Assembly (NCBI GenBank): GCA_004124465.1 | Contig: SCKS01000001.1 | Location: forward strand, 1-43,268 | From: Fidelibacterota bacterium | GTDB lineage: Bacteria; Fidelibacterota; Marinisomatia; Marinisomatales; S15-B10 | Reading direction: 5' to 3' | Length of the DNA stretch: 43,268 nt | Shown here: positions 1 to 43,268 of the stretch, piece by piece | How the letters are laid out: every line of letters starts with the position of its first letter | Position numbering within the stretch: position 1 is the stretch's first letter | Program-made: the position numbers and the translations under genes | Notes under the pieces: generated by a model | Told to the model about the DNA's origin: nothing | Databases searched by the model: none | What the model saw: only the letters and a program-made list of their open reading frames with translations

Positions 1-2
1 CG

Positions 3-323
3 GAACCGGTGGAAGAATCAGCAGAAAAGGAGCCGGCAGTTGAGGAAGAGGCAGAAGAGGAAGCCGAAGAGGCCCCAGTAGAAGAAGAGACAGCTGAGGA
101 GCCTACTGAAGCCGAAGTAGCGGAGACTGAAGAAGAGACTACGGAAGAAGCTGTAGAAGAAGTTGCTGAAGAGGAGCCAGCAGCTGAAGAAGAAACTGCT
201 GAAGACGCGGGAGAAGAAGAGGAACAAGAGGGAGAAGCCGAACCAGAGTCTGAGGAAGAGGAAACCGCTGAAACTGAAAAAGCAGAATCGGAATCTGAAG
301 AAGAGAGTGAAAAAGAAAAGTAG
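3..323 (+). CDS. rpsP: Presumed 30S ribosomal protein S16, acidic C-terminal tail (5' partial)
   Basis: The reading frame is open from the window edge and ends at TAG 321-323, so only the 3' part of the gene is present. The visible 106 codons are almost entirely Glu, Ala, Thr, Pro and Ser, with about half Glu, and contain no recognisable domain. The identification as S16 rests on position: the next genes are a khpA relic, rimM, trmD and rplS, the classical rpsP-khpA-rimM-trmD-rplS order. S16 proteins of Bacteroidota-like lineages often carry low-complexity charged C-terminal tails. The DNA is a run of imperfect GAAGAAGAG-type repeats, so length variation by slippage or assembly error is possible. 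Without the N-terminal S16 domain in view, another acidic protein cannot be excluded. Confidence 0.55.
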   Translation, partial: EPVEESAEKEPAVEEEAEEEAEEAPVEEETAEEPTEAEVAETEEETTEEAVEEVAEEEPAAEEETAEDAGEEEEQEGEAEPESEEEETAETEKAESESEEESEKEK

Positions 324-324
324 T

Positions 325-411
325 CAGACAGGGAAGCGGATGAGGCAGCTGGCTGTGCATACAATAGGAGGCGGTAAGCGCGCCATGATGGAGATTATCG
401 AGGAAGACTAA
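325..411 (+). pseudogene. khpA: KhpA (KH-domain RNA-binding protein) C-terminal relic
   Basis: In the frame +1 to the preceding acidic gene, 28 codons up to TAA 409-411 read like the last helix and strand of a KhpA/YlqC KH domain, including GGGKRAMMEIIEED. Family members typically end with a GKR-hydrophobic-EIIE pattern. The roughly 45 N-terminal residues, with the first strands and most of the GxxG loop, are missing, and no start codon or ribosome binding site precedes the fragment. The frame stays open upstream to 163, but there it encodes only Lys-rich sequence produced by reading the GAA repeats out of phase. The position between rpsP and rimM is exactly where khpA normally lies. The stop overlaps the rimM start (TAATG). 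It is either a true deletion relic or the product of an assembly deletion or frameshift. Confidence 0.45.
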
Positions 412-908
412 TGGCGAAAAGAGTCAAACCTGCAGCAAAAGTTGTACAAGCAGTAGGGCTGGAGGGCGACGTGAAGGTTTACCCTCTTGATTCCCGGTTT
501 GAGGATTACGCCCAGGAGGACTCTTTAATTATTGGAGAGCATCCCGAAGCCACGGAGGATATCCGCCTTTCACCAGTGGCGAAATCGGGCAAACTGATTC
601 GCTACAGGGTAGACGGCAACGCCAGCCGGGAAGATGCCGAGAACCTGGTGGGTAAACTGATCTTTGCCCCAGCAGGTGAGGATGAGATCTTGCCGGAGGA
701 AGTTGTAGGCTTTCTGGTGATAACTACAGACGGTCAACCCGTGGGAATTCTCAGCGACATTATGCCCATGCCTGGGCAGGATGTCTACGCCATCGATTCG
801 GGAGGGAAGGAAATTCTTATCCCGGGGGTGCCGGAGATCATTCGGGAGATAGACTTTAATTCCGAGACCATTACCATCTTCCCCATGGAAGGACTTCTGG
901 ATCTATGA
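411..908 (+). CDS. rimM: Ribosome maturation factor RimM
   Basis: This 165-residue protein is close to the usual RimM length. RimM binds S19 in the 30S head and helps late maturation of the small subunit. The N-terminal half has the RimM beta-barrel pattern ([16 protein letters not shown] near residue 12, the equivalent of the GxxGxxGxxKV motif). The C-terminal half has the PRC-barrel signature ([19 protein letters not shown] and then [14 protein letters not shown]). The ATG overlaps the stop of the khpA relic by one base, and the 3' end overlaps trmD in an ATGA junction. It is part of the rpsP-rimM-trmD-rplS operon, so co-expression with the tRNA methylase and L19 is expected. Confidence 0.95.
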
Positions 909-1615
909 TGCAGATTTTTATCATTACACCGTTTCCCGCTATTCCCGAAGCTGTCATCGGCGAAAGTATTCTCCGCCGTGCCGGCGAAAAGGAGATTGTG
1001 GACTATCATATGATCGATCTCCGGGAGTTTACCGAAGGGAAGCATCGCCAGATCGACGATTACCCCTTCGGCGGCGGCACCGGCATGGTGATGCTGGCGG
1101 AGCCTATCCTGAAGGCCATGGATCGGGTGAGGGAGCTTTACAACGGTGATAAAGGACTGAGGGTCGTTTTCCCGTCTCCCCAGGCTAAGATTTTGTCGCA
1201 GGAAACTTCCCGGGATCTGTCCGAAGCGGACGGTATCGCCTTTATCTGCGGCCATTATAAAGGTATAGATGAACGGGTGAGAGAGACAGTGGTGACAGAT
1301 GAAATTTCCATCGGCGACTATGTGGTGACGGGTGGTGAGCTGCCGGCCATGGTGATCCTCGATTCGGTGGTGAGACTTATCCCAGGCGTTCTGGGTGATG
1401 AGGAATCCGCCAACACAGATTCATTTACGCATGATCTTTTAGATCATCCGCACTACACCCGGCCGGAGGAAGTGAAGGGGTTGAAAGTGCCGGAAGTGCT
1501 TATGAGCGGTCACCACGCCAATGTTGACGCCTGGCGTCAGGAACAGAGAGAATTGAGAACAAAAAAGAACAGACCTGATCTATGGGAACATTATCAGGAA
1601 GAATTATTGAAGTGA
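905..1615 (+). CDS. trmD: tRNA (guanine-37-N1)-methyltransferase TrmD
   Basis: TrmD uses S-adenosylmethionine to methylate G37 next to the anticodon of tRNAs reading CNN codons, preventing +1 frameshifting. The 236-residue length is normal. Visible family motifs are [12 protein letters not shown] (about residues 51-62), GHYKGIDER (116-124) and [11 protein letters not shown] (135-145), which form the SPOUT trefoil-knot cofactor site, and [16 protein letters not shown] (from about 172), which contains the catalytic Asp region. Two consecutive ATG codons stand at 905 and 908. The first forms an ATGA overlap with the rimM stop, and the second gives a protein one residue shorter. It is followed nine bases later by rplS. 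Confidence 0.97.
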
Positions 1616-1624
1616 GGTAGGACA

Positions 1625-1966
1625 ATGGCTCAGGCACACGAATTTTCAGTAGACCAACAGCGGGATAACATTCCTGATTTTAAATCCGGCGATACTGTAG
1701 GGGTTAATGTGAAGGTTTTTGAAGGAGGCAGGGAGCGGCTTCAGCGGTTTGAAGGTGTGGTTCTCGCAAAGCGGGGCGTCGGTACCAACGCCACATTCAC
1801 CGTCAGGAAGATCTCTGCAAACGTCGGTGTTGAACGGATTTTTCCCCTCCATTCACCCAACATTGACAGCATCGAAGTGGTGCGCAAAGGGAAAGTCCGC
1901 CGGGCGAAGCTCTATTACCTCCGGGAACTCCGGGGTAAAGCGTCCCGCATCAAAGAGAAGCGCTAA
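1625..1966 (+). CDS. rplS: 50S ribosomal protein L19
   Basis: L19 lies at the 30S-50S interface and contributes to intersubunit bridges. The 113-residue sequence matches the family throughout: [33 protein letters not shown] is the L19 core, followed by [19 protein letters not shown] and the basic end [23 protein letters not shown] (motifs given in pieces here; core residues about 18-50). The start ATG has GAGGTAGG a few bases upstream (1613-1620). It closes the rimM-trmD-rplS group, and a 9-bp perfect inverted repeat covers its last codons and stop. Confidence 0.96.
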
Positions 1967-1975
1967 CGCTTCTCT
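1954..1975 (+). terminator. Hairpin across the rplS stop codon, possible terminator
   Basis: AGAGAAGCG (1954-1962) and CGCTTCTCT (1967-1975) are perfect reverse complements separated by a 4-base loop that holds most of the stop codon. It lies at the end of the ribosomal operon. It lacks an immediate run of T residues, although TTATTATTTTA follows at 1982-1992, so it may be a weak terminator, an RNA-stability element or an attenuator of the downstream MFS gene. Confidence 0.4.
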
Positions 1976-2028
1976 CCAGGCTTATTATTTTAGCCACATT
2001 GGTTCCCCCTCTCCGTTAGGGGATTAGC

Positions 2029-3189
2029 ATGTTCACACGGGAATCAAAAATTATCCTGGCCCTCACAGGGGTCTCCCACTTTTCCGTCCATGCCAGTATG
2101 CTCATCTTTCCCGCCATTATGATCACGCTCCAGAAGGAGTTCGGTGTGGGGCTGGACACACTGGGGTGGATGTATATGCTTTCCAGCTTTTTGTTCGGTC
2201 TCGGCGCCTTGCCGGCGGGATGGTTTGAACAGCGGTTGGGAGGAAGGCGGTTGCTTCTTATTTTTCAGATTGGCGCCGCTCTGTCCGGACTTGTTATCAT
2301 ACTGGCTTCTGATAGATTTGTTATGACCGCAGGTATGATGCTCATGGGTTTGTCCGCCTCTATATACCATCCGGCGGGGCTTACTATCATATCCCGGCGG
2401 ATCCGCCAAACCAGCCGGGGGATGGGGTACCACGGCATTGCGGGCAGTTTGGGCTTGGCGGCTGGACCGTTCCTGGCGGCGTGGTTTGCTACTACTATTG
2501 GCTGGCGATACGCCTACGGCACCATGATGGTACTGTGGGTTTTCCTGGCGGTGGCTACGGCAGTTCTCATCACACCTCGGTACGGCATGACCGACGTTCA
2601 TGGGGCGCCGGCACCGGCTCAAACCCGATTGAAACCGCTCTTTGTCTATTATGTGGTGGCGGCCCTTATCGGCCTTACCTTTACCGGGTTCATCACTTAT
2701 ATGCCTGTCTTTTTCAGCGAAAATCTGGGGCATCTTTTTTCAGAACTGGATGGTGTTATTACCGGCGGCTTTGCCACCACGTTGGTCCTCATTGCCGGCA
2801 TGCCGGGGCAATTCATCGGCGGTAAGTGGGGGGATCGGTACAACAAGTGCCGCCTTCTTATTTTGATCTCTGCCGTTCATGTTCCTCTTTTACTTGCCTT
2901 CCGGTACGGCCCCGGAGAGTGGGTGCTGTTGAGCGGCCTCATACTGGGGGTGGTTCACTTTATGTATCAACCTATCGGCAACGCCATGATTGCTGAATTC
3001 ACTTCATCAGCCTCCCGGGGAATTGGGTACGGCTTCTCCTTTTTCTTAAGTTTTGGCATCGGCTCCTTTGCCTCCGGAATAGGTGGCATCATTGCTGTCA
3101 ACTATGGTGTTCCGTCTGTGTTTCTCTTTACTGCTTTCCTCATGGCGGCGGCGGTGGCGGTAGCCCTCTACCTCAGAAAAATTGTATGA
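2029..3189 (+). CDS. Major facilitator superfamily transporter (Fsr-like)
   Basis: The 386-residue protein is hydrophobic throughout and fits the 12-helix major facilitator fold. Features resembling MFS signatures are the loop after helix 2 (PAGWFEQRLGGRR, around residues 63-75) and the helix-4 stretch GLSASIYHPAGLTII followed by RGMGYHGIAGSLGLAAGP. The HPAG and HGIAGS pattern resembles the fosmidomycin-resistance (Fsr) subgroup, so export of a small molecule is plausible. The substrate cannot be read from sequence. The start ATG has AGGGGA at 2018-2023 with 5-base spacing. The GGGG of this site can pair with CCCC at 2005-2008, which could modulate access. It stands alone between the ribosomal operon and selA, with short gaps on both sides. 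Confidence 0.85.
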   Translation: MFTRESKIILALTGVSHFSVHASMLIFPAIMITLQKEFGVGLDTLGWMYMLSSFLFGLGALPAGWFEQRLGGRRLLLIFQIGAALSGLVIILASDRFVMTAGMMLMGLSASIYHPAGLTIISRRIRQTSRGMGYHGIAGSLGLAAGPFLAAWFATTIGWRYAYGTMMVLWVFLAVATAVLITPRYGMTDVHGAPAPAQTRLKPLFVYYVVAALIGLTFTGFITYMPVFFSENLGHLFSELDGVITGGFATTLVLIAGMPGQFIGGKWGDRYNKCRLLILISAVHVPLLLAFRYGPGEWVLLSGLILGVVHFMYQPIGNAMIAEFTSSASRGIGYGFSFFLSFGIGSFASGIGGIIAVNYGVPSVFLFTAFLMAAAVAVALYLRKIV

Positions 3190-3201
3190 TTTCATATTCC
3201 C

Positions 3202-3230
3202 TTGATTTTCACTCACCCTTCCTCTATTTT
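3202..3230 (+). promoter_or_regulatory. Candidate sigma-70-like promoter upstream of selA
   Basis: In the 60-bp gap before selA, TTGATT (3202-3207) and TATTTT (3225-3230) are separated by 17 bases. Each matches four of six consensus positions. The gap is pyrimidine-rich. If used, the leader before the GTG start would be only about 12 bases long. This is pattern matching only. Confidence 0.22.
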
Positions 3231-3249
3231 CCTGTCATGAGGTGGCCCT

Positions 3250-4617
3250 GTGCATCTACGTGACATTCCCTCCGTGAGTGCGGTCCTGGATCGGATCGAC
3301 TGGAGAAGCGTTCAACTTCCACGCCAAATGGTGGTGGAGACGATTCGCGCGCAGTTAGCCTCTCTTCGCTCAAGTGCCCGTAACGGCCGACAACTCCCTA
3401 CCAAGAAAGAGATTACTCTAAAGATTGTAGCTGAGATCGACCGGCTCAATCGGCCCGGTCTCAGCCGGGTTATTAACGGTACAGGTATTGTTCTCCATAC
3501 CGGTCTGGGCCGGGCGCCTATATCACCCAAACTGGCTACCGACGTGGCTCGGGAAGTGTCCACTTATACTGCACTCGAATTTGATCTGGAGACAGGGAAG
3601 CGGGGTGAACGGCTGGATCACATTTCAGCACTGTTGACTTCCCTTACCGGGGCGGAGGCTGCCCTGGCGGTGAACAACAACGCCGCCGCCCTCATATTGG
3701 CGCTCAATACTGTGGCGGATAAAAAGGAGGTGGTTATCTCCCGGGGGCAGCTGGTGGAGATCGGTGGTACCTTCCGGATCCCAGATGTGATCGAAAAAAG
3801 CGGCGCCGTTATGCGGGAGGTGGGAACCACCAACCGGACACATCTAAAAGATTATGAAAAGGGAGTAAACTCGGAGACGGCAGCCATACTCTATGCCCAT
3901 ACCAGCAACTACCGGGTGGAAGGGTTTACCAAGGAGGTGTCTGTGGCGGAACTGGCTACTGTGTCAAAAAAGAGACGGACCCCTCTTATTGTGGATCTTG
4001 GCAGCGGGGCGTTGTTTGACTTGGGCAAATTTTCTCTTCCTTCTGAACCGGTGGTTCGGGATGTGATTAACTCGGGGGCAGGGGTGGTCACTTTCTCCGG
4101 CGATAAATTGCTGGGAGGTCCCCAGGCAGGACTCGTCTGCGGCAAAAAGACATTAATCAGTAAACTCCACAAAAATCCCATCTATCGGGCACTCCGGTGC
4201 GATAAAATCACATTGGCATTATTAGAATGGACACTCCGAAGCTATACCGACGGTTCACCCAACAGCACCAACCTGACCCACAAACTGCTCACAACACCCC
4301 GCACTGTCCTCCGGCGCCGGGGACAGAAACTTCTGGCATCACTACCCAAAACCACTGTCCGGAAGCTTGGTATCACCGTTGTGGACTCCATGGTGGAGGC
4401 GGGAAGCGGATCCCTGCCGGTAGAAAGCATTGAAAGTATTGCGCTCAGATTTAATGCGAAAAATGTGAAACCGACTGAATTGGCTAAGCGTTTCAGAACC
4501 CAGGATTCCCCTGTGGTCGGTTATATTAAAGGAAACAGATTCACCATTGATCTGAAAGCGGTTCTGCCTGCTCAGATGAAAGATCTCTCCGGCGCCATCC
4601 AGGGAGTAGCAAAGTGA
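3250..4617 (+). CDS. selA: L-seryl-tRNA(Sec) selenium transferase SelA
   Basis: SelA is the PLP-dependent enzyme that converts Ser-tRNA(Sec) to Sec-tRNA(Sec) using selenophosphate. The 455 residues match bacterial SelA length. The diagnostic segments are INGTGIVLHTGLGRAP, LEFDLETGKRG, NNNAAA, EVGTTNRTHLKDYE, HTSNYRVEGFTK and FSGDKLLGGPQAG, in which Lys286 is the expected PLP-binding lysine. The start is GTG at 3250, supported by GAGGTGG at 3239-3245 with 4-base spacing. The 3' end overlaps selB by a GTGA junction, giving the standard selAB pair. No selC (tRNA-Sec) or selD is visible in this window, so these must be elsewhere if the pathway is functional. Confidence 0.97.
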   Translation: MHLRDIPSVSAVLDRIDWRSVQLPRQMVVETIRAQLASLRSSARNGRQLPTKKEITLKIVAEIDRLNRPGLSRVINGTGIVLHTGLGRAPISPKLATDVAREVSTYTALEFDLETGKRGERLDHISALLTSLTGAEAALAVNNNAAALILALNTVADKKEVVISRGQLVEIGGTFRIPDVIEKSGAVMREVGTTNRTHLKDYEKGVNSETAAILYAHTSNYRVEGFTKEVSVAELATVSKKRRTPLIVDLGSGALFDLGKFSLPSEPVVRDVINSGAGVVTFSGDKLLGGPQAGLVCGKKTLISKLHKNPIYRALRCDKITLALLEWTLRSYTDGSPNSTNLTHKLLTTPRTVLRRRGQKLLASLPKTTVRKLGITVVDSMVEAGSGSLPVESIESIALRFNAKNVKPTELAKRFRTQDSPVVGYIKGNRFTIDLKAVLPAQMKDLSGAIQGVAK

Positions 4618-6494
4618 GCCAGACCGTTATTGGCACTGCCGGTCATATCGACCACGGCAAGACCACCCTGGTAAAAGCGCTCACCGGTACCGATACGGAT
4701 CGCCTTCGGGAGGAACAGGAGCGGGGGATGACCATCGATCTCGGCTTTGCTTTTCTCTCTGATGAGATCACTATCATAGATGTGCCGGGGCACGAAAAAT
4801 TTATCCGCAACATGGTAGCCGGTGTGAGCGCCATCGATGCAGCCCTCCTCACTATCGCCGCAGATGACGGCATCATGCCTCAGACACGGGAGCACTTTGA
4901 TATCCTCTCTATTCTTGGCGTGCCGGCCGGCGTGGTAGCTTTGAATAAGATAGACCTGGTGGACGACCCGGAATGGCTCGACCTTCTGGAAGAGGAGATC
5001 AGGGAGTTCCTGGCCGGGTCATTCATGGAAGGTGCACCCATCGTCCGTGTTTCCGGAGAGACCAGTGAGGGTGTAGAACAATTGAGGAGCGTGCTTCTGA
5101 ATATTGCAGACGCATCCAAAGAGCGGCGGGATCGCGGTTTCTTCAGACTCTTTGCTGATCGGGCTTTTTCCATGAAAGGGTTCGGATCTGTGGTTACAGG
5201 CACGGTGACGGGAGGATTGCTTAAGTCCGGTGCTAACGTGGAACTTCTGCCGGCCCTGGCTCACGCCAAGGTCCGCGGTCTTCAGTCCCACGGTGAGTCT
5301 GTGGATGAGGTAGCGCTGGGGGACCGGGCGGCGGTGAACCTGAGCCAGATCGAAAAAGGGGCCCTGAAGCGGGGATCCCAGCTGGCAGAAAAAGGGTTCC
5401 TGAAGCCGTCAAAGGTTCTTGGCATATCGTTTTCTCTATTGGAGAGGACTGAACGGCGGGTAAAGCACCAGCAGCGGGTGAGGCTCCATATAGGTACGGA
5501 AGAGGTTCTGGGAAGAATCTTTTTTGTGGAAGAAGGAAGGAAAAAGTGTGAGGCGGGTGAGACCACCGTGGCCCTGCTGAGGCTTGAACAAGAAGTGGCT
5601 GCAGCCGTAGACGACTCATTTATTCTCAGATTCTATTCACCGGCAGAAACCATCGGGGGTGGCACTATTGTAGATCCCGCACCGCCAGTTCGATTAAAAG
5701 CGGCCCGGCCGTGGCTTGCCGGATTAGTCAACAAATCGTCGGACGAACGGCTGGAAAAGTTTTTTGAACAGGCCGCTTCCGAACCGCTCACCCTATCGGA
5801 GTGGACGAGGCGATGGCAGGTGTCCCTGGAAAAATTCACGGAAGATAGTAGTCATCTGAAAACCATTCAGTTCGGCAATTCCGGTGACCCGTACCTTACC
5901 CTCCAGAGTGTCGTAGATGGTCAGATGGAGAGCTACCTTTCCCAGGTAGAGGGTTTACTTAAAAAACGGAGTACCCGCCGGGGAGTGCCGCAGGAAGATT
6001 TGAGAAAATCACTCGGGTTCAGCCGACCCCTTTTTGACTGGCTCACGGGCCGGTTGCAGGACGATTCCAAAGTCCAGATGGAATCAGGGAACATTACATT
6101 GAGAGGCTATACCGTTACCCTCTCCAAAGATGATGAGGCCATCACCCATAAGCTCAGGGACATTCTTAAGACCAGTGGATACACTCCACCGGTCCTCGTT
6201 GAATTGGCTGAGGAGGTGGGAGCCAACGGCACCGATATTGTTCCGCTACTCCACATCTTAAAGGACAGAGGAGAGACGTGTCAGGTTTCTAGCAAACTGT
6301 GGTATCACAATGAAGTGATGAATAAACTGCAGGACGCCTTGAAAAGCAGTTTCGGTGATTCCGGCGGCTTTAACGTGGGCCAGTTCAAAAAGCTGACCAA
6401 CACATCCAGGAAACACGCCATCCCGCTGCTGGAATACCTGGACAGTCTGAGGTTCACTGACCGGGACGGCGACAGGCGGGTTTTTCTCTCATGA
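4614..6494 (+). CDS. selB: Selenocysteine-specific translation elongation factor SelB
   Basis: SelB delivers Sec-tRNA(Sec) to ribosomes stalled at UGA codons that carry a downstream SECIS hairpin. The 626 residues contain an EF-Tu-like GTPase domain with GHIDHGKT (10-17), the GMTIDLGF switch region, DVPGH (56-60) and NKID (111-114). Beta-barrel domains follow, with RAFSMKGFGSVVTGTV. The C-terminal third lacks EF-Tu similarity and has the SelB winged-helix pattern (around RRGVPQEDLRKSLGF and NVGQFKKLTNTSRKHAIPLLEYLD), which in the family binds the SECIS RNA. The GTG start overlaps the selA stop by four bases, and the end overlaps mutS in an ATGA junction. IDLGF in place of the EF-Tu sequence is typical of SelB. 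Confidence 0.96.
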   Translation: MSQTVIGTAGHIDHGKTTLVKALTGTDTDRLREEQERGMTIDLGFAFLSDEITIIDVPGHEKFIRNMVAGVSAIDAALLTIAADDGIMPQTREHFDILSILGVPAGVVALNKIDLVDDPEWLDLLEEEIREFLAGSFMEGAPIVRVSGETSEGVEQLRSVLLNIADASKERRDRGFFRLFADRAFSMKGFGSVVTGTVTGGLLKSGANVELLPALAHAKVRGLQSHGESVDEVALGDRAAVNLSQIEKGALKRGSQLAEKGFLKPSKVLGISFSLLERTERRVKHQQRVRLHIGTEEVLGRIFFVEEGRKKCEAGETTVALLRLEQEVAAAVDDSFILRFYSPAETIGGGTIVDPAPPVRLKAARPWLAGLVNKSSDERLEKFFEQAASEPLTLSEWTRRWQVSLEKFTEDSSHLKTIQFGNSGDPYLTLQSVVDGQMESYLSQVEGLLKKRSTRRGVPQEDLRKSLGFSRPLFDWLTGRLQDDSKVQMESGNITLRGYTVTLSKDDEAITHKLRDILKTSGYTPPVLVELAEEVGANGTDIVPLLHILKDRGETCQVSSKLWYHNEVMNKLQDALKSSFGDSGGFNVGQFKKLTNTSRKHAIPLLEYLDSLRFTDRDGDRRVFLS

Positions 6495-9088
6495 CGAAAG
6501 CGAGCAAAGAAAGCAGCATGACACCCCTCATGAAGCAGTACTACGCCGTGAAGAACCAGCATAAGGAGAGCCTTGTTCTCTTCCGCATGGGCGACTTTTT
6601 TGAAACATTCGATGACGACGCTAAGAATGTTTCAAAGATTCTCGGCATCACCCTCACCAAAAGGGCCAATGGTGCTGCGGCTCAGGTTCCCCTGGCCGGA
6701 TTTCCTCACCATGCCCTGGATACCTATCTGCCGAAACTGGTGGCGGCCGGTAAGCGCATTGCCATCTGCGAGCAGGTGGAAGACCCAAAACTGGCCAAAG
6801 GGATCGTGAAGCGGGAAGTGGTAGAGGTGGTGACCCCTGGCACGGCGTCGCCGGACGATGAAGGGCACACCAAGAATAATTTTCTTTCTGCCGTCTGCAG
6901 GTCAGACAGTACCATGGGGCTCTCACTCCTCGATCTCTCCACAGGTGAATTCTTTTTGGCGGAAGGGAGCGGCGAAACAGTCCGGGATCTCTTCCTCAAA
7001 TTTGCTCCCAGTGAAATTATTGTGGCAGAAGGAGAAGAAGTTTCGAAGTCAGACTGGGTGACGAAAGTGAATCCTTTTGTAACGGAGATGGATCAATGGA
7101 CGTTCGACCACGACCTTTCCCGAACAGCCCTTCTTGAACATTTCAAGGTCGCTTCGTTAAAGGGGTTTGGCTGTGAAGAAATGCCAGCCGGAGTCACAGC
7201 TGCCGGTGTGATTCTCCGATACGTGACCCAAAATATCCAGTCCGCCGCCGGGCACATTACACGTCTTGTTCCCCTCAGGCCAGAAAATGAAATGGGGCTG
7301 GACAATTTCACTGTTCGGAACCTGGAGCTGTTTACCTCTCTGGCTACCCAGGGGACTCACGGTACCCTCCTTTCTGTACTGGATGAGACCGTTACTGCCG
7401 GCGGTGCACGCATGCTCAGGAGCAGGATGGCAAGACCTATTACCGATCGGGAGGCAATTGAAAATAGACTTGACTTGGTGGACGGTTTTTTCACAGAAGA
7501 AAAATTGCGCTCAGATTTTCGCCGCCACCTCGCCACGGCCGGTGATCTGGAACGGATCCTCGGCAAACTGAGCCGCGGCGTTGGGACCCCCCGGGACATG
7601 AACGGTCTGAAGCAGACACTCAACCTCATTCCTGATCTCCAAAGGGAGATGAAAGGGTCCAAGTCTGACGCTCTCTCCAAACTGGCTGACCGGTTTACTG
7701 ACGTTACCGAGGTATCTGAGAAGATCAATTCGATCCTGGTGGATTCACCGCCAGCCAATATGGCCAAAGGGGATTATATCGCTGATAGCGTGGATGATGA
7801 ACTGGATGAGTTGAGAAAGATTGCCAGAGGAGGGAAAGAGTGGATAGCCTCAATGCAGTTAAAGGAACGGGAAAAGACAGGCATCAAGTCCCTGAAGGTG
7901 GGATATAATAAGGTGTTCGGTTACTACCTGGAAGTGACCAAAACACACCAAGACAAAGTGCCCGAAACCTATATCCGGAAGCAAACCCTTGTGAATGCAG
8001 AGAGGTTCATTACTCCCGAACTGAAGGAGTATGAAGAGAAGATTTTGGGTGCCGAAGAAAAAATTCTGGAGATTGAAGCAAAACTGTTCAATGAACTCCG
8101 CCAATGGGTTTTGGGTCACGCATCAGCCATCCAGCAGAATGGTGAACTGATGAACGAGATTGATGTCAGCTCGACCTTGGCGGAAGTGGCGAAACTGAAA
8201 AATTACGTTCGTCCGCATCTTACCGGGGATACGGTGCTGAAACTCATCGACTCCCGTCACCCGGTGGTGGAAACACTCTTGTCCGCTGGTGAAAAGTTTG
8301 TGGCCAACGACCTTGCCATATCCGCGGAGGAGAGTCAGATCCACCTCATTACAGGACCCAATATGGCCGGGAAATCTACCTATCTTCGGCAGATAGGACT
8401 CATCGTCCTCATGGCACAGATGGGAAGTTATGTTCCTGCCCGAGAGGCGAATATCGGTATGGTGGACAGGCTCTTTACCCGGGTCGGTGCCAGCGATAAT
8501 CTGGCCGGCGGCGAGTCTACTTTTATGGTGGAAATGACTGAGGCGGCCAATATTTTAAATAACGCTACGGGTCGAAGCCTGGTACTCTTTGATGAGATCG
8601 GCCGCGGTACAGCCACTTTCGACGGCCTCTCCCTGGCGTGGGCAATAACAGAGCATCTTCACAACACACCGAAATCACAGGCCAGGACCGTATTTGCCAC
8701 TCACTACCATGAATTGACGGAACTGGCCGATCAGTTGGACCGGGTCTCAAACTTTAACGTTGCGGTGAAGGAGTCCGGCGACAAGATCATATTTCTGAGG
8801 AAGATCAAGCGGGGGTCTTGCGACAAAAGTTACGGTATCCATGTGGCTCAGATGGCAGGTCTGCCGACGGAAGTCATCTCCCGGGCATCGGAGATTCTGA
8901 AACAGCTTATTCTCCATGAACCGCTCCAAAAGAGTGATGTGAGTCCCGATCCTACTGACCAGATGGATCTTTTTAATATTCAGGAGTCCCAGCTTCGAAA
9001 AGCACTCACCGAACTGGACACCGACCAGATGACACCCATGGAAGCGCTGGCCAAACTGGCTCAGATCAAGAAAGACCATGATCTCTAG
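6491..9088 (+). CDS. mutS: DNA mismatch repair protein MutS
   Basis: MutS recognises base mismatches and small loops and recruits MutL. The 865 residues have the MutS1 order. The N-terminal mismatch-binding motif GDFFE (34-38) carries the Phe-x-Glu pair. A connector, core and clamp follow (YNKVFGYYLEVTK). The C-terminal ATPase has Walker A GPNMAGKST (622-630), GGESTFMVEM, the Walker B region DEIGRGTATFDGLSLAWA and ATHYHEL. The ATG overlaps the selB stop in an ATGA junction, so mismatch repair is co-transcribed with the selenocysteine machinery here. The downstream PorV-like gene begins inside the last eleven bases. mutL is not in the window. Confidence 0.98.
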   Translation: MTKASKESSMTPLMKQYYAVKNQHKESLVLFRMGDFFETFDDDAKNVSKILGITLTKRANGAAAQVPLAGFPHHALDTYLPKLVAAGKRIAICEQVEDPKLAKGIVKREVVEVVTPGTASPDDEGHTKNNFLSAVCRSDSTMGLSLLDLSTGEFFLAEGSGETVRDLFLKFAPSEIIVAEGEEVSKSDWVTKVNPFVTEMDQWTFDHDLSRTALLEHFKVASLKGFGCEEMPAGVTAAGVILRYVTQNIQSAAGHITRLVPLRPENEMGLDNFTVRNLELFTSLATQGTHGTLLSVLDETVTAGGARMLRSRMARPITDREAIENRLDLVDGFFTEEKLRSDFRRHLATAGDLERILGKLSRGVGTPRDMNGLKQTLNLIPDLQREMKGSKSDALSKLADRFTDVTEVSEKINSILVDSPPANMAKGDYIADSVDDELDELRKIARGGKEWIASMQLKEREKTGIKSLKVGYNKVFGYYLEVTKTHQDKVPETYIRKQTLVNAERFITPELKEYEEKILGAEEKILEIEAKLFNELRQWVLGHASAIQQNGELMNEIDVSSTLAEVAKLKNYVRPHLTGDTVLKLIDSRHPVVETLLSAGEKFVANDLAISAEESQIHLITGPNMAGKSTYLRQIGLIVLMAQMGSYVPAREANIGMVDRLFTRVGASDNLAGGESTFMVEMTEAANILNNATGRSLVLFDEIGRGTATFDGLSLAWAITEHLHNTPKSQARTVFATHYHELTELADQLDRVSNFNVAVKESGDKIIFLRKIKRGSCDKSYGIHVAQMAGLPTEVISRASEILKQLILHEPLQKSDVSPDPTDQMDLFNIQESQLRKALTELDTDQMTPMEALAKLAQIKKDHDL

Positions 9089-10118
9089 AATTCAACACCT
9101 CATCACTTTTTCCTTTATTATCTTAACTTTTTTCTTCCCCCTGAGGGGTGAGTCCATCTGGGTGAAGTACGGCAACCAGGTTTTCCGCGGTGTGGGGGAT
9201 GCCAAGGCTATTGCGCTGAGTGAGGCCGAGGTAGCTTCTGCCACCGGGCCTCTGGCTATCCTCTGGAACCCGGCCCGCCTTCATGGCGAAAGTCCCCGGT
9301 CTCTGGTCTATGCTCACCAGGAGCGGTTCGCCGGCGCCGTCACATTCGACATCCTTGGTGTAGACCTGAAAGAGCGGCCTACGTCCAAGTGGTCACTGGT
9401 GGTGATCAGGGAAGCAGTCCAGGGAATTCCCCGAACCACTGATGCGCTACTTTACGAAACGGGTTCTCTGGATGATCCCACGGAGCGCGTTCTCTCTTCC
9501 AATGTCACCTTTTTCAACCAGTCGCAGTGGGCCGGTATGGTGGGGTTCGCCACACAGAGGAATGATTGGCAGCTGGGGGGTAATGCAAAAGTTCTCATGC
9601 ACCAGCTTGGGGAGTATTCTGGCTGGGGTATGGGCTTTGACTTCGGTGCCACCCGGAACTTTTCCCCCAACAATGTTTTTGGTGTCTCAGTGCGAGACGT
9701 TACCACATCGTGGATCGTTTGGGATTCCGGTACAGTAGAGCGAATTGCTCCTGAAGTAAGGGTGGGAGATGCCCATTCGGTGATCCTTCAGAACGTGCCC
9801 GTCAGGATCAATGTTATGGCTACGGCGGTTATGTCATTAGGTGGTAAAACACGAAATGACGATTTTGCCATCGGCAATATTGGAACCCACTTTCGAGCAG
9901 GAGCGGAGATCGTCTATGGTGAAAACCTCCGAGTTAGATTAGGCAGAAATCCCCTCTCTGGCTACTCTATGGGTCTGGGCCTCGGTTTTGATTTCGGCCA
10001 TATTGATTACGCTTTCGTACCGTCGCCCCTGGGTACCGTCCTTGGTAGCAGCCACTACGTTTCTTTGAATCTCAAACTTGATGCTCTAAGTTCTCTTCAA
10101 TCGAGGCTCGGCCGGTAA
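9078..10118 (+). CDS. PorV/PorQ-like outer-membrane beta-barrel protein
   Basis: The 346-residue protein starts with a basic, very hydrophobic segment (residues 5-22) that looks like a signal peptide. The N-terminal body VFRGVGDAKAIALSEAEVASATGPLAILWNPARL resembles the PorV/UPF0164 family, where the AxxGGAxxAxxDGxxAxxxNPA pattern is typical (described here in short pieces; NPARL about residues 62-66). The remainder alternates polar and hydrophobic residues, with GMGFDFGATRNFSPNN and a C-terminal GLGLGFDFGHIDYAF, as expected of a membrane barrel. PorV homologues in Bacteroidota shuttle cargo of the type IX secretion system, but this copy has no secretion genes around it. Function beyond an outer-membrane barrel is not readable. 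Confidence 0.6.
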   Translation: MISRIQHLITFSFIILTFFFPLRGESIWVKYGNQVFRGVGDAKAIALSEAEVASATGPLAILWNPARLHGESPRSLVYAHQERFAGAVTFDILGVDLKERPTSKWSLVVIREAVQGIPRTTDALLYETGSLDDPTERVLSSNVTFFNQSQWAGMVGFATQRNDWQLGGNAKVLMHQLGEYSGWGMGFDFGATRNFSPNNVFGVSVRDVTTSWIVWDSGTVERIAPEVRVGDAHSVILQNVPVRINVMATAVMSLGGKTRNDDFAIGNIGTHFRAGAEIVYGENLRVRLGRNPLSGYSMGLGLGFDFGHIDYAFVPSPLGTVLGSSHYVSLNLKLDALSSLQSRLGR

Positions 10119-10223
10119 CTGTTGATAACTTCTTGATTAATAGCTTCTTAAACAGCCAACTGAAAGTATCATTAAGTGCTTGGATTAAAGTAAATTCCGC
10201 GATGTTTATAAACGGAGTGTTGA

Positions 10224-11090
10224 ATGATTCGTAGCATGACAGGGTTCGGCAGTGCATCCGTCACCGATGGTGGTGTTACTGTCTCTGTGGAGATTCGCTC
10301 CCTCAACAACCGTTTCCTCGATTTCCGCTTCCGGCTACCGAAACAGCTGGAAGGGCTGGAAGACCAGATGAACAGCCGGTTGCGCCAATCGTGCGATCGG
10401 GGGAGGATTACAGTGGCTGTTTCACTGGAGACTTCCAACGGCTCCGCCAACGGAACGCCCAAACTGGATCGAGAACGGTTTGAGTCTTACAAAGATCTGA
10501 CAGACCAAATTTCCAGAGAGTACAGTTTTGACCTAAAACTGACAGATTTGATGGACATGCGTGATCTGCTGGTCTCTCAGGAAACTGTTGAAATCTCTGA
10601 CGATGCTGTACTATCGGTTCTTGATAATGCACTTTCTCAGCTCAACGAGATGCGCGAGAAAGAGGGAGGTACGCTGGCAACCGATATCCAGTCTAGAGTT
10701 GCTAAAATGGATAAAATATTGGAAAAAGTTCGACAGATGGTAGAAAAGAACAGCAAAAACCTGAACCAGAAATATAGAGAAAAAATTGAAGCTCTGTTGA
10801 ATAGTGCTTCCGTGGATGAATCTCGCATCACTATGGAGGCGGCTGTGTTGGCTGAAAAAGCTGACGTGACGGAGGAGTGTGTCCGATGTGCCAGTCATTT
10901 TGAGCAAATCAGGAATCTCGTTGAAGGTGATGAGCCTGCTGGAAAACGGCTCAATTTTCTTCTTCAGGAGGTTGTTCGGGAAATCAATACAATAGGTTCC
11001 AAGTCAGCTGATCTTTCCGTTATTAACTACGTAGTGGATTTGAAAGAAGAAGCTGAAAAAATTAAAGAGCAGGCGCAAAATATTTTATGA
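10224..11090 (+). CDS. yicC: YicC family endoribonuclease
   Basis: The 288 residues match the YicC/YloC family: MIRSMTGFGSA at the N-terminus, SLNNRFLDFRFRLP at about 27-40, and a conserved C-terminal half (KRLNFLLQEVVREINTIGSK, then EEAEKIKEQAQNI). Family members in E. coli have been described as endoribonucleases that influence the stability of small RNAs. The start has GGAG at 10214-10217. A 105-bp AT-rich gap precedes it, so a transcription unit yicC-gmk-rpoZ probably begins here, though I could not identify a convincing promoter. The end overlaps gmk by ATGA. yicC next to gmk and rpoZ is a widespread arrangement. Confidence 0.93.
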   Translation: MIRSMTGFGSASVTDGGVTVSVEIRSLNNRFLDFRFRLPKQLEGLEDQMNSRLRQSCDRGRITVAVSLETSNGSANGTPKLDRERFESYKDLTDQISREYSFDLKLTDLMDMRDLLVSQETVEISDDAVLSVLDNALSQLNEMREKEGGTLATDIQSRVAKMDKILEKVRQMVEKNSKNLNQKYREKIEALLNSASVDESRITMEAAVLAEKADVTEECVRCASHFEQIRNLVEGDEPAGKRLNFLLQEVVREINTIGSKSADLSVINYVVDLKEEAEKIKEQAQNIL

Positions 11091-11665
11091 ACGCCAAATT
11101 GATCGTCATCTCTGCGCCGTCGGGAGCAGGGAAGACAACCATTGTCAGAAAGCTCCAGGAGCTACATCCTGGTTGGCAGTTTTCCGTCTCCTGTACTACC
11201 CGGCCAAAACGGGATTATGAGAAGGATGCCGACGATTATGAATTCATTACAGCCGAAGAGTTCTCAAAGCGTATTGAGAATAGGGAACTGTTGGAATATG
11301 AGGAAGTACACGGATACATGTATGGGACATCCCGAGCGGTGGTGGACTCGGCCCTCCAAGATGGCACTGTTCTCATTCTTGAGGTTGATGTGAACGGTGC
11401 CCTGGCTATTAAAAAAGTGTATCCGGATGAATCAGCCACTGTCTTTATTCATCCACCCAGTTTGGATGTGTTGAAGAATAGGTTACGGAAACGAGGGGCT
11501 GATTCCGAAGAGCGTATTGAAGAAAGACTTAAACGTGCGGCAATGGAGATAGAAAAAAGTCCCGGTTTTGATATTGAGGTTATAAACAGTGATATCGAGC
11601 AGGCCGTTACCGAGATTTCAATAAAACTTGAACAAATGAATGGAGGACCAAACCGTGTCAATTAA
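11087..11665 (+). CDS. gmk: Guanylate kinase
   Basis: Guanylate kinase phosphorylates GMP to GDP with ATP. The 192 residues include the P-loop APSGAGKTT (9-17), the GMP-binding SVSCTTRPKRDYEKDADDYEFI (about 34-55, given here as the conserved TTRxxR region), EVHGYMYGT and EVDVNGA, followed by the lid with RKRGADSEERIEERL. It overlaps yicC in an ATGA junction, and its last codons contain the GGAGG site used by rpoZ. Confidence 0.97.
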   Translation: MNAKLIVISAPSGAGKTTIVRKLQELHPGWQFSVSCTTRPKRDYEKDADDYEFITAEEFSKRIENRELLEYEEVHGYMYGTSRAVVDSALQDGTVLILEVDVNGALAIKKVYPDESATVFIHPPSLDVLKNRLRKRGADSEERIEERLKRAAMEIEKSPGFDIEVINSDIEQAVTEISIKLEQMNGGPNRVN

Positions 11666-11957
11666 AACAACCCATTTCAGGGATATGAATCAAAAATCTG
11701 AAGATATCTTCGAGGCAACCCTTGTTATCGGCAAGCGTGCCCGACAGATAATCACAGAGAGGATCGCCAGGAACGAAATCCGTACATTCGACAGTAATGC
11801 CGAATTCAATGACGGTGAAGATCTGGAGGAATTGGAACCCGATGTCAATTACGTTGAAATGACAAAAGCCACAACGGAAGCGCTGGGCGAATTCCTCGAT
11901 GATGAGTTAGAGTGGACTTACGGTAATAAAGAGGGAGAAAAATCGGCGGAGGAGTAG
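11655..11957 (+). CDS. rpoZ: RNA polymerase omega subunit
   Basis: Omega helps assemble and stabilise RNA polymerase and forms part of a ppGpp-binding site in Proteobacteria. The protein (100 residues) has the omega core SEDIFEATLVIGKRARQI followed by a diverged middle and an acidic end. The gene position after gmk is classical. I chose GTG 11655 because GGAGG at 11642-11646 is 8 bases upstream. An in-frame ATG at 11640, inside gmk, would add five residues but overlaps that same ribosome-binding sequence. The core after residue 30 is less typical than the N-terminus, so the call rests on the motif plus context. Confidence 0.82.
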   Translation: MSIKTTHFRDMNQKSEDIFEATLVIGKRARQIITERIARNEIRTFDSNAEFNDGEDLEELEPDVNYVEMTKATTEALGEFLDDELEWTYGNKEGEKSAEE

Positions 11958-11958
11958 T

Positions 11959-12633
11959 GTGACTGTGGGTGACTCATCTTCGGCTTCAGGCCTGGCGCGG
12001 AGGTACTTCCGTCAAACGGCGGAGCTGTTCGGAAATAATCTCTATCTGGACAGTGTTCCAGACTTGTCTGATCAAGATGGTTCCCTCACCTTGGACAGTT
12101 TCCGAGAGCAAATCTGTAAGTGCGTAAAGTGTCCGCTCGGTCGCACCCGAATCAAGTTTGTTTTTGGCGTGGGTGATCCTCATGCTGACCTGGTCTTTGT
12201 TGGCGAGGCACCAGGCCGGGACGAAGATCTTCAAGGTGAACCTTTTGTAGGCAGGGCGGGGCAGTTGCTGGATAAAATTCTCGCAGCTATAAAACGGTCC
12301 AGGGATGAGGTGTACATCTGCAACATTCTCAAGTGTCGGCCGCCAGACAACCGGACGCCGCACCAGAATGAGATTGAGTCGTGCATGCCTTTTCTGGAAC
12401 AGCAACTTAACATCATCAAACCAAAACTGATTGTGGCTCTGGGCGCAACTTCCGCTCATGCACTTCTTAAGGTGAAAACACCGCTGGGAAAACTGAGATC
12501 TCAAAAATGGAAGTGGCAAAATTTTGACCTTGTGGTTACTTACCATCCGGCAGCCCTTCTGCGTAACCCCGCCTTCAAGCGCCCGGCGTGGGAAGATTTC
12601 CAATGGATCGACAAACTGATTGCTGAGGCATAA
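11959..12633 (+). CDS. udg: Family 4 uracil-DNA glycosylase (iron-sulfur)
   Basis: These enzymes remove uracil from DNA after cytosine deamination. The 224-residue protein has the family-4 hallmarks: motif GEAPGRDED (82-90) for catalysis, a C-terminal YHPAALLRNP motif, and four cysteines expected to hold a [4Fe-4S] cluster (Cys55, Cys58, Cys126 and Cys142, with KCRPPDNRTP between the last two). The spacing of the last pair fits the family. GGAGGAG at 11948-11954 precedes the GTG at 11959. A second in-frame GTG at 11965 is an equally possible start. The residues before about 45 are not conserved and may be a flexible extension. It sits between rpoZ and dnaB. Confidence 0.92.
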   Translation: MTVGDSSSASGLARRYFRQTAELFGNNLYLDSVPDLSDQDGSLTLDSFREQICKCVKCPLGRTRIKFVFGVGDPHADLVFVGEAPGRDEDLQGEPFVGRAGQLLDKILAAIKRSRDEVYICNILKCRPPDNRTPHQNEIESCMPFLEQQLNIIKPKLIVALGATSAHALLKVKTPLGKLRSQKWKWQNFDLVVTYHPAALLRNPAFKRPAWEDFQWIDKLIAEA

Positions 12634-12635
12634 CC

Positions 12636-14000
12636 GTGGCGGAAAACTCTCAGGAACTCCATCTTAAAACACCGCCTCAGTCGCTGGAAGCGGAAGAAGC
12701 TGTCCTCGGTTCTATGCTCACCTCAAAGGACGCCGTGAGCCGGGCACTTGAGATTCTTACCCCTGACTACTTTTACAAAGACGCTCATCAGAGGATTTTT
12801 CAGGCTATGAAGGATCTCTTTAATCAGGGCGAGCCGGTGGATGCCGTGTCGATCATTAATGAATTGAAAAAGCGGAAACAGCTGGATTCCAGTGGCGGTG
12901 CCTATTTTATCACTGGTCTTTCAGACAGTGTCCCTACATCGGCCAATGTTGAGCACTATGCCAAGATTGTTCTAGAAAAGGCTTCTCTTCGAAACCTGAT
13001 TGAAGCGGCGGCTGAAATGTCTAGCGAAGCGTTCAATGATCAGCAACACCTTGAGGATATCCTGGATCAGGCAGAGCAGAGAATTTTTGCAATCTCTCAA
13101 GGCCGTCTTAAAGGAAAGTTTCACCAGCTCAGTCCGATTCTCCAGGAGACGTTTGAACAGCTGGATAAGATTCATCAGAGTCCCGGCTCAGTGACCGGGG
13201 TTCCTTCGGGCCTGGCTGATCTGGATGAAATAACTTCCGGGTTTCAAGATGGAGAGTTGATTATTGTGGCCGGAAGGCCCAGTATGGGAAAGACAGCTCT
13301 GGCCCTCAACATCGCTAGGAACGCTGCCATTGATCACAACGTCCCTGTAGGTATTTTCAGTCTCGAAATGTCCAATAGTCAACTTGCCATGAGGCTGCTC
13401 ACATCTGAAGCCCGGGTAGATAGCCACTTGGTGAGAACGGGAAAACTTCCCACGGAACAGTGGAGAAATCTTTCAATGTCCGTGGGTACGCTGGCGGAAG
13501 CACCAATCTTTCTTGACGATACGCCTGCCATCGGCATTACCGAGCTGAGGGCAAAGGCTCGCCGCCTAAAGGCGGAGAGTGATGTGCAGCTCATTATGGT
13601 GGACTATTTGCAGATGATGCGCGGTCCCGCATCTTCCGAGAGCAGGCAACAGGAGATTTCTCAAATATCACGATCGCTGAAAGCGCTGTCGAAAGAGATA
13701 TCGGTTCCGGTTGTGGCGATGTCTCAGCTTTCCCGCGCACCGGAAGGGAGGAGCGATCACCGGCCTCAACTGTCAGACCTCCGGGAAAGCGGTGCCATTG
13801 AGCAGGATGCTGACGTTGTGATGTTTCTCTACAGAAAATGGGTCTACACCCGTGATGAGGAGGATCGCCGAAAGGCCGAAATAATTGTATCAAAACAACG
13901 TAACGGTCCTACAGGTACAGTTTCGGCCATTTTTGTTGATAGCTACGCCAAATTTGAAAGTGCCACTATTTTTGATCAGATGGTTGAGGAACCGGCCTGA
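12636..14000 (+). CDS. dnaB: Replicative DNA helicase DnaB
   Basis: DnaB is the hexameric 5'-3' helicase of the replication fork. The 454 residues show the N-terminal helical domain (PQSLEAEEAVLGSML near residue 14) and a RecA-like C-terminal domain with Walker A GRPSMGKT (213-220), the Walker B region MVDYLQMM and the conserved LSDLRESGAIEQDADVVMFLYR region. There is no intein at the usual P-loop insertion site. The start is GTG 12636, two bases after the udg stop. The stop overlaps the rel start by one base (TGATG). Confidence 0.97.
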   Translation: MAENSQELHLKTPPQSLEAEEAVLGSMLTSKDAVSRALEILTPDYFYKDAHQRIFQAMKDLFNQGEPVDAVSIINELKKRKQLDSSGGAYFITGLSDSVPTSANVEHYAKIVLEKASLRNLIEAAAEMSSEAFNDQQHLEDILDQAEQRIFAISQGRLKGKFHQLSPILQETFEQLDKIHQSPGSVTGVPSGLADLDEITSGFQDGELIIVAGRPSMGKTALALNIARNAAIDHNVPVGIFSLEMSNSQLAMRLLTSEARVDSHLVRTGKLPTEQWRNLSMSVGTLAEAPIFLDDTPAIGITELRAKARRLKAESDVQLIMVDYLQMMRGPASSESRQQEISQISRSLKALSKEISVPVVAMSQLSRAPEGRSDHRPQLSDLRESGAIEQDADVVMFLYRKWVYTRDEEDRRKAEIIVSKQRNGPTGTVSAIFVDSYAKFESATIFDQMVEEPA

Positions 14001-16183
14001 TGCGTGTAGCTGACCTCATCCCTACTGTTACTGGCTCCTACCCAAAGGATTTTCTTCAGTTGGTTAAACTGGTGGATGTTCATCAGAAGAATAACGGTGA
14101 GGACCTCGTGCTACAACTTTGGCCTGCCTATCAGTACAGCAAGAATAGCCACGAAGGGCAGCTGAGAAAATCGGGCCGACCCTATTTTGAACACTGTATC
14201 TCTGTAGCGCAGTTGCTTGCTGAGTGGAATATGGACATGCACACCATTGTTGGCGGTATGCTACATGACTGTATAGAGGATACCAACGCTTCTTACGATG
14301 AGATTACAAAAGAATTCGGTGAAGAAGTTGCCGAACTCGTGGATGGCGTTACCAAGTTGGGCGGAGTGGAGTTTGACAGCAGGAAAGAGAAGCAGGCGGA
14401 GAACCTTATGAAAATGTTTCTCTCTATGGCAAAAGATCTTCGGGTTGTCATTATCAAGTTTGCTGACCGCCTCCACAATATGCGCACAATAGAGTATCTG
14501 CCGCTCATTAAGCAGCGGCGTATTGCTGTTGAAACGAGGGACGTCTATTCGCCCCTGGCGCACCGTCTGGGTATGTTCCAGATCAAAAGCGAACTTGATG
14601 ATCTTGTGCTTAATACATTGGAGCCGGATGCCTATAAAGAGATAGAGAAACTCCTCAAATCCACTGGTGGCAAGCGAAAGAAAACGCTGAAGGAGATCAC
14701 AGAACCTATTAAGCAGCAACTCGGAGACCACAACATTACCTATAACCTCAAGACCCGGCTGAAATCCCACGCGTCCATCCATAACAAAATGGTGTCTCGG
14801 GAAAAACTTTTTGATGAAATTTATGACATCTTTGCCCTGAGAATTATCGTTAGTGATGTACCGGAGTGCTACTCAGCTCTGGGACTAATCCATCAGCTTT
14901 TTACACCGGTCCATGAAAGGTTTAAGGACTTCCTTGCCAGGCCTAAGATCAACGGTTATCAGTCGCTTCATACAACAGTGATAGGACCGTCCGGGAAGAT
15001 GGTTGAGATTCAGATCAGAACTGAAGAGATGGATCGCACCGCCGAGATTGGTGTGGCAGCCCATTGGAAATATAAGGAAAATGGGAAGAAGAAAGGTGAT
15101 ATGGATAGACATGTCCAATGGCTGAGGGATCTTGTGTCCATCCTGAGTGACGAGTCCGCTGATCCTGGTGAATTCATGAATCTCCTAAAAATCGATCTGT
15201 TTCAAAATGAGGTTTTTGTTTTCACCCCTGCCGGCGATCTTGTTCAGCTACCATCAGGTTCAACGCCCATCGATTTCGCCTACGACGTCCACACCGAAGT
15301 GGGGCATCATTGTCTCAGCGCAAAAGTGGACGGGCGAATCGTCCCCCTGAATACTGAGCTAAAGAGTGGTCAGACAGTGGAGATAATAGCCTCCGATTCT
15401 CAAACTCCCAGTGCCGCTTGGCTGAAATTTGTTATAACAACCAAAGCGCGAACCCACATACGGCGCTGGTACCGCCGCTCACAGCAAGAAGAAAGTGCCA
15501 AACTCGGCAAGGAGATTCTTGAAAAAACGCTACGACGCATGAAGCAGATTGATAGATTGAAAGAGCTAATGTCTGATCCCACAGCAGCCGGCTATGGAGA
15601 TGAAGAGTCCATGCTGGTGGCACTGGGCAGTGGGCAGGCTACCGTGAAAGAAATCATTCGTAAAGCGTTTCCGCAGGTTTCGGAAGCAGAAATTAAAGAA
15701 GTAAAAGAAAAACGGTCCTTTTTAGATATTGCGCGGCGAAATGCTAGAGGTGTGAGGGTTCAGGGTATTGACAACATTCTCATCAATTTCGGCAAATGCT
15801 GCAACCCAATACCCGGTGATGAGATTATCGGCTTTGTCACTCGTGGTCGCGGTGTTACGGTCCATCGGGCCGAATGTCAAAACTTGCCCATAATGAGCGA
15901 ATCTTCTGACCGATTTCTGGAAGTTGAATGGGATGTGGCGCGGAAGACAGAATTCCTTTCTCAGCTTAAGGTGATGGCTGAAGATAGAAAAGCGTACCTT
16001 AAGGATATCACGGAAGCCATCTCAGGACTCAATGTAAATATCACCAGTGTTGACGTTAAGGTGGAAGATGCATTGGCTATGTGTATGATTGTTATTTTGG
16101 TTCCTAACGTCCGAAGACTCAATATGGTGATCAAAAAGATCGAGAACATTCCCGGTACTGTTAGCGTTCAGAGGGCAACGTGA
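14000..16183 (+). CDS. Bifunctional (p)ppGpp synthetase/hydrolase (RSH)
   Basis: The 727-residue protein controls the stringent response by making and degrading (p)ppGpp. Domain order: an HD hydrolase domain with His65, His89-Asp90 (HDCIEDT) and an intact DRLHNMRT region; a synthetase domain with RFKD (307-310) and GYQSLHTTV; a TGS domain (VFTPAGDLVQLPSGSTPIDFAY); a zinc-finger-like/helical region with GKCCNPIPGD; and a C-terminal ACT domain. RFKD is the RxKD motif of bifunctional enzymes rather than the acidic version of RelA. Both activities therefore look intact. It overlaps dnaB by one base and the HU gene by GTGA. Confidence 0.96.
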   Translation: MRVADLIPTVTGSYPKDFLQLVKLVDVHQKNNGEDLVLQLWPAYQYSKNSHEGQLRKSGRPYFEHCISVAQLLAEWNMDMHTIVGGMLHDCIEDTNASYDEITKEFGEEVAELVDGVTKLGGVEFDSRKEKQAENLMKMFLSMAKDLRVVIIKFADRLHNMRTIEYLPLIKQRRIAVETRDVYSPLAHRLGMFQIKSELDDLVLNTLEPDAYKEIEKLLKSTGGKRKKTLKEITEPIKQQLGDHNITYNLKTRLKSHASIHNKMVSREKLFDEIYDIFALRIIVSDVPECYSALGLIHQLFTPVHERFKDFLARPKINGYQSLHTTVIGPSGKMVEIQIRTEEMDRTAEIGVAAHWKYKENGKKKGDMDRHVQWLRDLVSILSDESADPGEFMNLLKIDLFQNEVFVFTPAGDLVQLPSGSTPIDFAYDVHTEVGHHCLSAKVDGRIVPLNTELKSGQTVEIIASDSQTPSAAWLKFVITTKARTHIRRWYRRSQQEESAKLGKEILEKTLRRMKQIDRLKELMSDPTAAGYGDEESMLVALGSGQATVKEIIRKAFPQVSEAEIKEVKEKRSFLDIARRNARGVRVQGIDNILINFGKCCNPIPGDEIIGFVTRGRGVTVHRAECQNLPIMSESSDRFLEVEWDVARKTEFLSQLKVMAEDRKAYLKDITEAISGLNVNITSVDVKVEDALAMCMIVILVPNVRRLNMVIKKIENIPGTVSVQRAT

Positions 16184-16488
16184 AAAAAAAGAATTATACC
16201 AAGAAAGAGATAGCTAAGCAGGTGGCGGGTCGTCTCGATCTGCCGGCCTCGAAAACACATGAAGTTGTGGCTGAAACATTTAATGTAATGCGCGAAATGA
16301 TGAGCGAAGATCGGGACATTACCCGGATTGAGCTTCGAAACTTTGGAACTTTCTCTGTTAAACCGGCAAAAGCAAAACCGCGGGCGAGGAATCCCAGGAC
16401 CAACGAGGAGGTTTATGTACCGCCTCACCGGAAGTCACACTTTAAGCCGGGCAAACTGCTCAAATCCTCCCTCAGGAAACCGCTCTAA
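16180..16488 (+). CDS. HU/IHF family DNA-binding protein
   Basis: A 102-residue nucleoid-associated protein. The HU pattern is clear: YTKKEIAKQVAGRLDLP at the N-terminus, IELRNFGTFSVKPAKAKPRARNPRTNEEV around residues 49-77 with the RNP beta-arm that intercalates into DNA, and a FKPGK end. The arm is IHF-like (RNPRT) but followed by YVPPHRKSHFKPGK, unlike the usual IPARRVVSF, so it is a diverged member. The start is GTG 16180 in a GTGA overlap with the Rel/Spo gene. Its place behind a stringent-response gene and before ruvX is unusual but fits the dense operon style. Confidence 0.92.
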   Translation: MKKKNYTKKEIAKQVAGRLDLPASKTHEVVAETFNVMREMMSEDRDITRIELRNFGTFSVKPAKAKPRARNPRTNEEVYVPPHRKSHFKPGKLLKSSLRKPL

Positions 16489-16506
16489 ATAAGATTTGGG
16501 CCCAAT

Positions 16507-16923
16507 ATGGGAAGACTCCTGGGCATCGATTACGGTGAGAAGAGAGTGGGCCTCGCCATCTCTGATCCCACCGGAACCATCGCTTCTGCCTTTGATACCA
16601 TCCTTTTCAAATCAAAAGAGGACCTTTTTCAACAGTTGAAAGAGCGAGTTGTATCAGAAGATATAGCAGGTGTGGTGGTAGGGATGCCTTTCGGGATGAA
16701 AGGTCAGGTGACAGCACAGACTGAGACAGTGCAACAATTCATAACCGAACTTCGCGGTCAACTGTCTATTTCTGTTGACTCCGCAGATGAGAGGCTCAGT
16801 TCTGTGGAAGCCGGCCGCATCCTTCGGGAACAGGGGCATCAGCCGAGCCGTAACAAAGGCATGGTCGATTCAACAGCGGCGGCGATCATTCTTCAAAGTT
16901 ATTTGGACGGTAAGAAACAGTGA
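16507..16923 (+). CDS. ruvX: RuvX/YqgF Holliday junction resolvase-like (pre-16S rRNA nuclease)
   Basis: The 138 residues have an RNase H-like fold signature: GIDYGEKRVGLAISDP (6-21) with the first catalytic Asp, GMPFGMKG in the middle, and DERLSSVEAGRIL and NKGMVDSTAAAIILQSYL near the end, with the remaining acidic residues. YqgF is required for 5'-end maturation of 16S rRNA in E. coli and is proposed to act on Holliday junctions in other bacteria. The ATG is 18 bases after the HU gene. The end overlaps lnt in a GTGA junction. Confidence 0.93.
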   Translation: MGRLLGIDYGEKRVGLAISDPTGTIASAFDTILFKSKEDLFQQLKERVVSEDIAGVVVGMPFGMKGQVTAQTETVQQFITELRGQLSISVDSADERLSSVEAGRILREQGHQPSRNKGMVDSTAAAIILQSYLDGKKQ

Positions 16924-18425
16924 TAGAACATCTGGCAAAATTAAAAAGCTGGCAGCTTGCCATTCTATCGGGCTTTCTCATTGGCGCTTCATTCCCGCCG
17001 TTCAAGCTCGGGTTTCTCGCTTGGATTGGTCTGATCCCATTCATCAGGGCTGTTTTTCGCCTGACTCCCTGGAAAGCGGCTGGTGTGGGCTACCTTGTCG
17101 GTTTTGTCACCAATGTTTTGGCACTTCACTGGCTCTCATTTAACATCGGTGCCTCATTTCCCGTGGTATTCACATCCATGATGGCTGCGGCAATCTATCT
17201 CGCCATCTTTTGGGCCATCTTTTCCTTTTTGTTTTCGTGGATTCACCTCCAGAGTGGGGCTGGCCTTGTTCTCATGCCTTTTCTCTGGGTGACACTCGAA
17301 TATGGCATGTCCCTTGGGCCCATGGGGTTTCCATGGGTTTCGCTGGCCACTACACAGACCGATTATCTTCCTGTTATCCAGATGGCTGAGTGGACCGGCA
17401 TCTATGGAATCTCCTTTTGGCTAGTTACCGTGAATGTGATTCTTTACGGCCTACTGACGTTGCCCCGGACAGCGTGGATGCCCCGGGTGGTCCGGACTGC
17501 CATCGTGGTAATTGTGATCGTCTGGCTCACCGGTTATGGTAGGTTAGTCATTCTGCCTGAAACAGATGAAACGAAAATGGTAGATGTAGCTGTTGTGCAG
17601 CCCAATGTTGGTCCTCATGAAAAATGGCAGCCGGACAAGCGCGATTGGGTTTTCGACCGTCTCGATTCACTCTATATGGTGGCGGCGGAATCGGAGCCCG
17701 ATTTGATCATTTGGCCAGAGGCAGCAACGCCGGCCTTTATTACAAAAAATTTCCGGAGATTAAATCAATTAAAGCAAAGAATTCGGCAGACGGGTATTCC
17801 GCTCCTCACAGGAACCGTGGACTGGTCCAGCGTGAAAGGAAGGCGAGCCTATCACAACAGTGCTGCACTCATCCGTGAAGACGGATCAATTCCCGTTTAC
17901 CATAAGCAGCAGCTGGTGCCGTTGGCGGAGTTCAACCCCTTTGCCCGTCAGCTTCCTGCCTCAGAAGAACTTAATCTCGGTCACTACACCAAAGGAACGG
18001 AAGAAACCATATTTCAGGTGAATGAAGTCTCTTTTGCATCAATTATATGTTTTGAATCAGTCTTTCCCGCTATTGTCAACGGGCTTAACCGCCGCGGTGC
18101 CCAGTTCCTGGTCATTGTGGTAAACGATGGCTGGTACGGTACTTCCGCTGAGCCTTATCAGCATGAGGCTATCGCAAGACTCCGAGCCATTGAGAACAGG
18201 TATCCAGTAGTTCGATCCGCAAATACAGGTATCTCAGCGGTCATCGACAGGCGGGGGCGTGAAGTGAAATCCATGGGTATCGGTGAAACCGGTGTCATAA
18301 CAGCATCCATTATGCCGGTGAAAGAGCACACTTTTTATCGGCGCCACGGCAACTGGATTTTACCGTGGTCGCTGCTTTTCAGTGTTGTCATGATCGGTGT
18401 GGGGTGGAAGCGAACCAGAGAATGA
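16920..18425 (+). CDS. lnt: Apolipoprotein N-acyltransferase Lnt
   Basis: Lnt adds the third acyl chain to the N-terminal Cys of lipoproteins in the inner membrane, the last step before Lol sorting. The 501 residues comprise about six to eight membrane helices, a periplasmic nitrilase-like domain and a C-terminal helix. The catalytic triad is intact: Glu267 (WPEAA), Lys329 (HKQQLVPLAEF) and Cys377 (ICFESVFP). The loop GPMGFPWVSLATTQ near residue 135 is typical of Lnt. The start is GTG in a GTGA overlap with ruvX. Its presence argues for a diderm cell with triacylated lipoproteins. Confidence 0.97.
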   Translation: MIEHLAKLKSWQLAILSGFLIGASFPPFKLGFLAWIGLIPFIRAVFRLTPWKAAGVGYLVGFVTNVLALHWLSFNIGASFPVVFTSMMAAAIYLAIFWAIFSFLFSWIHLQSGAGLVLMPFLWVTLEYGMSLGPMGFPWVSLATTQTDYLPVIQMAEWTGIYGISFWLVTVNVILYGLLTLPRTAWMPRVVRTAIVVIVIVWLTGYGRLVILPETDETKMVDVAVVQPNVGPHEKWQPDKRDWVFDRLDSLYMVAAESEPDLIIWPEAATPAFITKNFRRLNQLKQRIRQTGIPLLTGTVDWSSVKGRRAYHNSAALIREDGSIPVYHKQQLVPLAEFNPFARQLPASEELNLGHYTKGTEETIFQVNEVSFASIICFESVFPAIVNGLNRRGAQFLVIVVNDGWYGTSAEPYQHEAIARLRAIENRYPVVRSANTGISAVIDRRGREVKSMGIGETGVITASIMPVKEHTFYRRHGNWILPWSLLFSVVMIGVGWKRTRE

Positions 18426-19057
18426 GAACTGTAATTACCATACTATTAATTGTATTGGCTCACCTGTCAGCCACCGACCCACCGGCGAAAAGTGAGAAAA
18501 AGGCCAATTCACTCATTATTAGCTCAGCTTTGGTTCCCGGCTTCGGTGAATTGAAGCTGGGTGAAAATCGGAGGGCAAAATTTTTTGGTGGTATTGAACT
18601 TGGTCTCTGGCTAACAGTCATTGAATCCAATGCGGTTATGCACCGGAGCCGATCGAAGATGGTCTCTTATGCAGCCGTTCACGCCGGCGCCGATCTTGAT
18701 GGAAAAGAACACCAATTTGCCGTTGATGTGGCAAACTATATGAGCTTTGATGAATTCAACGAGGAGCAGCAGCGGCGGCGGCTCCCAAGCCGGGTTTACC
18801 CGGCGGAAGGTTACGACTGGATGTGGACCAGTGAAGACCATCGGGAGCATTACTGGACCTTTCTTCGCAGCCGTGCATTGGCGGAAAAAATTACTCTCTT
18901 TGCCGTAGGGGGGATGATTGTGAATCGAATTTCGTCTGCCATCGATGTTTCCTATCTGACAAAACTGAAAGATTCTGAGCTGTCGCTGAATTTCCGACCC
19001 TTGTCTGGGGAGGTTGCTTCCACTGGCGCAGAGATGGTCATAACGCTCCCTTTTTGA
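18422..19057 (+). CDS. DUF5683-like secreted or membrane protein, function unknown
   Basis: I chose ATG 18422, an ATGA overlap with lnt, since it starts directly with a signal peptide (residues 1-16, ending before TDPPAKSEKK). The 211-residue protein has a segment SLIISSALVPGFGELKLGENRRAKFF that resembles the N-terminal part of DUF5683 proteins of Bacteroidota, which carry a SxxLPGxGQ-like motif next to membrane helices. Two hydrophobic stretches follow (about 53-68 and 161-177). The middle is rich in charged residues, with EEQQRRR, and in Trp and Tyr (YDWMWTSEDHREHYW). No catalytic motif is visible. It lies between lnt and an EcfT-like gene, so an envelope role is inferred only from location. 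Confidence 0.5.
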   Translation: MRTVITILLIVLAHLSATDPPAKSEKKANSLIISSALVPGFGELKLGENRRAKFFGGIELGLWLTVIESNAVMHRSRSKMVSYAAVHAGADLDGKEHQFAVDVANYMSFDEFNEEQQRRRLPSRVYPAEGYDWMWTSEDHREHYWTFLRSRALAEKITLFAVGGMIVNRISSAIDVSYLTKLKDSELSLNFRPLSGEVASTGAEMVITLPF

Positions 19058-19061
19058 AACT

Positions 19062-19787
19062 GTGAACCGGCGACTCAATCCATTGACACTGCTCTTTCTG
19101 CTGATGGTTTATCTATTCTCACTTTTTTCTACTGAGACAGGCACCGGTTATGGCCTGCACTTCTTTGCAATCATTCTTGCCGGATTGTTTCTTCGAGTAC
19201 CTTACGTATCGGTCATTTTAAGGATTCGTCCCATAATCACCTTTCTCCCTGTTATGACTGCTATCTATTGCCTGGTCTCTTTGGTTATCACACCCGACCC
19301 ACTTATAGTTATTTTTCAGCTGGCGCTTCTGGCCTTGGCAAAGATTGTGCTTATGGTGATGGGGACATCCATCTTTCTCGAACTTGTTTCTTCCGCCGAA
19401 CTGATTGATGCTCTCAGAACCCTCTGGTTCCGGCTGAAACTGAAATGGCGCCCTGTAGAAGACTTATTTCAGCTTTTCGATCTGACGCTGAGATTTTTTC
19501 CTATGGTGATGGAGGAAGTTAAAGCGCTCATGGGGATGGAGAAGGCGCTCGGTATTGAAACTTCAAGATCGAGATGGACCCAGATCAAGAAAGTTGCTGA
19601 GTACCTCCCGACTCTTGTGGTTATCTGCATCCATAGGGCCGAACAGATCGGATTGGCCATGGAAGGAAGGGGATACGGTAAAGTTTTACCGAGAACCGTG
19701 GCCTGGCCTGTCCACTTTGGACTTTGGGATGGTATTATTTTGATGGTGGCTCTCTTTTTTATAACCGGTCGAACATTCATTGTCTAA
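19062..19787 (+). CDS. EcfT/CbiQ-like transmembrane protein of ECF transporters
   Basis: The 241-residue protein has about four to five hydrophobic segments, then a cytoplasmic helical region and a terminal membrane helix, as in EcfT/CbiQ. EcfT couples ATP hydrolysis by EcfA/EcfA' to substrate-binding S components for vitamin or metal uptake. The two coupling helices normally end in Ala-Arg-Gly. Here they read ALG (162-164) and GRG (202-204, in AMEGRGYG). No ATPase or S component adjoins it. In Bacillota, ecfA-ecfA'-ecfT precedes truA, and here the ecfT-truA adjacency is retained. The start is GTG 19062. The 3' end overlaps truA by eight bases. It could use ATPases encoded elsewhere. Confidence 0.72.
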   Translation: MNRRLNPLTLLFLLMVYLFSLFSTETGTGYGLHFFAIILAGLFLRVPYVSVILRIRPIITFLPVMTAIYCLVSLVITPDPLIVIFQLALLALAKIVLMVMGTSIFLELVSSAELIDALRTLWFRLKLKWRPVEDLFQLFDLTLRFFPMVMEEVKALMGMEKALGIETSRSRWTQIKKVAEYLPTLVVICIHRAEQIGLAMEGRGYGKVLPRTVAWPVHFGLWDGIILMVALFFITGRTFIV

Positions 19788-20514
19788 TTACAAGATTGTT
19801 ATAGAGTATGATGGTACAGACTTTTCAGGATGGCAGCTCCAACCTGATAAAAGGACGGTTCAGGGTGAACTGGAGCGGGCCCTCTCTCTTTTGAACGGAA
19901 ATGCTCCGGTGCGGATCCACGGTGCGGGGCGTACTGACGCCGGCGTGCATGCTCGTGGGCAGGTGGCAAACTTTACCCTTGAAAAAACGTGGGAGTCTGA
20001 AAAGCTGGTAGATGCCATCAATGGAAACAGCGAAAAGGATATGATGGTACATTCCTGTGAACTGGTTCCTGACGAGTTCCATGCCCGTTTCAGCGCTGTG
20101 AGAAGGTTATACAATTATAAATGTTTTTTGGGGAGATCGCCCTTGGAGAGAAGATTTTCTTGGGAGATTTCTGAATCTATATCTGTAGACCCTTTGCATC
20201 GATGTGCAAAAACATTAATAGGTGAGATTGATTTTACCTCATTCTGTAAACATATCCCGCAGCAGGAAAACCGTCGGTGCACCATCTATCAATCTGAATG
20301 GATAAACGACGGCTCTTTCGTAATTTTCAAAATAGAGGCAAATCGGTTCTTGCAGCACCTTGTTCGGTGTCTTGTGGGGACCATGGTGGAAGTTGCAATA
20401 GGCAGAATGACTGTTGAACAATTTTCAAACATATTGGAAGAGAGAAATCCAGAGGCAAAAGTTTACCGGGCCCCTGCCCATGGACTCCGCCTGGAAAAAG
20501 TGACTTACGCATGA
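19780..20514 (+). CDS. truA: tRNA pseudouridine(38-40) synthase TruA
   Basis: TruA converts uridines 38-40 of the anticodon arm to pseudouridine. The 244 residues include IEYDGTDFSGWQLQP near the start, GAGRTDAGVHA with catalytic Asp53, and the C-terminal FLQHLVRCLVGTMVEVAIGR. The start codon is TTG at 19780 inside the end of the EcfT-like gene. The next residues SNYKIVIEYDG are the conserved family beginning, which supports this start. The end overlaps the protease gene in an ATGA junction. Confidence 0.96.
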   Translation: MSNYKIVIEYDGTDFSGWQLQPDKRTVQGELERALSLLNGNAPVRIHGAGRTDAGVHARGQVANFTLEKTWESEKLVDAINGNSEKDMMVHSCELVPDEFHARFSAVRRLYNYKCFLGRSPLERRFSWEISESISVDPLHRCAKTLIGEIDFTSFCKHIPQQENRRCTIYQSEWINDGSFVIFKIEANRFLQHLVRCLVGTMVEVAIGRMTVEQFSNILEERNPEAKVYRAPAHGLRLEKVTYA

Positions 20515-21608
20515 TTATCAAGCAGATGAGACCGATTCTAAATTTCCTGGTGCTTGCCTCGCTTTCGTTAGCGGCTTCGGACGTTACCAGCAGCCGAGAG
20601 AATGCCATTACCCGGGCCATTCAAAAGGTGGGCCCTGCTGTGGCCAGCATCAATGTCATCCAGATGAAACAATACAGAAATTCCCCATTTATCGATGACC
20701 CACTGTTCAGACTTTTCTTTCCTGAAGAGCCGTACAGGCAGCGTGTGCCGAGCCTTGGCTCAGGTGTTGTCATCAGTCCCGATGGATACATCATCACAAA
20801 CCAGCATGTGGTGGAAGATGCGGCCCAGATTCTAGTTACGCTCCCGGGCGGAGAAGAGTATGATGGTGAACTCATAGGTGAGGATTTGACCACCGACATT
20901 GCCGTCCTTAAAATCGATGGTCAAAATCTTCCTTATGCAAAGTTCGGAAGTTCAACGGATATCCTCATTGGTGAATGGGTCATTGCACTGGGCAATCCCT
21001 TTGGTCTTTTCGATGTGAACAAGCAGCCAACAGCCACGGTTGGTGTGGTCAGCTCAACCAATCTCGATTTTGGACGGGAACATTCCGGTCGCGTCTATCA
21101 GGGTATGATTCAGACCGACGCAGCTATCAACCGGGGGAACAGTGGGGGACCGCTTTGCAATGCCATTGGAGAAGTGATTGGAATCAATACGTTCATCTTT
21201 ACAGGTAGCGGGTACAGTGAAGGTTCTATCGGCATCGGTTTTGCCATCCCCATTGATAGGGCAAGAGAGATTGCCGAAGAGCTTAAGAAATATGGTCGGA
21301 TTGACAGGAATGTGGCTGTCGGATTTCGTTTTCAGCGTGTTGACAGGGCACTGGCAAGATATCTCCGGTTACCTCGTGTGGGGGGACTTATTATTACTGA
21401 AGTTTCCCAGCGCGGCCCAGCGGATAAAGCGGGATTACTCGTTGGGGATGTGGTTTATTACATTAATGAGGAAAAAGTGAATTCGGGCGGTGATATTGTC
21501 AAGATCATCGAAGAAAATTTCCTCCGTCCTGGCGATAGGTTGAAGATTGAATATTATCGCGAAGGGGAAATGAATGAGACATCACTGAGACTGGCGAAGA
21601 AGGCTTGA
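20511..21608 (+). CDS. HtrA/DegP-family periplasmic serine protease, single PDZ
   Basis: A signal peptide or anchor (residues 7-22) precedes a trypsin-like domain with His99 (TNQHVV), Asp129 (TTDIAVL) and Ser211 (RGNSGGPL), then one PDZ domain (about 280-360: GLIITEVSQRGPADKAGLLVGD). Such proteases degrade or refold damaged envelope proteins. DegS-type members with one PDZ act in envelope stress signalling. The length (365) is that of one-PDZ members rather than two-PDZ DegP. A second in-frame ATG at 20526 would shorten the start by five residues. It overlaps truA at its start and the psd gene at its end. Confidence 0.93.
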   Translation: MIIKQMRPILNFLVLASLSLAASDVTSSRENAITRAIQKVGPAVASINVIQMKQYRNSPFIDDPLFRLFFPEEPYRQRVPSLGSGVVISPDGYIITNQHVVEDAAQILVTLPGGEEYDGELIGEDLTTDIAVLKIDGQNLPYAKFGSSTDILIGEWVIALGNPFGLFDVNKQPTATVGVVSSTNLDFGREHSGRVYQGMIQTDAAINRGNSGGPLCNAIGEVIGINTFIFTGSGYSEGSIGIGFAIPIDRAREIAEELKKYGRIDRNVAVGFRFQRVDRALARYLRLPRVGGLIITEVSQRGPADKAGLLVGDVVYYINEEKVNSGGDIVKIIEENFLRPGDRLKIEYYREGEMNETSLRLAKKA

Positions 21609-21610
21609 GC

Positions 21611-22237
21611 ATGGTAGCACCAGAAGGAAAATCGTTCATTTCAACAGTGGCGCTTGTGACATTTATATCGGCAAGTCTTGCCTGGGGCATTGGCATTGTA
21701 ATTTTCCGGTTGATTTCACTGGTTCTAATAGTATTCCTTGGCTTTTGTTTCATCTTTTTCAGGGATCCATCCAGAACAATTCCTGTTGGAGATAAGATTG
21801 TTCTGGCCCCGGCAGACGGGAAAGTGGTAGACGTCTCTCAGTCTGAGAACGGTGAAAAGAAAGTGTCCATTTTCCTCTCTGTTTTTGATGTGCATAGGAA
21901 TCGAACACCGGTAGACGGCATAGTGACGCGGGTGAACTATTCAAAAGGTCGGTTCCTTGCTGCTTTTAATCCTGATTCTTCCGAAATTAATGAACATACT
22001 GATGTAGAAATTCAATCGTCTAGTGGAATTGTGAAGGTGAGACAAATTGCTGGCATTCTGGCAAGACGGATAATTTGCCACCTCAAGGAAGGGCAACAAG
22101 TTTCTGGTGGTGAGTCACTCGGGTTTATCCGATTTGGTTCGCGTACCGATCTTGTGGTACCGCCTGGAACCAGTATTAATGTAAAAGTTGGTGATCGAGT
22201 TAAAAGCGGTTCATCAATCATAGGAGAGTTATCATGA
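21611..22237 (+). CDS. psd: Phosphatidylserine decarboxylase proenzyme
   Basis: The enzyme makes phosphatidylethanolamine from phosphatidylserine and carries a pyruvoyl group created by self-cleavage. The 208-residue form belongs to the short type: two N-terminal membrane segments, FRDPSRTIP, LAPADGKVVDV, SVFDVHRNRTPVDG and the self-cleavage site RFGSRTD, in which Ser177 would become the pyruvoyl group. I prefer ATG 21611. An upstream TTG at 21605 would make a TTGA overlap with the protease stop, and TTG starts occur elsewhere in this window. The end overlaps pssA in an ATGA junction, so consecutive steps of phosphatidylethanolamine synthesis are encoded together. Confidence 0.95.
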   Translation: MVAPEGKSFISTVALVTFISASLAWGIGIVIFRLISLVLIVFLGFCFIFFRDPSRTIPVGDKIVLAPADGKVVDVSQSENGEKKVSIFLSVFDVHRNRTPVDGIVTRVNYSKGRFLAAFNPDSSEINEHTDVEIQSSSGIVKVRQIAGILARRIICHLKEGQQVSGGESLGFIRFGSRTDLVVPPGTSINVKVGDRVKSGSSIIGELS

Positions 22238-22998
22238 AGCCCAAGGTAAGGGTAAAAAAACAGGCAGTTCCTGGTGTTTTCACATTCTTCAACCTGTTCT
22301 TTGGTTTCCTGGCCATTATTCAGGCTTCCCAGGGGCGAATTGAAAATGCCTGCTGGCTCATCTTGGCTGCAGCTCTCTTTGACGCCTTGGACGGCCCCAT
22401 GGCTCGCGCCCTGAAAGTGACCACACCTTTCGGTATTGAATTTGATTCTATTGCCGATGTGGTTTCATTTTGTACCGCTCCGGCGGTACTGATCTATTTC
22501 TCGTTTGTGCAGGATTTGCATCCACTTCTGGCTGCCGCCGTCAGCTTCGTGCCCCTGTTTGCCGGTGCATTTCGACTGGCCCGCTTTAACCAGGACGCCA
22601 CGGAGACGCCATCACCATTTTATTCTGGTCTACCGTCAACCGCATTTGCGATAACTCTCAGCTCTTTCGTTATATTTAACAGTCGGCTGCTTGGTATCAC
22701 CGGAGATCCGAAGATCGCCCTTCCGCTCGTACTTTTGCTTTCTTTGCTTATGGTGAGTCACCTCGCTTATCCTAAACTGACCTACATTGGTAAAGGGTGG
22801 CATGCAAGAATTAGGGTCATTTTCTTCTTGCTGAGCCTCGCAGCACTCACCTGGTGGCGTGGTCTTGTGCTTTTTCCCCTCACCATGATGTACGTGGTTG
22901 GCGGTTTCATCAGATTACTTATACACCACGATGATACTGAGCCACGTCCACGTCTCATGTGGATTGGAAGAAAAGGAAGGGGTCGCCATGGCCAGTAG
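22234..22998 (+). CDS. pssA: CDP-diacylglycerol-serine O-phosphatidyltransferase
   Basis: It makes phosphatidylserine from CDP-diacylglycerol and serine, the substrate of the preceding gene product. The 254-residue membrane protein has the complete CDP-alcohol phosphatidyltransferase motif with Asp50, Asp53-Gly54, Ala57-Arg58, Gly67, Asp71 and Asp75, surrounded by hydrophobic helices. The start FNLFFGFLAI region (about 19-28) is typical of type II bacterial enzymes. Substrate identity is supported by the adjacent psd. Its last eleven bases overlap the small DUF4321 gene. Confidence 0.94.
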   Translation: MKPKVRVKKQAVPGVFTFFNLFFGFLAIIQASQGRIENACWLILAAALFDALDGPMARALKVTTPFGIEFDSIADVVSFCTAPAVLIYFSFVQDLHPLLAAAVSFVPLFAGAFRLARFNQDATETPSPFYSGLPSTAFAITLSSFVIFNSRLLGITGDPKIALPLVLLLSLLMVSHLAYPKLTYIGKGWHARIRVIFFLLSLAALTWWRGLVLFPLTMMYVVGGFIRLLIHHDDTEPRPRLMWIGRKGRGRHGQ

Positions 22999-23278
22999 AC
23001 GAGACTTAAAGGTTGTGATTCTGGTTCTCTTTGTCGGCGCTATGATCGGTACCCTTTTCGGTAACTTAGTCGGTTTTGTTCTGCCGGAGGGGGTAGTGAA
23101 ACAATTTTTTCTTCAAAGCACGGAATTTTCTTTGGGCGGACTTATAGGCGCACCGAACGATGCTATTTCGCTGGACATTGGTGCCATTGTGCTGATCCTC
23201 GGTCTTAAATTTCGACTTAACTTTGCTACAATCTTTGGTCTTGCAGTATCATACTATTTTTTGAGGTATTTTCGATAG
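22988..23278 (+). CDS. DUF4321 family small membrane protein
   Basis: A 96-residue protein with two or three membrane segments (about 8-33 and 58-93). The arrangement resembles DUF4321: an N-terminal VGAMIGTLFGNLVGF segment, a short loop, then LDIGAIVLILGLKFRLNFATIFGLAVSYYFLRYFR, of which the LDxGxxxLxxGLxFxLN pattern is the family signature. No function is established for the family. The ATG at 22988 lies within the pssA 3' end. It sits directly before tatA, so it probably shares their transcript. Its role is unknown. Confidence 0.7.
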   Translation: MASRRDLKVVILVLFVGAMIGTLFGNLVGFVLPEGVVKQFFLQSTEFSLGGLIGAPNDAISLDIGAIVLILGLKFRLNFATIFGLAVSYYFLRYFR

Positions 23279-23296
23279 TCAACTTTGGAGGTTGAA

Positions 23297-23533
23297 ATGT
23301 TTCAAATAATGAATCTTCCTTTTATGATCGGTATTGGTGGCTGGGAAGTACTCCTAATTTTTCTTGTTGTACTTCTTCTGTTCGGTGCAAAACGACTGCC
23401 GGAACTTGCAAAAGGCTTAGGAAAGGGACTGCGGGAATTCAAGGGTGCCGTCGAGGGAATAGAAAAAGAACTCGATGAAGCAGTCGATTCAGTTGAAAAA
23501 ACGCAGGAGCCCGATCACTCCTCCGGTGCCTGA
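23297..23533 (+). CDS. tatA: Sec-independent protein translocase subunit TatA
   Basis: TatA forms the pore-related component of the twin-arginine pathway that exports folded proteins. The 78-residue protein has a short N-terminal lead, one membrane helix ([15 protein letters not shown], about 16-30), the conserved [21 protein letters not shown] hinge and amphipathic helix, and an acidic tail. The start ATG 23297 is set by TGGAGG at 23286-23291 with 5-base spacing; a TTG at 23285 falls inside that region and is less likely. tatC is not in the window. The last 59 bases overlap the start of gatA in another frame. Confidence 0.95.
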
Positions 23534-24884
23534 ACCGGCTACTCCAATACCAGATCTAACAAGTTTCAACGATACCGCGGATCTGTTCAAGGACCGCAAT
23601 GCGATTGTCCATCAGGGTAGTGCGCTTTATCTTGAGGATCGGCTCGAATGCGGCCTGCTGAATGGGGCTACAGTTGCCATTAAAGACAACATTGCTATCA
23701 AAGGGTGGCCCCTTTCCTGCGCCTCCCATGTTTTAGATAACTTCCATTCACCATATCATTCTACTGTAGTTAGCCGGATACTGAATGAAGGGGGTGTCAT
23801 TGTGGCGAAAACCAACCACGATGAATTTGCCATGGGTTCCTCCAGTGAGCACTCGGTGTTTGGTGCTGCGAAGCACCCTTTCGATCCGGAGAGAGTTCCT
23901 GGCGGCTCCAGTGGTGGCTCGGCAACGTCCGTTGCCTTGGGTATCACTGAATTTGCTCTCGGTTCGGACACCGGCGGTTCAGTTCGCCAACCGGCGGCAT
24001 TCTGCGGTGTCTATGGACTGAAGCCCACTTACGGCAGGGTGTCCCGGTACGGACTGGTTGCCTTTGCCTCATCTTTCGATCAGATTGGTCCTTTTGCTCG
24101 GAACACTGCTGGCATTGCAAAATGTCTGCAGGTTATTGCCGGGCATGACCCCAGGGATACCACATCCGCTGAAAAACCGATACCGAAGTACAGTGAACGT
24201 CTTGACGGAAAGCTTCCGAAGCGGATCGGTGTACCTTGGAGCTTTCTCAAGGAAGGTGTTGATCCTGAGATCATAGAAAAGGTGAAACAGCTGGAATCTT
24301 TCCTCCGTGACAATGGTTGCCAGGTTGAAGAAATTCAATTGCCCCATGCAAAGTACTCCATCGCCTCTTATTATGTTCTCACCAATGCTGAGGCGTCATC
24401 CAACCTTGCTCGTTACGATGGTGTCCGTTACGGCCTCAGTAACCGCTGTGACAATTTGCAGTCCATGTATAATGACAGTCGGTCGGATGGCTTTGGGGAT
24501 GAAGTGAAACGGCGAATTATGTTGGGCACCTACGTTCTCTCTTCAGGCTACTACGACGCTTATTTTCGGAAGGGGCAGCAAGTGCGGCGGCTCATCAGAG
24601 ATGACTTCATCGACGTTTTTAATGATGTAGACATCATTCTTCTTCCCACGTCGCCCACCCCGGCTTTCCGCCTTGGCGAGCACATAGATGATCCAATCAG
24701 CATGTATCTTTCGGACATTTTTACGACCCCCATCAGTCTTGCCGGTGTGCCTGCCATGAGTATCCCTGTCGGACAAACATCAGCCGACCTTCCAATCGGC
24801 CTTCAGCTTGTGGCAAATTTTTTCCAGGAGGAAACAATTCTCCGGCTCAGTCATTTCATTGAACAAAACTTCTCAACAGATTAA
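23475..24884 (+). CDS. gatA: Glutamyl/aspartyl-tRNA amidotransferase subunit A
   Basis: GatA is the amidase subunit of GatCAB, which converts Glu-tRNA(Gln) or Asp-tRNA(Asn) to the amide form. The 469 residues have the amidase-signature triad Lys70 (AIKDN), cis-Ser145 (PGGSSGGSA) and Ser169 ([12 protein letters not shown]), followed by [17 protein letters not shown], which is GatA-specific. Only about 70 residues precede the catalytic Lys and they are poorly conserved. The ATG at 23475 lies 59 bases inside tatA and has no good Shine-Dalgarno sequence. An in-frame GTG at 23526 is an alternative. gatC and gatB are elsewhere. batA starts immediately after the stop. Confidence 0.93.
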
Positions 24885-25877
24885 ATGTTTGAATTTGCTA
24901 ATCCTTGGGTTCTTGTTCTTGCCGTATTGATTCCCCTCGCTGTCTGGTGGCAAAAGCAGTGGGGTAACAGACGGGAAGGGACCATTCAGCTCTCCTCTGT
25001 TCAAGCCGTAAAAAATGTGGCCGGGCTTTCGGGAGAGTGGAAATTGAAACTCGTCAGGACAATTCAGATGATTGTTCTTTCACTTTTGATTATGGCCATG
25101 GCACGCCCTCGGGCTGTTCGTGATCTCACGGAGACGTCCGTTAATGTAGTGGACATCAATCTTGTTCTTGATATTAGCAGCAGTATGCGGGCGGAAGATT
25201 TTAAACCCAACCGTTTGGAAGCAGCAAAAGCGACGGCACGAAAATTCATAGAGGACCGGGAAGGTGACAGGATTGGATTGCTCGTTTTTGCTGGTGAGAG
25301 TTACATCCAGTGTCCGCTCACTATTGACTACGATGTTTTGCTCGATCTTCTTGATCAGGTAGAAATTGTAGATGAAGCTCACGATGGAACTGCCATCGGC
25401 ATGGCTATTGCACACGGTATTAACCGCCTTCGCAGTAGCGATGCTAAAAGCAGAATCATGGTCCTTCTATCCGACGGAAGCAATAATGCTGGTGAACTGG
25501 ATCCCATCACTGCCGCCGGTTTTGCAGCGGAGTATGATATCAAGATTTATGCAATCGGTGTTGGATCTAGAGGCAAGGCCCCTTTCCCGGTTGACGATCC
25601 TGTTTTTGGTAAGCGGTACGTTCAAGTGGATGTGGAGATGGATGAGAAGACACTTCAACAATTGGCTGAGACTACAAACGGCCAGTATTTTCGAGCCACG
25701 GATGAAGAACGCCTGTCAGAAATTTATGATGAAATCAATTCGTTGGAGCGGTCAGAAATCAGCGTGAAGCAGTTCAGGGAATATAGGGAACTTTTTGGAT
25801 GGATGCTTATCCCGTCTGTTGTCATAATGCTCAGTATGATGTTTGTGAATGAAAGCATATTCAGGAAGCGGGTCTGA
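24885..25877 (+). CDS. batA: BatA-like von Willebrand factor A protein
   Basis: The 330-residue protein has two N-terminal membrane helices (about 7-21 and 58-74), a vWA domain with the metal-ion site starting at Asp96 (DISSS), and a C-terminal membrane helix (about 303-322). The later MIDAS elements are visible as DGTAIG and LLSDGSNNAG. Bat proteins were named for Bacteroides aerotolerance and are thought to form an envelope complex, often with MoxR AAA+ ATPases. batB follows without a gap. The usual moxR and DUF58 genes do not precede it; gatA does. Confidence 0.92.
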   Translation: MFEFANPWVLVLAVLIPLAVWWQKQWGNRREGTIQLSSVQAVKNVAGLSGEWKLKLVRTIQMIVLSLLIMAMARPRAVRDLTETSVNVVDINLVLDISSSMRAEDFKPNRLEAAKATARKFIEDREGDRIGLLVFAGESYIQCPLTIDYDVLLDLLDQVEIVDEAHDGTAIGMAIAHGINRLRSSDAKSRIMVLLSDGSNNAGELDPITAAGFAAEYDIKIYAIGVGSRGKAPFPVDDPVFGKRYVQVDVEMDEKTLQQLAETTNGQYFRATDEERLSEIYDEINSLERSEISVKQFREYRELFGWMLIPSVVIMLSMMFVNESIFRKRV

Positions 25878-26909
25878 ATGATCGATTTCAGATACCCCTT
25901 TGTTTTTCTGGCGTACGGTCTGCTGCTGGGTCTTATGATTTACAAAAGATTAAAGAGTGCCGCGAAAGTAGCTGAATCTTCCCGCTGGGGCGATGAAAAA
26001 GTTAGAAAACGTCTCTTCTCCAGAGTTGATTTCAAATGGCTAAAAAGGAAATCACTCTTTCAGTGGTGGGGTGTTGTCCTATTGATCTTTGCCGCTACCG
26101 GGCCGCAAATAGGTACATCGCTTCAAGAAGTGGAAAGGAGAGGGGTAGACATCCTGGTGGCGCTGGATGTCTCCTCAAGTATGGAAGCGGAGGATGTAAA
26201 ACCAAGCCGACTGGAAAAAGCGAAATTTGAAATTGGGCGCCTCATCTCCCAGCTGCAGGGCGACAGGATCGGTCTCGTTGTTTTCGCAGGAAGTAGCCAC
26301 CTCTATTTGCCACTCACAGGTGATTACGGTGCAGCCCAGCTGTTCGTAAATGCTGTTGACAGTGAAATGATACGAACTCAGGGTACAGCCATGAGTGATG
26401 CGCTAAAAACCGCCTTGGGCGCTTTTCCGGAAGAAGATCAGAAACACCGGGTTCTCATTATTATGAGTGATGGAGAGGATCATGAAGGTGCAGCTATTGA
26501 CGTTGCCAGGGAGTTGGAAGCTCAAGGCGTTGTCATTCATTCAGTGGGAGTGGGAACAGCAGCCGGTTCACTTATTCCAATTTTCGATGACCAGGGTCGC
26601 AGAACCGATTACAAAAAAGACAGGAGTGGGAAACTGGTGACGTCCATCCTGAATGATGCTATGCTAAGAGAGATTGCTACGGCTGGCGGCGGCATTTCCG
26701 TCCGGTTTGACGGGCGGTCCGGAAGTATGGATGATGTAATGAATGTTGTTCAGGCCATGGAGAAAAAAACACTGAAAACGCACGAATATTCTCAGTTTGA
26801 GGATCGGTATGAACTATTCCTCGCTTGTGCATTTTTTCTCTTTGCAGCTGATTTTTTCATGCCAACACGCCGGAAAGGAGAAGAAGAGTGGAGGGGTCGT
26901 TTTGTTTAA
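25878..26909 (+). CDS. batB: BatB-like von Willebrand factor A protein
   Basis: A paralogue of the preceding gene with the same plan: an N-terminal membrane helix (about 5-21), a second near 62-75, a vWA domain with its metal site at Asp97 (DVSSS), GTAMSD and IMSDGEDHEGA, and a C-terminal hydrophobic helix (about 313-330). It is 343 residues long. The start ATG directly abuts the batA stop. The two are arranged as in Bacteroidota and spirochaete bat operons, where both vWA proteins are thought to interact in the cytoplasmic membrane. Confidence 0.92.
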   Translation: MIDFRYPFVFLAYGLLLGLMIYKRLKSAAKVAESSRWGDEKVRKRLFSRVDFKWLKRKSLFQWWGVVLLIFAATGPQIGTSLQEVERRGVDILVALDVSSSMEAEDVKPSRLEKAKFEIGRLISQLQGDRIGLVVFAGSSHLYLPLTGDYGAAQLFVNAVDSEMIRTQGTAMSDALKTALGAFPEEDQKHRVLIIMSDGEDHEGAAIDVARELEAQGVVIHSVGVGTAAGSLIPIFDDQGRRTDYKKDRSGKLVTSILNDAMLREIATAGGGISVRFDGRSGSMDDVMNVVQAMEKKTLKTHEYSQFEDRYELFLACAFFLFAADFFMPTRRKGEEEWRGRFV

Positions 26910-27594
26910 GTGTGTACCGTTTATATTAAGTTTATCAATCTTTCTTATAGGGCAGCAAATTCCTGATGGTGAGCCTCTGTTGCTGAAACCTCCGCGTGAA
27001 GAAGTAAGTCGTGGTTTATCTTACTATGAGAATATTTTGCGTAATAATCCGGATCTTCCGGAAGCCCATTTCGGGGCTGGTCACTCCGCCTATTCAATTG
27101 AAAACTACGAGCGGGCGCAACAAGAGTTCAAAACTTCTTCTCAATCGGAACGAAAAGATCTTCAGTCAAAATCACACTACAACCTAGGCAACACACTCCA
27201 CCAGCAAGGTCGCCTTGAAGAAAGTCTTATGGCCTTTCGGAAGGCTATACAGCTTGACCCCTCAGATATGGATGCGAAGTACAATTATGAACTGACCCAG
27301 CAAATGCTTCGGCAGATGCAAAGCCAGCAACAATCCAAACCTCAGCAATCGGATCAGGATCAGAATGATGAAAATAAAAAACAGGATCAACAACAGCCTC
27401 AGCCTCCTCCGGACCAAAAGCAACAGGATCAAAACCAAATCCCTGAGGATCAACAAGAACAGGAACAGCAACAACCCCAACAGGATAAACCCAATGCAGA
27501 ATCAATCTTGGATGCTCTAAAGGCTGACGAAGAAAATTTGATGAAACGGAAACTGGGTCATGTCCGCTCTAAAAAACTTACAAAGGACTGGTAG
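26902..27594 (+). CDS. batC: BatC-like TPR protein with Gln-rich tail
   Basis: I set the start at TTG 26902 because GGAGGGG (26890-26896) lies 5 bases upstream and the protein then begins with a signal peptide (about residues 1-18). A longer frame upstream only overlaps batB. The 230-residue protein has two to three tetratricopeptide repeats (about 35-130: YENILRNNPDLPEAHFGAGHSAY, then ALxLNPxD-like LDPSDMDAKYNYEL, quoted in part). It ends in a low-complexity tail rich in Gln, Asp, Asn and Pro (about 140-205), followed by a basic end. In bat operons this TPR protein accompanies the vWA proteins in the periplasm. Confidence 0.86.
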   Translation: MFKCVPFILSLSIFLIGQQIPDGEPLLLKPPREEVSRGLSYYENILRNNPDLPEAHFGAGHSAYSIENYERAQQEFKTSSQSERKDLQSKSHYNLGNTLHQQGRLEESLMAFRKAIQLDPSDMDAKYNYELTQQMLRQMQSQQQSKPQQSDQDQNDENKKQDQQQPQPPPDQKQQDQNQIPEDQQEQEQQQPQQDKPNAESILDALKADEENLMKRKLGHVRSKKLTKDW

Positions 27595-29355
27595 ATGATA
27601 TACCGGTTGGTAATCTTTTCATTTCTATTTGCTCAATCCGCATGGGCGGAGATGAAGGTTTACGCTACTACGGAGCAAAACAGAATTGTTCTCAACCAAA
27701 CTGTGTCGCTGAAAGTGACGGCAGAAGAATCGAATGATTTCCCAAAACTTGATATCAGCGCTATTAAAGATTTTACCGTTATCTCAGGACCGGGGCAGTC
27801 CAGCAGTTTTCAATGGGTGAATGGTAAGATGTCCAGTTCCAAAACACTTTCCTGGACTCTTATTCCAAACAAACCAGGATCGTTGACAATTCCTGCTCTA
27901 ACGGTTGAAATAGACGGTAAACTGATGCAAACAGAACCTATCGTTGTGACAGTGTTACAGTCAGACAATCGTTCTACACTAAATTCTGGAGACCAACCTT
28001 CCCAGAAAGAACCACAGGCACCACTCATTTTCCTTCTTGCCGAGCCTGACAAGAAGGAGGTCTTCCAGGGCGAGCAAGTAACGATTCACTATAAACTATA
28101 CACGCGCGTGAACTTGAGGCAATACGCCGTAGAGTCAAAACCACAGGGAGTTGGCTTTTGGCAAGAGGAGTTGTATGCGCCCAAGCAGCCTACATTGAGA
28201 GAGACTAGTGTTGACGGTGTTCGTTATCGTATCGCTACGCTCTACAAAGTTGCCCTCTTTCCCACAACGCATGGAAATCTCACCCTTGAGCCGATGATCC
28301 TGAACTGTTCCGTGGAAATTCCGTCACGTAATCGGAAGTTTTCGCTGTTTGATGATTTCTTTTCAGATCCATTCTTTTCAAGGACAAAACAGCAGATCGT
28401 CCGATCAGACAAGTTAACATTTAATGTGAAGCCGGTGCCAGAAGTTGGTAAATCGGCTGATTATACAGGTGCCGTTGGTGATTTTCATCTTACATCAAGT
28501 GTGGATACAGCTTCTGTGGCTGCGAATCAGGCGCTGGCATTCACTGTTGAACTTTCCGGTACAGGTAATCTTGGCCTCTTTCAGCTGCCTGAGCCCGAAT
28601 TTCCCGGTGGGCTGGAAGTTTTCAGTCCTAAAACATCCATGGACAAGGATCCGTTCAGAGATGAGATTTCGGGAAAACGGTCGTGGGAATATATTCTCAT
28701 TCCCCGACGGGAAGGGCAAGTCATACTCCCTTCAGTAGGACTTATCTATTTAGAGCCGAAAACCGGGAAATGGCTTACCACGGAGACCGATCCTATCCCC
28801 GTTCTTGTGACCCCTGCCGTGAGCGCCATTACCGAAAGCAGTGGTTTGACGAAGGAAGAAATTGCCCTTTTGAGCCAGGATATTCGTTACATCCGTCAAG
28901 AGCCAGTTCGGATACGAAGTATCTCTAACCGAATTGTGCCCCGGACTTTCTGGCTTATGAATCTGCTGGCTGTTGCCATGTTTTTTGCCCCTAATGTTGT
29001 GGAGTTGGTTCATAGCAATCGGGTGGAGCGGCAGGGAGCTATTCGCGTGCGGGGCACTCTAAGGCGGGCGAAGAAGATTCTTTTGAAAGTGGAGGACGAC
29101 GATTATGAGAAGGTGGAGCAGACCATCTATAGTTATTTCTCGGACCGGATGGGGCTGCCAGGTGTGGGCCTCGATGGACGAATTCTGGAACAGAAACTTC
29201 AAGGTGCGGTAGATCAGTCGACAGTGGAAAAGCTATCAGCGCTTCTAGATATTTGCGATATGGGACAGTTTTCACCGTCAATTTCTGACACTTCTGCTTC
29301 AGAGCTTGCTCATCGGGCAGCGGACTTGTTGCGGGAAATAGAGAGGCAATTGTGA
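27595..29355 (+). CDS. batD: BatD-like membrane-anchored protein
   Basis: The 586-residue protein begins with a signal peptide (cleavage likely after about residue 18, WA-EM). It continues with beta-rich repeats typical of BatD: TLSWTLIPNKPGSLTIPALTVEIDGK-like and a second copy IPRREGQVILPSVGLIYLEP (quoted in part). A membrane helix at about 451-470 (FWLMNLLAVAMFFAP) leads to a cytoplasmic helical domain. This matches the BatD 'oxygen tolerance' family layout. The start abuts batC with no gap, and the end overlaps batE in a GTGA junction. Confidence 0.92.
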   Translation: MIYRLVIFSFLFAQSAWAEMKVYATTEQNRIVLNQTVSLKVTAEESNDFPKLDISAIKDFTVISGPGQSSSFQWVNGKMSSSKTLSWTLIPNKPGSLTIPALTVEIDGKLMQTEPIVVTVLQSDNRSTLNSGDQPSQKEPQAPLIFLLAEPDKKEVFQGEQVTIHYKLYTRVNLRQYAVESKPQGVGFWQEELYAPKQPTLRETSVDGVRYRIATLYKVALFPTTHGNLTLEPMILNCSVEIPSRNRKFSLFDDFFSDPFFSRTKQQIVRSDKLTFNVKPVPEVGKSADYTGAVGDFHLTSSVDTASVAANQALAFTVELSGTGNLGLFQLPEPEFPGGLEVFSPKTSMDKDPFRDEISGKRSWEYILIPRREGQVILPSVGLIYLEPKTGKWLTTETDPIPVLVTPAVSAITESSGLTKEEIALLSQDIRYIRQEPVRIRSISNRIVPRTFWLMNLLAVAMFFAPNVVELVHSNRVERQGAIRVRGTLRRAKKILLKVEDDDYEKVEQTIYSYFSDRMGLPGVGLDGRILEQKLQGAVDQSTVEKLSALLDICDMGQFSPSISDTSASELAHRAADLLREIERQL

Positions 29356-30107
29356 AAACTGTCGTGAGGCTCATATGTTTTTTGACTCTCACCACAGTAA
29401 TTCGGGCAAATTCTTATGCTGACTCGCTTTTTTTGGAAGCCAATCATTTCTATAGTAATCAGTATTACAGCGAGGCTGCAGACCTATACGATCAATTGAT
29501 TAATCAGGGATACGGTCATATAAATCTTTATTACAACCTCGGTAATGCCTATTACCAGCAAGGACACTTGGGGAACGCTATATGGGCCTATGAGAAAGGT
29601 TTGGAACTGAATCCCAGGGATAGCGACCTTAAGTTTAATCTCACTGTTGCCAATGCCAGGATTGTGGATAGAGTGCGTGTGCCGGAACCTTTCTTTTTGC
29701 TGAAATGGTACGGTGCCCTGAAACAATCCTTTTCACCGTCTCAGTGGCTGATGGCCATCAGCTCAGTTCTGCTTGGGAGTGCCGTGCTGTCCACAGTTGC
29801 GAAATTGTGGCAAAATCGTCTTTCAAAGATTTTGGTGACGGTCTCTTCAGCTGGATTGATGCTGGTGATACTATTTTCAGCTGTTTTTGCCGATATCTAC
29901 TTTGATATTTCGGACACAGAAGCAGGTGTTGTGATTGCCCATGAGGGACGGGTATACGCGGCTCCATCCAAAAGTAGCAACCTTCTGTTTGTTGTCCACG
30001 AAGGGACGAAGGCGGAGATTTCAAGCCGTCAATATCCGTGGATTGAAATTGAACTCATTGACGGAAAGAAAGGGTGGCTCGACTCCAATTTGTTGAGGCC
30101 GCTGTAG
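29352..30107 (+). CDS. batE: BatE-like TPR and SH3 domain protein
   Basis: The 251-residue protein has a signal peptide (about 1-20), TPR repeats (about 25-100: YYSEAADLYDQLI, NLYYNLGNAYYQQGHLGNAI, AYEKGLELNPRDSDLKFNL in part), two membrane helices (about 134-155 and 163-184) and a C-terminal SH3-like region with GRVYAAPSKSSNLLFVVHEGT and GWLDSNLLRPL. TPR, two membrane helices and SH3 is the BatE plan. The start is GTG 29352 in overlap with batD. The SPOR gene follows one base after the stop. Confidence 0.9.
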   Translation: MKTVVRLICFLTLTTVIRANSYADSLFLEANHFYSNQYYSEAADLYDQLINQGYGHINLYYNLGNAYYQQGHLGNAIWAYEKGLELNPRDSDLKFNLTVANARIVDRVRVPEPFFLLKWYGALKQSFSPSQWLMAISSVLLGSAVLSTVAKLWQNRLSKILVTVSSAGLMLVILFSAVFADIYFDISDTEAGVVIAHEGRVYAAPSKSSNLLFVVHEGTKAEISSRQYPWIEIELIDGKKGWLDSNLLRPL

Positions 30108-30108
30108 A

Positions 30109-30549
30109 ATGAAACGAATCATCACACTTCTGGCCGTCATTTCACTTCTTTCTGCTCAGAAAAAGAAGGGCAGATTCGATGAAAGTTTTGATCCTGCCAC
30201 CCTGAAAGAGCCGAAGATCAAATTACCTGTTATGCTAAAGCCGGACGAGCCGCTTCCACCTCAGTTTTCCCCGGCGGAAACGGACACTGTAGTTGACGGT
30301 TTTCGTGTTCAGGTGATCTCCACGCAGGATTTAAATGAAGCAAATCGTTTGATGATGGAACTATCCTCCCTTTTCGGAAATGAGGTATATATTATTTTTG
30401 ATTCGCCCAATTATAAGGTCAGAGTGGGGAATTTCAGATCTCGGGGTAACGCTGAAAAGGCACGGCAGCGAATAGTCGATCTGGGTCACCGTGCAGCTTG
30501 GATCATACGTACGAAAGTGAGGAGAAACCAACCGCCCGGTCGTCGATAA
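30109..30549 (+). CDS. SPOR domain secreted protein
   Basis: The 146-residue protein has a short signal peptide (about 1-16), a charged and Pro-rich linker (about 18-60), and a C-terminal SPOR domain (about 64-136) with FRVQVISTQDLNEANRL, YKVRVGNFRSRGNAEKA and GHRAAWII. SPOR domains bind denuded peptidoglycan at division sites. It lies at the end of the bat operon and is followed by a 148-bp gap, so the operon probably ends near here. A cell-wall role is inferred from the domain alone. Confidence 0.82.
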   Translation: MKRIITLLAVISLLSAQKKKGRFDESFDPATLKEPKIKLPVMLKPDEPLPPQFSPAETDTVVDGFRVQVISTQDLNEANRLMMELSSLFGNEVYIIFDSPNYKVRVGNFRSRGNAEKARQRIVDLGHRAAWIIRTKVRRNQPPGRR

Positions 30550-30697
30550 GATGCGGGAAAAGAGTTGTCCTCCAATCATCACCTGGATAAATTTCTACTG
30601 TCTTGTACCTGGAAACATCGACCTCGGAGCGGTGTATGGCCTTATATACCTTTCCGCCTGATTTTCTCGTCACTCCTTTCATCAGGGCAGGTTAATC

Positions 30698-31444
30698 GTG
30701 TCCGGGCATTCCAAATGGGCACAGATCAAGCGCAAGAAAGCCGTTGTGGATGCAAAGCGTGGACAAGTGTTCACAAAGATCATCAAGGAGATCACAGTTG
30801 CCGCAAGGTTAGGTGGTGGGGATGAAGATGCCAATCCCCGGTTGAGACAGGCCGTCCTTTCTGCGAAAGCAGCCAACATGCCGGCCGATAATGTTAAGCG
30901 CGCCGTCCAAAAGGGAACTGGTGAACTTCCTGGTATTTCCTACGAGGATGCAATGTTTGAAGGTTACGGTCCCGGTGGCGTTGCCATTATGGTGGAAGTG
31001 ACAACCGATAACAGGAAGCGGACAGTGGCCGAACTGAGACACCTCATTACCAAGCACGGGGGCAATTTGGGTGAAACAGGATGCGTGGCGTGGATGTTCA
31101 ATAAAAAAGGGTTAATCACTGTTGAGAAAAACGGTGTCAATGACGAATCACTTCTGGATTCCATCCTTACTGGTGGTGGTGATGACTTTTCAGATGAAGA
31201 TGATGTTTATGTGGTTGAATCGATTCCCGATCAGATGATATCAGTCCGTGAACAGCTGGAAGCTGATGGATTTTCAGTGATATCATCAGAGATAATGCTG
31301 ACACCTCAAAATAGTGTGAGCGTTGAGGGTGAGACCGCGAAAAGGGTGATTCAACTGTTGGAAGCGCTCGACGATCACGATGATGTTCAAAAGGTTTCAG
31401 CCAATTTTGATTTTGATGATGCTGAAATAGAAAAGGTGAGCTGA
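30698..31444 (+). CDS. yebC: YebC/PmpR family transcriptional or translational regulator
   Basis: The 248 residues match YebC: SGHSKWAQIKRKK at the N-terminus, VFTKIIKEITVAARLGGGD, MPADNVKRAVQKGTGE and the FEGYGPGGVAIMVEV core. Members have been described as DNA-binding regulators, and in recent work as relieving ribosome stalling at proline-rich sequences. The start is GTG 30698, supported by GGGCAGG at 30685-30691. A 148-bp region without a gene precedes it, and a new transcript probably starts there. I saw an imperfect hairpin at 30631-30650 but no clear promoter. ruvC starts directly after its stop, a common yebC-ruvC-ruvA order. Confidence 0.95.
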   Translation: MSGHSKWAQIKRKKAVVDAKRGQVFTKIIKEITVAARLGGGDEDANPRLRQAVLSAKAANMPADNVKRAVQKGTGELPGISYEDAMFEGYGPGGVAIMVEVTTDNRKRTVAELRHLITKHGGNLGETGCVAWMFNKKGLITVEKNGVNDESLLDSILTGGGDDFSDEDDVYVVESIPDQMISVREQLEADGFSVISSEIMLTPQNSVSVEGETAKRVIQLLEALDDHDDVQKVSANFDFDDAEIEKVS

Positions 31445-31930
31445 ATGAGACGTATCATCGGTGTGGATCCGGGTATTTCTACCACCGGTTATGGTGTCAT
31501 AGAATCAGACGGTGATGCCATCAGTGTGATTACATGGGGAGCCATCTCTCCTCCGTCAAAGAAAACAATACATGTTCGACTGGGTGTTCTTTATGACGGT
31601 ATTAAAGACATTATTGATCGTTACAATCCTACTGAATTTGCTATCGAGGAAGCGTTCTATAGAAATAACGTCAAAACAGTATTAGTGTTGGGACAAGCAC
31701 GAGGCGTTGTGATGCTAGCGGCGGCTCATCAGGGTCTGCCGTGCTACGAATATTCACCCCGGAAAATCAAAATGTCCGTTGTGGGAAACGGCAATGCATC
31801 CAAAGAACAGGTCCAGTATATGGTAGCCTCTATTTTAGAAATGGAAAAAACTCCGAAGAAGCACGACGTCACCGACGCTTTAGCCACGGCCCTTTGCCAC
31901 CTCCATCAACCTGAGGCTATTGCCGCATGA
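31445..31930 (+). CDS. ruvC: Holliday junction resolvase RuvC
   Basis: RuvC cuts four-way DNA junctions during recombination. The 161 residues contain the four expected acidic residues: Asp8 (GVDPG), Glu68 (AIEEAF), Asp141 and Asp144 (KHDVTDALATALCH). These correspond to Asp7, Glu66, Asp138 and Asp141 of the E. coli enzyme. It directly follows yebC and overlaps ruvA by ATGA. Confidence 0.97.
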   Translation: MRRIIGVDPGISTTGYGVIESDGDAISVITWGAISPPSKKTIHVRLGVLYDGIKDIIDRYNPTEFAIEEAFYRNNVKTVLVLGQARGVVMLAAAHQGLPCYEYSPRKIKMSVVGNGNASKEQVQYMVASILEMEKTPKKHDVTDALATALCHLHQPEAIAA

Positions 31931-32517
31931 TACATTCTTTGCGGGGGAAAGTGAAGTCAAAATCTGCTACAGAGGTTGTGGTGGATGTTAGCGGTGTTGC
32001 CTTTTACGTGGTACTCTCCGTTCCAACTGCTGATCACCTTCCAAAGGTAGGTGAAGAGGTGGAAATCCGTACCTACCTCAATGTCAGAGAAGATGCCATG
32101 GAACTTTACGGTTTCGAAGACGAAGAAGAACTGACCCTGTTCAAGATGCTTATCGGTATTTCCAAGATCGGACCCAAAGTGGCCATGGGAATACTGTCCG
32201 GTACTAATCCTGGTGAATTCAAGAAGCGAATAGTAGCCGGGGATGTGGCGGCCCTAACGGCGTTACCGGGTATCGGACCCAAAACAGCCAAACGGATTAT
32301 CGTAGAGTTGAAAGATAAATTTGTGGTAACCGGGGATGACGATGTGATGATGCTGGATGGAGAAGTGCCTGATCAGTTTGCTGATGCCCTGGCTACGCTC
32401 ACTGCTCTCGGTTTCCACCGTTCGGACGGTTTTCGCGTTCTTTCTGATATGCAGAGGAAAGATCAGCTTAGCGGGAACGTTGAAGAGATTGTGAAGATAG
32501 CGTTGACTAAACTGTAG
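31927..32517 (+). CDS. ruvA: Holliday junction branch migration protein RuvA
   Basis: RuvA binds Holliday junctions and positions the RuvB motor. The 196 residues show the three domains: an OB-fold N-terminus (MIHSLRGKV, YLNVREDAMELYGF), a double helix-hairpin-helix centre (GIGPKTAKRIIVELK) and a C-terminal RuvB-binding helix bundle (FADALATLTALGF). The start overlaps ruvC in an ATGA junction. ruvB, often next, is absent from the window, and an aminotransferase follows instead. Confidence 0.96.
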   Translation: MIHSLRGKVKSKSATEVVVDVSGVAFYVVLSVPTADHLPKVGEEVEIRTYLNVREDAMELYGFEDEEELTLFKMLIGISKIGPKVAMGILSGTNPGEFKKRIVAGDVAALTALPGIGPKTAKRIIVELKDKFVVTGDDDVMMLDGEVPDQFADALATLTALGFHRSDGFRVLSDMQRKDQLSGNVEEIVKIALTKL

Positions 32518-32525
32518 GAGCTGAA

Positions 32526-33719
32526 ATGCAATTTGCTGCGAGACTGGAAAGTTTGGGAACCGAATCAGCCTTTGAAGTGGCACGACAGACTGCTGAATGG
32601 AAGGCGGCGGGGAATGAAGTTTTCCCTTTCCATATCGGTGATTTCAACATACCGACACCGCAGCGGGTAGTTGACGCCATGAACCGTGCAATTGAAAATG
32701 GAAAGACCGGATACTGCCCTCCGCCCGGCATTCCCGAACTCCGGGAAGCGCTAGCCGATGATGTGGGTAAGCTGAGAGACATCAATTATGCCATGGATAA
32801 TGTCATTGTCCAACCCGGCGGGAAACCCACTATAGGCAAATTCATTCTTGCTGTTATGGAACCAGGAGATGAAGTGCTCTATCCCAGCCCCGGTTTTCCC
32901 ATTTATGAATCGATGATTGAGTTCCACGGAGGCAAGGCTGTACCCTATACTTATATTGATAATGGAGGAAAGTTTTTGCTGGATTTGGATCAGCTTAAGT
33001 CGAACATCACATCGAAAACTTCCATGCTTATATTTAATAATCATCATAATCCCACAGCGGCAGAATCTCCTCACGACGAACTGGAGGCGCTGGCTGAAAT
33101 TTGCATGGAGAATGACCTTTGGGTCCTCTCCGATGAAGCCTATTTCGAAACAAGATATGAAGGTGAGTCAGAGTCCATAGCTTCAATTCCTGGAATGGCA
33201 GAACGTACCGTCATATTATATACCTTTTCCAAGCGGTTCGCCATGACAGGATGGCGCGTTGGTGCATCCATCGGACCACCAGAAGTGATGGAGATTATTG
33301 GTCAACTAAACGTGAATGACGAATCGTGTACAAATCACTTTGCCCAGTGGGCCATGATCGAAGCCTTGGAAGGTGGAACGGAAATGTGTAAACCTATTAC
33401 TGATGAACTTCGCGTTCGGAGAGACGTTGCCCGGGATTTGCTAAACGGTATTAAAGGTGTGTCTGTGGGATCTCCTTCATCAACATTTTATCTTTTCCCG
33501 AAAGTGACGGAAGTGTTAGAAAAAAAAGGTTTACGGAATAGCATTGAATTGCAGGAAGCTGTTCTAAAGGATACAGGTGTGGCATTCTGCCCAAGGAGCT
33601 ACTTCTGTACACCGTTACTTGATGAGAAAGAGCATTACGTCAGGTTCGCTTATGCCGGTATCGGACTGGATGACATTCGCGAGGGAATGGCCCGCTTTAA
33701 GGCCTATTGTGAGGCTTGA
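32526..33719 (+). CDS. Class I/II pyridoxal-phosphate aminotransferase (AspC-like)
   Basis: The 397 residues have the fold-type I aminotransferase pattern: TGYCPPPGIPELREALAD near the start, the cofactor segment PSPGFPIYES, NHHNPTAAES as a variant of the NPTG motif, DEAYFETRYE, the PLP lysine in TFSKRFAMTGWRVG, and a late YVRFAYAGIGLDDIREGMARF. This family makes aspartate, prephenate or other amino acids from 2-oxo acids. The closest pattern is aspartate aminotransferase of the I-beta/I-gamma type, but substrate cannot be fixed. AGGAG at 32515-32519 supports ATG 32526. Confidence 0.9.
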   Translation: MQFAARLESLGTESAFEVARQTAEWKAAGNEVFPFHIGDFNIPTPQRVVDAMNRAIENGKTGYCPPPGIPELREALADDVGKLRDINYAMDNVIVQPGGKPTIGKFILAVMEPGDEVLYPSPGFPIYESMIEFHGGKAVPYTYIDNGGKFLLDLDQLKSNITSKTSMLIFNNHHNPTAAESPHDELEALAEICMENDLWVLSDEAYFETRYEGESESIASIPGMAERTVILYTFSKRFAMTGWRVGASIGPPEVMEIIGQLNVNDESCTNHFAQWAMIEALEGGTEMCKPITDELRVRRDVARDLLNGIKGVSVGSPSSTFYLFPKVTEVLEKKGLRNSIELQEAVLKDTGVAFCPRSYFCTPLLDEKEHYVRFAYAGIGLDDIREGMARFKAYCEA

Positions 33720-33723
33720 TCTT

Positions 33724-34839
33724 GTGGGTGAAACTGGAAAAAGAACTTCCCTCTATGACTACCATCTGTCCCTGGGTGCAAAGATGGTCCCTTTTGGCGG
33801 GTTTGAGATGCCTGTACAGTACTCTGGCATCATAGATGAACATACCTCTGTGAGGGAAGCAGTGGGTCTTTTTGACCTTTCGCATATGGGCGAATTTGTT
33901 ATCAGCGGGAGCAGAGCGGCCTCTTTCTTACAACGAATGACAACCAATGATATTAATGCTGTTCAGATCGGTCAGGCTCAGTACACAGCGATTTGTAATG
34001 AAAATGGTGGAATTATAGACGATTGTGTTTTGTACCGGTTTAGCGACCACTACCTTTTGGTAGTGAACGCATCTAATATTGAGAAAGATTATGGATGGCT
34101 GGAGAGCAATATCCAGGGCGAAGTATTACTGAAAGACAGGTCTGATGATTTTTCACTGGTGGCTATTCAGGGACCTCATTCACTGGATCTTATGTGTCGG
34201 GTAGCGAGTAACCCGGAAGAGGTGAAATCTCTACCATTCTACTGGCACTGTGAATCAGTCGTCGCTGGCGTTCATGTAATCTGTGCCAGAACGGGATACA
34301 CTGGAGAGCTTGGTTACGAGATCTACATTAACGGGGAAGAAGCGGAGCCAGTATGGAATATTTTGCTTGAAGAAGGTGCTCCTCTGGGCGTCAAACCTGT
34401 CGGTCTTGGTGCCAGGGATACACTCCGCCTTGAGATGAAGTACTGTCTTTATGGTAACGACATTGATGAAAAAACAAACCCCATTGAAGCGGGGCTTGGA
34501 TGGATCACCAAACTGGAAAAAGGTGACTTCGTTGGCAAAGCTGCCATAGCCAAAGTGCAGTCAGATGGGCCTGAACGTAAGCTCATCGGTTTTGAGCTTT
34601 TGGACCGAGGCATCGCTCGCCACGGTTATTCCGCCATATATAATGGGAACACAATCGGCATTGTCACCAGCGGGACACATTCTCCAACCTTGGGTAAGTC
34701 CATTGGGATGGCCTATGTGGACAGTTTCCATGCTTCAACCGGTACGGAACTGGAAATAGATGTCCGTGGAAAAGTAATACCAGCAACCGTGGTGGAGACC
34801 CCTTTTTGGACGAAAGGTACAGCCACGAAAAAAGTTTAA
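33724..34839 (+). CDS. gcvT: Glycine cleavage system T protein (aminomethyltransferase)
   Basis: GcvT transfers the methylene group from lipoyl-bound aminomethyl to tetrahydrofolate in the glycine cleavage system. With the start at GTG 33724 the protein is 371 residues, the usual length. GAGG at 33711-33714 is 9 bases upstream. An in-frame GTG at 33709 would also overlap the aminotransferase gene. Motifs are GAKMVPFGGFEMPVQY, VGLFDLSHMGEF, ARTGYTGELGYEI, GARDTLRLEMKYCLYGNDI and GTHSPTLGKSIGMAY. The other subunits (gcvH, gcvP, lpd) are not in the window. Confidence 0.96.
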   Translation: MGETGKRTSLYDYHLSLGAKMVPFGGFEMPVQYSGIIDEHTSVREAVGLFDLSHMGEFVISGSRAASFLQRMTTNDINAVQIGQAQYTAICNENGGIIDDCVLYRFSDHYLLVVNASNIEKDYGWLESNIQGEVLLKDRSDDFSLVAIQGPHSLDLMCRVASNPEEVKSLPFYWHCESVVAGVHVICARTGYTGELGYEIYINGEEAEPVWNILLEEGAPLGVKPVGLGARDTLRLEMKYCLYGNDIDEKTNPIEAGLGWITKLEKGDFVGKAAIAKVQSDGPERKLIGFELLDRGIARHGYSAIYNGNTIGIVTSGTHSPTLGKSIGMAYVDSFHASTGTELEIDVRGKVIPATVVETPFWTKGTATKKV

Positions 34840-34847
34840 AGGGTAAT

Positions 34848-37238
34848 ATGGACCGTAAGAGAGAAATAATAGGGATACTGCTTATTCTGGTATCGCTTTT
34901 TGTTTTGCTCAGTTTGATGACTTACGATGCAGCGGAAGAGCCCACCATTTCGCCTAACATTGCCATTTCAAACCGGGCGGGGATCTTTGGTGTTTATATT
35001 GGTCATTTCTTCATCAAGATGGCTGTCGGTTATGTTTCTTTTATATTACCTATTATCGGCATTGCTTGGGGATGGGTTTTGTTTAGCAGAAAGATACCTC
35101 AATTTCTTGGAAAACTGACTGTTCATACGCTCCTCATGGGACTCATTGTCTCAGTATTATTGGGATTGATGGCAGTTACCAGGGACGCAGAAAGCTACCA
35201 GGCTTCCGGACTTGTTGGTGCCACGCTGGCAAAACTGTTTCACGATTTTCTTGGCACCATCGGTACTGCAATTCTTTTGCTGGCCAGCTCATTTGTGGTT
35301 ATCCGGGGATACTTTAACTGGAATTTCTACGATCAAGTGGAAAAAGTTGGCACTCTTTTATCAGGTGTTGTTAAACGGGAGCAGAAGATTAAGGCTGAAA
35401 AAAGCGTAGAGGCCCAGAAAAGAGAACACACGGAGAAACTTTTAGGTCGTTTGCAGGAAAGACGGGAATTCGAAAATGAAGCCTTTGCTCCGCCTGATGA
35501 GCAAGTGGTAGAAGAGACAGAAGTCTCGGAGGAACCTGAAGAAGAGACTATTGCCGAAATAGAAGAGACTGGAACCACTCTGCCGGTGAGAGAGGAGACA
35601 CCTTTTGGTGAGAGTGAGCCGGAGACGGAAATGGAGGAAGGGAAAAAGGATTCTGAAGAACCGCCGGTGTCAGCAACGCGCGAGGAGCATGAGGGGGACT
35701 ATATAATCGGACAGGAAGTAATTGAGGAGGAAGTCGATTTTGACGCCACCGTAGAAGATGTACCGAAAAGAGCTTATCAGCTTCCTTCTGTCGATTATCT
35801 TGATCATTACGAAGAGATTGTCCCCAGCGCCTCCGATAGCGAACTTGTTGATAAGGCTGAATTTCTCACACAGTCTCTGGCGACTTTTGGCGTTGAAGGC
35901 CATGTGGTAAACATTGCTCCAGGCCCGGTTATTACCCTGTTTGAGGTTGAACCGGCTGAAGGTGTTCGCGTCAATAAATTTGTTCAGCTTTCAGATGATT
36001 TGGCTCGGGTCATGAGAGCACCGAGAGTGCGCGTGATCGCTCCCATCCCCGGCAAATCTTCAGTCGGCATCGAAATCCCTAATGAAAATCCTTCCATTGT
36101 CTATTTGCGTTCCGTTGTCAATTCTGAAAAGTTTATCTCATCAGCCTCCATATTGACCGTAGCTCTTGGCAAAACGACCAGCGGGGAGAATTTTATTATT
36201 GAACTGGATAAACTTCCACATTTGCTCATAGCGGGGACTACTGGCTCGGGTAAGTCGGTCTGCATCAATACAATTGTTTCATCTTTACTTTACCGCTCAA
36301 CGCCTCAGGAAGTACGATTCATTCTGATCGATCCAAAAAAGTTGGAAATGGCGGCTTACAGATCACTTGAAAAACATCACCTCATTACAGCGGAAGACAT
36401 TGATGAATATGTGGTTACTACCCCTGAAAATGCTGTCCTTGCTCTTCGTGCCGCTGAAAAAGAGATGGGTCGAAGGTATGATGTTCTGGCTGACGCTGTA
36501 GTGAGAAATATACAGGAATACCGAGACAAGGCGGAAAAAGACGACAGCCTGGAAAACATGCCCTACATTGTGGTGATAATCGATGAATTGGCTGACCTGA
36601 TGCTAAGGGCGCCGAAAGAGGTTGAGCAGTCCATTGCCCGTTTGGCTCAGATGGCTCGTGCTGTGGGTATTCATCTTGTACTGGCAACACAGCGTCCCTC
36701 TGTGGATGTCATTACCGGTGTTATTAAGGCAAACTTTCCGGCTCGGATCGCGTTTCAGGTTGCGACAAAAGTTGACTCTCGAACAATTATTGATATTAAT
36801 GGCGCTGAAAAACTGCTGGGCAGAGGTGATATGCTTTTCCTACCACCCGGCACATCTGATGCAATCCGGCTTCACAATTCTTTTGTTACACTTGAAGAGA
36901 TTAACAGGATCGTTAAGCATATTGAGTCACAGCCTACAGCCGATGAAATTAAACTGGAAGGTACAAAGACACAGCTCGGTGTAGAAGGAGACCTTGGCGG
37001 ACCTGAAGAGAGTCAGGATGAATTACTCACAGATGCTATTCGACTTGTGATCACTCACCAGCAGGGATCCATTTCACTCATCCAGCGGCGTTTCAGGGTT
37101 GGATATTCTCGGGCAGCTCGTCTTATTGATCAGATGGAACAGCTCGGTATTGTGGGTCCTTTCACCGGCAGCAAGGCGAGAGAGGTTCTTGTTGACGAAT
37201 CCTATCTTCAGGTGCTGGATGACGATGAATCTCCCTAA
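34848..37238 (+). CDS. ftsK: DNA translocase FtsK/SpoIIIE
   Basis: FtsK links chromosome segregation to division by pumping DNA at the septum. I use ATG 34848, after AAAGGG (34838-34843). An upstream in-frame TTG lies inside gcvT. The 796-residue protein has four membrane helices in the first 150 residues, an acidic Glu-rich linker (about 205-290), an alpha-beta motor with Walker A GTTGSGKS (463-470), IDPKKLEM and IIDELADLML, and a C-terminal winged-helix gamma domain (about 725-790, GSISLIQRRFRVGYSRAARL) that reads polar DNA motifs. gcvT precedes it and a LolA-like gene follows, overlapping its last 20 bases. Confidence 0.97.
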   Translation: MDRKREIIGILLILVSLFVLLSLMTYDAAEEPTISPNIAISNRAGIFGVYIGHFFIKMAVGYVSFILPIIGIAWGWVLFSRKIPQFLGKLTVHTLLMGLIVSVLLGLMAVTRDAESYQASGLVGATLAKLFHDFLGTIGTAILLLASSFVVIRGYFNWNFYDQVEKVGTLLSGVVKREQKIKAEKSVEAQKREHTEKLLGRLQERREFENEAFAPPDEQVVEETEVSEEPEEETIAEIEETGTTLPVREETPFGESEPETEMEEGKKDSEEPPVSATREEHEGDYIIGQEVIEEEVDFDATVEDVPKRAYQLPSVDYLDHYEEIVPSASDSELVDKAEFLTQSLATFGVEGHVVNIAPGPVITLFEVEPAEGVRVNKFVQLSDDLARVMRAPRVRVIAPIPGKSSVGIEIPNENPSIVYLRSVVNSEKFISSASILTVALGKTTSGENFIIELDKLPHLLIAGTTGSGKSVCINTIVSSLLYRSTPQEVRFILIDPKKLEMAAYRSLEKHHLITAEDIDEYVVTTPENAVLALRAAEKEMGRRYDVLADAVVRNIQEYRDKAEKDDSLENMPYIVVIIDELADLMLRAPKEVEQSIARLAQMARAVGIHLVLATQRPSVDVITGVIKANFPARIAFQVATKVDSRTIIDINGAEKLLGRGDMLFLPPGTSDAIRLHNSFVTLEEINRIVKHIESQPTADEIKLEGTKTQLGVEGDLGGPEESQDELLTDAIRLVITHQQGSISLIQRRFRVGYSRAARLIDQMEQLGIVGPFTGSKAREVLVDESYLQVLDDDESP

Positions 37239-37860
37239 GAAAAACTTGTTTTTTCTGAAATATTTTCTCGTTTCCATTGTGGGCTTTTCCCTTGTAAGCA
37301 GTACCGCGGCTTTTCAGGTTGATGAAGAAATCCTGTACCAAATATCAGCCACTGTGCTTGATAAAAAGGGCCATACTTTTGAGGTGTTCTGGTTCTACCG
37401 TTTAGATGAGGAGTCGTGGAAAGGGAAGGGGACATTAACAATATTTGGTAAAGATTATCTCAGCCTTGACCTTCCTTTTATGAATGTACTAATACAGAAG
37501 TCTGTTATGAGTGTGAAGTATCCGGAGGAGGATCAGGTACTCATCGATTATTTCAACCGCCGTGATCCATCAAACCTTTTCGCCGTACTGTTAAGTGAGT
37601 TCAACGGCTTCATAGTAGAAAATATAGATGCCAATAATGAGCAGATCAGTCTGAGCCTAGTTCCTGAATCGCTTGTCGGTTTTGACCACCTCTGGATGAC
37701 AGTAAAGGAAAACGAGTGGATTCCCAAAACCATAAAGGCAGTATCGGGAAAAGAGATGGAGATCAAGGTGGATGTTCTGTCAGTGGGGCCTCTTGTAAAC
37801 CCGGATGATCTTATCATGGGAAAACTGACTGCTAGTGAAATTATAGATTTGCGGGAGTAG
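37219..37860 (+). CDS. lolA: LolA-like outer-membrane lipoprotein carrier
   Basis: The 213-residue protein begins with a basic stretch and a signal peptide (hydrophobic about 9-29, likely cut at TAA-FQ). The rest shows the LolA plan: a KGKGTLTIFGKDYL-like strand, YPEEDQVLIDYFNRRDPSNLFAVLLS in part, then SLSLVPESLVGFDHLWMTV. LolA ferries lipoproteins from the Lol ABC exporter to the outer membrane. ftsK-lolA is a common neighbour pair in Gram-negative bacteria, which strengthens the call, although sequence similarity is weak. ATG 37219 and ATG 37225 are both possible starts inside the ftsK 3' end. Confidence 0.7.
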   Translation: MTMNLPKKNLFFLKYFLVSIVGFSLVSSTAAFQVDEEILYQISATVLDKKGHTFEVFWFYRLDEESWKGKGTLTIFGKDYLSLDLPFMNVLIQKSVMSVKYPEEDQVLIDYFNRRDPSNLFAVLLSEFNGFIVENIDANNEQISLSLVPESLVGFDHLWMTVKENEWIPKTIKAVSGKEMEIKVDVLSVGPLVNPDDLIMGKLTASEIIDLRE

Positions 37861-37861
37861 C

Positions 37862-38845
37862 GTGAAAAAAGTAATAATCGGAATTTTGTTCAGCGTGGGA
37901 GGCCTCTATCTCGCTTTTCGTCAGATGGATTTTGGAAGCCTTATTACAGTCTTAAGGTCTGTCGACTGGATATTGATTCTTATTGCTGTTGTAGTGATGA
38001 TCTTTAGTGTCTGGGTAAGGGCTCTCAGGTGGCGCATTATCCTTTCTCCTATAAAAGATGTGAAGACACACCCACTCTTTGCCGCTGCTATGATCGGCTA
38101 TTTTGGCAACTCCGTTCTTCCATTAAGGTTGGGGGAGTTTTTAAGAGCTTATGCCCTTAACCGTAACGAACGTTCTGTAACCTTCTCCACAGCTTTTGGT
38201 ACCATTGTTGTTGAGCGTGTTGTAGACATGCTGGGCATCATGATTTTGATACTTGCGTTATTTTCATCTTATGATATTCCACAGTGGCTGACAAACAGCG
38301 GTCTCTCCCTTTCGGCGGTTGTGATCATTGTGTCGGCTGTTCTCTTTTGGATTTCTGCCTCACACCACGATTGGGTGGAGAAAATGGAAAATATAGCTTT
38401 TCTTCAGCATGGTGTTGGAAATCGCCTGAAGCAGATGTTTCATTCATTTGTAGGGGGATTGGTGACGCTCAGAAGAATTAGACAGCCGGTCTCTTTGGTG
38501 TTTTATTCAGTTTCTTTATGGCTGATGTATTGGGGAATTGCTTGGCTTTGTGCGAGATCTATAGGTGTTGATCTGTCTTGGCTTCAGTTGGGGATTCTTA
38601 TGGTTTCGATAACAATGGTCATCGCGCTCCCTTCGGCCCCCGGCTTTATCGGCACTTATCACGCCGGAGCCGTTGTGGTTCTGGTGGAAGTTTTTTCTGT
38701 GGCACAAGCTCCTGCACAAGCATATGCCATCATTAACCATGCTGTCGGTTTTGTTCCTCTTGTTGTGGTAGGTGCCTACTATTTTCTGAAAAGTTCTCTC
38801 AATCTCAGCGATGTGAAATCTATGAAAGCGCCTACGAATGCATGA
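37862..38845 (+). CDS. Flippase-like domain membrane protein (UPF0104/YbhN family)
   Basis: The 327-residue protein has about eight membrane helices and the family pattern of lysylphosphatidylglycerol-synthase transmembrane regions: ALRWRIILSP near residue 54, GYFGNSVLPLRLGEFLRAYAL (about 80-100, in part), TIVVERVVDMLG and ALPSAPGFIGTYHAG. Members are thought to move lipid-linked substrates; some are called AglD- or YbhN-like. The substrate is not known. The GTG start is one base after the LolA-like gene. The 3' end overlaps gmhB, a heptose-pathway gene, which would be consistent with envelope glycolipid work, but this is inference. Confidence 0.8.
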   Translation: MKKVIIGILFSVGGLYLAFRQMDFGSLITVLRSVDWILILIAVVVMIFSVWVRALRWRIILSPIKDVKTHPLFAAAMIGYFGNSVLPLRLGEFLRAYALNRNERSVTFSTAFGTIVVERVVDMLGIMILILALFSSYDIPQWLTNSGLSLSAVVIIVSAVLFWISASHHDWVEKMENIAFLQHGVGNRLKQMFHSFVGGLVTLRRIRQPVSLVFYSVSLWLMYWGIAWLCARSIGVDLSWLQLGILMVSITMVIALPSAPGFIGTYHAGAVVVLVEVFSVAQAPAQAYAIINHAVGFVPLVVVGAYYFLKSSLNLSDVKSMKAPTNA

Positions 38846-39407
38846 TTCAGAGAAAAAGGGGGCTATTTTTCTTGACAGAGATGGAACCTTAAACCCGGAT
38901 CCCGGTTACATTGATTCACCAGACGATTATGAACTTTATCCTGAGACTGTCCGCGCGCTAAAGAACCTGTCCACCACCGGACTGCCTTTTATTCTTGTAA
39001 CCAACCAGTCGGGTATCGGCAGAGGTTTGATTGAAGAGACGGCTCTGGAAGCTATCCACAATAAGCTTGACACTTTGCTCAATCAGCACGGACTGGTGCT
39101 ACTTGGCATATACTACTGCCCGCACACACCTGAGGAAGGGTGTAATTGCCGAAAGCCGTCTACCGGCATGTTTACACAGGCAGCAGATGAACAAGGGGTT
39201 GATCTCACATCTTCCTACATGATTGGCGATTCGGTAGCGGATGTGTTAGCGGCAAATGCTGTTGGTGTGCAATCAATATTAGTCAAGACAGGCAACGGCC
39301 AGAGGACTGAAAGAGAAATCTTAAATGGAAAACTGTCGGCCGATTTTGTTGGTGACAATTTGAGTGAGTGTGCTGAATACATTGTTAATTTAGAGGCACA
39401 GCGGTGA
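38838..39407 (+). CDS. gmhB: D,D-heptose 1,7-bisphosphate phosphatase GmhB
   Basis: GmhB dephosphorylates D-glycero-D-manno-heptose 1,7-bisphosphate on the way to ADP-heptose for LPS cores. The 189 residues form a HAD phosphatase: nucleophile and acid FLDRDGT (Asp13, Asp15), VTNQSGIGRG, the structural zinc site with Cys94, His96, Cys102 and Cys104 (CPHTPEEGCNC), KP at 106-107 and IGDSVADVLAA. The zinc-binding loop separates GmhB from other HAD enzymes, although histidinol-phosphatase-like members share it. The ATG lies inside the flippase-like gene end, and the stop overlaps ddl by GTGA. Confidence 0.93.
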   Translation: MHDSEKKGAIFLDRDGTLNPDPGYIDSPDDYELYPETVRALKNLSTTGLPFILVTNQSGIGRGLIEETALEAIHNKLDTLLNQHGLVLLGIYYCPHTPEEGCNCRKPSTGMFTQAADEQGVDLTSSYMIGDSVADVLAANAVGVQSILVKTGNGQRTEREILNGKLSADFVGDNLSECAEYIVNLEAQR

Positions 39408-40312
39408 AGATTGCTGTCCTTATGGGCGGAAACTCTGCCGAACGAGAAGTTTCTCTTCATAGTGGCGAAGCTGTGGTCGAGGCTCTTCAGCGGAGTGGGA
39501 CAGATGTGTTCGCCTGTGATTATGAAGGCGACATCCGGAATTTCCTTTCGAAGCTTGCCGAGGCTGACGTTGTTTTTATGGCCCTTCACGGTGGAGAAGG
39601 TGAAAATGGAACTGTTCAGGGTGTTCTCGAAGAGGAGAGCATTGTATACACCGGCTCAGGACCTGATGCATCCGCCCTGGCAATGGACAAAGTGGCTTCA
39701 AAAAAGCTGATGGTTGAGAATGAACTTCCCACTCCGGACTGGGAATTTTTTACTAGTTGTGAAGACTTTGAAGCCTCCGGTGAAAAGAACCGTAACTATC
39801 CTTTGATCGTAAAACCCAACGGTGAGGGGAGTACCGTGGGACTCACAATTGTGAAATCAGAAGCTGAACTGTTGCCAGCTGTGCAGACAGCCGAAAAGTG
39901 CGGCAGTGGTATTCTATTGGAAGAGTATATTCCCGGCCGGGAACTCACCGTAGGCATATTGGGCGAAGAAGCGCTTCCGTGCATTGAAATCCTTCCATTA
40001 CACGATCATTATGATTATGAGTGCAAGTATACAGCGGGAATGTCTAATTACATTTGCCCGGCGGAAATATCTGCAGCCCTGGCCAGTCAATTGGCTCAGT
40101 CTTCTCTTGCCATTCACAACCTCCTAGGCTGCCGCCATTACAGCCGTGTCGATTACAGGCTCTCTCCGGAGGGCAGTTTCTTCTGTCTGGAAGTCAACAC
40201 TCTCCCCGGGCTGACAGACACAAGCCTTGTGCCAAAAGCGGCAGCAGTTGTGGAGATCTCTTTTGAAGATCTTGTTCTGAAACTTTGTACAATGGCACTC
40301 CATGGAAGATAA
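39404..40312 (+). CDS. ddl: D-alanine--D-alanine ligase
   Basis: Ddl makes the D-Ala-D-Ala dipeptide for peptidoglycan with ATP. The 302 residues are the short DdlB-type. Segments are VLMGGNSAEREVSLHSG at the start, ALHGGEGENGTVQG, SGPDASALAMDKVASK, PLIVKPNGEGSTVGL, LLEEYIPGRELTVG, and near the C-terminus the metal-binding LEVNTLPGLTDTSLVPKAA. The start is GTG in overlap with gmhB. It is far from a mur cluster here and overlaps the next gene by 11 bases. Confidence 0.97.
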   Translation: MKIAVLMGGNSAEREVSLHSGEAVVEALQRSGTDVFACDYEGDIRNFLSKLAEADVVFMALHGGEGENGTVQGVLEEESIVYTGSGPDASALAMDKVASKKLMVENELPTPDWEFFTSCEDFEASGEKNRNYPLIVKPNGEGSTVGLTIVKSEAELLPAVQTAEKCGSGILLEEYIPGRELTVGILGEEALPCIEILPLHDHYDYECKYTAGMSNYICPAEISAALASQLAQSSLAIHNLLGCRHYSRVDYRLSPEGSFFCLEVNTLPGLTDTSLVPKAAAVVEISFEDLVLKLCTMALHGR

Positions 40313-40817
40313 CGGTAGAGAAAAACATTGGTTGGCAGTCTATACCAAGCCACGGCATGAAAAGACAGCTGACAGCGAGCTTATGAAGAAAGGAATCGAA
40401 TGTTATCTTCCGCTTGTGAAACGCCGGAGATTCTGGAAAGACCGAAAAAAGTGGGTCTGGATGCCCCTTTTTAGAAGCTATCTCTTTGCCCACATTCCGT
40501 TGAGGGAGACGCTGTATGTACTTCAGACTTATGGTGTTCATCACATAGTAAAAATTGGGGGTAAGTATGCCGTTGTTCCGGATGAGCAAGTGGAAGCTGT
40601 GAGGAAAATGCTGGAGGGGGGCTATGTTCCGGACGCCCACGACTATTTTGATATCGGTGATGAAGTTGAGATCGGTGGTGGTCCCTTGGTGGGCATGCGG
40701 GGAATTCTTTCGAGGAAAGCGGGCGAAACTCGCTTTGTAATCCGCGTGGATGGTATTCAGCAAGCCATCTCAGTCCACATCGATGCCGATATGCTTAAAC
40801 CTGTTAAGCCGTTTTGA
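40302..40817 (+). CDS. NusG-like transcription antiterminator (UpxY/RfaH type)
   Basis: The 171-residue protein has an N-terminal NGN domain (about 9-105: HWLAVYTKPRHEKTADSEL, GIECYLPLVKRRRFW, PLFRSYLFAHIP in part) and a C-terminal KOW domain (about 117-168: GDEVEIGGGPLVGMRG). The first half is like UpxY and RfaH paralogues rather than NusG, with no linker insert. Such factors ride on RNA polymerase and let it read through long polysaccharide operons. The location between ddl and cysS, without visible polysaccharide genes, is unusual. The end overlaps cysS by TTGA. Confidence 0.85.
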   Translation: MEDNGREKHWLAVYTKPRHEKTADSELMKKGIECYLPLVKRRRFWKDRKKWVWMPLFRSYLFAHIPLRETLYVLQTYGVHHIVKIGGKYAVVPDEQVEAVRKMLEGGYVPDAHDYFDIGDEVEIGGGPLVGMRGILSRKAGETRFVIRVDGIQQAISVHIDADMLKPVKPF

Positions 40818-42223
40818 GCCTCAAACTGTTTAATACACTTTCCGGGAAGCCTGAATCTTTCAAGCCACTGGATGACAAGACTGTTCGGATTTATTCGTGT
40901 GGGCCTACCGTTTATGATGTCCCTCATATAGGGAACTTCCGTGCCTTCCTTTTTTTCGATCTCGTGAAACGCTACCTCCGTTTTCTAGGTTACGAAGTCA
41001 ATCATGTAATGAACATTACGGATATAGATGACAAGATTATTGCAAGGTGCGGTGAAGAGGGGAAATCTCTTTCTGAACTGACAAACGAGTACCGCGCAGC
41101 TTTTGAAAAAGATGCCGTATCTCTCCGTATAGATTTACCTGATACCCTGCCTGCGGCTACCGATCACATTGATGACATGATTGATCTCATCAAACAGCTT
41201 ATTGACAAAGATTACGCATACCTTACAGATGATGGGTCTGTCTTTTTCAAGATTGGCTCGTTCCCGAATTATGGTAGGCTTTCCAATATTGATACCTCGC
41301 AACTCTCCAGCACTGAGCGGGTAACGGACGATGAATACGGCAAGGAAAATCCTCAGGACTTTGCCCTTTGGAAGGCATGGAAGGAGGAGGACGGAGAGAT
41401 CGAATGGGAGTCACCTTGGGGACGTGGCAGGCCCGGTTGGCATATAGAGTGTTCAGCCATGTCCATGAAATATCTTGGCGAGGAATTCGATATTCATTGC
41501 GGTGGTGTTGATCTCATTTTTCCTCACCATGAGAATGAGATTGCCCAAAGTGTCTGTGCTACTGACAAATTGTTTGTCAACTTTTGGCTGCATTGTGAAC
41601 ACCTATTAGTGAACGGAGCTAAAATGAGCAAATCGCTTCAGAATTTTTATACTATCACTGATCTGATAAACAGGGGATACACCGCTTCGGCCATTCGATA
41701 CCTGCTTACTTCTTCACACTACAGACATAAGGTAGATCTCACAGAAGAGCATCTTCTGGCGGCAAGTCAGGCTGTTAACCGGTTTCAGGATTTCAGACGC
41801 AGACTGGAAAAGCTTGCAACGAGTTCTTCTAGACATGAGGCTGATCTTCCTGTGTTGGATGAATTTAGGAAAGCGATGAATAACGATCTGAATATAGCTA
41901 AAGCCATGGGAAAAGTTTTCGACTGGATAAGAGAAGTAAATAGAAAGATTGATTCGAATGAACTGACAACTGAGGAAGCCGGTAGTTTTATTGAGGTGTT
42001 AGACAAAATTGATAGTGTAATCGCTGTCGTTAGTGATGACAAACCGGAAATCACTGACGAAGAGGCGACAATGATCGATGAGAGGGAAAAGGCCCGACAA
42101 GAGAAGAACTGGTCCAGGGCTGATGAGATCAGAGACTATTTTCGATCCAGAGGTTTTGAGCTTGAAGATACGCCTGATGGGACCATTTTAAAGCGTTCAA
42201 AAGAGGGATCAGATAAGTTGTAA
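40814..42223 (+). CDS. cysS: Cysteinyl-tRNA synthetase
   Basis: CysS charges tRNA(Cys). The 469 residues have the class I signature PHIGN (HIGH-type, about residues 37-41) beside YSCGPTVYD with the zinc-binding Cys, HIECSAMSMKYLGEEFDIHCGGVDLIFPHHENEIAQS (in part, with the remaining zinc ligands), and AKMSKSLQNF with KMSKS. A C-terminal helical domain follows. The start is TTG 40814 in a TTGA overlap with the NusG-like gene. No good Shine-Dalgarno sequence is seen, which fits translational coupling. It ends the long co-directional block, and an AT-rich gap follows. Confidence 0.97.
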   Translation: MSLKLFNTLSGKPESFKPLDDKTVRIYSCGPTVYDVPHIGNFRAFLFFDLVKRYLRFLGYEVNHVMNITDIDDKIIARCGEEGKSLSELTNEYRAAFEKDAVSLRIDLPDTLPAATDHIDDMIDLIKQLIDKDYAYLTDDGSVFFKIGSFPNYGRLSNIDTSQLSSTERVTDDEYGKENPQDFALWKAWKEEDGEIEWESPWGRGRPGWHIECSAMSMKYLGEEFDIHCGGVDLIFPHHENEIAQSVCATDKLFVNFWLHCEHLLVNGAKMSKSLQNFYTITDLINRGYTASAIRYLLTSSHYRHKVDLTEEHLLAASQAVNRFQDFRRRLEKLATSSSRHEADLPVLDEFRKAMNNDLNIAKAMGKVFDWIREVNRKIDSNELTTEEAGSFIEVLDKIDSVIAVVSDDKPEITDEEATMIDEREKARQEKNWSRADEIRDYFRSRGFELEDTPDGTILKRSKEGSDKL

Positions 42224-42292
42224 AAAATCCCACTTTCTCTTCTACAAATATATTTGTTTTAAAATACTTTTAAGTTAATTTTCGGGGCTGTG
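42224..42292 (+). promoter_or_regulatory. AT-rich region between cysS and tRNA operon, candidate terminator and promoter
   Basis: An AT-rich stretch contains the perfect palindrome ACAAATATATTTGT (42244-42257) followed by TTT, a weak AT-only hairpin that may terminate cysS transcripts. TTGTTT (42254-42259) and TAATTT (42276-42281), 16 bases apart, could be promoter hexamers for the tRNA-tuf unit. They are followed by a GC-rich TCGGGGC, as in stringently controlled promoters. This is a weak pattern match. Confidence 0.22.
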
Positions 42293-42343
42293 CGAAATGC
42301 GTACCATCGAAGATTACTTACCTCCAACTGCCCATCTGATGTG

Positions 42344-42386
42344 GTTCAGGTGGCGGAGCTGTATTATGCAGGTGTGCCTCAAGATT
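42344..42386 (+). other. Possible tRNA-Leu 5'-half relic
   Basis: The stretch contains GGTGGCGGAGCTG, a few further bases and then ATGC, followed by GTGCCTCAAG. This resembles the D-arm and anticodon-loop region of leucine tRNAs. No acceptor or T-arm partner exists before tRNA-Thr begins at 42389. It could be a chance likeness or a leftover fragment. Confidence 0.2.
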
Positions 42387-42388
42387 TA

Positions 42389-42461
42389 GCCACCGTAGCT
42401 CAGTTGGTAGAGCAGCTGATTTGTAATCAGCCGGTCGGGGGTTCAAGTCCCTCCGGTGGCT
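42389..42461 (+). tRNA. tRNA-Thr (anticodon UGU)
   Basis: A 73-base cloverleaf. Acceptor GCCACCG pairs with CGGTGGC, discriminator T. D-arm GTAGCTCAGTTGGTAGAGC. Anticodon stem GCTGA/TCAGC with loop TTTGTAA, giving anticodon TGT, reading ACA and related Thr codons. T-arm GGGGGTTCAAGTCCCTC. No CCA is encoded. It is the first of four tRNAs, equivalent in place to E. coli thrU. Confidence 0.97.
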
Positions 42462-42477
42462 CGTATTGTTTCGAGTA

Positions 42478-42553
42478 GGATATCTTCGGCGCGAGAGTCA
42501 GTAATAGGGTTCACCTGGAGCGAGATCGTGGGTTCAAATCCATCTGTTCAAGT
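42478..42553 (+). pseudogene. Decayed tRNA-Tyr copy (tRNA pseudogene)
   Basis: GGATATCT at 42478-42485 recurs at 42594-42601, immediately before the real tRNA-Tyr. A 15-base exact match, GGTTCAAATCCATCT (42531-42545), equals the T-arm of tRNA-Tyr at 42663-42677. AGAGT of the D-arm is also shared. The anticodon arm and acceptor pairing are lost, so no cloverleaf can form. The element therefore looks like a degenerate tandem duplicate of the Tyr gene. Confidence 0.5.
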
Positions 42554-42601
42554 TGTTAATAATATGCAAAATCGTAATATGAGAGACCCTCATGGATATC
42601 T

Positions 42602-42684
42602 GGGGAGATGGCAGAGTGGTCTAATGCACCAGACTGTAAATCTGGCGGCGAAAGCCTTCGGTGGTTCAAATCCATCTCTCCCCA
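42602..42684 (+). tRNA. tRNA-Tyr (anticodon GUA)
   Basis: An 83-base class II tRNA. Acceptor GGGGAGA pairs with TCTCCCC, discriminator A. The anticodon stem CCAGA/TCTGG holds loop CTGTAAA with anticodon GTA. A long variable arm (CGGCGAAAGCCTTCG region) is typical of bacterial tRNA-Tyr, and the T-arm is GGTGGTTCAAATCCATC. No CCA is encoded. It corresponds in position to tyrU. Confidence 0.97.
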
Positions 42685-42737
42685 CAGCCAGCGAAAGCAG
42701 CCAGAACAACCGGATGATTCATGATGGTAACAACTAT

Positions 42738-42810
42738 GCGGTGGTAGCTCAGTTGGTAGAGCATCAGCCTTCCAAGCTGAGGGTCGCGGGTTCGATCCCC
42801 GTCCGCCGCT
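42738..42810 (+). tRNA. tRNA-Gly (anticodon UCC)
   Basis: A 73-base cloverleaf. Acceptor GCGGTGG pairs with CCGCCGC (one T-G wobble), discriminator T. Anticodon stem TCAGC/GCTGA with loop CTTCCAA gives anticodon TCC, reading GGA and GGG. T-arm GCGGGTTCGATCCCCGT. It corresponds in position to glyT. Confidence 0.97.
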
Positions 42811-42854
42811 CAGATTCGTCTGGCTGTAGCACTTGGGCAAACACCCCACCAGTT

Positions 42855-42927
<73 letters not shown>

Positions 42928-42964
42928 CATTAATGATCTGTCAGTCAACATAGGAGATTTTCTC

Positions 42965-43268
42965 ATGGCAAAGGAGAAATTTGACAGGACTAAACCCCAC
43001 CTTAACGTGGGCACCATCGGTCACGTAGATCACGGTAAGACGACCCTCACCGCGGCCATAACAATGACATTATCCAAGCGTGGCTTGAGTGAGATCCGTT
43101 CTTTTGACAGTATTGACAACGCTCCAGAGGAGCGGGAGCGAGGTATTACCATTCAGACAGCACACGTTGAGTATGAGAGTGAGAACCGTCACTATGCACA
43201 CATAGACTGTCCCGGTCACGCTGACTATATCAAGAACATGATTACAGGTGCGGCCCAGATGGACGGCG
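42965..43268 (+). CDS. tuf: Elongation factor Tu (3' partial)
   Basis: EF-Tu delivers aminoacyl-tRNAs to the ribosome. Only the first 101 codons are present; the gene runs off the window. AGGAG at 42952-42956 precedes the ATG by 8 bases. Visible segments are [25 protein letters not shown] with the P-loop (in part, about residues 3-27), [13 protein letters not shown] (switch I), and [21 protein letters not shown] with the G3 motif. The tRNA-tuf arrangement suggests co-transcription with processing of the four tRNAs. Confidence 0.98.

Follow-up and report, generated by a model that had tools for sequence, protein, structure and literature searches.

A probable recent deletion within khpA at the rpsP–rimM locus of a Fidelibacterota bacterium

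The locus described here has its closest known counterpart in the gene order rpsP–khpA–rimM–trmD, of which KhpA, a small protein that binds RNA, is the product of the second gene. Small deletions between short direct repeats are an ordinary way in which bacterial pseudogenes form. KhpA forms an RNA-binding pair with KhpB (Jag), a protein with a KH and an R3H domain. A GxxG loop and a dimer helix (α3) are features of the S. pneumoniae KhpA, as set out in part of its published account (PMC6403258), and a KhpA profile run against solved structures gave two matches, one of which is named KhpA (7xqc). Among the KhpA papers listed, no title or abstract opening was found to concern khpA loss at the rpsP–rimM locus.

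The window, that is the whole stretch of DNA analysed, is the complete contig C123 of 43,268 bp. It belongs to a genome (G000) assembled to 1.48 Mb in 147 contigs with an estimated completeness of 77%. The closest relative with the locus is a member of the same genus (G001; RimM 94% and TrmD 94% identical), in which rpsP, khpA, rimM and trmD follow one another, all intact. The alignment of window positions 369–42012 with G001 spans 41,678 columns and has 88% identity. It contains 22 indels, every one of 9 nt or less, which demonstrates that the contig is not riddled with deletions; the alignment ends at 42012 and the final 1,256 bases (42013–43268) lie outside the comparison. A second congener (G002) was considered as a further witness. 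Neither the S16 domain, khpA, rimM and trmD nor a close copy of the downstream transporter was found in its assembly, and with the whole locus region not found G002 is uninformative on khpA.

The rpsP–rimM interval and the khpA remnant

The contig starts inside the acidic tail of rpsP, the stop of which lies at 321–323. Within the tail the alignment with G001 has gaps of 21, 24 and 75 nt, and the S16 domain gave no match in the G000 assembly. A long Glu/Ala-rich acidic C-terminal tail of bS16 is seen order-wide (frames of 140–425 aa in 54 matches; L071, L122–L136), and the contigs of G000 and G003 both end inside it. The features of the locus are as follows.

3–323, forward strand: 3' end of rpsP (bS16) with the acidic Glu/Ala-rich C-terminal tail, an open reading frame aligned with the rpsP tail of G001
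324–365, forward strand: conserved rpsP–khpA intergenic leader, not khpA coding, with 34 of 42 bases as in the G001 leader
340–411, forward strand: 23-codon frame MRQLAVHTIGGGKRAMMEIIEED, a fusion of leader and remnant that ends on the rimM start; read from the sequence, putatively translated
366–371, forward strand: AGGAGG, the former khpA Shine–Dalgarno sequence (AGGAGGC to 372), from the alignment with G001
369–373, forward strand: deletion junction with a shared 4-nt AGGC at 369–372; 205 nt (G001 C58:32291-32495) missing
370–411, forward strand: khpA remnant, the last 13 codons GGKRAMMEIIEED and the stop TAA, from comparison with G001 KhpA
400–406, forward strand: GAGGAAG, within the khpA remnant and likely serving rimM as its ribosome-binding site; G001, G003 and G007 have GAGGA at the corresponding position
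411–908, forward strand: rimM, intact, 165 aa; PF01782 over cut-off, 94% identical to G001
905–1615, forward strand: trmD, intact, 236 aa, with homologues in 9 of the 10 family genomes, its own included; presumably trmD, from its position in the locus and the family

From the rpsP stop to the rimM start the window measures 87 nt and G001 291 nt, and the alignment of this interval contains one large gap, of 205 nt. Counted on the intact 81-codon gene of G001, the missing bases are codons 1–67 of khpA, more than four-fifths of the gene, and 4 nt of the leader. In G001 the AGGAGG sits 5 nt upstream of the khpA ATG. In the window this ATG is deleted and the Shine–Dalgarno sequence is retained, now joined to the last 13 khpA codons, so that no khpA start codon of its own follows it. 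On the 3' side of the junction, positions 370–411 read GGC GGT AAG CGC GCC ATG ATG GAG ATT ATC GAG GAA GAC TAA; as AGGC is common to both borders, the first GGC can be assigned to either side. The window carries one base more than G001 near the khpA stop (position 405), and this stop (TAA, 409–411) overlaps the rimM ATG at 411 (TAATG).

All 12 comparable residues of the remnant are identical to G001 KhpA, as are 29 of 36 bases. Judged by this residual identity and by the orthologous position between rpsP and rimM, the stretch is truly what is left of khpA in its usual place, and we assign it to the final strand of KhpA and its turn. The GxxG loop and α3 both fall within the deleted 205 nt. PF13083 (KH_KhpA-B) does not exceed its cut-off and no Pfam family was returned for window 325–408, as is expected for so short a remnant.

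The original prediction had described 28 KhpA-like codons directly after the acidic gene's stop, without a start, as the last helix and strand of a protein lacking about 45 residues. The frame from 325 to 408 does end in GGKRAMMEIIEED before the stop at 409–411, but only 13 codons (370–408) come from khpA, the first 15 being rpsP–khpA leader and Shine–Dalgarno sequence. The strand stands. The helix, QTGKRMRQLAVHTI (ending QLAVHTI), does not: window 324–365 aligns with the G001 leader, and what had been read as a KhpA helix is leader DNA in another frame. The loss itself is larger than had been supposed, as set out above, and khpA's own ATG is indeed gone, although the frame holds other ATGs at 340, 385 and 388. 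A Pfam search of the 28 residues gave no KH similarity; yet the last 13 codons are recognizable as khpA when set against G001. That the 28 codons encode a functional shortened KhpA is extremely improbable. The frame is open, is the one in which khpA truly ends and has an ATG at 340, but half of its codons are leader rather than khpA, it lacks the GxxG loop and α3, and it matches no Pfam family.

A relocated khpA elsewhere in G000 was considered and rejected for the assembly, which is 77% complete; a second copy might lie in the missing part. In the assembly PF13083 has no match at E ≤ 0.001 and a lineage khpA profile of 16 rows has none at E ≤ 10. At E ≤ 1 PF13083 finds a single match (E 0.0014, profile positions 32–56) in a 524-aa frame that is probably PNPase. 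The reading of a khpA remnant at the canonical place is supported, and the genome-wide profile search that had been proposed found no other copy in the assembly.

Origin of the deletion and the remaining codons

The most likely reading, which we regard as probable, is that khpA was inactivated by a recent slippage deletion; otherwise the junction is an artefact. On this reading 205 nt would have been lost between short direct repeats, one copy of AGGC lying in the khpA Shine–Dalgarno sequence and the other where GGC codons encode part of the C-terminal GGKR, in an event presumably of the replication-slippage type. The start codon is gone and so are 67 of 81 codons, among them those for the GxxG loop and α3, and the KH domain could no longer form. 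The old 5' leader would be left, along with the last 13 codons, which overlap the rimM start and carry what is probably the ribosome-binding site of rimM; keeping them would let rimM be translated. Sharing of at least 4 nt is found at 1.7% of 45,048 same-length position pairs in G001 (about 1 in 59), so that the microhomology is a weak hint of slippage. Over 12 remnant codons there are 7 base differences from G001, each of them a synonymous transition. Had the codons been neutral since the split of G000 and G001, the chance of 7 out of 7 synonymous differences would be 7.5e-6, or 1.3e-4 when transitions only are considered, and the exclusively synonymous pattern means that the loss is either recent or artefactual.

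An artefact could take the form of an amplification chimera, with a template switch at AGGC, or of a junction from a low-abundance strain, the organism's own khpA being intact. This is a less probable explanation that nevertheless deserves some weight, since some 370 nt separate the junction from the contig end and it sits beside the repeat-rich rpsP tail in which the contig stops. Large indels relative to G001 are confined to the rpsP tail and khpA, adjoining that end. The assembly is in 147 contigs and 77% complete, khpA is intact in the congener G001, and G003 also breaks in the rpsP tail, with rpsP and khpA on two contigs. The remnant is without a trace of decay, a purity that recent origin and artefact would explain equally. 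Against this, the flanks are joined by no exact repeat longer than 7 nt, the next 41.6 kb contain no indel above 9 nt relative to G001, and there are further khpA losses within the same family (see below). An assembly collapse through the GAA repeat, which had been suggested as an alternative, was examined and rejected: the end of the rpsP tail and the leader are intact, the breakpoints lie outside the GAA-rich tail and share only 4 nt, and a 7-nt repeat, the longest exact one between the two flanks, is too short for short-read assembler merging or k-mer collapse. The intact khpA of the relatives proves the former presence of the gene, not its presence today. We infer that the deletion is present in the organism and not just in the library, and the mechanism looks like ordinary bacterial gene decay. 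Should the deletion be real, this lineage would seem able to do without KhpA.

The GAGGAAG within the remnant lies 4 nt before the rimM ATG, and the 3' end of khpA presumably still serves rimM translation. Of the in-frame ATGs, that at 340 opens the 23 codons and that at 385 gives MMEIIEED, and a frame from either could couple its translation to that of rimM. It is a further step to suppose that the remnant is retained by selection as a leader peptide or translational coupler controlling rimM, and we consider this improbable. The in-frame ATGs and the stop overlapping the rimM ATG would suit such an element, as would the GAGGA kept upstream of rimM in G001, G003 and G007, the purely synonymous changes of the remnant and a possible start at the place of 340 in four genomes (ATG in G000, GTG in G001 and G007, TTG in G003). 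However, the AGGAGG stands 13 nt upstream of the ATG at 385, a long spacing, intact khpA already had the overlap with rimM, which the remnant merely keeps, and G005 has rimM without any such element. If the deletion is recent, the synonymous pattern is mostly older than it. In G001, G007 and G003 the leader frame continues out of phase across the khpA start, and the fusion of leader and remnant is thus a by-product of the deletion.

The leader itself (window 340–369) shows a possible start and a conserved xR-LA reading in G000, G001, G003 and G007; this is perhaps an upstream small frame, perhaps an RNA feature.

khpA and KhpB across the family and order

The 10 family genomes include five with a full-length khpA match (G001, G003, G004, G006 and G007). 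The other five comprise the remnant of G000, an in-frame deletion in G009, G002 with its region not found, and G005 and G008, from which khpA is absent. In the latter two (genus g4) rpsP is followed directly by rimM (L077:2438-3553; L078:1702-2818), and this is a separate loss. The G009 gene (L076:1573-1740, contig C85) has lost 66 nt, or 22 codons, in frame. In G006 the lost stretch is bordered by CGGTAAGCGCG and CGGCAAGCGCG, near-identical CGGYAAGCGCG repeats that share 7 nt exactly, a length reached by 57 of 17,247 position pairs. The deletion takes the latter part of the GxxG loop, from its middle on, together with the helix after it and leaves a 55-aa frame open, the retained codons of which differ from G006 by 18 synonymous and 3 nonsynonymous changes. 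The family thus supplies close pairs with khpA intact in one member and not in the other (G000/G001 and G009/G006).

Other departures from the usual arrangement were observed. The khpA of G003 starts with ATA where G007 has ATG, behind a weaker Shine–Dalgarno sequence (AGGAGT; L079, C4, reverse strand, 43246); as the ATA lies 108 bases from the contig end, this could be a decaying copy or an edge error. In G006, G004, G009, G011 and G024 (L074, L075, L076, L127 and L128) rimM is missing between khpA and trmD, and PF01782 (RimM) has no match elsewhere in these five genomes at E ≤ 0.1. In G053 (L123 1733-2992) a 419-aa open reading frame stands between rpsP and trmD in place of khpA and rimM.

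Of the order's 130 genomes, 84 have a khpA match at E ≤ 1e-5 and 46 have none, counts of absence that are weak evidence where genomes are incomplete. Full length or nearly so are 83 of the 84 matches (2 of the 83 begin 5 bases or less from a contig start), and the one internally cut match is that of G009, so that internal khpA deletions are rare outside the family. Genus g19, whose genomes are reduced, has at least 16 genomes without khpA and three with it (G066, G069 and G074). In five of its members in which the interval is assembled (G033, G039, G050, G056 and G059) trmD comes after rpsP, and any frame between the two is shorter than 60 aa.

The original prediction also implied that a KhpA–KhpB partnership had been lost. 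The R3H domain (PF01424) exceeds its cut-off in none of 61 genomes of the order, G000 included and many of them incomplete, so that no KhpB was detected in the genome and a broken pair is unlikely. The sole R3H match at E ≤ 0.1 is sub-threshold (G039, E 0.0975, 13.2 bits), whereas 8 of 14 control genomes were positive, 6 of them over cut-off. Nor does any of the 44 PF13083 matches listed as over cut-off resemble KhpB, as their frames are all of 101 aa or less. Going by these profile searches, KhpB seems to be missing from an order in which KhpA is common, and with the R3H domain undetected the partnership is probably not what is at stake.

It is tentatively proposed that, in an order without detected KhpB, khpA is under relaxed selection and has disappeared several times over (in G000, genus g4 and G009 and in at least 16 genomes of g19). 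Some of these deletions would have made use of the repeated GGC/GGT-AAG codons in the gene's KH motif, and its 3' codons may survive solely as a translation signal for rimM. If this were true, the lineage would provide a series of natural knock-outs of KhpA in the absence of KhpB.

Comparison with known systems

The remnant occupies the same place and strand in the rpsP–khpA–rimM–trmD order as the khpA of G001 and has the same C-terminal sequence. Its stop overlaps the rimM start, as does the khpA stop in G003 and G007. It differs from KhpA in lacking the start, 67 of the 81 codons, the GxxG loop and α3, and cannot be a KH domain. The khpA of G009 resembles it as a deletion within the family whose 3' border falls in the same GGGKR codons, between short repeats, but there the deletion is in frame, the start is kept, the 55-aa frame is open and exceeds the PF13083 cut-off, and RimM was not found in G009. 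Set beside ordinary bacterial pseudogene formation, the G000 junction likewise has a short repeat and leaves the flanking genes untouched, with no notable difference.
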